Source: Paramylibacter ulvae
Lineage (GTDB): Bacteria > Pseudomonadota > Alphaproteobacteria > Rhodobacterales > Rhodobacteraceae
Assembly: GCF_014652655.1 (NCBI RefSeq)
Contig: NZ_BMZF01000003.1
Location: 62,001 to 126,000, forward strand
Length of the DNA: 64,000 nt
Reading direction: 5' to 3'
Shown here piece by piece: positions 1-64,000 of the stretch. Within the stretch, counting starts at the first letter, position 1; each line of letters starts with the position of its first letter. The notes below the pieces were generated by a model. It was not told the origin of the DNA and did no database searches. It worked only from the letters and a program-made list of their open reading frames with translations. The translations under genes and the position numbers were made by a program.

Positions 1-1
1 A

Positions 2-412
2 CTGCCCGTTGATGGCGCGGTTTTTGCCGCGGCCGTAGCTGATTGGCGTGTCACATCTGCATCGGATAGCAAGATCAAAAAAACCAAATCGGGCGATCTG
101 CCCACGCTGAGCTTTGCCGAAAACCCAGATATATTGGCGACGGTGTCACAGATGAAAAAACTGCGTCCTAAATTGATCGTTGGGTTTGCGGCCGAAACCG
201 ATGATGTGATCGACAACGCAACGGCTAAACGCGCCCGAAAGGGGTGCGATTGGATTGTGGCCAATGATGTATCACCCGAAACGGGGATAATGGGTGGCGC
301 GGAAAATGACGTGACATTGATTACGCCTGATGCTGCGCATGATTGGCCACGTATGTCCAAGGATGCAGTGGCGCAAAAATTAGCCGCTGAAATTGCAAAG
401 GCGTTGAAATGA
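2..412 (+). CDS. coaBC: CoaBC C-terminal part (phosphopantothenoylcysteine synthetase), 5' truncated
   Basis: The last 136 residues of a bifunctional phosphopantothenoylcysteine decarboxylase/synthetase run in from the left edge. The visible part belongs to the CoaB half, which joins cysteine to 4'-phosphopantothenate with CTP in coenzyme A synthesis. It opens with an AAAVADWR segment followed by a KIKK stretch and a short NPDIL motif, and continues to a Rossmann-like GFAAETDD segment and an IVANDVS motif, all typical of CoaB. The stop overlaps the dut start as ATGA (409-412), so the two are probably translated together. The N-terminal decarboxylase half lies outside the window. Confidence 0.93.
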
Positions 413-879
413 CGGATCTAATCGTGGATGTACAATATCTTCCCCATGCGGATCATGCGATACCACTCCCCAGTTATGAAACATCGGGTGCGGCGGGTAT
501 GGATTTACGCGCAAACTTTGAAATCGGTCTTCGGGGTGATGGAATCACCATTGATGCGGGGCATCGCATGTTGATCCCAACGGGATTGGCAATCGCAATT
601 CCAAAAGGATACGAGGCACAGCTTCGGCCGCGTTCGGGTCTTGCGCTGAAACATGGGATCAGCCTGCCCAACAGCCCAGGAACAATTGATGCGGATTATC
701 GCGGGCCGCTTGGGGTGATTTTGATTAATCACGGTACGGAATCATTTCACGTTGCACATGGTGATCGTATCGCGCAAATCGTGTTTGCCCCTGTGTTACA
801 GGCCAATTGGCAACTGGTTGATGCGCTGGATGCAACATCACGCGGTGGCGGTGGGTTTGGTTCAACGGGGCGTAAATAG
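409..879 (+). CDS. dut: dUTP diphosphatase (dUTPase)
   Basis: Trimeric dUTPase that hydrolyses dUTP to dUMP and pyrophosphate, keeping uracil out of DNA and feeding thymidylate synthesis. All five conserved motifs are present in 156 residues: I AAGMDLRA (28-35), II RPRSGLA (73-79), [12 protein letters not shown] (91-99) with the catalytic Asp, [10 protein letters not shown] (118-125) and [11 protein letters not shown] (145-154). The length is typical. It overlaps coaBC by four bases, and its TAG stop directly abuts the GTG start of the following MoeB-like gene, so the three form one operon. Confidence 0.97.
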
Positions 880-1788
880 GTGGAATTTTTAGAAAGTCTA
901 ATCCCATCCATCAGCGCCGAAGGCGCGGTGTTGGTTGGTCTGATCGCGTCCGTTTTTTTGTATCTGTGGTTTTTGCGTGGATTGCGTAGGTCCGCAGTCG
1001 TGAAAATGAATGAAACTCCCAATTCCGATGGTTTTTCCGATACGGAATTGGAACGTTATGCACGTCATATCGTTTTGCGTGAAATTGGCGGCGTGGGGCA
1101 GAGCAAGTTATCCAATGCGCGGGTTTTGGTGATTGGCGCGGGTGGACTTGGATCGCCCGTGTTGCAATATTTGGCCGCTGCGGGTGTTGGCACAATTGGT
1201 GTGGTTGATGACGATACGGTCAGTCTTTCAAACCTTCAACGCCAAGTGTTGTTTGACGAAGATCAATTGGGCAAGCCCAAGGTTTTTGCGGCGCAACAAC
1301 GATTGCACGCGATTAACCCGCATGTTGATATCCTGCCATATCATCGTCGATTGGAAACCGAAGAGGCGCAAGATTTGATCGCTGAATTCGATTTGGTTTT
1401 GGATGGGTGTGATAATTTCAAAACGCGCAGCATGGTGAATAGCGCCTGTGTGGCAACAGATGTCCCATTGATTTCGGGCGCGATAAGCCAATGGGAAGGC
1501 CAGATTAGCCTGTTTCACCCCAAAAGCGGTTGCCCGTGTTACGCATGCGTTTTTGACAAAGAACCAAGCGCCGGTCTGGCGCCAAGCTGTGCCGAAGCAG
1601 GTGTCATGGGGGCATTGCCTGGCATCGTTGGTGCGATGATGGCGGCCGAGGCGATCAAATACATCACGGGTGCGGGCAAAACGCTGGCGGGTGATATGAT
1701 ATTTGTCGATGCTCTGTTCGGTGAAAACCGTAAAATGAAATTATCGCGTCGGGCGGATTGCGCCGTTTGCGGTGCAAAACCACAATAG
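880..1788 (+). CDS. moeB: MoeB/ThiF/HesA-family sulfur-carrier adenylyltransferase with N-terminal membrane segment
   Basis: An E1-like enzyme of the ThiF/MoeB family, which adenylates the C-terminal Gly-Gly of a small sulfur carrier (MoaD or ThiS) for molybdopterin or thiamine synthesis. Visible features are the nucleotide loop GAGGLGSP (86-93), NLQRQ (118-122), DGCDNF (175-180) and two zinc CxxC pairs, CYAC (220-223) and CAVC (294-297). The first 42 residues form an extension with a hydrophobic segment at about 15-34 followed by basic residues (RGLRR), so the enzyme may be membrane anchored. GTG at 880 directly follows the dut stop. An internal ATG at 1006 (residue 43) would give a soluble protein of usual length. 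Whether the partner is MoaD or ThiS cannot be told here. Confidence 0.88.
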   Translation: MEFLESLIPSISAEGAVLVGLIASVFLYLWFLRGLRRSAVVKMNETPNSDGFSDTELERYARHIVLREIGGVGQSKLSNARVLVIGAGGLGSPVLQYLAAAGVGTIGVVDDDTVSLSNLQRQVLFDEDQLGKPKVFAAQQRLHAINPHVDILPYHRRLETEEAQDLIAEFDLVLDGCDNFKTRSMVNSACVATDVPLISGAISQWEGQISLFHPKSGCPCYACVFDKEPSAGLAPSCAEAGVMGALPGIVGAMMAAEAIKYITGAGKTLAGDMIFVDALFGENRKMKLSRRADCAVCGAKPQ

Positions 1789-1790
1789 CG

Positions 1791-2777
1791 TTACACCATA
1801 TTGGGCAGGATCAGGTTTGGCGGGCGATGTCCGTCTTCCATCATTTTGATGTTATAGACTAGCTTTTCACCCATTTCTTGGCGCGCTTCTTTCGTCGCGG
1901 AACCCATATGGGGCAATAACATCAGGTTGTTCAGATCGCGAAGGGCGGGGTTGATTTCGTGACCACGTTCCAAAACATCCAAACCCGCACCCGCCAATTT
2001 GCCGTTTTTCAGCATATCAGCCAAAACGTCTTCGTCGATCAATTCACCCCGTGCAGTGTTAATCAAAAACGCATCTGGTTTCATCAATGCGAGCGATCGC
2101 TTGTTCAAAATTTTGGCGGTTTTGGAATTAAAAGGACAGTTCACGGATAAAACATCAACATCGGTCAGCATCAATTTTAGGCTGTCCCAATAGGTGGCGT
2201 TTAACTCTTTCTCGGTGGCTGGATGAACTCTTTTGCGGTTGTGATAATGGATATCCATACCAAATGCGCGTGCTCGTTTCGCAAGTTCGGTACCAACACG
2301 CCCCATGCCCAAAATGCCAAGCTTTTTGCCCTGCACACGCGTTCCCAGAAAATCAGATGGCGACCAGCCTGTCCAATCACCAGATGACATCACGGCCGAA
2401 CCTTCTTTGAACCGACGTGTGACAGCCAAAATCAATGCCATTGCCATATCTGCGGTGTCGGATGCGGGGCCACTGGGTGTGTTCGTCACAGCGATTTTGC
2501 GCTTTTGTGCGGCCTTTACATCAATGTGGTCAAAGCCAGAGCCATAGTTCGCGATCAGCTTGAGCTGGTTACCAGCTTTGGCCAATAATTTGGCGTCAAT
2601 GGAATCATTTAATGTGGACACTAGAACGTCCGCTGATTGCATAGCGGTTTCCAAATCACTACGGGTGAACAACGTGTCGGTTGCGTTTAACGTCGTGTTA
2701 AATAACGCAGTTAAGCGCGCCTCGACGCTTTCAGGTAGGCGTCGCGTTACGATCACTTTCAAAGACTTTGTTGACAA
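1791..2777 (-). CDS. D-2-hydroxyacid dehydrogenase (glyoxylate/hydroxypyruvate reductase type)
   Basis: NAD(P)-dependent D-isomer-specific 2-hydroxyacid dehydrogenase, probably reducing glyoxylate or hydroxypyruvate. The cofactor loop GILGMGRVG lies near the middle, followed by NTARGELIDE with the catalytic Arg region and LPHMGSAT with the catalytic His. I place the start at TTG 2777, because GGAG lies eight bases upstream and the product is then 328 residues, the usual family length. The reading frame stays open to 2870, but that extension (MPKFRRLVAF and onward) does not look like the family. The gene converges with the MoeB-like gene, two bases apart. It is divergent from the SH3-domain gene. 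Confidence 0.92.
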   Translation of the reverse strand: MSTKSLKVIVTRRLPESVEARLTALFNTTLNATDTLFTRSDLETAMQSADVLVSTLNDSIDAKLLAKAGNQLKLIANYGSGFDHIDVKAAQKRKIAVTNTPSGPASDTADMAMALILAVTRRFKEGSAVMSSGDWTGWSPSDFLGTRVQGKKLGILGMGRVGTELAKRARAFGMDIHYHNRKRVHPATEKELNATYWDSLKLMLTDVDVLSVNCPFNSKTAKILNKRSLALMKPDAFLINTARGELIDEDVLADMLKNGKLAGAGLDVLERGHEINPALRDLNNLMLLPHMGSATKEARQEMGEKLVYNIKMMEDGHRPPNLILPNMV

Positions 2778-2895
2778 GTTGCCATCTCCACACTGGATTT
2801 CTGTGCTGCATTCTGGCAAAAAACCGATGTAAGGCAAGGCAAAAGCCACCAATCGCCGAAACTTCGGCATTTTAAGGATCGAGCAGGGTCTGAAA

Positions 2896-3393
2896 ATGAT
2901 TAAAAATCAGTATCTTGGCGTGTTATGCGCCGTGGTTATCACATCCACCGCCTACGCCGAAACGGAACGCGGGCCGGTGACCAACCTGCCGATGCCGCGA
3001 TTTGTTTCGATGAAAACGGGCGAGGGCAACGTGCGCCGTGGCCCCAGTTTAACCCATCGCATTGATTGGGTATTTAAGCACGAAGATATGCCGCTAAAGG
3101 TTGTCGGTGAATATGGTCACTGGCGCCGTGTTTTAGATGCAGACGGACAGGGTGGCTGGATGCACTTTCGCCTTTTGTCGGGTGTGCGCACCGTGACCAT
3201 TGAAAAAAACCGAACCCCAATGCGCCGCAAACCTTATGAAGGTGCACAAGCCGTAGCATTCGCAGAAGACGGAGTTATTGCGCGCCTTGGTGAATGCACC
3301 ATCGATTGGTGTAAAATCAGCGCGGGCAAAATTCGCGGCTGGGTCAAAAAGGGTGAAATCTGGGGCGTCGGCAAAAACGAATTGCGCGATTAG
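2896..3393 (+). CDS. Secreted SH3-domain (SH3b type) protein
   Basis: A 165-residue exported protein with a signal peptide (about residues 1-21, ending in a TAYA-type cleavage site). The body carries a bacterial SH3-like unit: a KTGEGNVRRGPS start, a WVFKHEDMPLKVVGEYGHWRRV core and a GWMHFRLLSG end (about 42-100). A second degenerate repeat containing GECTIDWCKISAGKIRGWVKKGEIWGV follows near the C terminus. Such proteins act in the periplasm, often with peptidoglycan. No enzymatic motif is seen. It is divergent from the hydroxyacid dehydrogenase and convergent with the M3 peptidase. The two Cys residues near the C terminus could form a disulfide. Confidence 0.8.
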   Translation: MIKNQYLGVLCAVVITSTAYAETERGPVTNLPMPRFVSMKTGEGNVRRGPSLTHRIDWVFKHEDMPLKVVGEYGHWRRVLDADGQGGWMHFRLLSGVRTVTIEKNRTPMRRKPYEGAQAVAFAEDGVIARLGECTIDWCKISAGKIRGWVKKGEIWGVGKNELRD

Positions 3394-3425
3394 CCCAACC
3401 AAATTTCACCGCTGGGCCCGATGAA

Positions 3426-5459
3426 TCAGGCGGTTTTATCCAACCCACGTCCCTTGAGCAATGCGTCAACCTTTGGCAATGACCCGCGAAATTCTGTGTA
3501 GAGCACATCGGCGGGTTTTGATCCGCCAACAGAATAAATGTGATTATGCAGTTTTTGCGCTGTCTTTTTGTCAAACGCATCACCTGTTTCCATGAATGCA
3601 GCGAATGCGTCGGCATCCATCACTTCTGACCACATGTATGAATAGTATGCGGATGAATATCCATCGCCGGAAAAGACATGCGCAAAATGAGGTGTCGCAT
3701 GGCGCATAGTGATCGCGTTTGGCATGTCTAACGCGGCCAAAATCGCGGCTTGTTTCACCATTGGATCCGATGGCGGCGTTTCGGTGTGAAACGCGAGATC
3801 CACCAACGCACTGGCAGTGTATTCCACCGTGGCAAACCCTTGGTCAAAATTTTCAGCGGCCAACAAGCGATCCAGCAATTCACGCGGCATGGCATTGCCT
3901 GTGTCTGCGTGACGCGCGAATTGTTCCAAGACTTCTGGCACACTTAACCAGTGTTCATACAGCTGGCTGGGCAATTCAACGAAATCGCGCGCAACGGATG
4001 TGCCTGAAATGAAACCGTATGTCACATCGGACAACATAGAATGAAGAGCGTGGCCAAACTCGTGAAACAACGTGCGTGCATCGTCGAATGTTAACAAGGC
4101 TGGTTCGCCTTCTGGTGCCTTGGCAAAGTTGCAAACGTTAACAGTAATCGGGCGAATATCGACGCCATCTTGTACTGATTGCCCACGAAAGCGCGAACAC
4201 CAAGCGCCAGATCGTTTTGATGATCGTGCGAAATAATCACCGATGAATACGGCCATGTGGCGACCGTCTTTTAACACTTCCCACGCGCGCGCGTCAGGGT
4301 GGTATAGCGGCACATCAAGCGGTTTGAACGTCAGGCCAAACAGTTTGGTCGCACAATCAAACGATGCCTCGATCATTTGGTCGAGCTGGAAATATGGTTT
4401 CAGCTCGCTTTCATCCAGATCATGTTCTGCCTTACGCAATTTTTCCGCGTAATATCGCCAATCCCACGGCGCCAAATCTGCGTTGATCCCATCCTCATGC
4501 ATCAACTTGGTCAGCTTGGCCGCATCGGCATTTGCCGCCGCCTTGGCGGGTTCCCAAACGGCCATCAACAGATCACGTACATTCGCAGGTGTTTGTGCCA
4601 TTTCCGTTTCCAATTTGAAATCAGCGAATGTGCCATAGCCCAACAAATTTGCACGTTCTTCGCGCAGTTGTAGCGTTTCTGTGACGATATCAATGTTATC
4701 CGTTTTGCCACCATTTTCGCCACGTTTCACCCATGCATTAAACGCAGTTTCGCGCAGATCACGGCGCGGGGAAAATTGCAAAAATGGCACGATCAGGCTT
4801 CGCGAGAGGGTGATCACATAACCATCTGTGTCGCGTTCCTTGGCTGCCTGTTTTGCCGCGGATTTTAGAAAACTTGGGCAACCATCCAAGTCTGTTTCTG
4901 ATAATTTCATGAACCATTCGCGTTCATCCGCCAGCAAATTTTGTGTGAAATCCGTGCCCAGTTCGGCCAAACGCTGCATGATTGCGGCCAAACGTTTGCG
5001 ATTATCGCCCGTAAGGTTTGCACCCGCACGCACGAACATACGGTGATAAAGTTCCAACACGCGCAATTGTTCCGCGTTCAAACCCGCAGTTTGGCGGTTT
5101 TGAAACAGGGTATCAATGCGCGCGAACAATTTTTTGTTCATCATGGTTTCTGCATGGAATGCCGCATAACGCGGGGACAAGTCACGTTGTAGCGTTTCCA
5201 ATTCGGGGTTTGACACGCTGCCAACAAGGTTGTGAAAAACGCCAAGCACCCGATCCATAACGCCATCTTGATCCATGGCGCCAATCGTGTTGTCAAAACT
5301 GGGTGCATCGCCATTATTTGCAATTGCATCAATGTTTGCACGTTCCGTATCAAACGCGTGATCAAACGCAGCCGCGAAATGGTGATTTTCAATTTGATCA
5401 AATGGGGGAATGGAAAACGGTGTGTTCCATTCAGAAAGCAGGGGATTTGATTGTGTCAT
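3426..5459 (-). CDS. M3-family oligopeptidase (oligopeptidase A / peptidyl-dipeptidase Dcp type)
   Basis: Zinc metallopeptidase of family M3, which degrades short peptides in the cytoplasm. The zinc motif HEFGH is at residues 466-470 within FHEFGHALHSML, and a downstream ENFDQGFATVEY segment belongs to the same catalytic domain. The C-terminal SGDGYSSAYYSYMWSEV block is typical of the Dcp/OpdA group. The start is set at ATG 5459 (677 residues), with GGAG six bases upstream. The frame remains open to 5504, but that region lacks a ribosome site. OpdA and Dcp cannot be separated by eye. It converges with the SH3 gene and is transcribed alone. Confidence 0.93.
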   Translation of the reverse strand: MTQSNPLLSEWNTPFSIPPFDQIENHHFAAAFDHAFDTERANIDAIANNGDAPSFDNTIGAMDQDGVMDRVLGVFHNLVGSVSNPELETLQRDLSPRYAAFHAETMMNKKLFARIDTLFQNRQTAGLNAEQLRVLELYHRMFVRAGANLTGDNRKRLAAIMQRLAELGTDFTQNLLADEREWFMKLSETDLDGCPSFLKSAAKQAAKERDTDGYVITLSRSLIVPFLQFSPRRDLRETAFNAWVKRGENGGKTDNIDIVTETLQLREERANLLGYGTFADFKLETEMAQTPANVRDLLMAVWEPAKAAANADAAKLTKLMHEDGINADLAPWDWRYYAEKLRKAEHDLDESELKPYFQLDQMIEASFDCATKLFGLTFKPLDVPLYHPDARAWEVLKDGRHMAVFIGDYFARSSKRSGAWCSRFRGQSVQDGVDIRPITVNVCNFAKAPEGEPALLTFDDARTLFHEFGHALHSMLSDVTYGFISGTSVARDFVELPSQLYEHWLSVPEVLEQFARHADTGNAMPRELLDRLLAAENFDQGFATVEYTASALVDLAFHTETPPSDPMVKQAAILAALDMPNAITMRHATPHFAHVFSGDGYSSAYYSYMWSEVMDADAFAAFMETGDAFDKKTAQKLHNHIYSVGGSKPADVLYTEFRGSLPKVDALLKGRGLDKTA

Positions 5460-5612
5460 TGCTTGCTCCGACATTGTTTTTGTCACGATACTGCGCAGCG
5501 CCAAGATGTACCAGTCACAGAAAGGTTAATGAGTACGGATTTTTAACTGTTGTAAGGGATAGGTTGGTTGTAATGTGACCGTGTTCGCGAAATCTGTTTG
5601 TTTGGGGGTAAA

Positions 5613-5930
5613 ATGCGAAAAGTAATTCTTGCGTTATTGTTGACCGTTTTTGTGGTCTTTACGGGCCTTACCATTTGGATGCAGTTTAATCCTGCGGTGC
5701 AATCCGAAATCAGCGAACAAACAATCACAACTGAACCTGAAGCGGCGGCAAAGGTTGCGGGAACCACTGCTGAAAGCCTTGAGCAAGATGAAAATGTGGT
5801 TAAGCCAACGCTGTGGCAACGCATCGTTGCACTGTTTCGGGGTGGAAAACCCCCTGACAAGGGATATGGTTTTAAGTATGGCGAATGCTCGCGCTGGGGC
5901 GTTGCCAATAAATGTAAGGCCAAAGATTAA
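5613..5930 (+). CDS. Small hypothetical single-pass membrane protein
   Basis: A 105-residue protein I do not recognise. It starts with a basic MRK and a strong hydrophobic segment (about residues 4-22), then a Thr/Glu/Ala-rich linker, then a basic C-terminal part with a GYGFKYGECSRWGV patch containing two Cys residues in the last 20 residues. This suggests a membrane-anchored protein with a short C-terminal domain that could hold a disulfide. ATG 5613 is preferred because GGGGG lies just upstream; a TTG at 5598 is also in frame. It is divergent from the M3 peptidase and upstream of the dimethylglycine-dehydrogenase-like gene by 122 bases. Confidence 0.65.
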   Translation: MRKVILALLLTVFVVFTGLTIWMQFNPAVQSEISEQTITTEPEAAAKVAGTTAESLEQDENVVKPTLWQRIVALFRGGKPPDKGYGFKYGECSRWGVANKCKAKD

Positions 5931-6052
5931 CTTAAATCCGTGACTGCAAATTTCCAAAATGTCGTAACAGCGATATGTCTGGTCGAGTTTTCTGCGCAAG
6001 GTTATTGTGAATCCTGCGATGAATACGCAGAATTATGCAAAAGGTAACTCCG

Positions 6053-8554
6053 ATGAAAACCCATGTAAAAGCTCTTGTTGTTGGTGGCGGCGCGGTTGGC
6101 GCAGGGATTGCGTATCATCTGGCCAAATATGGCTGGAAAGATGTTATGTTGTTGGAACGTGACGAACTGACATCGGGTTCAACGTGGCATGCTGCGGGTT
6201 TGTTGCCCTTGTTTAACATGGGATATGCGACAACGCATCTACACGATTATTCGGTCGATTTTTATAAATCACTAGAGTCGGAAACAGGGTTAAACGCTGG
6301 GTTTTCGGTGGTCGGTAATTTGCGTATGGCGCAAACCAAGGATCGCATGGATGAATATATGCTTTATGGTTCCACAGCGGAAACTGTTGGTATCGAATAT
6401 CACCGCATGACGCCCGCACAGATCAAGGAACGCTGGCCCTTGATCCGCACCGATGATCTGGAAGGGGCGATTTATCACCCAACGGACGGTTATATTAACC
6501 CCGCCGATGTGACGATGGCCATGGCCAAGGGCGCGCGCCAACGTGGTGTCACGATCGAGCGTAAATGGCAGGTTGATGGATATGAATGGACGGGGTCGGA
6601 ATGGCGCGTCACCGTCACCAAAATGGTGGAAAAGGGCGGCAATTTGGTGCCATCCGATGAACAGGTTGTCATTTCGGCCGAACATGTTGTGACCGCCACG
6701 GGAAATCATGCGCAACGCACGGCGAAATTGCTGGGCATCAAAATACCCGCGATCCCCGTGGAACACCAATTTATCGTCACCGATGTTGATCCAGCATTGC
6801 AAAAATGGCGTGCGGATGGGAACCCAGAACACCCTGTCATTCGCGATGCGGATGCGCAGAGCTATGTACGCGAAGAACGCGGTGGTTGGATTTTGGGCGT
6901 TTACGAAAAAAATGCGCCAGCACGTTTTGAATATGGTGTACCTGACAGTTTTCGCGCGGATTTGTTCCCGCTGGATTTGGAACGGATCGAAGACCAATAT
7001 ATGGCGATGATCCACCGTATGCCATCATGTGAACAAAGCGGTCTTAAGGATGATTTTAACGGCCCTATTTGTTACACACCCGATGGCAACCCATTGGTTG
7101 GCCCCGCACCAGGATTGCGTAACATGTGGCTGGCCGAAGGGTTTAGTTTTGGCATCACTGCTGCGGGTGGTGTTGGTAATTATTTGGCGCAAATGATGGT
7201 CGAAGGCGAGGCCGAAATTGATATGGCTAGCCTTGATCCGAAACGCTATGGCTCTTGGATGACAACCGAATATGCCGCGCGTAAAAACGAAGAATGTTAC
7301 GATCACGTTTATATTTTACACCACCCTGATGAGGAACGCCCAGCATGTGCCGCATTGCGCACATCCCCCGCATATGATCGCCAGAAGGCGGCGGGGGCAC
7401 AATTTGGCCGCGTGAACGGGTGGGATCGCCCCAATTACTTTGGCCCCGTTGATGCCGATGAAAATTTTGATCATGATGGTCGATCATTTCGTCGTGGTGC
7501 ATGGTGGGAATACGCCGTGGCAGAGGCCAAGGCGATCCGTAACGGGGTTGGATTGGTTGATGCAACCGCATTCACAAAACATGTGGTCAAAGGACCGGGT
7601 GCAACACAATTTTTGGATTGGTTTACTTGTAACAAGCTGCCAAAAATTGGCCGCATCAATCTGACATATGCGCTTACGGATCACGGCACAACGCGCACCG
7701 AATATACCATCGTGCGTAATGGTGAGGACAACTATTACCTTGTTTCTGCGGGTGCGTGGACTGCGTATGATGCGGATTATTTGCGCAAAGCGGCAGAGGA
7801 TAAAGCGGGTGAATTTGGATATATCGAAATCCAAGATGTCACCACGCAATGGGGTGTATTCGCCATCGCGGGTCCAAAATCACGCGATGTGTTGAAAAAA
7901 ATCATCAAGGATGCCGATCCCGAAACAGCGCTTTCAAACAAGCGGTTTCCATGGCTATCCGCGCGTCAAATCGAATTGGGCATGTGCCCTGTGAATGCCA
8001 TTCGCGTGGCATATACGGGGGAATTGGGTTGGGAATTGCACCACCCGATTGAAATGCAAAATTACCTGTATGATCTGATCATGGAGGCGGGCGCTGAAAA
8101 TGATATGAAACTGGTTGGTGCGCGCGCGCAAAACTGGCTCCGCCAAGAAAAATCATATCGTGCATTTGGTACGGAATTGGGGCGCGATGCCACGCCACAA
8201 GAGGCCGACTTGCCAAGGTTCATTGATCTATCCAAAGATTTCCATGGCAAAGATGCAATGCTGGAAACAGGTGTGCGTGCCAAATGTGTGACCTTGTTAA
8301 TCGATGGCCCTGCGGACGCCGACCCTTGGGGGCGCGAGGCATTGTATCATGGTGATACAAAGGTTGGGCGATTAACATCAGGCGGGTATTCCGTCGCGTT
8401 CAAAAAATCCATCGGCATGGGGTATGTTTCACCTGACATGGCAACCGTTGGGCAAAAGTTGCAGGTTAACATTTTGGGTGATCGGTATGATTGTGAAATT
8501 GTTGAAGACAGCCCGTACGACCCAACAAACGCAACCATTCGTGTGGATGGTTAG
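6053..8554 (+). CDS. FAD-dependent dimethylglycine/sarcosine dehydrogenase-like protein with GcvT domains
   Basis: An 833-residue fusion of a DAO-type flavin domain, an FAO_M linker and GcvT N- and C-terminal folate domains, the architecture of dimethylglycine and sarcosine dehydrogenases, which oxidatively demethylate and pass one-carbon units to tetrahydrofolate. The dinucleotide loop GGGAVGAG is at 11-18. The STWHAAG motif has His46 at the place used for covalent FAD attachment in this family. A PDGNPLVGPAPG and GGVGNYLAQ region closes the oxidase part at about 345-390. ATG 6053 has AAGG eight bases upstream; ATG 6035 has none. The exact substrate is uncertain. The carnitine operon at 47.7-54 kb would produce glycine betaine, a source of dimethylglycine. 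Confidence 0.85.
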   Translation: MKTHVKALVVGGGAVGAGIAYHLAKYGWKDVMLLERDELTSGSTWHAAGLLPLFNMGYATTHLHDYSVDFYKSLESETGLNAGFSVVGNLRMAQTKDRMDEYMLYGSTAETVGIEYHRMTPAQIKERWPLIRTDDLEGAIYHPTDGYINPADVTMAMAKGARQRGVTIERKWQVDGYEWTGSEWRVTVTKMVEKGGNLVPSDEQVVISAEHVVTATGNHAQRTAKLLGIKIPAIPVEHQFIVTDVDPALQKWRADGNPEHPVIRDADAQSYVREERGGWILGVYEKNAPARFEYGVPDSFRADLFPLDLERIEDQYMAMIHRMPSCEQSGLKDDFNGPICYTPDGNPLVGPAPGLRNMWLAEGFSFGITAAGGVGNYLAQMMVEGEAEIDMASLDPKRYGSWMTTEYAARKNEECYDHVYILHHPDEERPACAALRTSPAYDRQKAAGAQFGRVNGWDRPNYFGPVDADENFDHDGRSFRRGAWWEYAVAEAKAIRNGVGLVDATAFTKHVVKGPGATQFLDWFTCNKLPKIGRINLTYALTDHGTTRTEYTIVRNGEDNYYLVSAGAWTAYDADYLRKAAEDKAGEFGYIEIQDVTTQWGVFAIAGPKSRDVLKKIIKDADPETALSNKRFPWLSARQIELGMCPVNAIRVAYTGELGWELHHPIEMQNYLYDLIMEAGAENDMKLVGARAQNWLRQEKSYRAFGTELGRDATPQEADLPRFIDLSKDFHGKDAMLETGVRAKCVTLLIDGPADADPWGREALYHGDTKVGRLTSGGYSVAFKKSIGMGYVSPDMATVGQKLQVNILGDRYDCEIVEDSPYDPTNATIRVDG

Positions 8555-8601
8555 GAGCAATCAACACTTGTGATCGCATGGCGTTGGGCTAAAGTCTAAA
8601 T

Positions 8602-9321
8602 ATGTTTTTAGCAATTCCCAACGCCATCATTTCCGCCATTCCTATGCTCTTGCTGGGGCTGTATATTTCAACACCAGGGTGGCATCGTGCATTAACACCT
8701 TGGGCGTTTGGCGTGACGCAAGTGGCACCTGATATTTATTCGGATGCACCTGAACGTGGGCCAGAATTTGAACGTATGGTGGCCAAGGCGAAAACAAACG
8801 CGGAAAAGTTTTTTGTAACCACACGCACCAAGCCGATTTATATCTTTTGCACGAAAAGACCGTGCCACGAAACATTTGGAAGCTATCCCACAGGATTGGC
8901 GATGGGGTTTCATCGTGTGATGATCGCGCCAAGCGGGATCAAGCAAAACATCGTTAATCATGAACAAGTACACATCGAATTGCACCGCTATGTGAATTCA
9001 ACAAATTTCCTTCAACCACGTTTTCCCGCATGGTTTGACGAAGGCTTGGCCGAACATTTATCGGGGCAACCACGATTTTTTGCGCAAGTTTCTTCCAAGA
9101 GCAAATCTGATGTACAAAGTGCGATTACATTTGGCGATTGGAACACATTGGTACGGCGCAAAGGCCCAGCATATGCCTATAGTGCCGCGCAATCTTTGGT
9201 CACAAACATTATGCGTCAAACAGGGCGTGATGGAATGTTGGAAATCATTCAGACCACCAAATCACGCAGTGAGTTCATGCGGGCCTTGCCCGATGTAGCG
9301 TTAAATCGTACGCGTTTTTGA
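8602..9321 (+). CDS. Membrane-anchored predicted zinc metallopeptidase (peptidase MA-like)
   Basis: A 239-residue protein with an N-terminal hydrophobic segment (about residues 1-22) that could anchor it or export it. The HEQVH motif at 120-124 fits the HExxH zinc signature. WFDEGLAEHLSG follows at 144-155, placing a Glu about 25 residues downstream, as in gluzincins of the M1/peptidase-MA fold. Two Cys residues (FCTKRPC, 82-88) may form a disulfide if the domain is outside the cytoplasm. No ribosome site stands out before ATG 8602. It converges with the EEP-family gene with no spacing. The substrate is unknown. Confidence 0.7.
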   Translation: MFLAIPNAIISAIPMLLLGLYISTPGWHRALTPWAFGVTQVAPDIYSDAPERGPEFERMVAKAKTNAEKFFVTTRTKPIYIFCTKRPCHETFGSYPTGLAMGFHRVMIAPSGIKQNIVNHEQVHIELHRYVNSTNFLQPRFPAWFDEGLAEHLSGQPRFFAQVSSKSKSDVQSAITFGDWNTLVRRKGPAYAYSAAQSLVTNIMRQTGRDGMLEIIQTTKSRSEFMRALPDVALNRTRF

Positions 9322-10521
9322 TTAACTGTTATCGTCAAACAGCTGCATATGCGCCATGATCTGCCCGTGATCGGATGCCAGTTTGTTATACGGTGCCTCT
9401 GGATGTGAACCATCGGTCAGGTGATCGTTTAGCACGCTAAAATACTGCATTTCGCCGATACGGGTGTTGTTTTCTGGATTGAAATGCCGTGACATCAAAA
9501 TCTGATCGATGCTTTCGTAAACCCCACCAAATGCGGATGTGTAAACCATATCCCGCATGCTTTTCTGTACGAATAGTTTTTCCGCGCTGACCATGCCAAA
9601 TTTTTCGATTTTCCCACGAATGATTTCGTTTTCTTCGTCGCTATAACGATCGCTGCGATTTTTTGCGTCATGGCGGCGCATCCAAGCGTAGTTCTTGAAT
9701 GGTTTTTCACCTGCGATAATCTCTGAAGAAACCGCGTGTTCGCCATCGTTATAATCGCCCAGAACCATGACGGGATTACCAAGATTCAATTCGTCGATAA
9801 TTAAGCCGCGTAATACGGCAGCCTCTGCCATGCGGCGCACGGTGGCGCGCATCGCACCCATTGCACGGCCAAACGGATCGTAATTCACCAAATCCGCCTC
9901 AGGTGAAAATTCGGCACCTGCGGGTTTCAGATATTCACCGAGTTTAGATTTTAGGTGACAATTGAACACTGTCACAACATGATCACCAACGGGAATTTTC
10001 GCCTTAATGATCGGGCGCGACAAACGAGTTATGTTGAAGTGCCCTGCATCGCCACCACCAAGTTCTGGAAATTCAAATGTCAGGGGCTGATCTAGTTGCT
10101 GCACAATTTCGGGTGTTCCAGCAAATCCACGGCGCGACAGCATCGCCAAACCGGGGCGACGATGGCCCGGTTCGCCATCATGGATGTTGGGGGCAAAGAA
10201 TATGTGTGCAGGATCATAAGCTTGGTAAAGCAGTTTTTTAAAAATCGCCTTGCGATGATATCGTTTTGATTTGTCGGGGATCACATCTGCATTCGCAGCA
10301 ATCCCGCGTGCGTTGGTTTCATTGACCACAGCGGTCAGCGATTCAAGATCGAAAATTTCCTGAAACCCGACGATATCCGCGTTCAGTGTGAAAAGCTGAT
10401 CCGCCAACCAATCTTGTTTCCATGCGTATTCTTCGGGGGTGTAGGATTCAAAACGGTAATATTCGTGATCCGCACCAATCAGGTTTTTGACGTTGAAACT
10501 GGCGATGGTAAATTGGGTCAT
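9322..10521 (-). CDS. Endonuclease/exonuclease/phosphatase (EEP) family protein
   Basis: A 399-residue cytoplasmic protein of the DNase I / EEP fold, metal-dependent phosphoesterases. Visible signatures are an N-terminal IASFNVKNL, a DIVGFQEIF metal-binding Glu segment, VFNCHLKSK, VMVLGDYNDGEH with the catalytic Asp-Asn pair, and a C-terminal ASDHG. Homologues act on DNA, phospholipids or inositol phosphates, and I cannot choose between them. It is the last gene of a tightly packed leftward run and overlaps the dehydratase stop as ATGA (10518-10521), so it is translationally coupled. Confidence 0.85.
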   Translation of the reverse strand: MTQFTIASFNVKNLIGADHEYYRFESYTPEEYAWKQDWLADQLFTLNADIVGFQEIFDLESLTAVVNETNARGIAANADVIPDKSKRYHRKAIFKKLLYQAYDPAHIFFAPNIHDGEPGHRRPGLAMLSRRGFAGTPEIVQQLDQPLTFEFPELGGGDAGHFNITRLSRPIIKAKIPVGDHVVTVFNCHLKSKLGEYLKPAGAEFSPEADLVNYDPFGRAMGAMRATVRRMAEAAVLRGLIIDELNLGNPVMVLGDYNDGEHAVSSEIIAGEKPFKNYAWMRRHDAKNRSDRYSDEENEIIRGKIEKFGMVSAEKLFVQKSMRDMVYTSAFGGVYESIDQILMSRHFNPENNTRIGEMQYFSVLNDHLTDGSHPEAPYNKLASDHGQIMAHMQLFDDNS

Positions 10522-11501
10522 GATTTGGTTCCAAACTTTTGCAGGGCTTGTATGAAAACGCTAGTGTCCACATTGCCACCTGTGGCAACTGCGATGACAT
10601 TTTCGCTGTTCAATTCATTGCCGTGGAATAATGCAGCGGCCAATGCTGCAGCGCCCCCGGGTTCTATCACAATGCGCAAACGTTCATAGGCAAGTGCTAC
10701 GGCGTGCAGGCATTCATCTTCGCTTACAACCAATCCCGCGCCGCACAGTTTTTGCATGATCGGGAATGTGATTTCACCAGGGGATGGCGTGATGATAGCA
10801 TCACAAATTGATCCAGATTTACGAGCATTGGTTTCGATTTTTCCAGATGCAAGCGATCGCGCAACGTCGTCAAATTCAGCGGGTTCGCATGTGCGAGCTG
10901 TGAAATTGGGCGCACTGTTTTGTAACGCCAATGCAATCCCCGCTGTTAAACCACCTCCGCCGCAACACACCAAAACCTCGCCCTGTTCAATCCCTTGTTC
11001 GCCAGCCTGTTGGGCGATTTCCAATCCTACCGTACCTTGCCCAGCGATCACTTGGTCATTGTCATAGGGTTTGATCAGGGTCATTTTCCCATCTTGGTTC
11101 ACCTGCGTTGCAACATCATCGCGGTTTTGGTTTTCGCGATCAAATAAAACCACTTCTGCGCCCAATGCGCGAGTGTTCTCGATTTTGATTTTGGGTGCAT
11201 CACTTGGCATCACGATCACCGCTTTGGCGTTATGACGCGCGGCTGCAAGCGCAACACCTTGGGCGTGGTTGCCCGATGAAAACGCGATCACACCATTGGC
11301 GCGTTGTTTATCGTTTAGTGCGGACACCGCCGACCAGCCACCGCGAAATTTGAACGAACCCGTGTGTTGTAGGCATTCTGCTTTAACCCAGATATTGCGC
11401 CCTGCAATGTCGTTCAAAAATGGAGACAATAACAATGGGGTTACGCGTGCGTGACCTGCCAAACGCGACTGCGCGGCGCGGATCATATCGATGTTGCTCA
11501 T
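10518..11501 (-). CDS. PLP-dependent threonine/serine dehydratase-like protein
   Basis: A 327-residue fold-type II PLP enzyme related to threonine ammonia-lyase and serine racemase. The Schiff-base lysine is Lys51 in TGSFKFRGG. The phosphate-binding glycine loop is CCGGGGLTAG, and SSGNHAQG precedes it as the substrate loop. There is no C-terminal ACT regulatory domain, so this is the short catabolic form rather than biosynthetic IlvA. It overlaps both neighbours by four bases (alpha/beta hydrolase upstream, EEP protein downstream). The substrate could be threonine, serine or another hydroxy amino acid. Confidence 0.85.
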   Translation of the reverse strand: MSNIDMIRAAQSRLAGHARVTPLLLSPFLNDIAGRNIWVKAECLQHTGSFKFRGGWSAVSALNDKQRANGVIAFSSGNHAQGVALAAARHNAKAVIVMPSDAPKIKIENTRALGAEVVLFDRENQNRDDVATQVNQDGKMTLIKPYDNDQVIAGQGTVGLEIAQQAGEQGIEQGEVLVCCGGGGLTAGIALALQNSAPNFTARTCEPAEFDDVARSLASGKIETNARKSGSICDAIITPSPGEITFPIMQKLCGAGLVVSEDECLHAVALAYERLRIVIEPGGAAALAAALFHGNELNSENVIAVATGGNVDTSVFIQALQKFGTKS

Positions 11502-12322
11502 GAAATGGCCTTTATGAATTTGTTGATCACATCCAAGGATTCGGGTTCATCTAAATAGGGAATATGCGCTCGTTTTTTCGCCTCGGCACAAATCATATCT
11601 GGTCGTCTTTTTTGCATTTCTGTGACGGTATCACGCGACAATAGATCGGAGTTTTCGCCACGGATCAGCGCAATAGGTTTGCCCGCGAGCTCATCAAAAA
11701 ACGGCCACATATCGGGGGCGACGCTGTGATCGGCAGCCTCGATTGCGTCGCGCAATTTGGGATCATATCGCAGACGCAGCCCATCGTCGCGCTGTTCCCA
11801 GCGGTTGCGCACCTCTTGCTGCCATCTGGCGGCGGGAACATCCACGAAACCAGTTGTTATTTTGGGCAACGCGGCGGCGGCTTCGTCGTAGGTTTTGAAT
11901 TTTGGGCGGCGTCCCAAAAATCCCATGATGGCGGATAATCCGTCTGGTTCCAACACAGGGCCAATATCGTTCATTAACACCCCGCGCAAACGTTCGGGTG
12001 CGGCGGCGGCCAACCCCATGCCGATCAATCCACCGCGTGACGTTCCGATAATGCCAACACTATCAAGACCCAGATGATCCAACAGTTCCACCGCATCTTG
12101 GCCCTCGCGCACAATGGAATAATTTTCGAAATTTGAATCGAAATCCGATTGCCCACGCCCACGATAATCCATCGCAATCAGACGCGCGTTTTGAATATGG
12201 GGTGTCATGTAATCAAAATCGGTACTGTTGCGCGTCAACCCAGACAGGCAGAGGATGGGAACGCCAGAACCCTGATCGCGATACGCGATTTTTAGACCGT
12301 CAGAGGTTGTGAAGAACATCAT
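11498..12322 (-). CDS. Alpha/beta hydrolase
   Basis: A 274-residue alpha/beta-hydrolase. The nucleophile elbow is GTSRG (93-97) with Ser95. An early CLSGLTRNSTDF segment supplies the oxyanion region, MDYRGRGQSD follows, and a late His in KKRAHIPYLDEPE (about 256) completes a likely triad with an upstream Asp. The C-terminal end is of usual length. Ester, lactone or other hydrolysis cannot be distinguished. It sits in the middle of a chain of four-base overlaps between the HAD-type gene and the dehydratase, which argues for co-translation. Confidence 0.85.
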   Translation of the reverse strand: MMFFTTSDGLKIAYRDQGSGVPILCLSGLTRNSTDFDYMTPHIQNARLIAMDYRGRGQSDFDSNFENYSIVREGQDAVELLDHLGLDSVGIIGTSRGGLIGMGLAAAAPERLRGVLMNDIGPVLEPDGLSAIMGFLGRRPKFKTYDEAAAALPKITTGFVDVPAARWQQEVRNRWEQRDDGLRLRYDPKLRDAIEAADHSVAPDMWPFFDELAGKPIALIRGENSDLLSRDTVTEMQKRRPDMICAEAKKRAHIPYLDEPESLDVINKFIKAIS

Positions 12323-13008
12323 GAAAGCTGGCCAAATATTTTTGGAATATCGGTCAGATCCGACAGGATAAATTTTGGTCCGTGAGGCAGGCGATCAACG
12401 GGTTCGCCTGCGCGATTGACCCATGTGGTTTGAAACCCAAATCCAGATGCCCCTGCCACATCCCAGCCGTTCGATGATATGAACAACACGTTTTCAGGTT
12501 TACAGCCAAAGCGATCACAAACCAATTGGTAAACGGATGCATCGGGTTTGAAAACGCCAACGTCCTCGACACTAATCACGGCATCGAGCACATCAGACAG
12601 ATTTGCAGATTTAACCGCACCACCAAGCATATCAGGCGACCCGTTTGATAAAATTGCGGTTTGCGTACCGGCAGATTTAAGCGCCGATAACATTTCTGGA
12701 ACCTCACCGTAAGCATCAAGTTCCCAGTACAAATCCAACAAGCGTTGACGCAGCGCATCGTCGCCGTTCAGGTCACTGTTTTCCAGTGCGAAATCAAGCC
12801 CGTCTTGGGTCACTTGCCAAAAATCACAGTGTTTTTTTGTGATCGCACGTAGCCATGTATATTGCAGTTGTTTTAGTCGCCAATCATTTGCGACCGTTGG
12901 CCAGATGTCTTTTAGTTTGCTGAAACTTGGTTCCGTCGCAGCCTTTCGCGCAGCGGCGGCAACATCGAAAAGCGTGCCATAAGCATCGAAAACGCAAACT
13001 TTGATCAT
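12319..13008 (-). CDS. HAD-superfamily hydrolase, (S)-2-haloacid dehalogenase type II-like
   Basis: A 229-residue HAD enzyme with the type II haloacid dehalogenase pattern. Motif I is FDAYGTLFDV with nucleophile Asp8, motif II is ILSNGSPDML, and motif III with the last acidic residues is FISSNGWDVAGASGFG. The alpha-helical cap lies between motifs I and II. Family members convert 2-haloacids to 2-hydroxyacids, though many annotated members act on other substrates. AGGAG lies seven bases before ATG 13008. That Shine-Dalgarno lies in the 3' arm of a small hairpin (13015-13031). It follows the M50 protease gene by 67 bases. Confidence 0.88.
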   Translation of the reverse strand: MIKVCVFDAYGTLFDVAAAARKAATEPSFSKLKDIWPTVANDWRLKQLQYTWLRAITKKHCDFWQVTQDGLDFALENSDLNGDDALRQRLLDLYWELDAYGEVPEMLSALKSAGTQTAILSNGSPDMLGGAVKSANLSDVLDAVISVEDVGVFKPDASVYQLVCDRFGCKPENVLFISSNGWDVAGASGFGFQTTWVNRAGEPVDRLPHGPKFILSDLTDIPKIFGQLS

Positions 13009-13075
13009 CTGAAAACTCCTTTATTCGGAGTAGAAAGGTTTTTATTCACAGGGTCAAACGTCTTGGCCGCAAATT

Positions 13076-13852
13076 TTATAACCAATTCGCGAGGAAGCTG
13101 AATCCAGCGAATAAGAAAAACACGGCGGTGAAAATATAGGCCGTCAATGCCACCAGCGCGTGTGATTTGCGCATAGGGCTTACAACAACGTAATTCACAG
13201 GTTGTAACGCAGATGGCAAAGTTATCAACGCAAACCCAAGAAGCAAATATGCACGTAGATAAAGCGCGATTGCCGCCAATGCGATGCTCATGGTGATGGT
13301 GATCGCATTGGCATATTTCGGTGCCAATTCGAGTGCCAAAATACGTGTGCAGCGCCCACCATCCAATGGCCACAGCGGGAGCAAGTTGAAAAAATTCAAT
13401 GCCCCGCTAAAGCTTGCAAATACCCACAAAAAGTATCCAGCGGGTGGGTAGATTTGATAGGCATAGGGGCTAGTGAATAACGCAAGCAACGTTGGTGCAA
13501 TGCAAATCGCAGGCCCCATCAACGAAATATAAAAATCTTTTAATGGGCTGTCGGGCAGGCGGTTGGATATCGCAACCCCGCCCATCAATGGGACAAGGCG
13601 AAACCGGGCATCATCATGCCCCGCCACGCGGTAGGCCGCGACATGACCAAACTCGTGGATAATCACGGTAACGATCAGCGCCGCCCCTGCATACGCCCCG
13701 ATGAAATACACGGCGGCGGCCACCGCAAGCGCGCCCATGATCAAGGCATCTGGTGATGCCTCGAACGCCATTGCACGGTTGCCAGCGGTCCAGCCCCCGC
13801 GCAATATCAAAAAGGTGATGAAACAAACGCCAAGCGCGATGACAATTTCCAT
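13076..13852 (-). CDS. M50-family intramembrane metalloprotease (site-2 protease type)
   Basis: A 258-residue polytopic membrane protein with the two site-2-protease signatures: HEFGH at 66-70 in a hydrophobic helix and NLLPLWPLDGG at 156-166, whose Asp164 would be the third zinc ligand. Several other hydrophobic stretches surround these. There is no PDZ or CBS domain, so it is a compact member. These proteases cut transmembrane segments and often release regulators. It starts 25 bases after the fabI stop, with GGAA four bases before ATG 13852, and may be read through from the fatty-acid operon. Its target is unknown. Confidence 0.88.
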   Translation of the reverse strand: MEIVIALGVCFITFLILRGGWTAGNRAMAFEASPDALIMGALAVAAAVYFIGAYAGAALIVTVIIHEFGHVAAYRVAGHDDARFRLVPLMGGVAISNRLPDSPLKDFYISLMGPAICIAPTLLALFTSPYAYQIYPPAGYFLWVFASFSGALNFFNLLPLWPLDGGRCTRILALELAPKYANAITITMSIALAAIALYLRAYLLLGFALITLPSALQPVNYVVVSPMRKSHALVALTAYIFTAVFFLFAGFSFLANWL

Positions 13853-13877
13853 GCAATTCCAAACTTGGCGTTATGCT

Positions 13878-14666
13878 TTATAAATTTTCTGGCTGTGCCA
13901 TGCCAAGCACGTGATAACCACCATCGACACAGATGATTTCACCCGTGGTGCATTCACCATAATCAGACGCCAAATATACCGCAGTACCACCAACAGATTC
14001 CAATGTTGCATTGGCGCGAAGGGGCGAATTCGCCTCTGTTGTACGGAATGTTTTGCGTGCTCCACCAATGGCGGCACCTGCAAGGGTGCGCATGGGGCCT
14101 GGGCTGATTGCGTTGACGCGAATGCCTTCTGGACCCAGATCATTGGCTAGATAACGCACGGCTGATTCCAACGCGGCCTTGGCCACACCCATGACGTTGT
14201 AAAACGGCGTGACGCGGTTTGAACCTTGATAGGTGAGGGTCAAAATCGTGCCGCCATCTGTCATCAATGGGCGTGCACGACGCGCAACCTCGATCAAGGA
14301 ATAACAGGAAATATCCAACGAGTTTTTGAAGTTGGCGCGGGTGGTATCAGAAATACGCCCCGTCAATTCATTCTTGTCGGAGTAGGCAATGGCGTGCACC
14401 AGAAAATCAATCTTGCCCCATTCTTTTTCAAGGGTGGCGAACAGATTATCAAGTGACGCATCATCTTGCACATCGGCTTCTATCACGAGGTTTGAGCCAA
14501 GGCTTTCGGCCAATGGTTTCACGCGTTTGCCAAAACCATCCCCTTGATAAGTAAAGGCAAGTTCGCCACCTTGCGCCGCCATTTCGCGGGCAATACCCCA
14601 AGCGATTGATTTGTCATTGGCAACGCCCATGATCAAACCGCGTTTTCCCTGCATTAATCCTGTCAT
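13878..14666 (-). CDS. fabI: Enoyl-ACP reductase (NADH), FabI
   Basis: FabI-type short-chain dehydrogenase that reduces trans-2-enoyl-ACP in the last step of each elongation cycle of fatty-acid synthesis. It has the atypical FabI cofactor motif GVANDKSIAWGIA, HAIAYSDK, and an active-site TYQGSNRVTPFYNVMGVAK with the Tyr-x6-Lys pair. The start is ATG 14666 (262 residues), with AAAGG eight bases upstream and only four bases after the fabB stop. The longer frame to 14723 overlaps fabB and lacks support. It is third in the fabA-fabB-fabI operon. Confidence 0.96.
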   Translation of the reverse strand: MTGLMQGKRGLIMGVANDKSIAWGIAREMAAQGGELAFTYQGDGFGKRVKPLAESLGSNLVIEADVQDDASLDNLFATLEKEWGKIDFLVHAIAYSDKNELTGRISDTTRANFKNSLDISCYSLIEVARRARPLMTDGGTILTLTYQGSNRVTPFYNVMGVAKAALESAVRYLANDLGPEGIRVNAISPGPMRTLAGAAIGGARKTFRTTEANSPLRANATLESVGGTAVYLASDYGECTTGEIICVDGGYHVLGMAQPENL

Positions 14667-14670
14667 AAGA

Positions 14671-15900
14671 TTAGCCTTTATATTTGCTGAGCAGCATCGA
14701 ACCATTCGTGCCGCCAAAACCAAAACTATTGGTCATTAATGTGTCTAATCCTGCGTTTTCCACCAATGATGTGGCGATTTCAGCGGGGTCGAGCGCGGGG
14801 TCAAGGTTTTCCACGTTGATTGATGGGGCGATAAAGTCATCCTGTAGCATCAACAAACAAAAGATTGCCTCTTGTGCGCCTGTGGCACCTTGGCTGTGAC
14901 CTGTCATGGATTTGGTGGAGCTGACAGGTGGCGTTGATCCTTTGCCGAACACACGACGCACGGCTTCGATTTCACCAACATCGCCAACGGGTGTCGATGT
15001 GCCATGGGCGTTGATATAGCTAACTTTGCGACCCTCTGGCAGGGTTTCAAGCGCCAAGCGCATCGCGCGTTCGCCACCTTCACCAGATGGGGCGACCATA
15101 TCGTGCCCATCTGATGTCGCGGCAAAACCCGTGACCTCTGCATAGATTTTTGCACCGCGCGCAAGGGCGTGATCCAAATCTTCCAAGACAACCATGCCAC
15201 CGCCGCCTGCGATCACAAACCCATCGCGATCAGCGTCAAAAGCGCGGGATGCTTTGGATGGGTCGTCGTTGTATTTTGATGACATCGCGCCCATTGCATC
15301 GAACAGGCATGACAGCGTCCAATCCAGTTCTTCGCCGCCACCTGCGAACATTACATCCTGTTTGCCCATCATGATTTGTTCGGTTGCAACGCCGATACAA
15401 TGCAATGATGTGGAACAGGCAGAGGTGATCGAATAATTGATGCCCTTAATTTTAAACGCGGTGGACAGGTTTGCCGAAATGGTTGATCCCATACATTTGG
15501 GAACCGCAAACGGTCCGATGCGTTTGGGCGCACCTTTTTCCAGCACAGTTTGATGTGCCGCGAACATCGCAGATGTTGATGGACCACCAGAACCCGCAAT
15601 CAAACCTGTGCGCAGATTGGATACCAATTCTTCGCCAAGTCCTGCATCGGCAATCGCTTGTTGCATCGCGATATGGGCATATGCCGCACCTGGTCCCATG
15701 AAACGTAATGTGCGTTTATCCACGTGTTCAGCGACATCAATATCGGGTTTCCCGTGAACCTGTGAGCGAAACCCACGTTCAGTATATTCAGGGGCGGCCA
15801 CGATGCCAGATTTGCCAGCCTTAAGGGCGGCGGTCACTTCGGATGCGGAATTTCCGATAGACGAAACGATCCCGAGACCGGTTACAACAACTCGACGCAT
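14671..15900 (-). CDS. fabB: 3-oxoacyl-ACP synthase I, FabB
   Basis: Beta-ketoacyl-ACP synthase I (409 residues), which condenses acyl-ACP with malonyl-ACP and, together with FabA, channels the cis-3 intermediate into unsaturated fatty acids. The Cys-His-His triad is visible: Cys162 in SACSTS, His299 in [11 protein letters not shown] and His335 in [10 protein letters not shown] with Lys330. The C-terminal GFGGTNGSM is also present. AGGAG precedes ATG 15900. It lies 25 bases after fabA and 4 bases before fabI, so it is co-transcribed with both. Confidence 0.97.
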
Positions 15901-15925
15901 ATGCGCTCTCCTTCGTATTGGAAGA

Positions 15926-16432
15926 TTATTCGGCAGCGAGGCCGACTTTCATATCGCTTACTTGGTAAATCAATTCACCATCGGCCTCGACACGGCCATT
16001 CGCAACGCCAACTTTGATTTTGCGATCAATGACGCGAGTGAAATCAACGTGATATGTCAGCATTTTACGATCAGGTTTCACCATGCCAGTGAGTTTGACT
16101 TCGCCAACGCCAAGCGCCATGCCTTTGCCCAACATACCGCGCCAGCCTAGGTTAAACCCAGTAAGCTGCCATAAACCATCAAGACCAAGACAACCGGGCA
16201 TAATGGGGTTTCCAGGGAAATGGCATTCGAAAAACCAAAGATCGGGTTTGATGTCAAATTCGGCAACAACATGACCTTTGCCAAATTCACCACCATCAGC
16301 GGAAATATCTGTGATGCGATCCATCATCAACATGGGCGGTGCGGGCAATTGTGCATTCCCTGGGCCAAACATTTCGCCGCGTGCACATTTCAAGAGATCC
16401 TCATAGCCAAAGCTGGTTGGTCTGTCGGTCAT
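15926..16432 (-). CDS. fabA: 3-hydroxydecanoyl-ACP dehydratase/isomerase, FabA
   Basis: Dehydratase and trans-2/cis-3 isomerase of the anaerobic unsaturated fatty-acid route. At 168 residues it has normal length. The active site is [17 protein letters not shown] with His71 and Asp85, the arrangement that marks FabA rather than FabZ. It is the first gene of the fabA-fabB-fabI operon and is divergent from irr, with a 158-base shared upstream region that carries a perfect 6-bp inverted repeat (16532-16552). Confidence 0.97.
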
Positions 16433-16531
16433 TTTCGCCTGTTCCTTATCGTGTTTTTGTTATGCTATTCCTATCATTGGATGATTGATGCTTGCAATAG
16501 TGGGTTGAAAACAGCGGCGATGGAAAAGAAT

Positions 16532-16552
16532 TTGAATTTCCTTGCGATTCAA
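16532..16552. promoter_or_regulatory. Possible operator: inverted repeat in the fabA/irr intergenic region
   Basis: TTGAAT (16532-16537) and ATTCAA (16547-16552) form a perfect 6-bp inverted repeat separated by 9 bases. It lies 39 bases before the irr start and 100 bases before the fabA start, so a bound protein could act on either promoter. It does not clearly match the Irr iron-control element as I know it. The call rests only on symmetry and position. Confidence 0.35.
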
Positions 16553-16590
16553 GCCATATATAGATGTGCAACTTGCGGAAATGTAATGAC

Positions 16591-17007
16591 ATGACAACGG
16601 CAGCGGAACAACGCAGTTTAGAATGGTTGAAAAGTGCAGACGTGCGCCCGACACGCCAAAGGCTTGCTTTGGCTCAATTGCTGGTGGGCGACGGAGAGAA
16701 CCGTCATGTCTGTGCAGAAAGCCTCCACGAGGCAGCACAGCTTGGGGAATCTTCGGTTTCCTTGGCAACGGTTTATAACACGCTGCGCGTTTTTTGTGAT
16801 GCGGGCTTGATGAATGAAATTACCGTTGATGGCCACAAGTCATATTTTGATACGCGCACGGATGAACACCCACATTACTATTGGGAAAATTCGTCCAAGG
16901 TGACGGATGCCCCCAAAGATGCGGTTAAATTTGTCAGCTTACCAAAGGCGCCCGATGGCACCGAGGTTGCCCGCATTGATGTGGTTATTCGCCTGCGCGA
17001 AAAATAG
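16591..17007 (+). CDS. irr: Fur-family iron-response regulator Irr
   Basis: A 138-residue Fur-superfamily regulator of the Irr branch, which in alphaproteobacteria represses or activates iron and heme genes in response to heme status. It has a winged-helix domain (VRPTRQRLALAQLL, SLATVYNTLRVFCDAGL) and the histidine cluster HPHYYWE, in place of the longer His run of true Fur, and lacks C-terminal CxxC zinc pairs. The start is ATG 16591; GGAA lies about ten bases upstream. Its position opposite fabA is the arrangement I know from Rhodobacterales. It converges with the glycosyltransferase-like gene. Confidence 0.92.
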   Translation: MTTAAEQRSLEWLKSADVRPTRQRLALAQLLVGDGENRHVCAESLHEAAQLGESSVSLATVYNTLRVFCDAGLMNEITVDGHKSYFDTRTDEHPHYYWENSSKVTDAPKDAVKFVSLPKAPDGTEVARIDVVIRLREK

Positions 17008-17016
17008 ACGCCGTTG

Positions 17017-17856
17017 TTAAAACCACTGACCAGGTTCCATAAAACCCAGTTCCATCAATTGGTGTGATGATTTTTCGAATGGTGCGCTGCATGACCATGA
17101 CAGCTTTTGAAACATGCGTTTGTCATGGGTATTGAGGTGCAGGAATTTGGTCGCGCGAAATGACGCGATCACAATTGTTGGGCTGTTGTGCCACGGTGCG
17201 CCAATTGTTCCAAACTCGGGCAGATTGCCATCCAGATTTTCATCTAATTGTAAACCAGTGACGGCTTTGAACAGATTTGTGCGATCAATGCGACGCCGAT
17301 GCGGCGGGAAAAATTCCTCTAATCTCCAACGAAGCCCACCATAGGTTTCAACGTATCGCATTGGGGTTTGGTCTTGGTCGTCGCGATAATTTGCAAAATA
17401 ACCAGATTTATCAAACAGCCAGTTTTCATCGTCATAACCACAGGTTTTTGGCGTGTTTTCTTCTGTGTAAAGATCAACAATCGTGCCAGCCATGCTAATT
17501 CTATTTTCTTCGTCAGCAAAACAAAGCAGATCGATGATGCTGCGCGTTTCACAAAACGGGAAATATATAAACTCACCGTTGAAACAGTGGAAAATCCATT
17601 GATTTGGAAATGCCTTTATCACCAAATTCAAAAACGTTGACACAGCGTTTGTTCGATCTGGGTCGTGATCGAAAACATGAATATCATCGGCGGGTTCCAA
17701 CCGCCGTGTCGACAGCAATGTGCCCACCACAAAAATATTCGCAAAACCAACTTTGCGCAGATGTGCAACCGTATCGACAAGGCCAATATCATCTTCGGCA
17801 AAGATAATGCCAATCGGGCCAGGTTGTAATCGTATGTTCGCCAATGCTACTTTCAT
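17017..17856 (-). CDS. Glycosyltransferase-like conserved protein (uncertain)
   Basis: A 279-residue cytoplasmic protein, probably of a glycosyltransferase-like family found in Rhodobacterales. An N-terminal half with FAEDD and alternating strands suggests a nucleotide-sugar fold. The middle holds FHCFNGEFIYFPFCETRS, where the acidic residue could stand in for a DxD-like site, and the C-terminal half has YGGLRWRLEEF and HRRRIDRTNLF. No signal peptide is seen. The ATG at 17856 begins the recognisable MKVALANIRLQPG start; the frame is open to 17958 but the extension is basic and unlike a domain. The enzymatic role is inferred weakly. Confidence 0.55.
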   Translation of the reverse strand: MKVALANIRLQPGPIGIIFAEDDIGLVDTVAHLRKVGFANIFVVGTLLSTRRLEPADDIHVFDHDPDRTNAVSTFLNLVIKAFPNQWIFHCFNGEFIYFPFCETRSIIDLLCFADEENRISMAGTIVDLYTEENTPKTCGYDDENWLFDKSGYFANYRDDQDQTPMRYVETYGGLRWRLEEFFPPHRRRIDRTNLFKAVTGLQLDENLDGNLPEFGTIGAPWHNSPTIVIASFRATKFLHLNTHDKRMFQKLSWSCSAPFEKSSHQLMELGFMEPGQWF

Positions 17857-18007
17857 GATGCATTCTTTAGAGCGTTTGGCGATTGAATAAAACCGTCTCT
17901 TTTGGAAATGATTTGACCGCAAACAATTGAAAAATTGAATTCGGCGAACTTGAAACATCCAAAATACGTCTTAACTAATCTGTATTAATGTTTCGGGGAG
18001 TGTGATT

Positions 18008-18445
18008 GTGAAAGTTGAATTTTTTAACACAAATGAAGAAGAAATTTCAGTATCAGACACTTCCGATCTGGTCGCACAAACGGCACAGATCGTTTCGTCG
18101 TTTTTGAATTCAAGCAAGGTCGCCGCGGATGAATTGCCCTGCCTAATTCGTTCAGTGCACCAAACCTTGGAACAATTGGCACAAAGCGACGCAAACGATC
18201 GCGAAACGCAACCTCCCGCCGTTGCAATCGAGGATTCGGTAACACCTGATCACATTATCTGCCTTGAAGACGGCAAGCCGTTTAAGATGCTGAAAAAACA
18301 TCTGATGGCGGTTTATGGAATGACGCCACAACAATACCGTTCAAAATGGCAGTTGGCGCATGATTACCCCATGGTTGCGCCAAACTATGCGATGAAACGC
18401 CAAGAATTGGCCAAGAAAAGCGGCTTGGGGCGTAAACGTACCTAA
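18008..18445 (+). CDS. Ros/MucR-family transcriptional regulator
   Basis: A 145-residue regulator of the Ros/MucR family, alphaproteobacterial DNA-binding proteins that control exopolysaccharide, motility and cell-cycle genes and bind AT-rich sites. The C-terminal half contains CLEDGKPFKMLKKHL, VYGMTPQQYRSKW and DYPMVAPNYA, ending in GLGRKR. The second zinc Cys of Ros is Asp here (CLED) and the second His of the usual THYGMTP segment is Val, so the zinc site is degenerate. GTG 18008 has GGGGAG seven bases upstream; the GTG at 18002 is too close to it. The upstream region is AT-rich, consistent with autoregulation. Confidence 0.9.
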   Translation: MKVEFFNTNEEEISVSDTSDLVAQTAQIVSSFLNSSKVAADELPCLIRSVHQTLEQLAQSDANDRETQPPAVAIEDSVTPDHIICLEDGKPFKMLKKHLMAVYGMTPQQYRSKWQLAHDYPMVAPNYAMKRQELAKKSGLGRKRT

Positions 18446-18532
18446 AATTTTGCAGCAAAGTTGCGTCTTTTTCACAAGGGGTATATGGGCAGTGTCACTG
18501 TGCGTATGCGCAACTAGATGCGGGATTCCAAA

Positions 18533-19858
18533 ATGTCTGAACAAAAAAAGCTTTTCGTCAAAACCTATGGCTGCCAGATGAATGTGTATGATTCAGAGCG
18601 CATGGTCTCGGCACTTGGTTCTGATGGTTATACCGAGGTTGATACACCCGAAGAGGCGGATATGATCCTGTTGAACACCTGTCACATTCGTGAAAAGGCC
18701 GCAGAGAAAATTTATTCCGAATTGGGGCGTTTTCGCCCGCTGAAAAACGCAAAACCGGATTTGAAGATTGGCGTCACAGGTTGTGTGGCACAGGCCGAAG
18801 GCCAAGAAATTATCGCACGCCAACCTATGGTAGATTTGGTGGTTGGACCACAGGCGTATCACCGTTTGCCCGATATGGCGGCCAAGGTCGGAAACGGTAA
18901 AACGCTGGTTGATACCGATTTTCCCGAAGAGGACAAATTCGATCACTTGCCGCGCGGCCCCAAAATGAAACGCGCGCCATCTGCATTTTTAACGGTGCAA
19001 GAAGGTTGCGATAAGTTTTGTGCGTTTTGTGTTGTGCCTTATACGCGGGGTGCAGAGGTATCGCGCCCTGCGGAAAAAATCATGGCAGAGGCACGCGATT
19101 TGGTCGAACGTGGTGTGCGTGAAATCACGTTGTTGGGGCAAAATGTAAATGCCTATCACGGGGCGGGCGCCGATGGTGTTTGGTCGCTTGCGCGTTTGAT
19201 TAATGAACTGGCAAAAATTGATGATTTGTTGCGCATTCGTTTTACGACGTCGCACCCCAATGACATGGATCAAGATTTGATCGACGCTCATGGGACACTG
19301 GATAAATTGATGCCATACTTACATTTGCCCGTTCAGGCTGGTTCGGACAAAATCCTCAAGGCAATGAACCGCAAACATACCGCCGAAAGTTACCATCAGT
19401 TGATTGAAAAAATCCGTGCAGCGCGCCCAGATATTGCGCTGTCTGGTGATTTCATCGTCGGTTTCCCAGGTGAAACCGAAGAAGATTTTCAAGCGACGTT
19501 GGATTTATGTGAAAAGGTGCGTTATGCGCAAGCCTATTCATTTAAATATTCCGAACGTCCTGGAACACCTGCCGCAGAACGCAAAACACAAGTGCCAGAG
19601 GATGTGAAATCCGAACGTTTGGCGCGGCTTCAGGCGTTGTTGTCAAAACATCAAGCAGAGTTTCAGCAAAGTTTGGTTGGAAAAACCATTCCAGTGTTGC
19701 TGGAAAAACACGGTCGTCTTGATGGACAGCTTATTGGCCGATCAGAGTATTTATTACCCGTGCATGTTTTGGCAAATGCGGAAAAAATAGGGACGATCAT
19801 CAATGTAAAAGTTGAACGTTCGGATCGAAATTCGCTTTCAGCGCGAGAGGTCGGTTGA
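18533..19858 (+). CDS. miaB: tRNA-2-methylthio-N6-dimethylallyladenosine synthase MiaB
   Basis: Radical-SAM methylthiotransferase that converts i6A37 to ms2i6A37 in tRNAs reading UNN codons. The N-terminal cluster-binding domain has Cys in YGCQMN, NTCHIR and TGCVAQ. The radical-SAM Cys triad is Cys159, Cys163 and Cys166 in [10 protein letters not shown]-terminal TRAM domain follows from about residue 375. ATG 18533 has GGGA seven bases upstream; ATG 18518 has no ribosome site. The protein is 441 residues, a normal length. Members that modify the S12 protein (RimO) lack the YGCQMN-NTCHIR wording seen here. Confidence 0.96.
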
Positions 19859-20029
19859 TTTTTTGATACGTGATGTGCCGAAAAAGATAGCGAAGGACAT
19901 TTGGTATTTAAAAACGTATCGATTATACATAGTATTAAGAGCATGGCTTGGTCACGGAGATATTTCTTATGGCATTTTTAAGCCTAAATGTTTACAAGGT
20001 CTTGACGTCTTTCAATAGGGGCTAAAAAC

Positions 20030-20593
20030 GTGAGAAAAAATATAGGTAAAATGGCAATTCTGGCTGTCGCAAGCACATGTATTTCTGGTGCTGTATTTGC
20101 GCAATCCGATATGACCGAAACTTATGTTCCAACAATCTGGGTTGATCCAGACGGTTGTGAACATTGGGTATTTGATGATGGTTTTGAAGGTTTTATGACA
20201 CCAAATGTAACGCGTGACGGCCTGCCGGTTTGTCAACGTGGTTCATTGTGTTTGGTCGAAAATAGTGACCAACTTTTCGAAACTGCATCAGCAGTGATTA
20301 GTGCAAACGGACGCGCATCATTGGAAGAATTTTTCAGAACACAAAATTCAGCAGAATATTTAATTAGTGGGCACACTGACTCTGACGGTGGCGATGCATA
20401 TAACATGTCGCTTGGTCAACGTCGCGCAGATGCGGTTGCCGAAATTGCACGATCAGTTGGCGCAGGTGTCACAAAAACACGTAGCTATGGCGAACGTGTA
20501 CCTGTTGCATCGAACGACACGGCCGAGGGTAAAGCACAAAACCGCCGCGTGGAAATTCAATGTGCCGCTGAAACATACGGAGGCAAATTATAA
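20030..20593 (+). CDS. OmpA-family periplasmic protein with IWVDPxGCxHW module
   Basis: A 187-residue exported protein with a signal peptide of about 24 residues (ending GAVFA). Residues 36-68 carry a Trp/Cys/Asp-rich module (IWVDPDGCEHW, DDG.EG, DG.PVC) found again in the next gene. The C-terminal half is an OmpA-like peptidoglycan-binding domain: LISGHTDSDGG, MSLGQRRADAV, YGERVPVASN and KAQNRRVEI. It should tether to the cell wall. GTG 20030 is preceded by AGGGG eight bases upstream. Its TAATG overlap with the following lipoprotein gene shows translational coupling. The role of the N-terminal module is unknown. Confidence 0.88.
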   Translation: MRKNIGKMAILAVASTCISGAVFAQSDMTETYVPTIWVDPDGCEHWVFDDGFEGFMTPNVTRDGLPVCQRGSLCLVENSDQLFETASAVISANGRASLEEFFRTQNSAEYLISGHTDSDGGDAYNMSLGQRRADAVAEIARSVGAGVTKTRSYGERVPVASNDTAEGKAQNRRVEIQCAAETYGGKL

Positions 20594-20901
20594 TGTATAA
20601 ATCAATTTTTATCGCCGCGGCCGCGACACTTGCACTGGCAGGCTGTGAAGGTGGCTCCGTTGGTGGGGTTCAAGACAAAACCAAAGACTATGGTATTGAT
20701 GCCAAAGGTTTGGAACAGCTAAAAGCGGGTATCTGGGTTGATCCACATGGGTGTGACCACTGGATCATTGATGATGGCACCGAAGGATATTTGTCTGCGC
20801 GTCTTGGCCCTGATGGCAAACCTGTTTGTTCAGGCGTCGCCGTGCCAAATACCGCAACCGGTGGCTATAAATCTGGTTCAAACGTATTTGACCCAATCTA
20901 A
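20593..20901 (+). CDS. Small lipoprotein with IWVDPxGCxHW module
   Basis: A 102-residue lipoprotein with lipobox LALAGC (Cys18 would be acylated). Residues 47-79 repeat the module of the upstream OmpA protein: IWVDPHGCDHW, DDGTEG and DGKPVC, identical at 19 of 33 aligned positions with both Cys residues conserved. The rest has low complexity and is Gly/Ser rich. It overlaps the upstream stop by one base and ends just before a terminator at 20923, so the two form a two-gene operon. I do not recognise a named family. The pair probably acts together at the outer membrane or cell wall. Confidence 0.8.
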   Translation: MYKSIFIAAAATLALAGCEGGSVGGVQDKTKDYGIDAKGLEQLKAGIWVDPHGCDHWIIDDGTEGYLSARLGPDGKPVCSGVAVPNTATGGYKSGSNVFDPI

Positions 20902-20922
20902 GCGATTGCTGATATGAATTTT

Positions 20923-20952
20923 AAGGGTCGCATTTTTGCGGCCCTTTTATTT
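20923..20952 (+). terminator. Rho-independent terminator after the OmpA/lipoprotein pair
   Basis: AAGGGTCGC (20923-20931) pairs with GCGGCCCTT (20938-20946), with one G-T wobble and a six-base loop, followed by TTATTTT. Confidence 0.85.
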
Positions 20953-21031
20953 TGATCTTTGGCTTGCGTCGTTCACATGGTTGGGGCAACATTGAACCAA
21001 GTGAAATTTTTACCAAGAAAGGTTTGTCGAT

Positions 21032-22051
21032 TTGACAACAGATACAATGACTCCTGCATCAAACGCAGGCGCGCCAACCGACGTTGTACTGAACTTTCCC
21101 GATAACCGATTGTTAATTGACCTTTGTGGTGAATTTGACAAAAACCTGACCCAAGTCGAAACTGCATTGCAGGTAAAAATCATCCGTCGCGGCAATGAAT
21201 TGGCGCTGGTGGGTGAAATGCAGCCCACAGCGGATGCCGCGCAGGTATTGCAACAACTTTATGAGCGTTTGGAACAGGGTAAAGACCTTGAAACTGGCGA
21301 TATCGACGGCGTCATTCGCATACGTCAATCGGTGCAGGGGACAGGTGTGCGCGACGGCGATCAGATCGAAATGTTCAAAGGCGGCGGTATGGAAATTCGC
21401 ACGCGTAAAAAAACCGTAGAACCGCGCACCGTCACCCAAGGCAAATTTGTTGAACATTTGTTCGAAGACGAATTGGTTTTTGGTCTGGGCCCTGCGGGGA
21501 CAGGTAAAACTTATCTTGCGGTAGCAGTTGCTGTTTCCATGTTCATTGACGGGTTGGTTGATAAAATCATCCTATCGCGCCCTGCGGTCGAGGCAGGTGA
21601 GAGGCTTGGTTTTCTACCAGGTGATATGAAGGACAAGGTCGACCCATATATGCAGCCGCTATATGATGCGTTGAACGACTTTTTACCGGGCAAACAGCTG
21701 GCGAAATTGATCGAAGAAAAACAAATCGAAATTGCACCGCTTGCGTTTATGCGGGGGCGGACATTATCAAACGCCTTTGTCGTGTTGGACGAGGCGCAAA
21801 ATGCCACAACGATGCAGATGAAAATGTTTCTTACCCGCCTTGGCGAAGGATCGCGAATGGCGATTACGGGCGACACCAGCCAGATTGATTTGCCGCGCGG
21901 CACCAAATCAGGCTTGGTCGAGGCGGAAACCGTTCTGCGCGATGTCAAAGGTATTGGGTTTGTGAAATTCAAAGCAGAAGACGTGGTGCGCCACCCTATG
22001 GTTGCCAAAATCATCAAAGCATATGACGCAAATTCGGATCGCAATGGCTGA
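21032..22051 (+). CDS. phoH: PhoH-like ATPase
   Basis: A 339-residue P-loop ATPase of the PhoH family, linked to RNA metabolism and ribosome maturation through its gene neighbour YbeY. Walker A is GPAGTGKT (153-160), Walker B is VVLDEAQNAT, and ITGDTSQIDLPRG follows as sensor. The N-terminal RNA-binding-like part covers about residues 20-110. The start is TTG 21032, with AAAGG nine bases upstream; the later ATG 21047 has no ribosome site. The end overlaps ybeY by eight bases. This starts the phoH-ybeY-corC-lnt run conserved in many proteobacteria. Confidence 0.95.
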   Translation: MTTDTMTPASNAGAPTDVVLNFPDNRLLIDLCGEFDKNLTQVETALQVKIIRRGNELALVGEMQPTADAAQVLQQLYERLEQGKDLETGDIDGVIRIRQSVQGTGVRDGDQIEMFKGGGMEIRTRKKTVEPRTVTQGKFVEHLFEDELVFGLGPAGTGKTYLAVAVAVSMFIDGLVDKIILSRPAVEAGERLGFLPGDMKDKVDPYMQPLYDALNDFLPGKQLAKLIEEKQIEIAPLAFMRGRTLSNAFVVLDEAQNATTMQMKMFLTRLGEGSRMAITGDTSQIDLPRGTKSGLVEAETVLRDVKGIGFVKFKAEDVVRHPMVAKIIKAYDANSDRNG

Positions 22052-22562
22052 TATCTGTGAACTGGATATCAACGATCCGCGTTGGAATGATATCGAAATT
22101 GCAAAACTGGCGGAAATTGCGTTTGCCAGTGTGCTGGCTCATCACAAATTGGACACGGATTGGGAAATTGGTGTTTTGGCCTGTTCCGATGAACGTATCG
22201 CGGAATTGAACGATACATATCGTGAGAAAAACCAACCTACCAATGTTTTGTCATGGCCAAATTTTGATTTAACCCCCGAAAATGCCGGCGCGATACCAGC
22301 GCCAACAGGCTTTGACGACAGTCTGGGCGATATTGCCGTATCCTATGACACTTGTGTGAAAGAGGCCCAAACGGGTGGTATTTCGATTCAATCCCATTTA
22401 ACGCATTTGTTAATACATAGCTGTTTGCATTTGCTGGGATATGATCACGAAACTGATGCAGATGCTCAACGCATGGAAAATTTGGAAACAGAGCTACTTG
22501 CAAAACTGGGTATAGATGACCCATATAAGAACGACGCCAATAGCGGCGTGCATTTCGGATAG
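22044..22562 (+). CDS. ybeY: Endoribonuclease YbeY (rRNA maturation factor)
   Basis: Zinc-dependent endoribonuclease acting in 16S rRNA 3'-end maturation and ribosome quality control. The zinc motif is HSCLHLLGYDH, matching the family HGxLHLxGYDH except Ser for the first Gly. NQPTNVLSWP is the other conserved block. The length is 172 residues. ATG 22044 has GGA four bases before it inside phoH; an in-frame ATG 22023 is possible. It sits between phoH and corC, its usual place. Confidence 0.94.
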   Translation: MADICELDINDPRWNDIEIAKLAEIAFASVLAHHKLDTDWEIGVLACSDERIAELNDTYREKNQPTNVLSWPNFDLTPENAGAIPAPTGFDDSLGDIAVSYDTCVKEAQTGGISIQSHLTHLLIHSCLHLLGYDHETDADAQRMENLETELLAKLGIDDPYKNDANSGVHFG

Positions 22563-22567
22563 GAGCC

Positions 22568-23437
22568 ATGGGCGACACAACTGACGGATCTTCTAGCGCA
22601 GCGCAGCGCGCGCAAACGCAAGTTGAACAGAAAAAAGGCGGGTTTTTGAAACGCCTCTTTGCACGCTCTGGAACGACAGAGATCGTGCAGCATCACACAC
22701 ACGAACATATCACAATTATGCCAGCGGGCGGATTGGGCAATCTGCGCAATTTGCGCGTGGATGATGTGGCCATTCCGCGCCCCGATATCGTGGCGGTGGG
22801 CAATGATATTGATCTGGATGGTTTGGTCGATGTGTTTCGCGACAGCGGGTATTCACGCGTACCGGTTTATAACGAAACGCTGGATGAACCGTTGGGGATG
22901 ATCCACTTGAAAGACGTTGCATTGAAACATGGTTTCAACGGTAAAACGCGCCAATTTAACGTCGAAAAAATGATGCGCCCGTTATTGTTCGCCCCGCCTT
23001 CGATGCCGATTGGTGTGTTGTTGCAAAAAATGCAAACGGACCGCTTGCACATGGCCTTGGTGATTGATGAATACGGTGGCGTTGATGGGTTGGTTACGAT
23101 CGAGGATTTGGTTGAACAGGTTGTCGGTGAAATTGCTGATGAACATGACGCCAAAGAAGACGAACCATGGGTCGAAGAAAAAACTGGTGTTTATCTGGTG
23201 CAAGCACGCGCCGATCTGGAAGATTTCGAAAAAGTGCTGGGTGTTGATTTATTAAGCGACACAGAGGACGAAGACATCGACACCATGGGTGGCTTAGTAT
23301 TCATGTTGTCAGGGCGCGTACCCACACGCGGCGAGGTTATTTCGCACGTCTCAGGATACGAATTCGAAGTTGTGGATGCAGACCCACGTAGCATTAAAAA
23401 ACTGCGCGTGTTCAAAAACAGCACCTCCCCCGCATAA
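22568..23437 (+). CDS. corC: CBS-domain / CorC_HlyC transporter-associated protein
   Basis: A 289-residue soluble protein with an N-terminal charged part, two CBS domains (about 75-195, including IPRPDIVAV and YGGVDGLVTIEDLVEQVVGEI) and a C-terminal CorC_HlyC domain (about 205-285, ending with a GYEFEVVDADPRSIKKLRV pattern). It is the YbeX/CorC type, associated with magnesium and cobalt efflux and, in enterobacteria, with ribosome homeostasis. GGAG precedes ATG 22568, and the ybeY stop is five bases upstream. lnt follows after ten bases. Confidence 0.92.
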   Translation: MGDTTDGSSSAAQRAQTQVEQKKGGFLKRLFARSGTTEIVQHHTHEHITIMPAGGLGNLRNLRVDDVAIPRPDIVAVGNDIDLDGLVDVFRDSGYSRVPVYNETLDEPLGMIHLKDVALKHGFNGKTRQFNVEKMMRPLLFAPPSMPIGVLLQKMQTDRLHMALVIDEYGGVDGLVTIEDLVEQVVGEIADEHDAKEDEPWVEEKTGVYLVQARADLEDFEKVLGVDLLSDTEDEDIDTMGGLVFMLSGRVPTRGEVISHVSGYEFEVVDADPRSIKKLRVFKNSTSPA

Positions 23438-23447
23438 GGATAACCGC

Positions 23448-24959
23448 GTGATCAATTTAGCGGCTCTTTCGCAAAAACCGTGGTTGTCGCGCTTTGCATA
23501 TATTGTGCTTGGCCTGTTATTGGCATTCGCACATGTGCCGTTTTCAATTTATCCGCTGATGCTGATCGTAATTCCCATTGTTGGGCAGATGTTCATACAT
23601 CGTACAACACCGCGCGGCGCATTTGGCATGGGGTGGTTTATTGGTTTTGGCTATTTCGCGCTGAATTTACATTGGATTGTTGAACCATTTTTGGTCGAAC
23701 CCGAAATATTTGGCTGGCTTGCGCCATTTGCATTGTTTTTGATGGCGGCAGGAGCGGCGATATTTTGGGCCGTCCCGTTTGGATTATCAAAACGATTTGG
23801 ACGTGATCGCGTATCGCAAATCATTCTGTTGGCGTGCTTATGGACGTTCAGCGAATATTTACGCAGTTTTATTTTCACGGGGTTTCCATGGTCGTTGCTG
23901 ACCTATGCTTGGATTGATACTCCGCTGTCGCAAATGTTGGCCTATGTTGGGCCGCATGGTGCGGGGCTGATCACGCTTTTGGTGTTGTTCATCCCTGTGA
24001 TGATGTCGCAAAAATGGCGGGGTGGGTTGATCGCGCTCGCCCTGATTGGGATCATTGCAATCCTTGGCTGGTTGCGCGTCCCCAACACCGTGCCAGATCA
24101 TACGAGCGATACAGTTGTGCGCATGGTGCAACCAAACGCTGAACAGCACATGAAATGGCGCGCGGATATGATCCCTGTGTTTTTTGAACGCAGCGTTGCG
24201 TACACCGGCGCCAACACGCTGCGCCGCCCTGATATCGTGATCTGGCCAGAAACCAGCTTGCCGTTTCTGCTCGGTATGGACAACCAAGCATTACAAGACG
24301 TGGCCGACGCGGCAGGGAATGCATCCGTGATCGCGGGTATTCGCCGTGTCGATGATCATGGCGGTTATAATTCGCTGGTCTATCTTGATCCGCGCGGCGG
24401 GGTGACTGCGGTTTATGACAAACACCATTTGGTGCCGTTTGGTGAATACTTGCCGTTTGATGCACTGTTTTCAAAAATTGGGCTTAGTGCGATTGCTGAT
24501 AACATCGGTGGGTTCACCGCGGGTACGGGGCCGCGAGTGATTGACGGGCATAATGTCCCCGATTTTATGCCGCTGATTTGTTACGAGGCGATTTTTCCAT
24601 ATAGCACCCATACCAAAACCCGCCCTGAATGGATGGTTCATATCACCAATGATGCGTGGTTTGGAACATTTTCAGGGCCCTATCAACATCTTGCACAAAC
24701 CAAGGCGCGGGCAATTGAATCGGGGCTGCCCATTGCACGCGCGGCCAATACGGGTGTGTCTGGGATGATTGATCCCTATGGTCGCATGTCGCAATCGCTG
24801 GAACTTGGCCAATCGGGATATGTTGATGTGATACTTCCCGCACCACTCGGCAAAACCATTTATGCGCGCACGGGTGAATGGCTCTGGTTTTTGATTGCTG
24901 CGGTTTTGTCATTGTCGTGTTTGATTCCCGCAAACAGAGGGCAAAGCAGCGCACGCTGA
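23448..24959 (+). CDS. lnt: Apolipoprotein N-acyltransferase
   Basis: Inner-membrane enzyme that adds the third acyl chain to the N-terminal Cys of lipoproteins. There are about six to eight hydrophobic helices in the first 200 residues, then a nitrilase-like domain. The catalytic triad is Glu268 (WPETSLPF), Lys325 (YDKHHLVPFGEY) and Cys378 (LICYEAIF), closely matching the spacing known from E. coli. GTG 23448 has AGGA seven bases upstream; the longer frame to 23370 overlaps corC and is rejected. The last gene of the phoH-ybeY-corC-lnt run. Confidence 0.96.
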   Translation: MINLAALSQKPWLSRFAYIVLGLLLAFAHVPFSIYPLMLIVIPIVGQMFIHRTTPRGAFGMGWFIGFGYFALNLHWIVEPFLVEPEIFGWLAPFALFLMAAGAAIFWAVPFGLSKRFGRDRVSQIILLACLWTFSEYLRSFIFTGFPWSLLTYAWIDTPLSQMLAYVGPHGAGLITLLVLFIPVMMSQKWRGGLIALALIGIIAILGWLRVPNTVPDHTSDTVVRMVQPNAEQHMKWRADMIPVFFERSVAYTGANTLRRPDIVIWPETSLPFLLGMDNQALQDVADAAGNASVIAGIRRVDDHGGYNSLVYLDPRGGVTAVYDKHHLVPFGEYLPFDALFSKIGLSAIADNIGGFTAGTGPRVIDGHNVPDFMPLICYEAIFPYSTHTKTRPEWMVHITNDAWFGTFSGPYQHLAQTKARAIESGLPIARAANTGVSGMIDPYGRMSQSLELGQSGYVDVILPAPLGKTIYARTGEWLWFLIAAVLSLSCLIPANRGQSSAR

Positions 24960-24969
24960 TATTATTGGA

Positions 24970-24998
24970 TTGACCATCTGCATTTGGAACCCTAGTCA
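24970..24998 (+). promoter_or_regulatory. Possible metK promoter
   Basis: TTGACC (24970-24975) and a weak -10-like TAGTCA (24993-24998) are separated by 17 bases. Transcription would begin a few bases before the riboswitch at 25011. The -10 match is poor, so the call rests on spacing and location. Confidence 0.4.
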
Positions 24999-25010
24999 TG
25001 GGTGATCAGC

Positions 25011-25053
25011 CCCACAACGGCTTCCTGACGTGGTGGCATTTCAATATTGGAGC
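25011..25053 (+). promoter_or_regulatory. SAM/SAH riboswitch in the metK leader
   Basis: A compact element directly before metK matches the SAM/SAH riboswitch class described from Rhodobacterales metK leaders. CCAC (25012-25015) pairs with GTGG (25030-25033) around a loop holding AACGGCTTCCTGA. The loop's GCTTCC can pair with the downstream TTGGAGC (25047-25053) as a pseudoknot. That second arm is also the metK Shine-Dalgarno (GGAG), so ligand binding should block translation start. It is a feedback control by S-adenosylmethionine, and possibly S-adenosylhomocysteine. Confidence 0.9.
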
Positions 25054-25058
25054 GTTAT

Positions 25059-26225
25059 ATGTCCCGTAAGAATTACTTGTTTACCTCGGAATCGGTATCC
25101 GAAGGTCATCCCGATAAAGTATGCGATCGCATTTCTGATGCAATTCTCGATGCATTTATCGGCGAAGAAGAAATGGCACGCGTTGCCTGTGAAACATTCG
25201 CCACAACCGATCGCGTTGTAATCGGTGGCGAAGTAGGGCTTTCCACCCCTGCAAAGCTTGATGAATTCATGGGGCGGGTCGAAGGTATCGCACGCGAATG
25301 TGTGCGTGATATCGGCTATGAACAAGACGGGTTTCATTACGCCAATTTCGAATTGCAAAACTATCTGCACGCACAATCCGCGCATATTGCACAAGGCGTT
25401 GACAAAGATGGCGCAGGTGATCAGGGAATCATGTTTGGCTATGCGGTTGATGAAACCGATGCATTGATGCCAGCGCCGATTCTGTATTCCCACGCGATTT
25501 TGCGCAATCTTGCCAATGCGCGTAAATCTGGCGAGGCGTCCGTATTGGGTCCAGATTCCAAATCACAGTTATCTGTTAAATACGAAGATGGAAAACCCGT
25601 TGGCGTCACATCCATCGTGTTATCGACACAGCATTTGGATGAAAACATGTCATCCGCAGATGTGCGCGATGTGGTCGAACCATACATTTTGAAAACCTTG
25701 CCCAATGGTTGGGTTACACCCCAAACCGAATGGCACGTGAACCCCACAGGCAAATTCGTCATCGGTGGCCCCGATGGCGATGCGGGTCTGACGGGCCGTA
25801 AAATTATCGTTGATACCTACGGTGGTGCCGCACCTCACGGTGGTGGCGCATTTAGCGGCAAAGATCCGACAAAGGTTGACCGTTCCGCGGCTTATGCTGC
25901 GCGTTATTTGGCGAAAAACGTTGTTGCTGCTGGTTTGGCGAAACGCTGCACAATTCAGGTGTCATATGCGATTGGTGTGGCGAAACCATTGTCAATTTAT
26001 TGCGACACACATGGCACAGGTCAGGTTGACGAGGCCGCGATTGAACGCGCGGTGTCACAGGCGTTTGATCTTACCCCGCGCGGAATTATCGAACATTTGC
26101 AACTGCGCCGTCCGATTTACCAACGCACCGCCGCCTATGGTCACTTTGGCCGCACGCCAACGGATGATGGCGGGTTTAGCTGGGAAAAGACAGATTTGGT
26201 CGATGCGTTGAAACGCGCTGTTTAA
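25059..26225 (+). CDS. metK: S-adenosylmethionine synthetase
   Basis: Methionine adenosyltransferase, which forms SAM from methionine and ATP. It has [16 protein letters not shown] at the start (ATP-binding), the [12 protein letters not shown] loop, and [22 protein letters not shown] for metal and phosphate binding. The length of 388 residues is normal. ATG 25059 has GGAG six bases upstream, which is part of the SAM/SAH riboswitch. It is transcribed singly, with a strong terminator at 26234. Confidence 0.98.
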
Positions 26226-26233
26226 CTAAATTC

Positions 26234-26260
26234 GGGCGGGTATTTCCCGCCCTTATTTTT
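26234..26260 (+). terminator. Rho-independent terminator after metK
   Basis: GGGCGGG (26234-26240), loop TATTT, CCCGCCC (26246-26252), then TTATTTTT: a perfect 7-bp GC stem with a T-run. Confidence 0.93.
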
Positions 26261-26315
26261 ATGCATGGGCGCAAGGTTCTAGACCTTAACGCAAGCCTGC
26301 GTTATAGCCCCCATC

Positions 26316-27032
26316 ATGAGAGATAAACACACATCAGGCGCCCCGTGGCGCAATTTTTATGGCCGCATCAAGGGCAAAGGTCTGCGCGATAGCCAAGAAC
26401 GCTATTTGGCCGAAGATTTGGGAAAACTCGCACCAAGCGGCGTGACATGGGATGATAACCCTGATCGCAAACTCGCCGATTTAACACAGTGGTTTGGCGA
26501 TAGTCGCGATGTCTGGCTAGAGGTTGGATTTGGCGGTGGCGAACATATGGTGCATCAGGCCGCGAGCAATCCCGATGTTGGGATTATTGGTTGTGAGCCA
26601 TATATCAACGGCGTTGCGATGTTGCTGGGTAAAATCCGTGACGCAGGCGTTGAAAACGTCAAGGTTCACGCAGGCGATGCGCGCGATATGATGGATGTCT
26701 TGCCCGAAAATTCAATCAGCCGCGCGTTTTTGCTCTACCCTGATCCGTGGCCGAAAAAGAAACATCATCGTCGGCGGTTTGTCACACCAGAACACCTTGA
26801 TCCATTGGCCAAAGTGTTGAAATCAGGTGCGATTTTTCGTGTTGCCACCGATATTGAGGATTACGTGCGCCAAACCTTGGAACAGGTTTTGGCCAGTGGT
26901 GAATTTGATTGGCTCGCGGATGGTCCCGATGACTGGCGCAAACCGTGGGGTGATTGGATTTCCACGCGTTACGAGTTGAAGGCACTGCGCGAAGGGCGCA
27001 CGCCGCATTATCTGACATTTCGCAAACGCTAG
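26316..27032 (+). CDS. trmB: tRNA (guanine-N7)-methyltransferase
   Basis: TrmB, which makes m7G46 in the variable loop of tRNAs using SAM. The SAM site is LEVGFGGGEH, followed by GCEPYINGV and the family motif YPDPWPKKKHHRRRFV. Length 238 residues is normal. The gene follows metK after a terminator and a short stem-loop (26287-26304). No strong Shine-Dalgarno is seen before ATG 26316, which could indicate a leaderless or weakly translated start. Confidence 0.95.
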   Translation: MRDKHTSGAPWRNFYGRIKGKGLRDSQERYLAEDLGKLAPSGVTWDDNPDRKLADLTQWFGDSRDVWLEVGFGGGEHMVHQAASNPDVGIIGCEPYINGVAMLLGKIRDAGVENVKVHAGDARDMMDVLPENSISRAFLLYPDPWPKKKHHRRRFVTPEHLDPLAKVLKSGAIFRVATDIEDYVRQTLEQVLASGEFDWLADGPDDWRKPWGDWISTRYELKALREGRTPHYLTFRKR

Positions 27033-27098
27033 GTCGCTCGGTTCTGGACGCGATTGCCAAGCTGGGCTAGTAAGAACGCGCTAATTAAAGGAAATACA

Positions 27099-28433
27099 AT
27101 GTCTGGCCACGGTACCCCCATCCCAATGACCTCGCGCGCATCTGGTGCGCTTACTGGAACGGCGAATGTCCCGGGCGATAAATCGGTTTCGCACCGCTCT
27201 TTGATCCTTGGTGCGTTGGCGGTTGGGCAAACCCATGTGACGGGTCTGCTCGAAGGGCAGGACGTGCTGGACACGGCCAAGGCAATGGCCGCATTTGGCG
27301 CGGATGTGAAACGTCTGGGTGATGGCGAATGGACAATCAATGGCGTTGGTGTTGGCGGGTTCGCCGAGCCAGAGGATGTGATTGATTGTGGTAATGCGGG
27401 AACGGGTGTGCGCTTGATTATGGGCGCAATGGCGACCAGTCCGATTAATGCAACATTTACGGGTGACGCCAGTTTGCGTTCACGCCCGATGGGGCGGATT
27501 ACGGATCCACTTGCGTTGTTTGGCGCACAGGCCGTTGGGCGCGCCAATGGGTTTTTGCCACTGACCATGGTTGGGGCGCAAAACCCGATGCCCGTGCGCT
27601 ATACATCCCCACATCCATCAGCACAGATTAAATCCGCTGTATTGCTTGCAGGGTTGAATGTGGCGGGTGATACCGTGTTGATTGAAAAAGAAAAAACTCG
27701 CGATCATTCTGAACGTATGTTGCGAGGGTTCGGCGCGGATGTGACCACGGTTGAAACGGATGAAGGTTTTGAAATCACACTGAAGGGGCAACCTGAATTA
27801 AAGGCGCAAACCATCGCGGTTCCACGCGATCCAAGCTCTGCTGCCTTTCCTGTTTGTGCGGCCTTGATTGTCGAGGGTTCGGATATTCTTGTGCCCAATA
27901 TCGGGTTGAACCCAACCCGCGCTGGGCTGTTCACCACATTGGTTGAAATGGGCGCGGATATTACATTTGAAAATGAACGCGAAGAGGGTGGCGAACCGGT
28001 TGCCGATCTGCGCGTGCGTTCCAGCAAATTAACAGGTGTCGAGGTTCCTCCAGAACGCGCGCCTAGCATGATAGATGAATACCCGATCCTGTCGGCCGTG
28101 GCCGCATTTGCCAGCGGAAAAACCGTGATGCGTGGCGTCAAAGAGTTGCGGGTCAAGGAATGCGACCGCATTGATGCGATGGCGCGTGGGTTGGAAGCCA
28201 ACGGTGTGAAAATCGAAGAGGGTGACGATTTTTTAATTGTACATGGCCAAGACGGAAGCGTGCGCGGCGGGGGAACCTGTGAAACGCATTTGGATCATCG
28301 CATTGCGATGTCATTTCTGTGTATGGGGCTGGCGACGGATGAGGCTGTGAATGTTGATGATGGCGGTGCAATCATGACAAGTTTTCCAATATTTCAAGAG
28401 CTTATGCGTAATCTGGGCGCAGATATTTCATGA
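27099..28433 (+). CDS. aroA: 3-phosphoshikimate 1-carboxyvinyltransferase (EPSP synthase)
   Basis: EPSP synthase of the shikimate pathway, joining shikimate 3-phosphate and PEP. Motifs are [57 protein letters not shown] and [10 protein letters not shown]. The SAQ-K and RDH patterns and the overall wording resemble the alphaproteobacterial class represented by the CP4 enzyme more than the E. coli class. ATG 27099 has AGGA six bases upstream; the longer frame from 27054 is rejected. It overlaps cmk by four bases (ATGA). Confidence 0.96.
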
Positions 28434-29065
28434 GCTTTACCGTCGCCATAGATGGACCAGCGGCGGCGGGAAAGGGCACGGTTGCGCGTGCTTTGGCGGA
28501 TCATTTTGGATTTGCATATCTTGATACGGGATTGTTGTACCGCGCGGTTGGGCGCAAGGTTTTGGATGCAAAACAACCCCTGACAGATACCGCATTTGCA
28601 TTGAAAATGGCGCAGGAATTGGGCGAATCCGATCTGTTGCGCGATGATCTGCGCAATATGGAAACGGCCACCGCGGCAAGCGCAGTTGCGGCGATGGGTG
28701 ATGTGCGCAAAGCATTGGTTTCATTCCAAAAAAGCTTTGCCAAGCGCGATGGTGGTGCGGTGCTGGATGGGCGCGATATTGGGACGGTAATTTGCCCCGA
28801 TGCGGATGTGAAATTGTTTGTAACAGCCAGCGAAGAAGTGCGTGCAGAGCGACGATATAAAGAGTTGTCAGCCAAAGGTGATGACACCAGTTTTGAAGCG
28901 GTTTTAGCGGCGTTAAAAGCACGCGATGCACAGGATGCAAAACGCGATGTTGCACCAATGGTGCAGGCGGATGATGCGGTGTTGATTGATACGTCAACGA
29001 TGTCGATCAGCGATGCGTTGGCGGCGGCGGTGGATGTTGTGAGCAAAACGTACAAATCCGCTTAA
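28430..29065 (+). CDS. cmk: Cytidylate kinase
   Basis: (d)CMP kinase of 211 residues. It has the P-loop GPAAAGKGT (8-16), [14 protein letters not shown], and the [22 protein letters not shown] segment. It phosphorylates CMP and dCMP for nucleic-acid precursors. It is coupled to aroA by an ATGA overlap. In many proteobacteria rpsA follows cmk at once. Here rpsA is 2 kb further on, past an EF-hand gene and a reverse-strand Hint gene. Confidence 0.96.
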
Positions 29066-29091
29066 CCCTCTAAAATCATTGGAAATATACG

Positions 29092-29143
29092 GTATGACAA
29101 CTGTCGGACATACGTCGGACACCCGTAGGACATGTGGCGGACA
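29092..29143. repeat. Five-copy 11-bp direct-repeat array
   Basis: Five 8-base units lie at exact 11-base steps: GTATGACA (29092), GTCGGACA (29103), GTCGGACA (29114), GTAGGACA (29125) and GGCGGACA (29136), with three-base non-conserved spacers. On the other strand each unit reads TGTCnnnC. The 11-bp period is about one helical turn, so all units face one side of DNA, as in binding sites of OmpR/PhoB-type response regulators. The period is not a multiple of three, and no gene spans it. It lies 27 bases after cmk. Confidence 0.85.
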
Positions 29144-29162
29144 GGTTTGCCCACCATAATGC

Positions 29163-29206
29163 GCCAAATTTGGCCGATAAATCGGCGTCATAAGCCAAAA
29201 GACGCC
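29163..29206. repeat. Nested palindromes downstream of cmk
   Basis: Three overlapping symmetric elements follow the 11-bp array: GCCAAATTTGGC (29163-29174, perfect), GCCGATAAATCGGC (29173-29186, perfect), and GGCGTC (29184-29189) pairing with GACGCC (29201-29206). They could be alternative RNA hairpins or protein sites. A run of five T lies ten bases further on, so a weak terminator for cmk is possible. Confidence 0.55.
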
Positions 29207-29269
29207 AGCCAATTTTTCGCCGTGAAAATAGGTTTTGCAGTTTCCAAAAATAGGATTAATGATCCGATT

Positions 29270-29311
29270 CAAGATCAGCATTTTGATCTTGGCGTGGGTG
29301 ATTCCCCCGCC
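29270..29311 (+). promoter_or_regulatory. Tandem hairpins in the leader of the EF-hand gene
   Basis: CAAGATC (29270-29276) pairs with GATCTTG (29285-29291). Directly after it, GGCGTGGG (29291-29298) pairs with CCCCCGCC (29304-29311) with one mismatch, followed by TTTT. The second looks like a terminator or attenuator stem placed 21 bases before the start codon of the EF-hand gene, just before its Shine-Dalgarno. Confidence 0.5.
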
Positions 29312-29331
29312 TTTTCATATCGGAGAAAAAC

Positions 29332-29568
29332 ATGAAAAAAGCTGCTGTTGTATTGCTTGCAATGGTAATGGGTACTGCTGCGTTTGCAGCGGAATTCGCG
29401 GTTATGGACACAGACCAAGACGGTGCGTTGTCTGTCACAGAATTCGCAACTGCCTACCCTGATGCGGACGAAGATTTGTTTGGTTCAATCGACACCAACA
29501 CAGATGGAAGCCTGGACGAAATCGAAATCGCGGCGGCGATTGATGAGGAACTTTTATCCGCTGAATAA
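29332..29568 (+). CDS. Small secreted EF-hand calcium-binding protein
   Basis: A 78-residue exported protein with a signal peptide (residues 1-19, ending AAFA). It has two EF-hand loops, DTDQDGALSVTEF and DTNTDGSLDEIEI, each with the D-x-D/N-x-D-G spacing and terminal Glu. It is acidic throughout and probably binds calcium in the periplasm or outside. GGAG lies six bases before ATG 29332. It has its own leader with two hairpins and a strong terminator at 29631. Its partner is not evident. The adjacent Hint gene is on the opposite strand. Confidence 0.85.
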   Translation: MKKAAVVLLAMVMGTAAFAAEFAVMDTDQDGALSVTEFATAYPDADEDLFGSIDTNTDGSLDEIEIAAAIDEELLSAE

Positions 29569-29630
29569 CGATCGGCACTGACAATTATCAACAGATGTTG
29601 ATTATTTGTTGGTAACGATTGAAAGATGTC

Positions 29631-29662
29631 AAACCCCTGTCACGATGTGGCAGGGGTTTTTT
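29631..29662. terminator. Strong bidirectional terminator between EF-hand and Hint genes
   Basis: AAACCCCTGTCAC (29631-29643) pairs with GTGGCAGGGGTTT (29647-29659) with one G-T wobble around a three-base loop, then TTT. The A-run on the other side lets it also end leftward transcripts from the convergent Hint gene. Confidence 0.92.
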
Positions 29663-29687
29663 GTTGGTGAAATGTGCAAACGGTTTT

Positions 29688-30737
29688 TCAGTATTCAAGG
29701 TTGAGTTGAGCCAAACATTTCGCTGTCAAATCATCAACACAGGGTCGCGCAATTTGTGACGACCTCTTAAATTTACTTTGTTGTGTTGGGAAAATTTCCA
29801 TCAATTCATTCGCCATAGCGGACGAGTTATCCATGTTTGGTAGATAGCTTTCGCTTAGCAAACCATTGCTATTAAGGATGTGATGTTGATCGAGCAGGAG
29901 GTGAAAATATTCGACTGTTTGCGCGGGTTCACAAATGACTGTGCGATCATTCACAAGTTTAATCGCAGGCACAAGTATTTCGGGTTGTCCAAACAAGAGC
30001 TGTGCCTGCCAGCCAGTGATGAGGATACGATGTTGTGGGGACACGACCACGTCGGTTCTCGGAATACCTTCGCCAAAGCTATCGGTACGGATACGCACGG
30101 GGCGAAAACGGGGTTCGTTTTCAAGCAAAGCCTTTGGCAGTGTTGTTTGCCAAATCTGACGTATGGGTTGTGGCTCTGAATCATAGGTGTTAACGAAATC
30201 ACCGACTTTCAAGTCTTGTATACGGCGCTGACCACTTGGCGTTGCAATCATGGAATCGGCGCTAAAACATAGAGGCGTTGCTAGGCTGGTATATGGCGTT
30301 GATGGCCCTTCGGATGTGGCAATTACCGTTAAAGGCACGCCGATCGGGGGGAAACCACCCACGCCACCCTGAAATGCAAGACCTTCAACCGTGCCATAGG
30401 ACACGCCGCCGCCCTCGTTTATATTGAAACCATAGACGTTATACGTGTTTCCATCTGGGTCTTGTAGAACCAAACCATATTCGGCCTCTACCCTGCTATT
30501 ATCGGTATAGGTTTCACCATCAAAAACCTGTGTTCCTTCTAATGTTTGGCTATTGTCGGAATCTTGAAAGTTGGCGTCAGTGTCATCAATTGTGACAGCT
30601 TCCCAATTGTTGCTGTTTAAAGTGATAGTTACACCATCGAGATGGGCGCCATTGCCAGATGTAATGCCAGATAATTGTTCACCATCTGATACGGTAATCT
30701 GTGATTCACCAAGTGCGTATATAACCTGTGTCGCCAT
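29688..30737 (-). CDS. Hint-domain protein (Hedgehog/intein fold, Hint_2 type)
   Basis: A 349-residue protein whose C-terminal half is a Hint domain: CFSADSMIATPSG begins it with the nucleophilic Cys, then RRIQDLKVGDFVNTYDS, RPVRIRTDSFGEG, SPQHRILITGW with the block-B His, and HLLLDQHHILNSNGL. The N-terminal part is a beta-rich region typical of secreted Rhodobacterales Hint_2 proteins (ISGNGAH-like and DPDGNTYNVYGF segments). There is no homing endonuclease and no Asn-Cys splicing end, so cleavage rather than splicing is expected, if any. ATG 30737 is chosen because the family starts near MATQVIYALGES; the frame stays open to a TTG at 30830. The function of this group is unknown. Confidence 0.82.
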   Translation of the reverse strand: MATQVIYALGESQITVSDGEQLSGITSGNGAHLDGVTITLNSNNWEAVTIDDTDANFQDSDNSQTLEGTQVFDGETYTDNSRVEAEYGLVLQDPDGNTYNVYGFNINEGGGVSYGTVEGLAFQGGVGGFPPIGVPLTVIATSEGPSTPYTSLATPLCFSADSMIATPSGQRRIQDLKVGDFVNTYDSEPQPIRQIWQTTLPKALLENEPRFRPVRIRTDSFGEGIPRTDVVVSPQHRILITGWQAQLLFGQPEILVPAIKLVNDRTVICEPAQTVEYFHLLLDQHHILNSNGLLSESYLPNMDNSSAMANELMEIFPTQQSKFKRSSQIARPCVDDLTAKCLAQLNLEY

Positions 30738-31068
30738 TTTTTTGAGCGTTCGCTTTCCCGTTGAGCCTTGCACATACATAGGCGACGGACTGTTTAATTT
30801 CAATAAATCCACAGATTGTACGCCTAGCAAGGCATAATTGCGCGGTTATCTGGGCAATGCCCTTTACCATCACCCAAAAATCCCCTATATGCGGCGCTAA
30901 TCGCGCAAAGCGGCGGGGCAATGACCCCATTGAGTGAGCAGGGCTGGATAAATTCTGGCCCTTTGTGTGTTTGAAGCGAACTCTTGCACGCGTGATTGTA
31001 ACGAAACCCAAAGACCCGTGGAACCAACCGCGCGGCCCGTATAAATGACTATGATAGGAAACTGATAT
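30738..31068. other. Intergenic region between Hint gene and rpsA
   Basis: This 331-base gap between divergent genes holds the likely rpsA promoter (30863-30891) and a long rpsA leader. I see no small gene or tRNA in it. The region just before rpsA contains no terminator. A TTG-started extension of the Hint gene could reach 30830. Confidence 0.5.
30863..30891 (+). promoter_or_regulatory. Possible rpsA promoter
   Basis: TTTACC (30863-30868) and TATATG (30886-30891) are separated by 17 bases. Each hexamer matches the sigma-70 consensus at about four of six positions. It would give a leader of about 170 bases before rpsA. Confidence 0.4.
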
Positions 31069-32748
31069 ATGTGCGCTAAAGCCACTATGGACGAGTTTGA
31101 AGCACTCTTACAAGAAAGCTTCGAAATTGACACACCTGAAGAGGGTTCTGTTGTCAAAGGTAAGATCATCGCAATCGAAGCTGGCCAAGCCATCATCGAT
31201 GTAGGCTATAAAATGGAAGGCCGCGTTGATCTCAAAGAATTCGCAAGCCCCGGACAAGCAGCAGAAGTAGAAGTCGGCGATTCTGTCGAAGTCTTCTTGA
31301 AGCTGGTTGAAAATGCCCGTGGCGAAGCCGTGATTTCACGTGACGCAGCGCGTCGCGAAGAAGCATGGGATCGTTTGGAAAAAGCATACGCAGCTGAAGA
31401 GCGCGTTGAAGGCGCGATCTTTGGTCGTGTTAAAGGCGGCTTTACTGTTGATCTGGGCGGCGCTGTTGCGTTCTTGCCAGGTTCACAAGTTGACGTGCGC
31501 CCCGTGCGTGATGCTGGCCCATTGATGGGCATGGCGCAGCCGTTCCAAATTTTGAAAATGGACCGTCGTCGTGGCAACATCGTTGTATCACGTCGTGCAA
31601 TCCTTGAAGAATCACGTGCAGAACAGCGCGCAGAGATCGTTGGCAAATTGGCCGAAGGCGATGCAGTTGAAGGTGTTGTGAAAAACATCACTGAATACGG
31701 TGCGTTCGTTGATCTGGGCGGCGTTGACGGCTTGTTGCACGTCACTGACATGGCTTGGTCACGTGTGAACCACCCATCAGAAGTGTTGGCAATTGGTGAA
31801 ACTGTGAAAGTCCAAGTTGTGAAAATCAACAAAGAGACACACCGCATTTCATTGGGCATGAAACAGTTGCAAGACGATCCATGGGGCGATGTTGAAGCAC
31901 GCTATCCGTTGGAATCAGTGCACACTGGTCGCGTAACAAACATCACCGATTACGGTGCGTTTGTTGAACTAGAAGCCGGCGTTGAAGGTTTGGTTCACGT
32001 GTCCGAAATGTCTTGGACCAAGAAAAACGTACACCCAGGCAAAATCGTTTCCACATCACAAGAAGTGGACGTTATGGTTCTGGAAATCGAAACAGCGAAA
32101 CGCCGCGTTTCACTGGGTCTGAAACAAACACAAGGCAACCCATGGGAAGGTTTCGCGAAGAACTTCCCAGAAGGCCAAGTTGTTGAAGGTGAAGTTAAGA
32201 ACATCACTGAATTCGGTTTGTTTGTTGGTCTAGAAGGCGACATCGACGGTATGGTTCACTTGTCCGATTTGGACTGGAACCGTTCTGGCGAAGAAGCGAT
32301 CCAAGACTACAAAAAAGGCGACATCGTGAAAGCGGTTGTAACAGATGTTGATGCAGAAAAAGAACGCATCAGCCTGTCTATCAAAGCGCTAGAAGGTGAC
32401 CCATTTGCAGATGCAACAGCTGGCGTGAAACGCGGTGCGGTTGTAACTGTTGAAGTGACCAAAATCGAAGATGGCGGCATCGAAGTTGAATATGACGGCA
32501 TGAAAGCATTCATCCGTCGTTCCGACTTGTCTCGTGATCGCGCAGAGCAACGCCCAGAGCGTTTCAGCGTTGGTAACAAAGTGGACGCACGCGTAACATC
32601 TCTTGATCCAAAAACACGTAAACTGGGTCTGTCAATCAAAGCACGCGAAATCGCAGAAGAAAAAGAAGCGGTACAACAGTACGGTTCTTCCGATTCTGGC
32701 GCGTCATTGGGCGACATCTTGGGCGCAGCCCTGAAAGACAAAGAATAA
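31069..32748 (+). CDS. rpsA: 30S ribosomal protein S1
   Basis: Ribosomal protein S1 (559 residues), which binds mRNA leaders and helps initiation on weak Shine-Dalgarno sites. Six S1/OB repeats can be followed, at roughly 25-90, 108-175, 194-262, 279-349, 366-436 and 453-524, with recurring KNITEYGAFVDLGGVDGLLHV-type cores. The start MCAKATMDEFEALL at ATG 31069 has GGA nine bases upstream. Codon choice looks more uniform than in neighbouring genes (many GCA, TCA and CGT), as expected for high expression. ihfB follows, the usual order. Confidence 0.97.
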   Translation: MCAKATMDEFEALLQESFEIDTPEEGSVVKGKIIAIEAGQAIIDVGYKMEGRVDLKEFASPGQAAEVEVGDSVEVFLKLVENARGEAVISRDAARREEAWDRLEKAYAAEERVEGAIFGRVKGGFTVDLGGAVAFLPGSQVDVRPVRDAGPLMGMAQPFQILKMDRRRGNIVVSRRAILEESRAEQRAEIVGKLAEGDAVEGVVKNITEYGAFVDLGGVDGLLHVTDMAWSRVNHPSEVLAIGETVKVQVVKINKETHRISLGMKQLQDDPWGDVEARYPLESVHTGRVTNITDYGAFVELEAGVEGLVHVSEMSWTKKNVHPGKIVSTSQEVDVMVLEIETAKRRVSLGLKQTQGNPWEGFAKNFPEGQVVEGEVKNITEFGLFVGLEGDIDGMVHLSDLDWNRSGEEAIQDYKKGDIVKAVVTDVDAEKERISLSIKALEGDPFADATAGVKRGAVVTVEVTKIEDGGIEVEYDGMKAFIRRSDLSRDRAEQRPERFSVGNKVDARVTSLDPKTRKLGLSIKAREIAEEKEAVQQYGSSDSGASLGDILGAALKDKE

Positions 32749-33062
32749 GTTTTTCACTCCATTTTAAAAATTTTGAAGCGGCGTCCATCAGGGCGCCGTT
32801 TCTTTTTGCGCATATCTGTCCGCGCGAATCACCGCTGAAATGATGGTGGTTGATCTGTTGGACGTAGCGTCAGTCACTGATACTTTTCTGCAAACCTATG
32901 TAAACTCGCAATAAATTTTGAGTTTTGTGTAAAAATATGCATCAAATCGGAAAATTATTGAAACGACTTCTTTGCGAAACGCGCAAAGTCTGTAATATTT
33001 AAAACAGTCCGCACCGGCTGCTCGGTGATAGAGACAAAAAAGATTTGGGGAGAATGCTGGCG
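32749..33062. other. Intergenic region between rpsA and ihfB
   Basis: This 314-base gap contains the rpsA terminator (32779-32807), then an AT-rich stretch, then a hairpin in the ihfB leader: TTTGCG (32971-32976) pairs with CGCAAA (32982-32987), extended by GAC/GTC. I see no small gene or convincing promoter in it. Confidence 0.5.
32779..32807 (+). terminator. Rho-independent terminator after rpsA
   Basis: CGGCGTCC (32779-32786), loop ATCA, GGGCGCCG (32791-32798) with one wobble, then TTTCTTTTT. Confidence 0.88.
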
Positions 33063-33344
33063 ATGATCCGTTCGGAACTGGTGGATAAGATAGCGGCCGA
33101 AAATCCGCATCTTTATCAAAGAGATGTTGAACTGATCGTTGCGACGATTTTCGACGAAATAATAGAAGCAATGGCCAATGGCGATCGCGTTGAATTGCGC
33201 GGATTTGGTTCGTTTTCTGTGAAAAAACGCGAAGCGCGCGTCGGGCGCAATCCGCGCACTGGTGAATCTGTGCAAGTCGAAGAAAAATTCGTACCGTTTT
33301 TCAAAACCGGAAAACTTTTGCGGGATCGCTTGAACGGCGGCTGA
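33063..33344 (+). CDS. ihfB: Integration host factor beta subunit
   Basis: IHF-beta (93 residues), a DNA-bending HU-family protein that pairs with IHF-alpha in nucleoid structure, recombination and transcription. The start [21 protein letters not shown] is typical, and the DNA-binding arm is [15 protein letters not shown] followed by [13 protein letters not shown] 33063 is preferred by family length. A GGGGAG lies about eleven bases upstream. ATG 33054 lies almost on that site and is less likely. A perfect palindrome begins at the last base of its stop codon (33344-33364). Confidence 0.95.
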
Positions 33345-33364
33345 TACAAGATTACATCTTGTAT
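33344..33364. repeat. Perfect palindrome immediately after ihfB
   Basis: ATACAAGAT (33344-33352), TAC, ATCTTGTAT (33356-33364): a 9-bp perfect inverted repeat with a three-base loop starting at the final base of the ihfB stop codon. No T-run follows, so it is not a standard terminator. It could be an RNA hairpin that stabilises or processes the ihfB-lapA transcript, or a protein site. Confidence 0.7.
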
Positions 33365-33393
33365 AAGACTTTGCTGATCAAAGGGGCCGTATC

Positions 33394-33735
33394 ATGCGCT
33401 ATATTCGTTATGCTTTCTTTTTCGCAATCGGGCTGTGCCTGATCTTGCTGGCTTTGGCGAACCGTCAGATGGTTACGCTGAACGTGTTGCCGCATGAATT
33501 GTCAGGCGTATTTGGTATATCCGAATCCATTACATTGCCATTGTTTTTGGTCATCCTGTTGGGTGTGCTGATCGGTTTAATGATTGGTTTCGTCTGGGAA
33601 TGGATGCGAGAATATAAACAACGGCGCGAGCTGGGTGCCAAGGCGAAACAAGTGCGCGGATTAGAGCGCGAAGTTGAAAAGCTAAAGGCGAAAACAGGCG
33701 AAGAAAAAGACGATGTTTTGGCGCTGTTAAAATAG
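33394..33735 (+). CDS. LapA-domain (DUF1049) inner-membrane protein
   Basis: A 113-residue protein with two hydrophobic segments (about 5-22 and 48-70) and a C-terminal charged helix likely to form a coiled coil (REYKQRRELGAKAKQV onward). It matches the LapA-domain pattern; in E. coli LapA works with LapB in lipopolysaccharide assembly control. The C-terminal part should face the cytoplasm. It lies between ihfB and trpF in the common alphaproteobacterial order. Confidence 0.85.
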   Translation: MRYIRYAFFFAIGLCLILLALANRQMVTLNVLPHELSGVFGISESITLPLFLVILLGVLIGLMIGFVWEWMREYKQRRELGAKAKQVRGLEREVEKLKAKTGEEKDDVLALLK

Positions 33736-33804
33736 TATCGCGCTTTTGCTTGGCTGACCTTCCTGTTAGGGACAATCGTAATAATTCAAATATAAGGTGC
33801 AGTC

Positions 33805-34449
33805 ATGCGCGTGAAAATCTGTGGTCTGTCGAATGTTGAAACGCTGAATGCTGCGGTGACGGCGGGTGCGGCATATGTTGGGTTTGTGTTTTTCAAAAAA
33901 TCCCCACGCCATGTGTTGATTGAACAAGCCAGAACATTGGCGCAAACCGTGCCCGTTGGCATTTGCAAAGTCGCATTGACCGTGAACGCAGACGATGCAT
34001 TTCTGGATGAAATGCTGGAAAGCGTTCCCATTGATATGTTGCAATTGCACGGGAGCGAAACGCCCGATCGTGTGGCGGATGTGCGCACGCGTTACGGATT
34101 GCCCGTGATGAAGGCCGTTGGCATCGCCGATGCCGATGATTTGCCCGCAATTGGCGAATACGCACAGGTGGTGGATCAGTTGTTAATTGATGCGAAGCCA
34201 CCCAAAAACGCAGACCTGCCGGGGGGGAATGGATTGGCGTTTGATTGGCGTTTAATCGCAGGGCGGCGTTGGGCGGTTCCATGGATGTTAGCGGGTGGTC
34301 TTCGCCCCGATAATGTGGCAGAAGCAATCCGTCTGACAGGGGCGCAACAGGTGGATGTTTCATCCGGTGTAGAAACCACGCCAGGCATCAAAGATGAAAA
34401 AATGATCGCGGAATTCATCCGCGCTGCGGGAGGCAAAAATGGCCACTGA
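33805..34449 (+). CDS. trpF: Phosphoribosylanthranilate isomerase
   Basis: TrpF, the third step from anthranilate in tryptophan synthesis (PRA to CdRP). At 214 residues it is a single-domain TIM barrel. Motifs are VKICGLSN at the start, [26 protein letters not shown]-like [10 protein letters not shown] and the closing [21 protein letters not shown] lies five bases before ATG 33805. It overlaps trpB by 11 bases. Confidence 0.96.
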
Positions 34450-35674
34450 TATGTTTAATTCACTGATGAATGGCCCAGATGAACAGGGGCGGTTTGGTGA
34501 TTTTGGCGGGCGGTTTGTATCCGAAACCCTGATGCCGTTGATTTTGGATTTAGAGGCCGAATATGAAAAGGCCAAGACCGATCCAGAATTCTGGGCGGAA
34601 ATGGATGATTTGTGGAAACATTACGTTGGCCGCCCATCACCGCTATATTACGCGGATCGTTTGACCCAAGAATTTGGTGGCGCGAAAATTTACCTAAAAC
34701 GCGATGAATTGAACCACACGGGTGCGCATAAGATTAACAATGTTTTGGGTCAAATCCTGTTGGCGCGACGCATGGGGAAAACACGCATTATTGCGGAAAC
34801 GGGCGCAGGGCAGCACGGCGTTGCCACGGCGACAGTTTGTGCGAAATTTGGTTTGAAATGTGTGGTGTATATGGGCGCGCATGACGTTGAACGCCAAGCA
34901 CCCAATGTGTTTCGGATGAAATTGCTGGGTGCCGAAGTGATCCCCGTAACATCTGGTCGTGGCACGTTGAAAGATGCGATGAACGATGCGATGCGTGACT
35001 GGGTGACATATGTTGATGAAACATTTTATTGCATCGGTACGGTTGCAGGTCCGCACCCATACCCCGCCATGGTGCGTGATTTCCAAAGCATCATCGGCAA
35101 AGAGGTTAAAACCCAAATCATGGAGGCCGAAGGTCGTTTACCCGATTCTGTGGTGGCCTGTATCGGTGGTGGATCAAATGCAATGGGTCTGTTTTACCCG
35201 TTCTTGGATGATAAATCCGTGCGCATCATCGGTGTCGAGGCAGGTGGCAAGGGCGTGAATGACAAGATGGAACATTGCGCATCGCTTACGGGCGGACGCC
35301 CCGGCGTGTTGCATGGCAACCGAACATATTTGTTGCAAGATGACGATGGGCAAATCCTTGAGGGGCATTCGATTTCTGCAGGATTGGATTACCCCGGCAT
35401 CGGGCCAGAACATTCGTGGTTACATGACATTGGCCGCGCGGAATACGTTTCAGTGACCGACACAGAGGCATTAGAAGCATTTCAATTATCCTGTCGTACG
35501 GAAGGTATCATTCCCGCACTTGAACCAAGTCATGCATTGGCGCATGTGGCGAAAATTGCGGGCGATTTACCATCGGATCATTTGCTGGTGATGAATATGT
35601 GTGGCCGCGGTGACAAGGATATTTTCACCGTTGCGCGCGCGCTTGGTTGGGACATGTCCACATCAGATGCATAG
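34439..35674 (+). CDS. trpB: Tryptophan synthase beta subunit
   Basis: PLP-dependent beta subunit that condenses indole with serine. The PLP lysine is Lys98 in [10 protein letters not shown]. Other motifs are [21 protein letters not shown] and EPSHALAH. Length 411 residues is normal. The start lies inside the end of trpF, with AGG five bases upstream. trpA is not in this window. A terminator follows at 35725. Confidence 0.97.
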
Positions 35675-35724
35675 GCCGTGTTCGCAAGTCGTGCGGCTAA
35701 TGGATATTGAGATTAGATAGAAAT

Positions 35725-35757
35725 GGGGCGTATCCACATTGGATGCGCCCCGTTTTT
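35725..35757. terminator. Terminator between trpB and the nonulosonate operon
   Basis: GGGGCGTATCC (35725-35735) pairs with GGATGCGCCCC (35741-35751) with one wobble and a five-base loop, followed by GTTTTTG. It ends trpB transcripts and lies just past the end of the convergent SDR gene. Confidence 0.92.
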
Positions 35758-35770
35758 GCATCGCCTTATG

Positions 35771-36556
35771 TTACCAAGCGTTATAGCCGCCATCGACGTT
35801 GATAAACTGACCCGTCATATGGTTTGCGGCATTTGAGCTAAGGAAGAGTGCGACATCAGCGATTTCATCTGGTTGCGCCATGCGATCTTGCATGATCAAG
35901 GATGACACGCGTTTTTGAAATTCTTCGGAATGGCCATTGAAAACCGCACCAGGGGCAAGCGTGTTCACGGTTGCCTTTTTGCGCCAATAGCTCGCGAGCC
36001 AAAGCGTGATGCCGTGAACGCCAGCTTTGGTCGCTTGGTAAGCAGAAAAGTTTTTGAACGGCATGCCATCGTAAATATCGTGATGGGGGGCGCGAAGTGC
36101 ATACATCGATGCGATATTGATCAGTTTCAGATCCCATTTTCCAATGATTTGACGATCCATTTCACGCGCGACAAGGAATGGCCCCGTGAGGTTCACATCA
36201 AGCGTTTTATTCCAAGAGGCGAGGGTGGTATTGGCAAAATCGGGGAATTCGGCACCATCCTTCATCAACATTTCACCTGTAATCGATGCGTTGTTGAAAA
36301 ACACATTTGGTTCATGCCCATCACCCAAAAAACGGCTAAAGGTTTCTGTTACGGCGTCTTCGTCCGAAACATCCATTTCATAAAGCGCAAAGTTATCGTT
36401 TTTGCCGAATGTGTCGTGAAGCCCATCGTATCGAGCTCCCTTAAGTTCGGATGCGACAACCTTGGCACCTGCGTCCAACATGCGGCGCACATATGTGGTG
36501 CCAAGCACACCTCCAGAGCCGGTCAGAAAGACGGTTTTTCCAGATAAGTTGTTCAT
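35771..36556 (-). CDS. Short-chain dehydrogenase/reductase of a nonulosonate cluster (PtmA-like)
   Basis: A 261-residue SDR with the cofactor loop TGSGGVLGT, NNASITG, the catalytic Ser in INIASMY and YQATKAG for the Tyr-x3-Lys pair. It most resembles the SDRs accompanying flagellin-sugar (Ptm) or legionaminic-acid genes, where a PtmA-type enzyme contributes to precursor formation. It is the last gene of the leftward operon and overlaps the cytidylyltransferase stop by one base (TAATG). The substrate is not determined by sequence. Confidence 0.75.
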   Translation of the reverse strand: MNNLSGKTVFLTGSGGVLGTTYVRRMLDAGAKVVASELKGARYDGLHDTFGKNDNFALYEMDVSDEDAVTETFSRFLGDGHEPNVFFNNASITGEMLMKDGAEFPDFANTTLASWNKTLDVNLTGPFLVAREMDRQIIGKWDLKLINIASMYALRAPHHDIYDGMPFKNFSAYQATKAGVHGITLWLASYWRKKATVNTLAPGAVFNGHSEEFQKRVSSLIMQDRMAQPDEIADVALFLSSNAANHMTGQFINVDGGYNAW

Positions 36557-37263
36557 TATTTTTTACCTTCGCTCATTTGGCGCGACAGGCGCCATTCTGC
36601 ATATTCGAAATCTTCGATTGCATCGATATCATGGGCACGATCAGAAGGCACAACACATGGGATCACACGCCCGTCATAAAGGAATGTGCCACGGCGCAGA
36701 TATGCGGGATCCAACACATAGGTGGACGCCGCATGTTCATAGACTACTGGAGCTTGTTGGCGCGCAACGACATTTCCAGGCATAGGTTTTGAAACATGTA
36801 AGGCACCTGTTTCGTCCGCTTCCATCAAATTGAAATAAGGGTTTCTGTCGGCAATAGCACAGGTCATGACCATGTCGGGCTTTTCCGCCTGAAACAATTC
36901 CACGGCGTTTGTGATATCAATGGGTTGGCGAAGCGGTGCGGTCGCATCCACATCAACAAATACGGATACAGATTTACCGGTAACCTGTTCAACCGCCGCC
37001 AGCGCATGGCGCCAAACATCCCATTTCGATGCGGTGTCATTGGCCAGTTCATCGGGGCGCAACCCAATATCAATTGCCCCGCGTTCGGTGGCAAATTTCA
37101 ACATATCCGTGCCATCGGTGGACACCACAACAGCATCAATCAGCGGGTGTTCAAGCAATTGATCAAGGCTCCATTGCAGCAAGGGTTTGCCCAATAACAT
37201 TTTCATGTTTTTCCCAGGAAGCCCCTTGGATCCTGCGCGTACGCCAATATGGCCAAGTATCAT
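36556..37263 (-). CDS. CMP-nonulosonate (acylneuraminate) cytidylyltransferase
   Basis: A 235-residue cytidylyltransferase that would activate a nine-carbon sugar (sialic or legionaminic acid) with CTP. The nucleotide motif is RAGSKGLPGKN near the N terminus. VVVSTDGTD, VDVDATAPLR and YEHAASTYVLD resemble PtmB/LegF more than E. coli NeuA, and it lacks the long C-terminal domain of enterobacterial NeuA. It overlaps the Gfo/Idh stop by four bases. Final glycosyltransferases are not in this cluster. Confidence 0.85.
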   Translation of the reverse strand: MILGHIGVRAGSKGLPGKNMKMLLGKPLLQWSLDQLLEHPLIDAVVVSTDGTDMLKFATERGAIDIGLRPDELANDTASKWDVWRHALAAVEQVTGKSVSVFVDVDATAPLRQPIDITNAVELFQAEKPDMVMTCAIADRNPYFNLMEADETGALHVSKPMPGNVVARQQAPVVYEHAASTYVLDPAYLRRGTFLYDGRVIPCVVPSDRAHDIDAIEDFEYAEWRLSRQMSEGKK

Positions 37264-38192
37264 GTTTTACTCCTGAGTTTGCCGGTGAATTCGCGCTGTT
37301 CATATGCTGCGCAAATGAGTTGGCAGGTTGCCATTTCGCTGTATAAGATTGGCGCGATTGGGTTTTCCAATTTTTCCCCACGCACAAGGCGAATGAAATC
37401 GGCCATTGCGTTTTGAAACATGGCCTGTCGATCAATGTCGAGGGTGAGCTGCTCAATGCCGGCATCTGTTTCAATCTGATAGATATTGTTAGCAAGATCA
37501 AATGTGATCTTTTGCGACTGCCCCCAAAGGACAAGCTTGCGCGTGCTGATGGGGCTTAGATAATCCATACAGACCGTGCCATGTGCATTTTCATTATGCA
37601 GCGCAATGCGCGTTGAAAAATCCACGCCTACGTGATCGGGGTGGGATAGACAGCCGATGGAATCAAGGTCTAGCGCCCCCATGATCGTATGCGCCATATC
37701 CAATTCATGGCACAGATCAAGCAAGACGCCACCGCCATCGGGATTGGCGGCGTAACTGTCCGAAAAATTCCAGTTTTCGCGCCATTGGTTCACATCATGT
37801 CCAATATCAAAGGTGAAGCGGTAGGTATCCAAATCCGCACTTGCCAGATAACGTATCGCTGGATGATAGCGCATCATGAAACCAGCAAAACAACGATCTG
37901 CAAGCGGGCCGAGTTGTTTCATGATCAAATCCAGATCAACCCGACGATAGGCAATCGGCTTTTCAATATAGATCGGCAGTTCATGTGCGGCCAAAATTTC
38001 AGTGATTTCTGTGCGAATTTGCGTGGCGGTACACAGAACCGCCGCTTCGAAATTATCTGACTTTAAGCGTTGTTTTAATCCGTCAATACCATCGGATTTC
38101 ATGGAAATGCTGACAACATCTTGGCCAAGATGCGACAGGTTGTTTGCATGGCGTTTGCCGATGGCACCCGTTCCGATGACAAGAAAGGTCAT
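37260..38192 (-). CDS. Gfo/Idh/MocA-family oxidoreductase in nonulosonate operon
   Basis: A 310-residue NAD(P)-dependent sugar oxidoreductase. The N-terminal Rossmann motif is VIGTGAIGKRH, the EKPIA motif is present as IYIEKPIAYR, and the C-terminal half is the alpha/beta catalytic domain with LLDLCHELD. Similar enzymes occur in nonulosonate and flagellin-glycan gene sets, but the reaction is not known from sequence. Translation is coupled to the cytidylyltransferase (ATGA at 37260-37263). There is a 60-base gap to the epimerase gene upstream. Confidence 0.8.
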   Translation of the reverse strand: MTFLVIGTGAIGKRHANNLSHLGQDVVSISMKSDGIDGLKQRLKSDNFEAAVLCTATQIRTEITEILAAHELPIYIEKPIAYRRVDLDLIMKQLGPLADRCFAGFMMRYHPAIRYLASADLDTYRFTFDIGHDVNQWRENWNFSDSYAANPDGGGVLLDLCHELDMAHTIMGALDLDSIGCLSHPDHVGVDFSTRIALHNENAHGTVCMDYLSPISTRKLVLWGQSQKITFDLANNIYQIETDAGIEQLTLDIDRQAMFQNAMADFIRLVRGEKLENPIAPILYSEMATCQLICAAYEQREFTGKLRSKT

Positions 38193-38252
38193 GATATTTC
38201 CTTTCGTGAAACTGTTGCGGTGTCATGTGTTATGCAGTGATTATTCATGCCA

Positions 38253-39377
38253 TCAATCAACAAAGGTTTTTTGCAAGCTGCGATCCCAAAACGTGTCATC
38301 GTTTAATACTTCAACAAACCGTTTCGCGGTGTCACCACCACCAAAGCCAGTGTCAGCATCAAATTTTTGCCCCCAAGAATTGGCGAAAAACGCTGCAATT
38401 TTATCGCCGTCATTTGCGGCTGTTTGGGTGATCGATGGCGCGTTTGAACGATTTGTTTGGCGTGTGCCAACATCAAGGCTCGGCACACCTAAAAATGGCG
38501 CTTCGCGCACACCTGCGGAGCTGTTGCCGATTAACGCCTTTGCGTTGCGCAACAATTCGGAAAAATACAAAAACCGCATGGATGGTATTTGACGGAAACG
38601 ATCCGCAGGTAATTTGGCAATTGCGTCGAAAATTTCCGTTGATCCTGGATCATTGTTGGGCAGGATCACGACGAAATTTTTGCCGCTTTGATCCAAGGCT
38701 GCGAATAAATCGCGCGCCTGTTGCCCCATTGATTTGGTTTCGGATGTCACCGGGTGAAATGTTACGATGCCATAGTCATCAAATGGAATTTCATAGCGGG
38801 TTTTGACTTGATCAAGGCTTATCCCCGTTGGCGCCCCGTGCGCATCTAGTTCGGGCGATCCAATGGTATAAATCGTTTCAGCAGCCTCGCCCAATGCCAT
38901 CACACGTGATTTTGCATTTTCTGAGCTGACAAAATGTGCCGCCGCCAATTTGGAATTACAATGGCGGAAAATTTCGTCGATCGTGCCTGATACTTCGCCA
39001 CCCTCAATATGTGCGCAGCGCACATAGTTGGTTGCGCAAACCAAGGAACAGGCCAATGCTTCGACGCGATCGCCGTGAATGACCACCAGATCGGGTTGGC
39101 TTTCACGGATAAAATCGGAAAAACCAAGCACGGTTTTTGACAGAATTAAATCCTGTGGATCGCCTTCGCGTTGGTTGATAAATTCCGCGATTTCGACACC
39201 TGTAACGCGTTGCACCTCGATCCTCGTTTGGCCATAGCGTTGCATCATATGCATGCCCGTGACGAAAAAGGTAACACGAAAACCTGCATCGCGCGCAGCA
39301 ATGGCCAGCGGTTCCATTTTGCCAAAATCCGCGCGTGTTCCCGTGACGAAAACCAGATGTTTCTGGGAATTAGGCAT
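38253..39377 (-). CDS. neuC: UDP-N-acetylglucosamine 2-epimerase (hydrolysing), NeuC/LegG type
   Basis: A 374-residue hydrolysing epimerase of the GT-B fold that releases ManNAc (or a deoxy analogue) and UDP for nonulosonate synthesis. Motifs are FVTGTRADFGKM, FVTGMHMMQRYG, HIEGGEVSGTIDE, FHPVTSE and GNSSAGVREAPFLGVPSLDVGTRQ. To my memory these are close to the meningococcal SiaA enzyme, favouring Neu5Ac, but LegG-type enzymes look similar. ATG 39377 overlaps the neuB stop by eight bases; the longer frame to 39422 is rejected. Confidence 0.9.
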   Translation of the reverse strand: MPNSQKHLVFVTGTRADFGKMEPLAIAARDAGFRVTFFVTGMHMMQRYGQTRIEVQRVTGVEIAEFINQREGDPQDLILSKTVLGFSDFIRESQPDLVVIHGDRVEALACSLVCATNYVRCAHIEGGEVSGTIDEIFRHCNSKLAAAHFVSSENAKSRVMALGEAAETIYTIGSPELDAHGAPTGISLDQVKTRYEIPFDDYGIVTFHPVTSETKSMGQQARDLFAALDQSGKNFVVILPNNDPGSTEIFDAIAKLPADRFRQIPSMRFLYFSELLRNAKALIGNSSAGVREAPFLGVPSLDVGTRQTNRSNAPSITQTAANDGDKIAAFFANSWGQKFDADTGFGGGDTAKRFVEVLNDDTFWDRSLQKTFVD

Positions 39378-40404
39378 CTTCAAAATCAGACCATTTAAGT
39401 TGCTGATTACGTTTTGCCGCAACTTTTAACTTGCGCCCCAGAACCGCGTCAAATTCAAAGCCCGCGATTTCACCACTGCCTGGGCGGCGCGCCCAGATAT
39501 CGGATTCACCAATCACGGTGCCTGCTGGCAAATCTTTGTCGGCGACAAGTGATCCACGCGCAAAACGATACACATCCTCTTCTGGGCCGGTGCGTTCCTT
39601 TTTATTGTGCAACGCCGTGTGAATGTGGCGTGATTTTTCAATGATCAATGCCAATTCCGCAGGGTCCATTGAGCAGACAATATCGGGGCCAACGCGTTCC
39701 ATTGTATCGGTGAAGTGGCGTTCCAAAATACACGCACCCAAAGCCACGGATGACAGCGCCATTTCTGGCCCAATGGAATGGTCGGAAAATCCAACAACCG
39801 CATTTGGGAATGCTTTTTGCAAATCGGTGACACCTTGCAATGATACGATTTCAGGTGGGGATGGGTACAGGTTGGTACATTCCAACAGCGCGTATTCGAT
39901 ACCTGCATTGTCCAAAATTTCCACCGATGCGCGAACAGTGTCGATGGTTTGCATGCCCGTTGACATAATCACGGGCTTTCCAAAGCTCGCGATATGGCGG
40001 ATCAGGGGCAGGTTGTCTGCCTCGCCCGATCCGATTTTATATGCGGGCACGTCCAGACTTTCTAAAAAATCGGCGGCGGCGCGAGAAAATGGGGTGGAAA
40101 TGAAAATCATACCCAAGGATTCGGCGTACTCTTTCAATGCTTTTTCATCTTCGCGTGACAGGGCGCATTGTTCCATGACCTCCCAAATCGACACATCGGC
40201 GTTTGGTGGAAATATCTGTTTTGCCTCTTCTGTCATTTCGTCTTCGACGATATGGGTCTGGTGTTTGATCATTTCACAGCCAGATTCATGTGCCAAACGC
40301 ACCATGTTTTTCGCAACCTCCAGATCACCGCCGTGGTTGATGCCAATTTCGGCGATCACAAGTGGCGGATGGTTTGGGGAAATTTCGCGGTTACCAATTT
40401 TCAT
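39370..40404 (-). CDS. neuB: N-acetylneuraminate (nonulosonate) synthase, NeuB
   Basis: PEP-dependent synthase that condenses ManNAc (or a 2,4-diacetamido analogue) to a nine-carbon sugar acid. It is 344 residues: a TIM barrel with AEIGINHGGD, KHQTHIVEDEM, STPFSRAAA, YKIGSGEADN, STGMQ and GFSDHSIG, then a C-terminal SAF (antifreeze-like) domain from about 285 with RRPGSGE. The wording is close to what I know of meningococcal NeuB, which favours Neu5Ac. It is the first gene of the operon, with AGGA before ATG 40404, and is divergent from ccmF. Confidence 0.93.
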   Translation of the reverse strand: MKIGNREISPNHPPLVIAEIGINHGGDLEVAKNMVRLAHESGCEMIKHQTHIVEDEMTEEAKQIFPPNADVSIWEVMEQCALSREDEKALKEYAESLGMIFISTPFSRAAADFLESLDVPAYKIGSGEADNLPLIRHIASFGKPVIMSTGMQTIDTVRASVEILDNAGIEYALLECTNLYPSPPEIVSLQGVTDLQKAFPNAVVGFSDHSIGPEMALSSVALGACILERHFTDTMERVGPDIVCSMDPAELALIIEKSRHIHTALHNKKERTGPEEDVYRFARGSLVADKDLPAGTVIGESDIWARRPGSGEIAGFEFDAVLGRKLKVAAKRNQQLKWSDFEDA

Positions 40405-40563
40405 GGGGCAAGTCCTTGTTGTTTTGATTGGTTTTAAACCGCATTTGAAAGGGAGGCAAACAAAGAAGCGCAGAATTGACGTTTAGGCATTATGCCACAT
40501 AAGCGTTACTTGACCCCATTGGGTGAAAAAGGGGAAAAGAACGCTGAAATTGGAGCAAACCCT

Positions 40564-42555
40564 ATGATCCCTGAATTTGGACATCTGGCATTAACCTTGG
40601 CCTTGGCGATTGCATGTGTGCAAAGCGTTCTGCCTATGTTGGGCGCTGGACGGCGCAATGTACAATGGATGCAAACCGCCCGCACGACGGCGATATTACA
40701 AGCTGCGCTTATCGCGATTGCTTTTGGTGCTTTGATGCGATCATTCATGGTCAGCGATTTTTCAGTGTTGAACGTGGTGGAAAATTCACATTCGCTGAAA
40801 CCAATGTTGTTCAAAATGGCCGGAACATGGGGGAGCCACGAAGGTTCGTTATTGCTCTGGGTGTTTATCTTGGCGATTTTTGGCGCGGCGGTGGCGGTGT
40901 TTGGCGGCAATATTCCCCTGACGTTAAAGGCACGTACATTATCGGTTCAGGCGTGGATTACGGTTGGTTTTCTATCGTTCCTGTTGTTCACATCTAACCC
41001 GTTTTTGCGCGTATTCCCCGTGCCATTGGATGGCAATGATTTGAACCCGTTGTTGCAGGATGTTGGGTTGGCGATCCATCCACCATTATTATATATCGGG
41101 TATGTCGGGTTTTCGATTGTGTTTTCATTTGCGGTGGCCGCATTGATCGAAGGCCGTGTCGATCCTGCATGGGCACGTTGGGTACGCCCATGGACATTGG
41201 CCGCATGGGTGAGTTTGACTGCGGGTATTACACTTGGATCTTGGTGGGCTTATTACGAGCTGGGCTGGGGCGGCTGGTGGTTTTGGGACCCCGTTGAAAA
41301 TGTTTCCTTTATGCCTTGGTTGTTGGGAACGGCATTGTTGCATTCCGCAATCGTGACAGAAAAACGCGATACGTTCAAAAGCTGGACGATATTATTGGCG
41401 ATTTTGACGTTTTCATTGTCCCTGCTTGGTACGTTTATTGTGCGCTCTGGCTTGTTAACATCTGTTCATGCTTTTGCTGTTGATCCCGAACGTGGGGTTT
41501 ATATCCTCGCACTGTTGGGAGTTTCGATTGGTGGGTCGCTGACCTTGTTTGCGGCGCGTGCGGGCGCGATGGAGCCAGGTGGGATTTTTGGCACGATCAG
41601 CCGCGAAACCGGATTGATGATCAACAACCTGTTGTTGGCAACGGCCACCGCTACGGTGTTGTTTGGCACATTGTATCCGCTGTTTTTAGAGGCGGTTGCA
41701 GATGAAAAAATATCTGTTGGGCCGCCGTTTTTTAACGCAAGTTTTATCCCCATCATGCTGCCATTGGTGATCGTGATGGGTGTGGGGCCATTTTTGCCAT
41801 GGAAACGCGCCGATTTGCCCGGTGTTTTAACGCGGCTAAAATGGGTGGCGGCCATTTCCATATTGGCGATGATCGCTGTTTGGTATTGGGCAACCAAGGG
41901 TCCTGCATTGGGCGTATTGTCCATTGGTGCGGCCACATGGTTGTTGCTTGCAACCCTATTGGAATGGGGTAAGCGGGTGAAATTATTCCAAGAACCACTT
42001 GCAACATCATTGCGCCGTGCGCGCAATCTACCCCGCGCAAGCCACGGTATGACACTGGCACATGCTGGCCTTGCGGTTTGTATTCTTGGGTTCGTGGGAT
42101 CAAGTGCGTGGAAAGAAGAAGTCGTCACATTTGTTGAAACAGGAACGGATGTAAAAATCGCAGGGTTTGATGTGCAATTCCAAGGTGTAGAGCGCGAAAT
42201 GGGGCCGAATTACATTGCCCAAGTCGGCACGCTTGTCGTGGCAAAGAATGGCAAGTTTGTCACCACATTGCACCCAGAGCGGCGCACATATCCGGTGGCG
42301 CAGTCAACCACGACGGAATCGGCCATTCGCCAAACCATTGCGGGCGATCTCTATGCATCGATTGTGGAGCCAAGCGCAGAATCTGCACGTGGAAAATGGA
42401 CGTTACGGATTATTTATGAACCCTTGGTGAATTTCATCTGGTTTGGCGCGGCCTTGATCGTGTTGGGCGGTGTGTTTTCGCTCAGCGATCGTCGATTGCG
42501 CGTGGGCGTTCCAAAGAAAAAAATATCACGGGCGGTTCCCGCCCCAGCGGAGTAG
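40564..42555 (+). CDS. ccmF: Cytochrome c maturation protein CcmF
   Basis: Large inner-membrane heme-handling protein (663 residues) that works with CcmH and CcmI to attach heme to apocytochrome c. It has about a dozen or more hydrophobic helices. The tryptophan-rich WWD motif GWGGWWFWDPVEN is near residue 237, with conserved His residues in flanking loops (HPPLLYIGY, HSAIV). ATG 40564 has GGAG seven bases upstream; the open frame from 40492 is rejected. It leads the ccmF-ccmG-ccmH-ccmI run. Confidence 0.97.
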   Translation: MIPEFGHLALTLALAIACVQSVLPMLGAGRRNVQWMQTARTTAILQAALIAIAFGALMRSFMVSDFSVLNVVENSHSLKPMLFKMAGTWGSHEGSLLLWVFILAIFGAAVAVFGGNIPLTLKARTLSVQAWITVGFLSFLLFTSNPFLRVFPVPLDGNDLNPLLQDVGLAIHPPLLYIGYVGFSIVFSFAVAALIEGRVDPAWARWVRPWTLAAWVSLTAGITLGSWWAYYELGWGGWWFWDPVENVSFMPWLLGTALLHSAIVTEKRDTFKSWTILLAILTFSLSLLGTFIVRSGLLTSVHAFAVDPERGVYILALLGVSIGGSLTLFAARAGAMEPGGIFGTISRETGLMINNLLLATATATVLFGTLYPLFLEAVADEKISVGPPFFNASFIPIMLPLVIVMGVGPFLPWKRADLPGVLTRLKWVAAISILAMIAVWYWATKGPALGVLSIGAATWLLLATLLEWGKRVKLFQEPLATSLRRARNLPRASHGMTLAHAGLAVCILGFVGSSAWKEEVVTFVETGTDVKIAGFDVQFQGVEREMGPNYIAQVGTLVVAKNGKFVTTLHPERRTYPVAQSTTTESAIRQTIAGDLYASIVEPSAESARGKWTLRIIYEPLVNFIWFGAALIVLGGVFSLSDRRLRVGVPKKKISRAVPAPAE

Positions 42556-42559
42556 TACC

Positions 42560-43117
42560 ATGAAAAGAATTTTGATGACTTTGCCCATGGTGGTGGTGCT
42601 GATTTTGGGTGGGTTTTTATACTGGGGTTTGAACGCGGATCGCAATCCAAATGAAATTCCGTCGCCACTATTGGGTAAGGTTGTGCCTGAATTTGCGCTG
42701 GATAGCATTGATGGCGTTGGCGTTGATGGGTTTGGTTCCGCAGAATTATCGACGGGCGGTATAAAGTTGGTAAATGTTTTTGCATCGTGGTGTGTGCCAT
42801 GCCGTGCAGAACATGGCGTTTTGATCAAACTGGCCGCGCGAGAAGATGTTGATCTGTACGGTATCAATTACAAGGATCAACCAATTGATGCGCAAAGATG
42901 GCTGGCCGAAATGGGGAATCCATACACAGGTGTTGGTTCCGATTTCACCGGACGCGTTGGAATCGAATGGGGTGTTTCGGGTGTGCCAGAAACATTCATC
43001 GTCAGCCCCGATGGCGTGATCATGTACCATTTTCGCGGCCCATTGGTTGGTGATACGGCGCTGCGCGATTTTGGCGAAGGTTTGCGCCGTGCGCGTGAAC
43101 AGATCGGGCAATCTTGA
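42560..43117 (+). CDS. ccmG: Thioredoxin-like cytochrome c maturation protein CcmG (DsbE)
   Basis: A 185-residue periplasmic thioredoxin-fold protein anchored by an N-terminal helix (about 4-24). It keeps apocytochrome cysteines reduced. The active site is WCVPC within NVFASWCVPCRAEH, and the GVSGVPETFIV cis-Pro motif is present. GGAG lies seven bases before ATG 42560, four bases after the ccmF stop. The stop overlaps the ccmH start as TGATG. Confidence 0.95.
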   Translation: MKRILMTLPMVVVLILGGFLYWGLNADRNPNEIPSPLLGKVVPEFALDSIDGVGVDGFGSAELSTGGIKLVNVFASWCVPCRAEHGVLIKLAAREDVDLYGINYKDQPIDAQRWLAEMGNPYTGVGSDFTGRVGIEWGVSGVPETFIVSPDGVIMYHFRGPLVGDTALRDFGEGLRRAREQIGQS

Positions 43118-43587
43118 TGCTAAAATACTTTGTTCTGGTTTTCACAATTCTGTTTGTTTCGCCCAGTTTTGCAGTGGAGCCAGATGAAATTTTGGATGAT
43201 CCAGTATTGGAAACACGTGCGCGCGACATATCCGTAAATGTGCGCTGTGTGGTGTGTCAGAATGAACCGATTGATACATCAAATGCGGGCGTTGCGCGTG
43301 ATCTACGTCTGTTAATTCGCGAACGCTTGGTTGCGGGCGATAGCAATGATCAGGTCTATGAATTTTTGGTGGCGCGATATGGTGATTATGTATTGTTCAA
43401 ACCACCGTGGCGGCCAAGCACCTATTTGTTGTGGCTAGCGCCATTTTTGATTTTGGGCGGTGGCATTATCGGCATGGTTTATACGTTATCGCGCAAACCT
43501 CAAAAACCGCGTGATGGATTAAGTGCCGATGAACAGGCCACATTGGACAATTTAATCGGATCCAACAGCGAAAAGGATGCGTCATGA
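43117..43587 (+). CDS. ccmH: Cytochrome c maturation protein CcmH (Ccl2)
   Basis: A 156-residue periplasmic thiol protein that reduces or presents apocytochrome c for heme ligation. It has a signal peptide (ending SFAVEP), the redox motif RCVVCQ in NVRCVVCQNEPI, and a C-terminal transmembrane helix (about 102-122). ATG 43117 overlaps the ccmG stop by one base. It is coupled to ccmI by an ATGA overlap at 43584-43587. Confidence 0.94.
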   Translation: MLKYFVLVFTILFVSPSFAVEPDEILDDPVLETRARDISVNVRCVVCQNEPIDTSNAGVARDLRLLIRERLVAGDSNDQVYEFLVARYGDYVLFKPPWRPSTYLLWLAPFLILGGGIIGMVYTLSRKPQKPRDGLSADEQATLDNLIGSNSEKDAS

Positions 43588-44720
43588 TTTGGGGTGCCGC
43601 GATTATATTGGCGTTAATTTGTTTTGGTATTCTGATGAAACCCGTGTTGCGTCCAACTATGGCTGCGCAGTTGGAACATAACGAAACGGCGCTTGAAATT
43701 TACAAGGATCAGTTGGCGGAAATCGATCGGGATTTGGTGCGTGGTTTGATCGGTGACACCGATGCCGCCGCCGCGCGATTGGAAATTCAGCGCCGCATTT
43801 TGGCGATGGGGAAAGGGCGAAAATCAATTGCATCGACGTCCAAATCAAATGGGTTGCTCCTGGCGATTGCTGCTGTATTTGTGCCCATTGCTGGCATGGG
43901 AATTTACGCTATCACGGGCTCCCCAGATGCACGATCTGTTCCATACGCAACGCGCGGTGAAGAGGTGGCGCAGGCACGCGAAATCACCGATTTGGCAACG
44001 CGATTGCGTGAAAAACTGACAGCACATGCGGATGGCGGCCCATCGGAAGGGTGGATATTGTTGGGGCAAACTTATATGGGCATGGCGCGCTACAATGATG
44101 CCGCAGAAGCATTTGGCGTTGTTGCCGCGCGCGAAGATGCGGATTCTGTTGTGTTTTCACGCTATGGCGAGGCATTGATTGCCGCAGAAAACGGGTCGAT
44201 CACACCGCTTGCAGAAACGCAACTAGATCGATCTTTAGCGATGGATCCGCGCAATCCTGCCCCCAGTTACTACAAGGCATTGGCGCATCAACAGCGTGGC
44301 GATTTAGACAGTGCATATCAAGTTTTGTCAGATCGGTTGGCCCAAGCTGAAAATTGGCAGCCTTGGATGGAAAGTTTTGCCATGCTTGCCAATGATATCC
44401 GTGGTCAGATTGATCGCCCAGCATTGGTGTTGCCAGATCGCCCCGCTGGCCCAAGTGCGGCGGATATGCAAGCGGCTCAAGATATGGATGCAGACGATCG
44501 AGCTGCGTTTATTCAATCCATGGTAACAGGGCTGGCCGAACGGTTGGCACAGAATCCAGACGATCTGGATGGGTGGTTGCGGTTGGCGCGAGCATATGAC
44601 GTGTTGGGAGAGGCTGACAAAGCCAAACAGGCCTATCAATCTGCGAAACCGTTGGTTGATAACCTTGCCGATGATGATCCACGCAAGGGAATCGTGGAAA
44701 ACGCGTTATCGCTGAATTAA
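43584..44720 (+). CDS. ccmI: Cytochrome c biogenesis protein CcmI (CycH), TPR
   Basis: A 378-residue apocytochrome chaperone with two N-terminal transmembrane helices (about 1-18 and 90-110) and a periplasmic TPR region. Repeats with WILLGQTYMGMARYNDAAEAF and WLRLARAYDVLGEADKAKQAY patterns are seen at about 150-185 and 330-360. It binds the C terminus of apocytochrome c and delivers it to CcmFH. It converges with the DsbD-like gene, whose stop overlaps it by four bases. Confidence 0.9.
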   Translation: MIWGAAIILALICFGILMKPVLRPTMAAQLEHNETALEIYKDQLAEIDRDLVRGLIGDTDAAAARLEIQRRILAMGKGRKSIASTSKSNGLLLAIAAVFVPIAGMGIYAITGSPDARSVPYATRGEEVAQAREITDLATRLREKLTAHADGGPSEGWILLGQTYMGMARYNDAAEAFGVVAAREDADSVVFSRYGEALIAAENGSITPLAETQLDRSLAMDPRNPAPSYYKALAHQQRGDLDSAYQVLSDRLAQAENWQPWMESFAMLANDIRGQIDRPALVLPDRPAGPSAADMQAAQDMDADDRAAFIQSMVTGLAERLAQNPDDLDGWLRLARAYDVLGEADKAKQAYQSAKPLVDNLADDDPRKGIVENALSLN

Positions 44721-46771
44721 CGCGCGGCGCGTTTCAATGCATCCAGCACATGTTGCGTGGTCAACACCTCTGGCAGTGGAATGCCATTGGGTGCATTTGG
44801 CCCGTAAACGATGTTGAACGGGATGCCGTAGCGTTGATTTGTGCTCAGAAAAGCCGCAATCGCATCATCAGGTTTTGTCCAATCGGCAACCATTGCCACC
44901 ATGTCTGGCTTGGCCAAAGTGTTGGCGATGTCGTCGCGTTCAATCACAAGTGTTTTGTTTGCCTTACAGGTCAGGCACCAATCGGCGGTGACATCGACGA
45001 ATACGGTTTTGCCTTGGGATACTAGTGTTGGAATTTGGTTGCGGTTAAATGTTTGCCACGGGATGTTTGATGCAATGGCATTCGCATCGGTGCTGGATTT
45101 TGCAAGCGCGATGGGTGACACCATCGCCAAGCCGATCATCGCCAATGCAGAGAGTTTTCGCAAACCTTGTGATATCTTTGTTTGCGCCAAAATCACGATG
45201 GCAACAATTGCCAACGACACTGTGACAAGCACAACATTTACCCCCGCAATTTTGAAAAGCACTGTCGCCAACCAAATGGCAGTAATTGCTAGCAACCCAC
45301 CCAGAACAAATTTCAGTTTGTTCATCCAAGCACCAGGTTTTGGTAAATAACAAATCAAGGTCGGACGCAGCGCAAGCGCAATATACGGAAGTGCCAACCC
45401 AACCCCCAATGCGGTAAACGTCGCAACCGTTTCAAAACTGTTCCCAGACAAGGCAAAGGCCACCGCAGTACCCAAAAACGGGGCAGAACAAGGTGTCGCC
45501 AATAATGCGGCAAAGGCACCCGTCAGATAATCACCAACAAGCCCATCATTGCATTCGGACTCTGCCAGTGCGCTGTTGATTGATTGGGGTAATGTAAATT
45601 CATATATTCCAATCATATTGGCCGCAAATAACAGTAGCATCGAAATCACAAAGGTTAGAAAATATGGGCTTTGGAATTGAATGCCCCAGCCAACTGAATG
45701 GCCCATCGATTTGGCAATGATTAACGTCGCCGCCAAAAGCCACATAAAAGATAAAACGCCCAAGGTCGACATCCAGAAGCCCTGTTTAATGCGTTTTAAC
45801 GAATGGTTTCGAGCCTTGATCGCGCTGGTAATCTTGATCGACAAAACAGGTAAAACACATGGCATGATGTTTAGGATGACACCCCCCACCAGCGCGATGA
45901 AAACAATCCACCATATGCCAGCGCGATTGTTTGAATCTGTGGTGAATGGTGCATCGGATAATTCGCGCGTAACCGCGTCAAAACTTGCAGAGTTTTTTCC
46001 GTTCACAATGGTCAGGCGTAAATCATGGGAGGCAGCGTCATTTTGTAAAATGGGAAATTTTGCCCATAAAACCGCTCCGTTATTTTCGGTGATGATTTGA
46101 GGTTTTCCAAATCGTGTTTGGCCGTATTCAGGAAACACATCAGCTGCAACGAATTGGTCGTTGGTTTCAAATTTGGCGATCAATGTGTGATCGGTCTTGT
46201 TAATTTCGGCACCTAATAATTTTATCGCGCTGCTGTTGTTTAACGGTGGAATTAACGCGTTTGAATTAGCAATGCGGCGCGCCGAAAGACCATCGATACC
46301 AACGCCATTTGCGATTTCGAGGTTCAATTCAAACGTTTCGGGAATGCAGATGTCCGAACAAACGAGCAAATTTACCTTTGCATCCAAAGTAGCGGGTTTT
46401 CCAGTATCTGTTAGAAGAATGTGTAATGGGAAAGTAACGCTCTTTTTATATCCAAAATTTTCGATGCCAAAGGCACTAAATCGTGTCGGAGCAGGCCATT
46501 GAAAGTCAACATTGGCAAGGTTCGCGGAACCCGACCAGTCGATCTCCGGAGGAAGTCCAACTTCGCCTGGGGAACGCCAGTAAGTTTTCCAGTCATCTTT
46601 TAATGTGATATGTAACGCCGCGGATACGGTCGTTTGATCGGGGGCGACACCATTATGGGCGCTAATCAGTTTAGCACTTAATGAGTGGGAAAAATAACCT
46701 TTGGATTCTAACGCAGAAACCTGTGTTCCGATCAGAAGCACAGTCAACAGCGCGACAATGCGCGTAAGCAT
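44717..46771 (-). CDS. DsbD/ScsB-family membrane thiol reductase
   Basis: A 684-residue three-part electron shuttle carrying reducing power from cytoplasmic thioredoxin to the periplasm. A signal peptide is followed by a periplasmic N-terminal domain with a Cys pair in LLVCSDICIPETF, a DsbD-type membrane domain with MPCVLPVLSIK and ATPCSAPFLG (about 285-530), and a C-terminal thioredoxin domain with DVTADWCLTCKANK. The long N-terminal domain and the divergent DsbA-like gene fit ScsB of Scs systems rather than classic DsbD. ATG 46771 has GGGGA ten bases upstream; ATG 46795 is a fair alternative. Confidence 0.88.
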   Translation of the reverse strand: MLTRIVALLTVLLIGTQVSALESKGYFSHSLSAKLISAHNGVAPDQTTVSAALHITLKDDWKTYWRSPGEVGLPPEIDWSGSANLANVDFQWPAPTRFSAFGIENFGYKKSVTFPLHILLTDTGKPATLDAKVNLLVCSDICIPETFELNLEIANGVGIDGLSARRIANSNALIPPLNNSSAIKLLGAEINKTDHTLIAKFETNDQFVAADVFPEYGQTRFGKPQIITENNGAVLWAKFPILQNDAASHDLRLTIVNGKNSASFDAVTRELSDAPFTTDSNNRAGIWWIVFIALVGGVILNIMPCVLPVLSIKITSAIKARNHSLKRIKQGFWMSTLGVLSFMWLLAATLIIAKSMGHSVGWGIQFQSPYFLTFVISMLLLFAANMIGIYEFTLPQSINSALAESECNDGLVGDYLTGAFAALLATPCSAPFLGTAVAFALSGNSFETVATFTALGVGLALPYIALALRPTLICYLPKPGAWMNKLKFVLGGLLAITAIWLATVLFKIAGVNVVLVTVSLAIVAIVILAQTKISQGLRKLSALAMIGLAMVSPIALAKSSTDANAIASNIPWQTFNRNQIPTLVSQGKTVFVDVTADWCLTCKANKTLVIERDDIANTLAKPDMVAMVADWTKPDDAIAAFLSTNQRYGIPFNIVYGPNAPNGIPLPEVLTTQHVLDALKRAAR

Positions 46772-46843
46772 AGATTTAATTTCCCCAAATTTCATAATTC
46801 TTCTTTGGTTTGATCTTTCGCTCAGGTCAATCAACATCTGTTT

Positions 46844-46864
46844 CACATTCACGCGAAGAATGTG
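46844..46864. promoter_or_regulatory. Inverted repeat upstream of the DsbD/ScsB-like gene
   Basis: CACATTC (46844-46850) and GAATGTG (46858-46864) form a perfect 7-bp inverted repeat with a 7-base spacer, 73 bases before the start of the leftward gene. Confidence 0.45.
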
Positions 46865-46872
46865 TCAAATCG

Positions 46873-46890
46873 CATCAAGTTTACTTGATG
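46873..46890. promoter_or_regulatory. Likely operator: perfect palindrome between scsB-like and scsC-like genes
   Basis: CATCAAGT (46873-46880), TT, ACTTGATG (46883-46890): an 18-base perfect inverted repeat in the divergent intergenic region. It lies 54 bases before the DsbA-like start. The size and symmetry suit a dimeric repressor or activator controlling both genes. Confidence 0.6.
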
Positions 46891-46944
46891 TATCTGTGCA
46901 AGCATGATTGAACATAACCAAGTTTTACCAAAAAGGTGCCTGTT

Positions 46945-47670
46945 ATGAAACGTTCTCTGTTCGCCACGCTAGCCGCTGTTGGCATGTTGTCAATGACACC
47001 TGTAACGGCACAGGATTTTAGCGAAGAAGATATTAAACGCCTTGCGATCGAGGCAATATTAGAAAATCCACAAATCGTTATGGATGCGGTGCAAATCCTG
47101 CGTGAACGTGACGAGGCGCAAAAGGTAGCAGACACCGCGCAAGCATTGGCCGAAAACAAAGACACCATTCTGGATGTGTCCAACGCGGTTGTGCTGGGTA
47201 ATCCAGATGGGGACGTTACCATCGTGGAGTTTTTCGACTATAACTGTGGTTATTGTAAACGCGCGGCGCCAGCTGTTCATGATTTGATTGAATCAGACAG
47301 CAATATTCGTGTGATTTACCGCGAATGGCCAATTTTAAGCGAAGGTTCGGTTGCCGCGGCCAAGGTTTCATTGGCTGCACGTAACCAAGGGAAATACGAA
47401 GAATTGCATTGGGCTTTGATGGATCTACAACAGGTGGACGAAGCGACGGCATTGAATGTTGCTCAGGGGCTTGGCATGGATATTGCGCAACTCAAAACAG
47501 ATATGGAATCTGATGAGGTTGCTGAACATATTGCGACATCGCGCAATATTACATCTGCGCTTGGTCTGACAGGGACACCGTCATTCATTGTGGGTGACAC
47601 CGTTGTCCCCGGTTTCGTTCCCAAAGAAAGCCTTGAAGAATTGGTCGCAAAAGTCCGCGCAGAAATGTAA
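46945..47670 (+). CDS. DsbA-family thiol oxidoreductase (ScsC-like)
   Basis: A 241-residue exported thioredoxin-fold protein: signal peptide (about 1-22, ending PVTA), a helical N-terminal segment (about 30-75), then a DsbA-type domain with active site CGYC in FFDYNCGYCKRAAP and cis-Pro motif GLTGTPSFIVG. The helical extension is known in ScsC and BdbD-like proteins that oligomerise. ATG 46945 has AAGG eight bases upstream; the GTG at 46936 is less likely. The divergent membrane thiol reductase is the probable electron donor. Confidence 0.9.
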   Translation: MKRSLFATLAAVGMLSMTPVTAQDFSEEDIKRLAIEAILENPQIVMDAVQILRERDEAQKVADTAQALAENKDTILDVSNAVVLGNPDGDVTIVEFFDYNCGYCKRAAPAVHDLIESDSNIRVIYREWPILSEGSVAAAKVSLAARNQGKYEELHWALMDLQQVDEATALNVAQGLGMDIAQLKTDMESDEVAEHIATSRNITSALGLTGTPSFIVGDTVVPGFVPKESLEELVAKVRAEM

Positions 47671-48456
47671 TTACGTGCCCTTCCAAACGGGGTCACGTTT
47701 TTCTGCAAATGCGCGTGCGCCTTCCAATTGATCGTCAGAGTTGTACAGAACATCCACGGTTTCAAATTGGCTTTGGGTGATTTTGTTCATCGCATCTTGG
47801 AATTTCATATTTTCTGCTTCGCGAACGATCTCTTTGATTGCTGCGTTCACAAGCGGTGGTCCCGATGCGATTAACGCCGCCATTTCGCGGGCCTTTGTCA
47901 TCAATTGATCGGCTGGATGAATGTGGTTAATCATCCCCCAACGCGCGGCCTCGGCGCTGTCTAACCAGCGGCCAGTGAACAACATTTCCATGGCGATGTG
48001 ATAGGGGATGCGTTTTGGCAATTTGATTGATGCCGCATCGGCCACGGTGCCGCTACGAATTTCGGGCAGGGCGAACGATGCGTGTTCAGCGGCGATGATG
48101 ATATCGGCGGACAGCGCCAGTTCCAATCCACCGCCACAGCAAATGCCATTGATTGCGGCGATCACAGGTTTGTTTAAGCCGCGCAATTCTTGCAAACCAC
48201 CAAAACCACCAACCCCGTAGTCACCATCAACCGCATCGCCATCCGCTGCGGCCTTTAGATCCCAACCAGGGCAGAAGAATTTTTCACCAGCACCAGTGAT
48301 GATCGCTACGCGCAACTCTGGATTATCGCGAAAATCGCGAAATATTTCGCCCATGATACGACTAGTCGCCAGATCAATCGCGTTTGCCTTCGGGCGATCA
48401 AGTGTAACTTCCAGAACCGCGCCATTGCGCTTGGTTTTGATTGGCGTATCAGTCAT
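47671..48456 (-). CDS. Enoyl-CoA hydratase (CaiD-like) in the carnitine operon
   Basis: A 261-residue crotonase. It has an AAINGICCGGGLELALSAD oxyanion and active-site segment, LPEIRSGTVADAASIKLP, and a C-terminal GARAFAEKRDPVWKG. In this operon the likely reaction is hydration of crotonobetainyl-CoA to carnitinyl-CoA, as in CaiD, or another short enoyl-CoA. It overlaps the acyl-CoA synthetase stop by eight bases and converges with the DsbA-like gene, directly abutting it. Confidence 0.85.
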   Translation of the reverse strand: MTDTPIKTKRNGAVLEVTLDRPKANAIDLATSRIMGEIFRDFRDNPELRVAIITGAGEKFFCPGWDLKAAADGDAVDGDYGVGGFGGLQELRGLNKPVIAAINGICCGGGLELALSADIIIAAEHASFALPEIRSGTVADAASIKLPKRIPYHIAMEMLFTGRWLDSAEAARWGMINHIHPADQLMTKAREMAALIASGPPLVNAAIKEIVREAENMKFQDAMNKITQSQFETVDVLYNSDDQLEGARAFAEKRDPVWKGT

Positions 48457-50497
48457 CTTTTTCTCCTAAAATGATTAAGGCATCGGCGGCGATTGCACGG
48501 GTTGGTGTACAGATTAACGGGTTTATCTCAATCTCTGTTACGCGCCCTGCGTTGGCAATAACATAGTTTTGCAAAGATAACGCAGCATCAATGATGGCCT
48601 GTTGGTTCGCCGCAGGTTTTCCGCGATACCCTGACAGTACCTTGTTAATTTTCAACTGTGAAATGGCTGCGGCAATGTCTTGGCTGCGTGTCGGAAGTGT
48701 GATCGTGGCGCTGTCGGTTAACAATTCTGACAACACTCCACCCGCCGCGATCGTCATACAATATCCATGCGCAGGATCAAGTGTGACGCCGATTAGTAAT
48801 TCAGCGATGCTATCGATGATCATTTCTTCGATCAGAAAATCGTCACAAAGCATGGATTTTGCTGCTGTTTCTACTGCGGATCCATCGGTGAGGTTTAACA
48901 CCACCGCACCCGCTTCGGTTTTGTGCGCAACCCCTTGCCCTTTGAGCGCAACAGGAAAACCAATGTTTTGTGCCATGGCGGCCAGCGCATTGATATGTGC
49001 CGATGATGTTGATTTTGGCACTGACACGCCAAAATCATTGAGCAGTTGTTTGGATAAATTTTCCGCTAGTGTCTGTGTCTTTGTGGGGGCTTTACCCGCC
49101 AAAACGGGTTGACCGTTTCCCTCCAACTGGCCAAGTTTCGACACCGCTGAGATGGCGGCGAGTGCATCATCAATACCAAGCAGGGGAATGATTTTGTTGT
49201 CTATTAGGATGCGGGCCAAATCCTCTGGCATATTTTCGGGAAGTGTCGCGAGAATGGCCATAGGAACATTGGTCTGATCGCGTGCATCAATCACGCATCG
49301 CATCCCATCGATCCATGCCGATTGATCGCAAATATCCGCGCGCGGAACATCCAACACCAAAAGCCCAAGGCCGATATGTGGTTCCAACATTGCCCGAAAG
49401 GTTGCGGTCATTTCGGATGCATTGCCCCAGATATATGTGTGGTAATCCAACGGATTTGACAGCGCCACCATTGGGCCAAGGGCGTTCGATAGGTTCGTTT
49501 TTTGTGTTTCGTTCAACGATGGAAAAGTCACGTCATACGCCAATGCGCAATCGGCCACCAAACTTGCTTCGCCACCAGAGCAGGACATGGAAACAATTGA
49601 ATTGGATGCAAGCGATCCAACACAATGCAGAATTTTCAATGCTTCCAACATTTGTGGTAAGCTATCGACCTGCGCAATTCCCAGCCGCGTAAACAGAGCA
49701 CGGGCGCTCGCATCGCTCCCAGCCAAGGATGCAGTGTGCGAAATGGTTGCCGATTGTGCACGTTCCGATTTGCCGACCTTGAGTGCCACGATGGCTTTCC
49801 CAAGTGCCTTTGCCGTCGCCGCCAATTGTTGGAATTCGGGCAGATCAATAATGCCTTCGATATGAAGTCCGAGTGCAGTGACACGCGGGTCTGACAATAG
49901 GTGTTCGCCGATTGTGGACAGGCTGATCTGTGCTTGATTACCCGCAGTTACGACATAGGCAATCGGCACGCCGCGTCGTTGCATCGTAAGGTTTATCGCA
50001 ATGTTGGATGATTGGGTGATGATCGCAACCCCACTGTCAACGGGTTGCCCGCCATGTTGATCGGGCCAAAGCGCGACGCGATCAAGATAGTTTATGTATC
50101 CATAACAATTGGGGCCGATGATTGGCATATCACCAGCGCTGTCCAAAAGGGAGGATTGCAGGTCTGCGCTGGTTTCATCCTCTGCAAATGCTTCCGAAAA
50201 TCCGCTGGCAAAACAGATTGCGCCACCAGCACCGATTTCGCGCAATTGTGAAACCACATCAATTGTGGCGTATCTGTTTACGCCGATGAAACAAGCGTCG
50301 GGTGGTGTTGGCAGATCGTGAACAGATGCAACGCAATCGAACCCATGGATAGTTGATTTGGTCGGATGGACGGGATGAATTGATCCATGAAATCCAATTT
50401 TCAACGCTTGTTGAATTATGCTTTCACACCAAGAACCACCGCCAATCACCGCGATTGATTTGGCGCGAAGAAGTCTGGTCAGGTCGCGTGTCATCAT
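48449..50497 (-). CDS. Fused acetate-CoA ligase (ADP-forming)-type acyl-CoA synthetase
   Basis: A 682-residue NDP-forming acyl-CoA synthetase in which alpha (CoA-binding and ligase) and beta (ATP-grasp) parts are fused. The CoA-binding domain begins with SIAVIGGGSWCE (about 14-25), an SHTASLAGSDAS segment marks the ligase part with its likely phosphohistidine, and the ATP-grasp part from about 460 includes PVALKGQGVAHKTEAGAV and a VTEIEINPLI end. In context it would form CoA thioesters of gamma-butyrobetaine, crotonobetaine or carnitine. ATG 50497 overlaps the acyl-CoA dehydrogenase stop. The frame upstream to 50563 is rejected. Confidence 0.85.
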   Translation of the reverse strand: MMTRDLTRLLRAKSIAVIGGGSWCESIIQQALKIGFHGSIHPVHPTKSTIHGFDCVASVHDLPTPPDACFIGVNRYATIDVVSQLREIGAGGAICFASGFSEAFAEDETSADLQSSLLDSAGDMPIIGPNCYGYINYLDRVALWPDQHGGQPVDSGVAIITQSSNIAINLTMQRRGVPIAYVVTAGNQAQISLSTIGEHLLSDPRVTALGLHIEGIIDLPEFQQLAATAKALGKAIVALKVGKSERAQSATISHTASLAGSDASARALFTRLGIAQVDSLPQMLEALKILHCVGSLASNSIVSMSCSGGEASLVADCALAYDVTFPSLNETQKTNLSNALGPMVALSNPLDYHTYIWGNASEMTATFRAMLEPHIGLGLLVLDVPRADICDQSAWIDGMRCVIDARDQTNVPMAILATLPENMPEDLARILIDNKIIPLLGIDDALAAISAVSKLGQLEGNGQPVLAGKAPTKTQTLAENLSKQLLNDFGVSVPKSTSSAHINALAAMAQNIGFPVALKGQGVAHKTEAGAVVLNLTDGSAVETAAKSMLCDDFLIEEMIIDSIAELLIGVTLDPAHGYCMTIAAGGVLSELLTDSATITLPTRSQDIAAAISQLKINKVLSGYRGKPAANQQAIIDAALSLQNYVIANAGRVTEIEINPLICTPTRAIAADALIILGEKDD

Positions 50498-51654
50498 GCA
50501 CCCAATGGGCGCAATAAATCGCGGCTGATAATATGGCGCTGAATTTCTGATGTTCCATCCCAAATGCGTTCCACACGCGCGTCACGCCAAAACCGTTCAA
50601 TGGGGAAATCGTCCATTAATCCCATGCCGCCAAAAATTTGCAATGTGGTATCGGTGACGCGTGCCAGCATTTCAGTGGCATATAATTTGGCGCTCGCGAT
50701 TTCTCGGTTGGCGGGCAATCCTTGATCCAGCCGCCATGCAGCAGCGAGCGTGAGCCAATCGGCGGCATCAATTTCGGTAATCATATCGGCGATCTGAAAA
50801 CCCACGCCCTGAAATTTACCAATAGGTTGGCCAAACTGTTTACGTTCGGCGGCGTAGTTCAACGCATAGTCAAAACAGCGCCGCGCACGACCAACGGACA
50901 TGGCTGCGACCGTCAGGCGGGTGGCGTAAAGCCATTCATTCATTACCGCAAAACCACCGTCAACTTCGCCCAAAACCTGTTCCTTGGGCAAACGACAATC
51001 ATCAAATGAAAGAATGCAGTTTTTATAGCCTTTATGGGATACTGAATTATATCCATCGCGCACATCAAATCCGTGAGTGCCGCGATCAACCAAAAACGTC
51101 GTGATGCGCTTTTTGGGGCCGCGCGGGGTTTCATCAACACCTGTGGCAACAAATACGATAAAGAAATCCGCGTGCTCTGCCCCGCTGATGAAATGTTTGG
51201 ATCCGTTTAAAACCCAGTCATCACCATCGCGCACAGCACTGCAATTCATGCCCCGCACATCAGAACCCGCATCTGGTTCTGTCATCGCCAAGGCATCCAT
51301 GCGATCCCCACGCACGGCTGGCAAAAGATAGCGTTCAATCTGTTCCCCCTGACAAGCCATCAGGATATTTTGAGGACGTCCGAAAAAATGATTGAGCGCC
51401 ATCGAACCGCGCCCCAATTCGCGTTCCACAAGCGCAAAATCCATATGGGTTAGCCCTGCGCCACCAACGGATTCTGGGAAATTACATGCGTAAAAGCCAA
51501 GCTCTTTGGTTTTGTTTTTGATATTTTGGGCGATTTCGGTTGGAACTTCACCGCTGCGCTCTACCAATTGTTCATGCGGATAGATTTCGTTTTCAACAAA
51601 ACTTCGCACCGTATCAACAATCATTTCTTGTTCTTGTGTCAGGCCAAATTGCAT
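50494..51654 (-). CDS. Acyl-CoA dehydrogenase in the carnitine operon
   Basis: A 386-residue FAD acyl-CoA dehydrogenase with ALAMTEPDAGSD, the LQIFGGMGLM C-terminal flavin segment, and a catalytic Glu in ERIWDGTSEIQ. In this neighbourhood it probably oxidises gamma-butyrobetainyl-CoA to crotonobetainyl-CoA, analogous to the CaiA reaction in reverse. ATG 51654 is chosen; a GTG three bases upstream has slightly better Shine-Dalgarno spacing from GAGG. It follows the carnitine dehydrogenase fusion closely. Confidence 0.85.
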   Translation of the reverse strand: MQFGLTQEQEMIVDTVRSFVENEIYPHEQLVERSGEVPTEIAQNIKNKTKELGFYACNFPESVGGAGLTHMDFALVERELGRGSMALNHFFGRPQNILMACQGEQIERYLLPAVRGDRMDALAMTEPDAGSDVRGMNCSAVRDGDDWVLNGSKHFISGAEHADFFIVFVATGVDETPRGPKKRITTFLVDRGTHGFDVRDGYNSVSHKGYKNCILSFDDCRLPKEQVLGEVDGGFAVMNEWLYATRLTVAAMSVGRARRCFDYALNYAAERKQFGQPIGKFQGVGFQIADMITEIDAADWLTLAAAWRLDQGLPANREIASAKLYATEMLARVTDTTLQIFGGMGLMDDFPIERFWRDARVERIWDGTSEIQRHIISRDLLRPLGA

Positions 51655-51659
51655 CACGA

Positions 51660-53096
51660 CTATCCTCTGGTTTGCTTGGGATCGGGCAGGGCTGCATGCG
51701 CCGCTGCCATGGTTGCGAGATTTTCTGCAAGTTCGGGTTGTGGTTCACAAGCGCGGCGTGTTTCAAGGCTGACATGGATTAACAATTGTTCACCTGTGGC
51801 CAACAATGTTCCATCCGCCGCCAACATACGATGGTGCAACCGTAGCTTTTTACCCTTGGCTTCTAATAGCTGTGATTGCACAGAAATGGTGTCACCCGCA
51901 TGGGTTTCCTTGATAAATTGGATATGAATATCAACGGTGAAAAAGCTGTGACCATTGGCGACATAGGTTTCATCCGCCCCGACCGCGCTCATCATCACAT
52001 CGGCAGCATCCGAAAAGACTTGGCCATAACGGCTTTCGTTCATGTGACCATTGTAATCGGTCCAATCCACGGGAATGATCCGATTGGCAGATACGACAGG
52101 TGTTGCCTGTGTCGCGTCAATGGTTGGGCGAAACGATTTTTCGTGGGTGTTGATCAATGCACCCGCGGCTGAATCCTGACCTTTCAGCGCACGCATCATG
52201 GCGACTAGGTTATCATCGCGTAACCGTTCCAATTCACGAATGGATTTTCCGTCCGCTTGGTCATCGGATTGCGCACCAATCGTGTCGACCAATTCATCGG
52301 TTAGTTCAGGCACGTCCATCAGTTTGGTCCAAGGCCATTTTAGGCAGGGTCCAAACTGTGCGATGAAATGTTTCATGCCGGCCTCGCCACCCGCGATACG
52401 ATAGGTTTCGAACAAACCCATCTGCGCCCAACGCAGCCCAAACCCATACCGGATCGCATTGTCGATTTCTTCGGTTGTTGCGATCCCGTCATTGATGAGC
52501 CATAGGCCTTCGCGCCAAACTGCCTCTAGAAAACGATCGGCGATATGTGCGTCGATTTCTTTGCGAACATGTAGTGGGAATAGACCAAGTGAGGTAAGAA
52601 TCGTTTTTGCACGATCTACGATTTCGGTTGGGTTTTGCGCACTTGGTACCAACTCGATGAGGGGCAACAAATACACTGGGTTGAACGGGTGGGTTACAAC
52701 CAGTTGCGCGGCGCAATCCATGCCGTCTTGTAATTCAGACGGCTTGAATCCTGATGTGGATGAACCAATGATCGCGGCGGAAACGACCGACTTTGCAATT
52801 TCTTGATAAACCGCGTGTTTCATGTCCAACCGTTCTGGCACGGATTCTTGCACCCAAGATGCACCCGTGACAGCGTCGCCAATTGTATCGCAAAATGTAA
52901 TGTTGCCTTCGGTTGGCAAAGCGGTGTCGTACAACATCGGAAACGCGCGGCGCGCATTTGCAAGTACCGCATCAATTTTGCGCGCGGCCTCTGGATCAGG
53001 GTCGAACACGCGGACATCCCAGCCATTCAATACGAACCGCGCCAGCCAGCCGCCGCCAATAACACCACCACCAATAATTGCTGCTGTTTTGGTCAT
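51660..53096 (-). CDS. L-carnitine dehydrogenase fused to a betainyl-CoA thioesterase
   Basis: A 478-residue two-domain protein. The first part (about 1-325) is a 3-hydroxyacyl-CoA-dehydrogenase-type enzyme with NAD loop IGGGVIGGGW and VTHPFNPVYLLPLIELV, as in L-carnitine 3-dehydrogenase. The second part (about 335-478) is a hotdog thioesterase with the DYNGHMNESRYGQVFSDAAD motif, as in betainyl-CoA thioesterase. The fusion would oxidise carnitine to 3-dehydrocarnitine and release glycine betaine from betainyl-CoA. It overlaps the upstream BKACE stop by four bases (53093-53096), which puts consecutive steps together. Confidence 0.9.
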   Translation of the reverse strand: MTKTAAIIGGGVIGGGWLARFVLNGWDVRVFDPDPEAARKIDAVLANARRAFPMLYDTALPTEGNITFCDTIGDAVTGASWVQESVPERLDMKHAVYQEIAKSVVSAAIIGSSTSGFKPSELQDGMDCAAQLVVTHPFNPVYLLPLIELVPSAQNPTEIVDRAKTILTSLGLFPLHVRKEIDAHIADRFLEAVWREGLWLINDGIATTEEIDNAIRYGFGLRWAQMGLFETYRIAGGEAGMKHFIAQFGPCLKWPWTKLMDVPELTDELVDTIGAQSDDQADGKSIRELERLRDDNLVAMMRALKGQDSAAGALINTHEKSFRPTIDATQATPVVSANRIIPVDWTDYNGHMNESRYGQVFSDAADVMMSAVGADETYVANGHSFFTVDIHIQFIKETHAGDTISVQSQLLEAKGKKLRLHHRMLAADGTLLATGEQLLIHVSLETRRACEPQPELAENLATMAAAHAALPDPKQTRG

Positions 53097-54001
53097 TTTG
53101 GTGCTCGTTTTGTTAGGTTTAGTTTTTCACGAACCTCTGCGGGGCCGATGATTTCTGCACCCATATTTTCGATGATGATGCGTGCACGCATGACCAAAGC
53201 CTCGTTCGTGGCAAGTTCGCCTTTGCCAAGCCAAAGGTTGTCTTCTAATCCTACACGCACATTGCCACCCGCCAAAACGGACGCGGCAACGAATGGCATT
53301 TCATTGCGGCCAATTGAAAATGCCGACCAGTTCCAATCAGATGGCACATTATTTACCATCGCCATAAAGGTATTCAAGTCATCGGGCGCGCCCCATGGGA
53401 TACCCATGCAGAGTTGCACCAACGCAGGAGATTTCAAAACCCCGCGTTCAACCAAGTTTTTAGCAAGCCACAAATGCCCAGTATCGAATGCCTCAATCTC
53501 TGGCTTTACGCCCAACTCTTCCATCATTGTTCCCATGGCCTCTAACATGCCAGGGGTGTTGGTCATCACATAATCGGCCTCTGCAAAATTCATCGTGCCA
53601 CAATCAAGCGTACAAATTTCGGGCAAACATTCGGCGATGTGCGCCACGCGCTCTTCTGCGCTTGCCATGTCGGTCCCTATACCAAGTGGCAGAGGCGCGC
53701 TTGGTGATCCAAAAACCATGTCACCCCCCATGCCCGCGGTCAGGTTCAATACCATATCAACATTCGCTTCGCGCACGCGATCCGTGACCTCGCGGTAAAG
53801 TTTGGGATCACGTGATGGTACGCCCGTTTCGGGATCACGCACATGGCAATGCACAATCGCAGCACCCGCGTTCGCGGCGGCGATACAGCTGTCTGCGATT
53901 TGTTTTGGGCTTCGTGGTACATGTGGGCTTCGGTCTTGTGAAGATCCAGAACCTGTGACTGCACAGGTGATAAAGACACGTTTGTTTATTTCAAGTGGCA
54001 T
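53093..54001 (-). CDS. BKACE-family 3-dehydrocarnitine cleavage enzyme (CdhA-like)
   Basis: A 302-residue beta-keto acid cleavage enzyme that swaps an acyl group with acetyl-CoA. It has VHCHVRDPETG for zinc binding, LNLTAGMGGD, and GNVRVGLEDNLW. In carnitine catabolism it converts 3-dehydrocarnitine and acetyl-CoA to acetoacetate and betainyl-CoA. AAGGA lies seven bases before ATG 54001. It is the first gene of the leftward operon, facing the regulator across a short operator-bearing gap. Confidence 0.9.
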   Translation of the reverse strand: MPLEINKRVFITCAVTGSGSSQDRSPHVPRSPKQIADSCIAAANAGAAIVHCHVRDPETGVPSRDPKLYREVTDRVREANVDMVLNLTAGMGGDMVFGSPSAPLPLGIGTDMASAEERVAHIAECLPEICTLDCGTMNFAEADYVMTNTPGMLEAMGTMMEELGVKPEIEAFDTGHLWLAKNLVERGVLKSPALVQLCMGIPWGAPDDLNTFMAMVNNVPSDWNWSAFSIGRNEMPFVAASVLAGGNVRVGLEDNLWLGKGELATNEALVMRARIIIENMGAEIIGPAEVREKLNLTKRAPK

Positions 54002-54027
54002 GCTGATTTCCTTGGAACTTTGGTTGA

Positions 54028-54053
54028 TTAAACGTGATATGACTTGCGTTTAA
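54028..54053. promoter_or_regulatory. Likely operator in the regulator/carnitine operon intergenic region
   Basis: TTAAACG (54028-54034) and CGTTTAA (54047-54053) form a perfect 7-bp inverted repeat with a 12-base spacer, placing half-sites about two helical turns apart. It lies between the divergent regulator and BKACE genes. Confidence 0.6.
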
Positions 54054-54079
54054 ATGGCGTGCTGAAATAGACATAAATC

Positions 54080-55021
54080 ATGCGATTTTGGACAAAGCCC
54101 TTACAGGATCAGATTACGGTTGATATCCTGCTGTTTGATCAATTTTCCAACCATTGTTTGGCAAATTGTTTGGAACCATTGCGTGCGGCAAACGATCTGG
54201 CGGGGCAGCGCATTTATCAATGGCGGTTTTTCACATTGGACGGTGCGCCGGTGCAATCATCAAGCGGATTGCCCGTGTTGCCCGAACATGCGTTGGGGGC
54301 GGCGCAAAACGGCGAATATTTGTATGTGATCAGCAGTTATCATTTCCGCAAATTTGACACGGTGGCAACCAAGCGTGCGTTGCAAGGAGCGGCGAAACGA
54401 TCCAAAAACATAATGGGTTTGGATACGGGGTCGTGGTTGATGGCATCGGCGGGATTGCTGGATGGATGCGCTGCGACAATTCACTGGGATATCTTTGACA
54501 GCTTTAGTGAAACATTTTTGAACGTGAATGCCAAAAAAGAACGTTTCATTTTGGATGACAACCGTGGCACATGCGGCGGTGCGATGGCCGCGTTTGATAT
54601 GGCGCTTGCTTTGATTTCAAAATTGAATGGTGAGGCGTTGAAATTGGATGTGGCAACGTTATTCATGCATGATACGCCCAGTGAATTTGGGCGTTCATTG
54701 GTCATTCACCGCGCAATTGTGCGCAACGCGGTGCATATCATGCGTGAACATTTGGAAACGCCGATCACCATCGCACAAATTGCGCATGCGTTGGGCTGTC
54801 ATGAAAAACATTTGCAACGTGAATTTGTCGCTGACCTTGGTGCGCCGCCTGGTAAAATATATCGCTATATTCGGTTGTCCGCTGCCCGTGATTTGGTGGT
54901 GTCAACACAGCTAGCAGTTTCAGAAATCGCGGTACGCGTTGGTTATGAAAATGCCAGCGCCATGGCGCGAGCATTTAAATCACGTTTTGGGCTTAGCCCA
55001 GAAAATTTTCGCAAAAAATAG
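54080..55021 (+). CDS. GlxA-family AraC-type regulator (CdhR-like)
   Basis: A 313-residue transcription regulator with an N-terminal DJ-1/PfpI-like ligand domain (about 12-195) and a C-terminal AraC helix-turn-helix (about 215-310; ITIAQIAHALG, ENASAMARAFKSRFGLSP). In related bacteria CdhR senses carnitine or 3-dehydrocarnitine and activates carnitine degradation. Its divergence from the carnitine operon with a shared inverted repeat supports this role. No strong Shine-Dalgarno precedes ATG 54080. Confidence 0.87.
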   Translation: MRFWTKPLQDQITVDILLFDQFSNHCLANCLEPLRAANDLAGQRIYQWRFFTLDGAPVQSSSGLPVLPEHALGAAQNGEYLYVISSYHFRKFDTVATKRALQGAAKRSKNIMGLDTGSWLMASAGLLDGCAATIHWDIFDSFSETFLNVNAKKERFILDDNRGTCGGAMAAFDMALALISKLNGEALKLDVATLFMHDTPSEFGRSLVIHRAIVRNAVHIMREHLETPITIAQIAHALGCHEKHLQREFVADLGAPPGKIYRYIRLSAARDLVVSTQLAVSEIAVRVGYENASAMARAFKSRFGLSPENFRKK

Positions 55022-55023
55022 GG

Positions 55024-55242
55024 CTATTTTCCTGATTGGATCAGAGTGCGAATTTTCAATACCTTTTCAAAGTGATCTAATTGATGGGTTTCAATCCACC
55101 AAGTTGCCGCTTCCATCAACAATTCTGGATCGTCGTTTTTGTTGGCAAAAAATGCATAAAATGACAGACCAACATTGTCGCCCTTTTGCGTGATTTTCTG
55201 ATCGCAAATTCGAATTGCTTTTTCGCGCAAGGATTGGCGCAT
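55024..55242 (-). CDS. Small conserved protein coupled to glnE
   Basis: A 72-residue soluble protein without a named function that I can assign with certainty. It is mostly helical and ends with a ETHQLDHFEKVLKIRTLI pattern; a central GDNVGLSFYAFFANKNDDPELLMEAATWW stretch looks conserved. Its ATG overlaps the glnE stop (TAATG, 55242), a sign of real translation and coupling. It converges with the CdhR-like gene, three bases apart. A link to nitrogen control is only inferred from position. Confidence 0.7.
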   Translation of the reverse strand: MRQSLREKAIRICDQKITQKGDNVGLSFYAFFANKNDDPELLMEAATWWIETHQLDHFEKVLKIRTLIQSGK

Positions 55243-58040
55243 TACTTTGTTCCTTTGGGGGCGGCAATGCCAAAATGAGCATCGATAATTTTTCTTGCTT
55301 TGGTCATGCGCATTGTAATTTCTTTGCCCAGCAATTCAATTGATGTCGTGTCGGTTGCGGTTTGAAATAAAATTTCACCTGCAGTGCTTAGCTCGTCAGA
55401 TTTGAAATCCTCTTTTAACAACAGACGTTTTAGATGCTCTACTTTGGTTAAAAATTGATGCGTGTCGATCAAATCATTCCCAGCGCTTTTTGTGAGTTGG
55501 CCTGTTTGAATCGCCCCTTGTAATTGACCCATCGGCGTGAGGGCATCAATCTTGCTTTGTAATACGCATGATTGCGCCAAAAGTTCAATTTCCAACAAAC
55601 CACCCGGTGCTTTTTTCACAGGAAGCGTGGGGGCTTTACCATATGGTTCGGATCGCAACCGTTCGATCATTTCAACGACCTGAGTTTTAACCTTGGTGTG
55701 GTCTGTCTCTGATACCAGCACATCTTGGCGAACGGAATTTAGAATGCTGTCCAATCGATCATCGGCTGCCAAAACCCGAGATCGCGCAAGAGCGAGATGT
55801 TCCCAGACCCACGCTTTGTTTTTTTGATAATCCTCAAATGATGTAATGCTCGTGGCAACAGGGCCTGATCGCCCTGATGGGCGCAGGCGCATATCCACAT
55901 CATAGAGTTTCCCGCTATGCATTGATGCCGATAGCGTGGAAATTAATGTGCGTGTGAATTTGGCGTAGTAGCTACGTGTATCAAGCGCGCGTTTGCCATC
56001 TGAATCGGCCAAGGGATCGCCAGAAAAGATAACAATGATATCCAGATCAGACGTACATGTCATTTCGCGAGATCCGAGTTTACCCATGGCAAGTACAGCA
56101 AATTCACTCCCTGCTATTTTACCATAGCGTCGTTCCATTTCGCGGCGCACCAATGCAACGCAATGTTCAACGCTGACTTCTGCAAGGTTGGAAAATGCGC
56201 GTTCTGCAGCGCTGATGTTCAGGGTCCCGCGCAGCTGTGCAACAATAATGCGAAAATGTTCTTCACGATGCCAACTGCGGATTTGGTTTAGAGATAATTC
56301 CAAATCGTCGGGATCGGTAACAATTGTTGAAAATATATTGCGATAGGTGTCGCGATCGCGTTTCGCGGGAGCAAGGGCGGCATCCTCCAGCCCATCCAGC
56401 ACCTCTGTTTGTTGCGCCAGGCTGCGTGCCAATGGTTTTGACAGCGCACAAATATCCATGACCAACTTTAATAATTCGGGGCGCTTATCAAACAGAGATA
56501 ACAACTGAACGCCTGAGTTGAGTTGGGACATAAACAAATCGAAATGTTCCAGATGTTCGCGGCTGTTGGGGGCATCGTCCGTCTCTTGCAAAATGATGGG
56601 GATGATACGATCAAAGATGTCTTTGGCGCGATCGGTTCGCAAGGCGCTGAATGACTGCCAACGATCAAACATCGCCTGTTGTTCGATGTTTGGCGTATGG
56701 CCTGTGTCCGTTTTGACATTGGCAACGCCAGTGACCTCTGTTGTGGCGCGGGTGGTTTCCAATGCGGCGAGCACATCCTTGGAAAACGTGGCCAAATCTG
56801 CATAACCCGACAGATTGGCAAGCTGTAACATGCCCTCGTCATTATTAGGAAGGTTATGCGTTTGTGCGTCGCGCATCATTTGTATGCGGTGTTCGATTTC
56901 ACGGTGTTGACGATATGTCGTGGTAAGCTTTTCTGCGACGAGGCGATCAAGGCGCTCTTTGTCGACCAGCTGTTGTAATGCATCGACGGTGCAGGGCGAT
57001 CTGACTCCATCATCGCGCCCACCATAGGTAAGTTGATGGGTTTGGGTGAAAAATTCGATTTCACGAATGCCACCGCGCCCCATTTTCATATCATGGCCCA
57101 ACAGGGTGATCGGGCCATTCACCCCCTTGTGCAAACGTGCTTGGACCAAGATATTTTGCACATCCTCCATCGCGGCGAAATCAAGGTTTTTGCGCCAAAT
57201 GAAATTTTGCAGACGTTTTAAAAACGCGTTGCCCGCATCAATATCACCCGCACAAGCGCGCGCCTTGATAAATGCGGAACGTTCCCATGTACGACCTTCT
57301 TTGACGTAATAAACTTCTACGCTGGACATTGCGGGGCACACGGGTGTGACGGATGGGTTTGGGCGCAGCCGCAGATCGGTGCGAAAAACATAGCCATCGC
57401 CGCGCCGTTCATTCAGCGTTTTGTAAACAGCCCGCGTGATTTTCACAAATTCTGCGCGAATTTCATGCACGTCGGCGGAGGGATATATTTTATCATCAAA
57501 CATGAATATCAGATCGATGTCTGAGGAATAGTTTAATTCAAACGCGCCCATTTTTCCCATCGCCAACACCACCAGCCCGCCCAGTGGGTGCGCGCGTAAT
57601 ATATCATGTGGAAGCGCATCTTTGGCCAGCGCCTTGGCTATTTCTTCTTTGCACGCCGTATCTGTTGCGAAATCTGCAAATTCGGTCAATTTTTGTGTGA
57701 TTGTTTCAAGCGGCCAAATTCCAGACAGATCACAAATCGCGAGCAACAACGCCACGCGTTTTTTGGCGAGGCGTAACCGAGTACCCAATTCAATGTCTGG
57801 ATTTTTAAGTATGTCAGCTAAAATTGCATCAAACGTGGCGTTGGGATCAATTTCTGATACCAATACTAACCATTCATGTTGCGAATTAAGAAGATCACGC
57901 AAATACGGGCTGGAACCCGCGATTCCAGCAACCAAGTCTTGGGCCCGTTTTGGCAATTTGCCGTAAAGTTGCGCAGTTTCCTTCCCCAATTCGGGATCAA
58001 AAGCGATGGGCAGTTTTTGGATATCTTGGTTGAAAATCAT
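55242..58040 (-). CDS. glnE: Bifunctional glutamine synthetase adenylyltransferase/deadenylyltransferase
   Basis: GlnE (932 residues) adds and removes AMP on glutamine synthetase under PII control. Two nucleotidyltransferase domains are visible: the N-terminal deadenylylating one with GKMGAFELNYSSDIDLIF (near 165-175) and the C-terminal adenylylating one with GKLGSREMTCTSDLDIIV (near 660-670), each followed by a helical regulatory domain. The start is ATG 58040; the longer frame to 58106 would run into the rpsD promoter region. It is divergent from rpsD and coupled to a small downstream gene. Confidence 0.95.
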   Translation of the reverse strand: MIFNQDIQKLPIAFDPELGKETAQLYGKLPKRAQDLVAGIAGSSPYLRDLLNSQHEWLVLVSEIDPNATFDAILADILKNPDIELGTRLRLAKKRVALLLAICDLSGIWPLETITQKLTEFADFATDTACKEEIAKALAKDALPHDILRAHPLGGLVVLAMGKMGAFELNYSSDIDLIFMFDDKIYPSADVHEIRAEFVKITRAVYKTLNERRGDGYVFRTDLRLRPNPSVTPVCPAMSSVEVYYVKEGRTWERSAFIKARACAGDIDAGNAFLKRLQNFIWRKNLDFAAMEDVQNILVQARLHKGVNGPITLLGHDMKMGRGGIREIEFFTQTHQLTYGGRDDGVRSPCTVDALQQLVDKERLDRLVAEKLTTTYRQHREIEHRIQMMRDAQTHNLPNNDEGMLQLANLSGYADLATFSKDVLAALETTRATTEVTGVANVKTDTGHTPNIEQQAMFDRWQSFSALRTDRAKDIFDRIIPIILQETDDAPNSREHLEHFDLFMSQLNSGVQLLSLFDKRPELLKLVMDICALSKPLARSLAQQTEVLDGLEDAALAPAKRDRDTYRNIFSTIVTDPDDLELSLNQIRSWHREEHFRIIVAQLRGTLNISAAERAFSNLAEVSVEHCVALVRREMERRYGKIAGSEFAVLAMGKLGSREMTCTSDLDIIVIFSGDPLADSDGKRALDTRSYYAKFTRTLISTLSASMHSGKLYDVDMRLRPSGRSGPVATSITSFEDYQKNKAWVWEHLALARSRVLAADDRLDSILNSVRQDVLVSETDHTKVKTQVVEMIERLRSEPYGKAPTLPVKKAPGGLLEIELLAQSCVLQSKIDALTPMGQLQGAIQTGQLTKSAGNDLIDTHQFLTKVEHLKRLLLKEDFKSDELSTAGEILFQTATDTTSIELLGKEITMRMTKARKIIDAHFGIAAPKGTK

Positions 58041-58112
58041 AAGCGTATTTAGACATTGCGTAAATTGGATGGTCAAGCGCAGGATTATCCTAATTAATTG
58101 CGCCAAGACGTG

Positions 58113-58140
58113 TTGACTCTGTCTATTTTGCGCCTATAAC
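58113..58140 (+). promoter_or_regulatory. Sigma-70 promoter of rpsD
   Basis: TTGACT (58113-58118) and TATAAC (58135-58140) are separated by 16 bases, each matching consensus at five of six positions. It would give an rpsD leader of about 125 bases. Confidence 0.75.
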
Positions 58141-58271
58141 CCGCCCATCGCTGTAAATGCAGTGACCATATTGGTGTTTGTGGCCCCAGCAATGGGATTA
58201 GCCTGTCGCCCGACGCGATGATGCGAAGGGAAAGGAAAGCACCTTTCATATAAGATGAGAGGAACCAGCCA

Positions 58272-58892
58272 GTGACTAAACGTACTGCTGCCAAACATAA
58301 ATTAGACCGCCGCATGGGTGAAAACATCTGGGGTCGTCCAAAATCACCAGTAAACCGTCGTGAATATGGCCCCGGTCAGCACGGCCAACGCCGCAAGCAA
58401 AAATTGTCAGACTTCGGTATTCAGTTGCGCGCAAAGCAAAAACTGAAAGGTTACTACGGTGATTTGACAGAAAAACAATTCCGCCGCATTTATGCCGAAG
58501 CTGTGCGTGTTAACGGTGATACAGGTGAAAACTTGATCGGTTTGCTGGAACGTCGTTTGGACGCTGTTGTATATCGTTCAAAATTCGTACCAACAGTATT
58601 CGCCGCACGCCAATTTGTGAACCACGGCCACGTGACAGTGAACGGTCAAAAGGTAAACATCCCTTCTTACCGTGTTAAAGAAGGCGACGTGATCGAAGTA
58701 CGCGAAAAATCAAAACAAATGGTTTTGGTTTTGGAAGCAACACAATCAGCGGAACGCGATTTGCCTGATTACCTGAACGTGGACAACGGCAAGTTGACAT
58801 CAACATTTGTTCGCACACCCGGTTTGTCAGACGTGCCATACCCAGTGATGATGGAACCAAACTTGGTTGTGGAATATTACGCGAAAAACTAA
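58272..58892 (+). CDS. rpsD: 30S ribosomal protein S4
   Basis: Ribosomal protein S4 (206 residues), a primary 16S rRNA binder. The start [21 protein letters not shown] is the alphaproteobacterial form. [15 protein letters not shown], the S4 RNA-binding domain (about 95-160, [21 protein letters not shown]) and a [10 protein letters not shown] end are present. GTG 58272 has GAGG nine bases upstream. It is a single gene with its own promoter and terminator, outside the ribosomal protein operons. Confidence 0.97.
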
Positions 58893-58914
58893 TTTTCGCC
58901 GACATTCGAATTTT

Positions 58915-58943
58915 AAGGCCGCTCAAATTTGGGCGGCCTTTTT
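58915..58943. terminator. Bidirectional terminator after rpsD
   Basis: AAGGCCGC (58915-58922), a ten-base loop, GCGGCCTT (58933-58940), then TTT. It also lies just past the end of the convergent glycosyltransferase gene. Confidence 0.9.
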
Positions 58944-58945
58944 CG

Positions 58946-59890
58946 TTATGACGGATAGGTATTGAAACGATCTGGAAATTCAAAGCGATATTTCCAAAAC
59001 AGTTTTACAACCTGTTGATCAAAAAAATGATCAAGCTTTACTTGCTGGCGCGGTGATTTTTTCTGTCGTTTGAATGTAGCGTCGCTGATTTCGGTGTCAC
59101 GATAACCTGGGATGCATTCATCCAAAAATTCGTAATGTGGCATATCCATTTCGGCAGGGGTGCGTGCCCAAAACGCGTCCATTTTTTCTTGGGTTTCGCC
59201 CAAGGACAGTTTCCAACGTGATGCTTCGCCACCACGGCTTTCGCTATAGGCCAGTAGCCGTTTTTGTTGGCGTTGGAATAGTTCGTCATTATCGACAAAG
59301 CGCAGGTGCAACATCAACAATTTTGGATCAAGCCATACGGGCCCAACCGCCCCATTTCCCCCGATGAGCGTTGGTTTTGTTAAAATACACGGACGACAGA
59401 TATTCCAACGATAATAGAAATGTTTTCGTTGTTCGAAAACGGGTTGTGTCGGATCGAATGGGGTGTCGGATGTATGTTGAAACAATTCCACGCCAACACC
59501 CGCGCGATTGCCGATTTCGGGGATGCTATCTAGATACTGCCGCAAACCCATGGTGTCATCAGTGACAAAAATTTCATCAACATCGTTGTAAATAACGCAA
59601 TCATAATAATGCAACAGGCTTGCCATCATATCGCTTATGGCGTGAAATCTGACGTGATCAAAATTACGTCGATCCTGCGCCTGTTTATCTTTGGCCGGGT
59701 TATCAAAGGGAATTCGCGTAATATTTTTCAAACTTGGAATAACAGATTGGGGAGGGTTGGTTTGTGAGTTGTGATCAATCACAAACAGGTTTTCGTCGCC
59801 AAATTCACGGGCGTAGTGGCGGTGCCAATTGTGTAAAAAAAATGTTTCATCACGCACCATCGTCAGCGCGGCATATCTTCGTTTGGTCAC
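58946..59890 (-). CDS. Glycosyltransferase (family 2-like, Glyco_tranf_2_4 type)
   Basis: A 314-residue cytoplasmic glycosyltransferase-like protein. The N terminus reads ALTMVRDETFFLHNWHRHY, typical of this group, and CVIYNDVDEIFV supplies the DxD metal and sugar-nucleotide site (about 98-109). A GNGAVGPVWLDPKLLMLHLRF segment follows. The acceptor is unknown; such proteins often modify surface polysaccharide. It converges with rpsD. The start MTKRRYAAL at 59890 lacks a strong ribosome site. Confidence 0.8.
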   Translation of the reverse strand: MTKRRYAALTMVRDETFFLHNWHRHYAREFGDENLFVIDHNSQTNPPQSVIPSLKNITRIPFDNPAKDKQAQDRRNFDHVRFHAISDMMASLLHYYDCVIYNDVDEIFVTDDTMGLRQYLDSIPEIGNRAGVGVELFQHTSDTPFDPTQPVFEQRKHFYYRWNICRPCILTKPTLIGGNGAVGPVWLDPKLLMLHLRFVDNDELFQRQQKRLLAYSESRGGEASRWKLSLGETQEKMDAFWARTPAEMDMPHYEFLDECIPGYRDTEISDATFKRQKKSPRQQVKLDHFFDQQVVKLFWKYRFEFPDRFNTYPS

Positions 59891-59943
59891 GTTAATCTAT
59901 CCAACTTTATACCGTGTTTTGCATCATGATAGATTACGCAAAA

Positions 59944-59978
59944 GAAAAAGCCAGCGTCACTTCGGATCGCTGGCTTTT
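59944..59978 (-). terminator. Terminator after the glycine-zipper lipoprotein gene
   Basis: AAAAGCCAGCG (59946-59956) pairs perfectly with CGCTGGCTTTT (59968-59978). Read leftward from the lipoprotein gene it ends in a T-run. It also separates that gene from the upstream region of the glycosyltransferase gene. Confidence 0.9.
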
Positions 59979-60003
59979 GATTGTCAATTTCAAGCGATGT
60001 TGA

Positions 60004-60207
60004 TTAACGACAGATACCCACATCGTCACAGAGCACACCCGCAGCACCACCAACGACAGCACCTGCAACGACGTTACCGCCTGCTGTGCTTGCTACCACG
60101 GCACCAGTCGCAGCACCCACAAGCCCGCGTTCGGTTTCCGTATTCACAAAGCAACCCGTTAATGCCAACATGGCGCTACCACAGATAATAAGAGATAATT
60201 TTTGCAT
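60004..60207 (-). CDS. Small glycine-zipper lipoprotein
   Basis: A 67-residue lipoprotein with lipobox ALTGC (Cys19). The mature part is rich in Gly, Ala and Val with small-residue spacing (GLVGAATGAVVASTAGG, then GAVVGGAAGVL), a glycine-zipper pattern that can form a membrane hairpin. Two further Cys residues near the end (LCDDVGIC) could make a disulfide. Similar short lipoproteins are common in Rhodobacterales, with outer-membrane roles that are not defined. It has its own terminator. Confidence 0.78.
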   Translation of the reverse strand: MQKLSLIICGSAMLALTGCFVNTETERGLVGAATGAVVASTAGGNVVAGAVVGGAAGVLCDDVGICR

Positions 60208-60406
60208 TGTTCTGCCTTTGTTTAAGTCAGCAAATTGTATTGCATCGACGTGTGGCGATTGTAACCAACTTTTTTGTGAGCGGCGGTTTTGTGCTGTTTT
60301 GGAAGTTTGATCGGCAAACCATTGCTTATATATATTTTTTTGTAAATCTGTGAGCCCTTATAAATTGGCGCTCGCAAAAACGCCGCGCAAGGGATAGTGG
60401 TTGCAC

Positions 60407-61639
60407 ATGAAAAGTCTTTCGATCGCAGAAACAATCTCGCTCCCGCGGTGGCGACGCCCATTTGCGTTGTTGGCGTTGATGACGTTCGTCATGCAACTGG
60501 CCTATGCCACTTGGATGGCATTGCTGAATAATTTCGTGCATGATCGGGCAGGCTTTGATGGATCGGATATCGGTTGGTTGCAATCCATACGCGAAGTCCC
60601 GGGATTTTTTGCTGTTGGCGTAATTGTCGTGCTCTGGGTGATGCGCGAACAGGTCTTGGCGATTGTTTCACTGATCGTTCTTGGTGGCGCGGTTGCCGTG
60701 ACCGCGTGGTTTCCAACCTTTGGTGGATTGTTGATCACAACTTTTATTTCCAGCCTCGGTTTTCATTATTATGAAACAGCAAAACAATCATTAGAGTTGC
60801 AATGGTTACCCAAGGATCGCGCCCCTGTGATGCTGGGCTGGTTATTGGCAATCGGGTCGGCTGGTTCGCTCTTGGCGTATGGTTCGATTATGCTTGCATG
60901 GAAAGTGTTGGGTTGGGATTACAATGCGCTTTATATGATTGGTGGTTGTTTAACGTTAATCATCGCAGTGTTTTGTTATTTTGCGTACCCGCCATTTCAT
61001 GGGCCAGCGGTGCAGCATCGCCATATGGTATTACGTAAACGATACTGGTTGTATTACGCGCTGCAATTCATGGCGGGTGCGCGGCGACAAATATTTTTGG
61101 TATTTGCCGCGTTCATGATGGTTGAACGGTTTGGCTTTGAGGTGCACGAGGTTACCGCACTTTTCCTAGTCAACTATATCGCCAATATGATTTTTGGACC
61201 GATCATGGGCAATTTAGTTTTGAAAATCGGCGAGCGAAATGCGCTGGCGGTTGAATATGTTGGGCTGGTACTAATTTTTGCAGCATATGGCGGCATCTAT
61301 ATCTTTGGCTGGGGTATTTTCTTGGCGGCGAGCTTGTATGTGTTGGACCATCTGTTTTTTGCATTGTCGATTGGTTTGAAAACCTATTTTCAAAAAATCG
61401 CAGACCCAGCGGATATCGCACCCTCGGCGGCGGTAGCATTCACGATCAATCATATTGGCGCGGTGGTGTTGCCAGCATTGCTTGGCTATTTGTGGTTGGT
61501 ATCACCCGCATCAGTGTTTGCAGCGGCGGCGTTCATGGCATTTCTATCGCTTGTGTTGGCGCTTTGTATTCCGCGCAATCCACGCGAAGGGCATGAAACG
61601 ATTTTCACGCGCGCCGCGCCGCAACACCACGCCGTGTAA
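60407..61639 (+). CDS. MFS transporter
   Basis: A 410-residue major facilitator protein with about twelve hydrophobic helices and a basic loop after the sixth (YPPFHGPAVQHRHMVLRKRY). The C-terminal tail is cytoplasmic and His-rich. There is no clear substrate motif. ATG 60407 is chosen by similarity of MKSLSIAETISLPRWRRP to expected starts; a TTG at 60401 has better spacing from GGGA. It stands alone upstream of prmA. Confidence 0.85.
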   Translation: MKSLSIAETISLPRWRRPFALLALMTFVMQLAYATWMALLNNFVHDRAGFDGSDIGWLQSIREVPGFFAVGVIVVLWVMREQVLAIVSLIVLGGAVAVTAWFPTFGGLLITTFISSLGFHYYETAKQSLELQWLPKDRAPVMLGWLLAIGSAGSLLAYGSIMLAWKVLGWDYNALYMIGGCLTLIIAVFCYFAYPPFHGPAVQHRHMVLRKRYWLYYALQFMAGARRQIFLVFAAFMMVERFGFEVHEVTALFLVNYIANMIFGPIMGNLVLKIGERNALAVEYVGLVLIFAAYGGIYIFGWGIFLAASLYVLDHLFFALSIGLKTYFQKIADPADIAPSAAVAFTINHIGAVVLPALLGYLWLVSPASVFAAAAFMAFLSLVLALCIPRNPREGHETIFTRAAPQHHAV

Positions 61640-61705
61640 TTGCGCCTGACAAGCCATACGCGGTGGTGTAGATAAAACGCAACCCGCATAGATTCAGAGA
61701 CACAA

Positions 61706-62578
61706 ATGCCCACATTTACCGCCCTTACAACGCTTTCAAAAAAACCAAACGCAGATGCATTGGCCGAGGCGATGGAAAATATCTATCCCGAACCAACTGG
61801 CGTTGGCGTGTTTGAAATCGAAGATGGTTCAGGCATGTATGAGGTTGGGGTTTATTTCATCGAACAACCCGATGATATTGCATTGGCACTATTAGCGGCC
61901 GCGCATGGCGCCAAACCTTTTGCGATTTCTGAACTGCCTGAAACAGATTGGGTTGCCGAAGTGCGCCGTGAATTGGCACCCGTGCACGCAGGGCGATTTT
62001 TCGTATACGGTAGCCATGATGCGGACAAGGTTCCAGATGATGTTATGCCTTTGCTGATCGAGGCCGCGATGGCGTTTGGCACGGGGCATCACGGCACAAC
62101 ACAGGGCTGTCTAACGGCGCTTGATACGCTTGCAGTTGGCGGGTTTCACGCAAAAAACGCGGTGGACATTGGGTGTGGTACCGCCGTCTTGGCGATGGGT
62201 GCCGCCTGTTTGTGGCCAGAAAATGTTATGGCCAGCGACATTGACGAGGTTGCGACCGAAACGGCACTCGCGAATGTGAAATCTAACGGGTTAGAAGGGC
62301 GCATTGATGTGGTGACATGCGCGGGATTTGATCACCCTGATTTACGCGCCAAAGCACCATATGATTTGATCCTAGCTAATATTCTTAAGGGGCCATTGGT
62401 TGCATTAGCACCTGATATGAATACCCATTGTGCACCAAATGGTTACGTTATCCTGTCTGGTTTATTGAATGAACAGGCGGATGATGTGAAATCGGCATAT
62501 ATTGAAAATGGCTTCGCTTTGGTTGATCATTTGCAAATTGGTGAATGGTCAACATTGACCTTGCAGCGAAACACTTAA
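61706..62578 (+). CDS. prmA: Ribosomal protein L11 methyltransferase
   Basis: PrmA methylates ribosomal protein L11 with SAM. The 290-residue protein has an N-terminal substrate-recognition domain, then AAMAFGTGHHGTTQGCL and the SAM loop VDIGCGTAVLAMGAA, ANILKGPLVALAP and a closing GEWSTLTLQR. A 66-base gap separates it from the MFS gene. A small membrane-protein gene follows after 53 bases. Confidence 0.95.
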   Translation: MPTFTALTTLSKKPNADALAEAMENIYPEPTGVGVFEIEDGSGMYEVGVYFIEQPDDIALALLAAAHGAKPFAISELPETDWVAEVRRELAPVHAGRFFVYGSHDADKVPDDVMPLLIEAAMAFGTGHHGTTQGCLTALDTLAVGGFHAKNAVDIGCGTAVLAMGAACLWPENVMASDIDEVATETALANVKSNGLEGRIDVVTCAGFDHPDLRAKAPYDLILANILKGPLVALAPDMNTHCAPNGYVILSGLLNEQADDVKSAYIENGFALVDHLQIGEWSTLTLQRNT

Positions 62579-62631
62579 CATTTCATTTTTTTGAGTTATG
62601 GTACAGCATAAGGCTAAAACTAGGTGATGCC

Positions 62632-63129
62632 ATGGATAACAACGTAAAAGATTTCGAAAAACGCTTAAAAAAGATTGAAAAGGGTTATAAAAAAACTGGT
62701 CGCCACAAGGTGGGTAGTAACCCAAAAGCGAAAGCATACGCAGGGCGTACCACATATGGATCGCCAGATACGGGTATGAATTATTATCGCAAACGCGAAG
62801 GGTTTAAATTTTGGACATTCATGCGCCGCGCGATGTTTTTTGGTATTTTGGCGTTTTTCTGCGCACTTGGTTTGCGTGTGTTTATGTCAATTCAGATGGG
62901 TGCAGATGCGTATGACGCACGCGTGGGGGAACTGCGCGAAGGCACACAGGGTGAACAATACGCGGCCATGGGAATGCAACGTGGCCCGTTGATGTTAACG
63001 GTTGAAAATTTCGTACGCGAAGTGATGAACAAACCCGATGAAAGCGCACCCGAAACAGCATTGCCAAATGGTACCGCCGAACCTGGCGATGTACAAACCC
63101 CAAATGCAGAACAAGCGCCAAGCAATTAA
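62632..63129 (+). CDS. Hypothetical single-pass membrane protein downstream of prmA
   Basis: A 165-residue protein I do not recognise. A very basic N-terminal region (FEKRLKKIEKGYKKTGRHK) precedes one hydrophobic helix at about 62-84, and the rest is Glu/Ala/Pro rich and acidic, probably outside the cytoplasm by the positive-inside rule. AGGTG lies five bases before ATG 62632; the open frame from 62545 overlaps prmA and is rejected. A terminator follows. It has been kept next to prmA, but no role can be given. Confidence 0.7.
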   Translation: MDNNVKDFEKRLKKIEKGYKKTGRHKVGSNPKAKAYAGRTTYGSPDTGMNYYRKREGFKFWTFMRRAMFFGILAFFCALGLRVFMSIQMGADAYDARVGELREGTQGEQYAAMGMQRGPLMLTVENFVREVMNKPDESAPETALPNGTAEPGDVQTPNAEQAPSN

Positions 63130-63152
63130 GCATTGGCGCTTGTTAAGCGTAT

Positions 63153-63187
63153 CAAAATGTTGGGGAGAGATTACATTTTGATTTTTT
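63153..63187. terminator. Bidirectional terminator between the membrane protein and DUF1127 genes
   Basis: CAAAATGT (63153-63160) pairs with ACATTTTG (63173-63180) across a 12-base loop, followed by ATTTTTT. It overlaps the 3' end of the convergent DUF1127 gene. Confidence 0.75.
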
Positions 63188-63386
63188 GGCAAACTGTTGA
63201 AATATCGCCATAGCAAAGACCGATGTCTGTCAATTCGCGATCAGACAAACGTGACAATTCTTTTGCTGTCAAACGACGTGCATTCCATGTTGAAAATGCT
63301 GAACGTGCGTTGTCCAAAACATTGATTGCGCGGAATACGGAGATTGCACCAAATGGCGCTGTTTTAACTGGTGATTGAATAGCCAT
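63171..63386 (-). CDS. DUF1127-family small protein
   Basis: A 71-residue basic protein. The C-terminal half is the DUF1127 motif: TAKELSRLSDRELTDIGLCYGDI. Family members in alphaproteobacteria bind RNA or affect phosphate and carbon metabolism and are often stress-induced, though roles vary. It starts at ATG 63386 and is divergent from ruvC across a region with two inverted repeats. Confidence 0.85.
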   Translation of the reverse strand: MAIQSPVKTAPFGAISVFRAINVLDNARSAFSTWNARRLTAKELSRLSDRELTDIGLCYGDISTVCQKIKM

Positions 63387-63573
63387 TGGAACATCCTCTT
63401 GTTGGCATTGATTTCTTATTCCGCATGTAGGGGGGCGTTAAGCGATTCACAAATGCCCAATTGGCATACCCGTGATGCAATCACTGCATATATTTTACGC
63501 AATGATTGCTTGGCTCTTGGCAGATGTTCTTGTTTCGTGCTATCCCTTGCAAAACAAAAACAAGAGGCAGGGC

Positions 63574-64000
63574 ATGCGCGTTATTGGAATTGATCCCGGA
63601 TTGCGAAATATGGGCTGGGGAATCGTGGATGTGTTTGGTTCCAAAACCAGACATATCGCAAATGGAACTTGTCATAGTTCGAACAAAGAAACCCTTGCTA
63701 TGCGTTTGATGTCATTGCATCGCCAATTGTCGGATGTTTTGGCCATTCACCAACCTGATACATCGGCGGTGGAACATACATTTGTGAACAAGGATGGCGC
63801 GGGGTCGTTAAAATTGGGGCAAGCGCGCGCGATTTGTTTGCTAGCACCTGCGCAATATGGTTTGGACGTTGCCGAATACGCCCCCAATCAGGTGAAAAAG
63901 GTTGTCGTTGGAGTGGGGCACGCAGAAAAACAACAGGTCGATCATATGGTACGGATGCAGCTGGGCGCGGTTGAAATTCATAGTGCTGATGCCGCCGACG
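63574..64000 (+). CDS. ruvC: Crossover junction endodeoxyribonuclease RuvC, 3' truncated
   Basis: The first 142 residues of RuvC, which cuts Holliday junctions during recombination and repair. Catalytic acidic residues are visible: Asp7 in [13 protein letters not shown], Glu in AVEHTFVN, and Asp near the end in SADAADA. GAGG lies six bases before ATG 63574. The frame runs off the right edge, so ruvA and ruvB, the usual followers, are outside. Confidence 0.95.

What the first reader, a model, noticed from the sequence alone, without database searches (positions are those of the whole stretch)
29092..29143. Five 11-bp-phased direct repeats between cmk and an EF-hand gene
Five copies of an 8-base unit (consensus GTCGGACA) recur at exactly 11-base steps. 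The middle three match best and the outer two are diverged. One-turn phasing and direct orientation suggest cooperative binding by an OmpR/PhoB-type response regulator; the reverse strand reads TGTC at each step, reminiscent of PhoB half-sites but not identical. The most likely target is the EF-hand gene or expression past cmk. I know of no named element of this form.
Basis: partly seen in the sequence, partly recalled or inferred. Interest (0 to 1): 0.62.

Follow-up and report, generated by a model that had tools for sequence, protein, structure and literature searches.

The report
Antitoxin-like protein's dispersed 11-bp arrays
The repeat is one of about 18 short arrays spread over this marine bacterium's genome, and comparison with relatives suggests they are docking sites for a stand-alone antitoxin-type DNA-binding protein whose preferred sequence has changed together with its sites between lineages.

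Summary
The array is real: five 8-base units at exact 11-bp steps, 29092-29143, one of 18 sites in this genome (reversed-pattern controls 0-1). It is kept at the same place in Amylibacter kogurei. Between the two species core positions (G...GRCA) are 91-99% identical, while spacer positions change faster than the flank. Related Rhodobacterales carry arrays of the same pitch, some at the same sites (cmk, gltD|gltB, lpdA, prfC), with other units ("dialects"). In 14 genomes the dialect recurs in front of a BrnA-type (PF14384, ribbon-helix-helix) gene; G177 and G019 are exceptions. Units read from that promoter in three genomes led to arrays elsewhere in exactly those 3 of 33. Among the 30 best-matching such genes of the family sample, 18 have a period-11 array upstream, against 2 of 210 control windows. 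Strand residue 1 (K or R) tracks the dialect. The binder is therefore probably this BrnA-like protein, not an OmpR/PhoB regulator, and the EF-hand gene is not a conserved target. What the dispersed sites do is open: they lie at convergent ends, divergent promoters and inside operons alike, and gene turnover clusters on their 3' side. All evidence is comparative; nothing is biochemical.

The parts
29092..29143 (+). five-unit array, 11-bp pitch, consensus GKVNGACANNY; units at 29092, 29103, 29114, 29125, 29136
   Evidence: orthologous array in G001 (L082), 87% identical
28430..29065 (+). cmk, conserved 5'-side neighbour; arrays also follow cmk in G001, G010 and G032
29062..29067 (+). TTAACC overlapping the cmk stop codon, 24 bp before the array; TTAACC/GTTAAC is enriched beside arrays in related genomes
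   Evidence: enrichment. It is broken in G001, so its role here is doubtful
29332..29568 (+). small EF-hand protein with a signal-like N-terminus on the array's 3' side; found only in G000 and G001 among 30 cmk loci
   Evidence: Pfam EF-hand_5 1.3e-8
29665..30859 (.). species-variable stretch (Hint_2-domain gene here, other genes in G001), starting about 0.57 kb 3' of the array start
   Evidence: collinearity gap 1195 versus 1458 bp; Hint_2 3.3e-48

Best explanation
The array is a high-occupancy binding site for a chromosomal BrnA-type ribbon-helix-helix (RHH) protein without an evident toxin partner, encoded here at G000:C3:174145-174546, outside the window. I infer that one RHH dimer reads each 11-bp repeat with its beta-strand and that neighbouring dimers stack along one face of the DNA. 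An array in the protein's own promoter is seen by comparison, and I read it as autoregulation. The same protein would occupy the other 17 arrays of this genome, whose sequence has changed in step with it (dialects). At those sites the bound filament most likely acts as an operator or roadblock at gene boundaries, separating a conserved neighbour from variable genes on the 3' side. That last step is inference and the weakest part.
For: BrnA-like gene just 3' of an array in G000/G001, G032 and G017. Arrays, judged by eye, upstream of 14 of 19 matches, with lineage-specific units. Prediction test: units from the promoters of G012, G016 and G030 searched in 33 genomes: 24 hits (10, 9, 5; the three promoter arrays included), all in those three, control 0. 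Test without assuming a unit: upstream lag 11 significant at 18 of 30 homologs, 2 of 210 control windows, lags 9, 10, 12, 13 at 0-2 of 30. Dialect searches find arrays in 10 of 17 genomes with the homolog and 0 of 16 without, single isolated GACA x3 hits not counted. gltD site: array in 9 of 16 genomes with the homolog. G008 has two homologs with two promoter dialects, the second also at its gltD site. Phased TGCA/TACA units in 11 of 16 loci with strand residue 1 = R, 1 of 24 with K. Core conserved, spacer hypervariable.
Against: No binding data. G177 and G128 have R-type homologs without a clear promoter array; G103 is R-type with a GTATGAC unit. G019 has array-like DNA at gltD but no homolog at E 1e-6. 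The G027 homolog looks frameshifted. The G030 gltD array mixes GTATGGCA and GTCGGTAT units. Strand residue S or A, which goes with missing arrays in five genomes, occurs with arrays in G116 and G064. The residue-dialect split was defined after seeing the table, and relatedness is not corrected for. Mixed gene orientation and function leave the regulatory step unproven.
Confidence: 0.6

Rival explanations
1. Same binder, but the arrays organise or mark the chromosome (centromere-, macrodomain- or segregation-like, as MatP/matS or StbA/stbDR) rather than control neighbouring genes.
For: Sites are indifferent to gene orientation: 5 convergent, 5 divergent, 8 tandem in G000. Array polarity follows GC3 skew in G001 17 of 17, G000 13 of 17 windows and G032 7 of 9. 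R388 stbDRs are two sets of five 9-bp repeats spaced by 2 bp, the same pitch and number (passages of PMC3098194).
Against: With dnaA as origin and the terminus taken as opposite (hand count), polarity holds for G067 9/13, G030 3/5 and G032 6/7 of the contig that carries dnaA (positions). No motor partner was looked for.
Confidence: 0.25
2. The arrays are landing or recombination sites for small gene cassettes that enter on the 3' side.
For: G000/G001 homology breaks on the 3' side within 2.1 kb in 12 of 17 pairs, five at the array's end, against 2 of 17 on the 5' side; away from arrays about 3 breaks per 100 kb. Same one-sided insertion at the sarcosine-oxidase-like site in G032/G027 and G016/G012. 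Genes there include an HTH_3 (HigA-like), a DarT and a DUF3800 gene, and a HEPN match below cut-off.
Against: The far ends of the inserts that I printed share no motif by eye; no recombinase was sought; seven of the 12 breaks lie 0.05-2 kb beyond the array's end. Arrays persist at the same sites across lineages.
Confidence: 0.15
3. OmpR/PhoB-type response-regulator operator controlling the EF-hand gene.
For: Direct 11-bp repeats with TGTC on the reverse strand look like Pho-box half-sites (recalled).
Against: Dialect matches the BrnA-like gene's promoter. No EF-hand gene at the cmk array of G010/G032. Convergent sites have no promoter to control.
Confidence: 0.04
4. Neutral simple-sequence repeats produced by replication slippage.
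For: Near-pure 11-bp tandem repeats turn up in other phyla; spacers change fast.
Against: Core nearly invariant between species, conserved sites and orientation, matching promoter dialect.
Confidence: 0.02

Closest known systems
StbA/stbDR of plasmid R388 (PMC3098194, passages read)
   Same: Sets of five direct repeats at 11-bp pitch around the promoter of the binder's operon; the motif also occurs at other promoters of the plasmid
   Different: Plasmid segregation and transfer system; homology to StbA was not tested; ours is spread over 10 contigs, one set per site, 18 sites
BrnT/BrnA type II toxin-antitoxin operons (recalled)
   Same: BrnA domain PF14384; antitoxin-type autoregulation
   Different: No toxin gene recognised next to the homologs (not scanned for); many dispersed arrays instead of one operator
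MatP/matS of E. coli (recalled)
   Same: RHH protein with about 20 dispersed chromosomal sites
   Different: matS is a single short site limited to the Ter region; here sites are tandem arrays, scattered, with dialects that differ between lineages
ParR/parC of plasmid R1 (recalled)
   Same: RHH protein on clusters of 11-bp direct repeats
   Different: One plasmid locus beside the motor gene parM
TAACTGA intergenic direct repeats of Beggiatoaceae (PMC4679880, abstract and passages read)
   Same: Short intergenic direct repeats at many sites, sporadic phylogeny
   Different: Identical heptamers, mostly just before start codons; translational role proposed; binder only guessed at

Membership tests
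BrnA antitoxin family (PF14384) | PF14384 domain above the gathering score | tested here: met
   G000 protein 49.6 bits against cut-off 26.1; 19 of 19 aligned homologs match at E<=0.001
BrnT/BrnA toxin-antitoxin operon | BrnT toxin gene directly beside brnA | tested here: inconclusive
   Of 24 homolog loci, 20 gave a called upstream neighbour: divergent in 15, same strand in 5 at 60-342 bp (a 140-codon one in G008); none was scanned for PF04365 and downstream genes were not judged
Operator of the BrnA-like protein | same repeat unit in the protein's promoter and at other sites of the same genome | tested here: met
   14 genomes agree (G000, 1, 8, 10, 12, 16, 17, 27, 30, 32, 67, 96, 102, 103); G010, G017, G096, G102 and G103 had one non-promoter array each in the pattern searches, and G102's promoter shows two units; G177 and G019 do not fit
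Operator of the BrnA-like protein | physical binding of the array | not testable with these tools
   needs gel shift, footprint or ChIP-seq
Pho box / OmpR-family operator | PhoB-type TGTCA half-sites and a phosphate regulon | tested here: not met
   four of five reverse-strand units read TGTCC, only the 29092 unit reads TGTCA; no phosphate-gene set recognised among the neighbours read
Partition site of parC/stbDR type | cis-acting segregation with binder and motor | not testable with these tools
   architecture agrees; function untested
MatP/matS | sites confined to the terminus macrodomain | tested here: not met
Simple sequence tandem repeat | near-identical units without a selected core | tested here: not met
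   positions 1, 5, 7 are 98-99% and positions 9-11 71-76% identical between species, flank 92.7%

The most novel reading that the evidence does not exclude
A solo antitoxin-derived RHH protein has become a chromosome-wide architectural or boundary protein in part of the Rhodobacterales. Its phased arrays are kept at fixed places next to core genes, its recognition dialect has switched genome-wide several times through changes of one or two strand residues, and accessory genes accumulate on one side of each bound array.
Probability: 0.33. Interest if true: 0.87.

Novelty: new variant of a known kind. Interest (0 to 1): 0.72.

Why it matters
It turns an unexplained repeat into a testable protein-DNA pair in a large group of marine bacteria. 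Related genomes offer a natural experiment in how a DNA-binding protein and its many sites can change specificity together, with strand residues 1 (K/R) and 5 (R/Y/S) as candidate determinants. It may also show what becomes of an antitoxin-type protein without its toxin, and it gives a marker for gene-insertion hot spots.

Tried and rejected
Response regulator and EF-hand regulation: dropped (see verdict). Rho utilisation site or RNA element: reverse-strand YC at 11-nt steps is suggestive, but array orientation does not follow genes, and Rfam at gathering thresholds finds nothing at the array. Integron- or transposon-like attachment: no shared far end seen. Replication-strand rule: strong in A. 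kogurei, not shown to be general; in G067 11 of 13 agree after turning the arrays, but there the skew follows coding strand. I first read the G067 arrays on the wrong strand (GCCCGACA); the matching reading is GTCGGGCA. Rows set aside: one search hits in G270, G281 (no homolog at E 1e-5) and G317 (homolog without array); single isolated GACA x3 hits in G002, G010, G013, G019, G021 and G029. A PDB profile search found nothing. PADLOC on ten cargo proteins gave DarT and weak RmrA matches. In one search the automatic "GG" type is loose in GC-rich DNA and also labels loci without arrays; G070 was mistyped and is in neither group; I rely on the phased TGCA/TACA count, which was chosen after seeing the table. 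Paper searches listed nothing that I recognised as these arrays; I saw listings only, apart from the two papers named. None of the 12 listed papers (of 1,617) holds BrnA.

Full report
Observation. The five units at 29092-29143 are as described. A three-unit pattern finds 12 places in the genome, reversed control 0; a two-unit pattern 30 against 1; GACA x3 at 11-bp steps 36 against 0. Merged, there are 18 sites on 10 of 25 contigs, one of them in front of the BrnA-like gene described below. By my own gene calls none lies inside a gene (two touch a gene end by up to 21 bp): 5 convergent, 5 divergent and 8 tandem pairs.

Close relative. G001 has contigs of the same lengths as Amylibacter kogurei 4G11, listed by NCBI as Paramylibacter kogurei, Rhodobacterales, Paracoccaceae. 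I fetched 17 array loci from it; each pairs with one of the 18 in G000, and L066 has no partner among them. Over 85 aligned units identity is 99% at positions 1 and 5, 98% at 7, 94% at 8, 91% at 6, 92% at 2, 82-85% at 3-4, and 71-76% at 9-11; the 5' flank is 92.7% (1472 of 1588). So the core is constrained and the spacer changes faster than its surroundings. Six arrays (62-78% identical) look replaced while their sites are kept.

One-sided turnover. In the 17 pairs collinearity breaks on the array's 3' side within 2.1 kb in 12 and on the 5' side in 2; pair L077/L093 has both. Five of the 3' breaks coincide with the array's end. In about 104 kb of compared background six gaps were seen, three of them within 2.1 kb 3' of an array. 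For the window's array the break starts 0.57 kb downstream. G032 versus G027 and G016 versus G012 show a 3'-side insertion at one and the same site, beside sarcosine-oxidase-like genes (names by my reading). Genes on variable 3' sides include an HTH_3 (HigA-like), a DarT, a DUF3800 and a weakly HEPN-like one. Far ends share no motif that I could see.

Dialects. The set the tool calls "genus" is broad: cmk identity to G000 is 52-66% for all matches but G001's. Among 30 cmk loci, arrays follow cmk in G000, G001, G010 and G032, the last two with GTATGGMANNC (L224 fell one point under the flag but is plain). That unit forms arrays in 4 of 33 genomes. Sites shared across lineages with the same neighbour and orientation are cmk, lpdA, prfC, gltD|gltB and cspA with G000, and a site in the S10 ribosomal operon between G032 and G067 (gene names by my reading, an L2 leader found in L280). 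prfC starts at -46 from the array in G000, G016, G017 and G030. Dialects are not pure: G000 arrays contain GTATGACA and GTATGGCA units, and the G030 gltD array mixes GTATGGCA with GTCGGTAT.

The binder. A small protein recurs 3' of an array in G000/G001, G032 and G017. It belongs to the BrnA-antitoxin family (19 of 19 homologs). Of 33 genomes 17 have it at E<=1e-6. Upstream of 14 of the 19 matches (18 genes; G027 counts twice) I see an 11-bp array; G002, G004, G013, G021 and G029 lack it. In those five, strand residue 5 is S or E, but S and A also occur with arrays in G116 and G064. Units read from the promoters of G012, G016 and G030 were searched in all 33 genomes: 10, 9 and 5 hits in those three (8, 9 and 5 sites, one per genome being the promoter array itself), none elsewhere, control none. 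In other genera the promoter dialect equals the genome dialect in G067, G096, G103 and, with two units, G102; G177 is an exception. The G096 gene was not confirmed as an open frame of usual size.

Family-wide check without assuming a unit. 95 of 295 family genomes have a match at E<=1e-8, ordinary BrnA antitoxins probably included at the weak end. For the 30 loci returned, the best matches, upstream lag 11 is the sole best of nine lags in 19 and significant against shuffles in 18; seven control windows per locus give 2 of 210, and lags 9, 10, 12 and 13 give 2, 2, 1 and 0 of 30. Six of the 30 genomes had been examined before. Phased TGCA/TACA units occur in 11 of 16 loci with R at strand residue 1 and in 1 of 24 with K; the automatic two-class Fisher test gives p = 1e-4. 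The split was defined after seeing the table, and relatedness is not corrected for.

Association at one site. Downstream of gltD, readable in 27 of 28 loci given to the test, a significant period-11 array is present in 9 of 16 genomes with the homolog (G015 borderline). Of 11 without it, ten show none (G014 passes the shuffle test but does not look like an array) and G019 shows an array-like stretch by eye (homolog status). G008 has two homologs with two promoter dialects, and its gltD copy has the second one.

Reading. Who binds is well supported by coevolution, though not by biochemistry. What the dispersed sites do is not. Convergent sites argue against plain promoter control. Polarity with replication is strong in A. 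kogurei (17 of 17 by GC3 skew; 13 of 17 windows in G000; 7 of 9 in G032) but weaker when dnaA is taken as origin (G067 9/13, G030 3/5, G032 6/7). I commit to operator/roadblock at gene boundaries, with chromosome organisation as the main rival.

Known systems. R388 stbDRs have the same number and pitch (passages of PMC3098194). MatP/matS and ParR/parC are recalled analogues. My searches listed no paper that I recognised as describing these arrays or BrnA in Rhodobacterales.

Noticed in passing
intergenic regions of arrays in G012, G016, G030 (L340-L363) and others: GTTAAC is enriched beside arrays: 24 in 5.6 kb against 1 in 6.2 kb of other intergenic DNA in the GTCKRKAT lineages, 7 in 4.6 kb against 3 in 11.3 kb in the GTATGG ones, 5 in 4.0 kb against 2 in 21.6 kb in G000+G001; in 9 of 22 GTCKRKAT arrays it lies exactly 26 bp after the third unit. 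It resembles alphaproteobacterial CtrA half-sites (recalled).
   Followed up: partly
L280-L283 (G032), L293 (G010): A roughly 530-bp element, 74-84% identical between the four copies in G032, starts at the array's 5' edge and contains conserved inverted repeats; no Rfam match in L280-L283 beyond an L2 leader.
   Followed up: partly
window 25006-25054: SAM-SAH riboswitch (RF01727) directly before the metK-like gene.
   Followed up: no
L129, L134, L135, L140, L165, L175 (Bacteroidota), L139 (Parabacteroides gordonii), L145 (Burkholderiaceae): Degenerate 11-bp arrays of the form GNNNGACNNNY outside Alphaproteobacteria; whether a BrnA-like protein goes with them was not checked.
   Followed up: no
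G008 (L334, L338): Two BrnA-like paralogs with two different array dialects in one genome.
   Followed up: partly
L071/L086 against L292, L344, L354: prfC <- array -> BrnA-like gene looks ancestral; in G000/G001 the gene lies elsewhere but an array at prfC remains.
   Followed up: partly
window 38195-38257: G001 holds about 1.36 kb where this genome has 61 bp, with no array found nearby.
   Followed up: no
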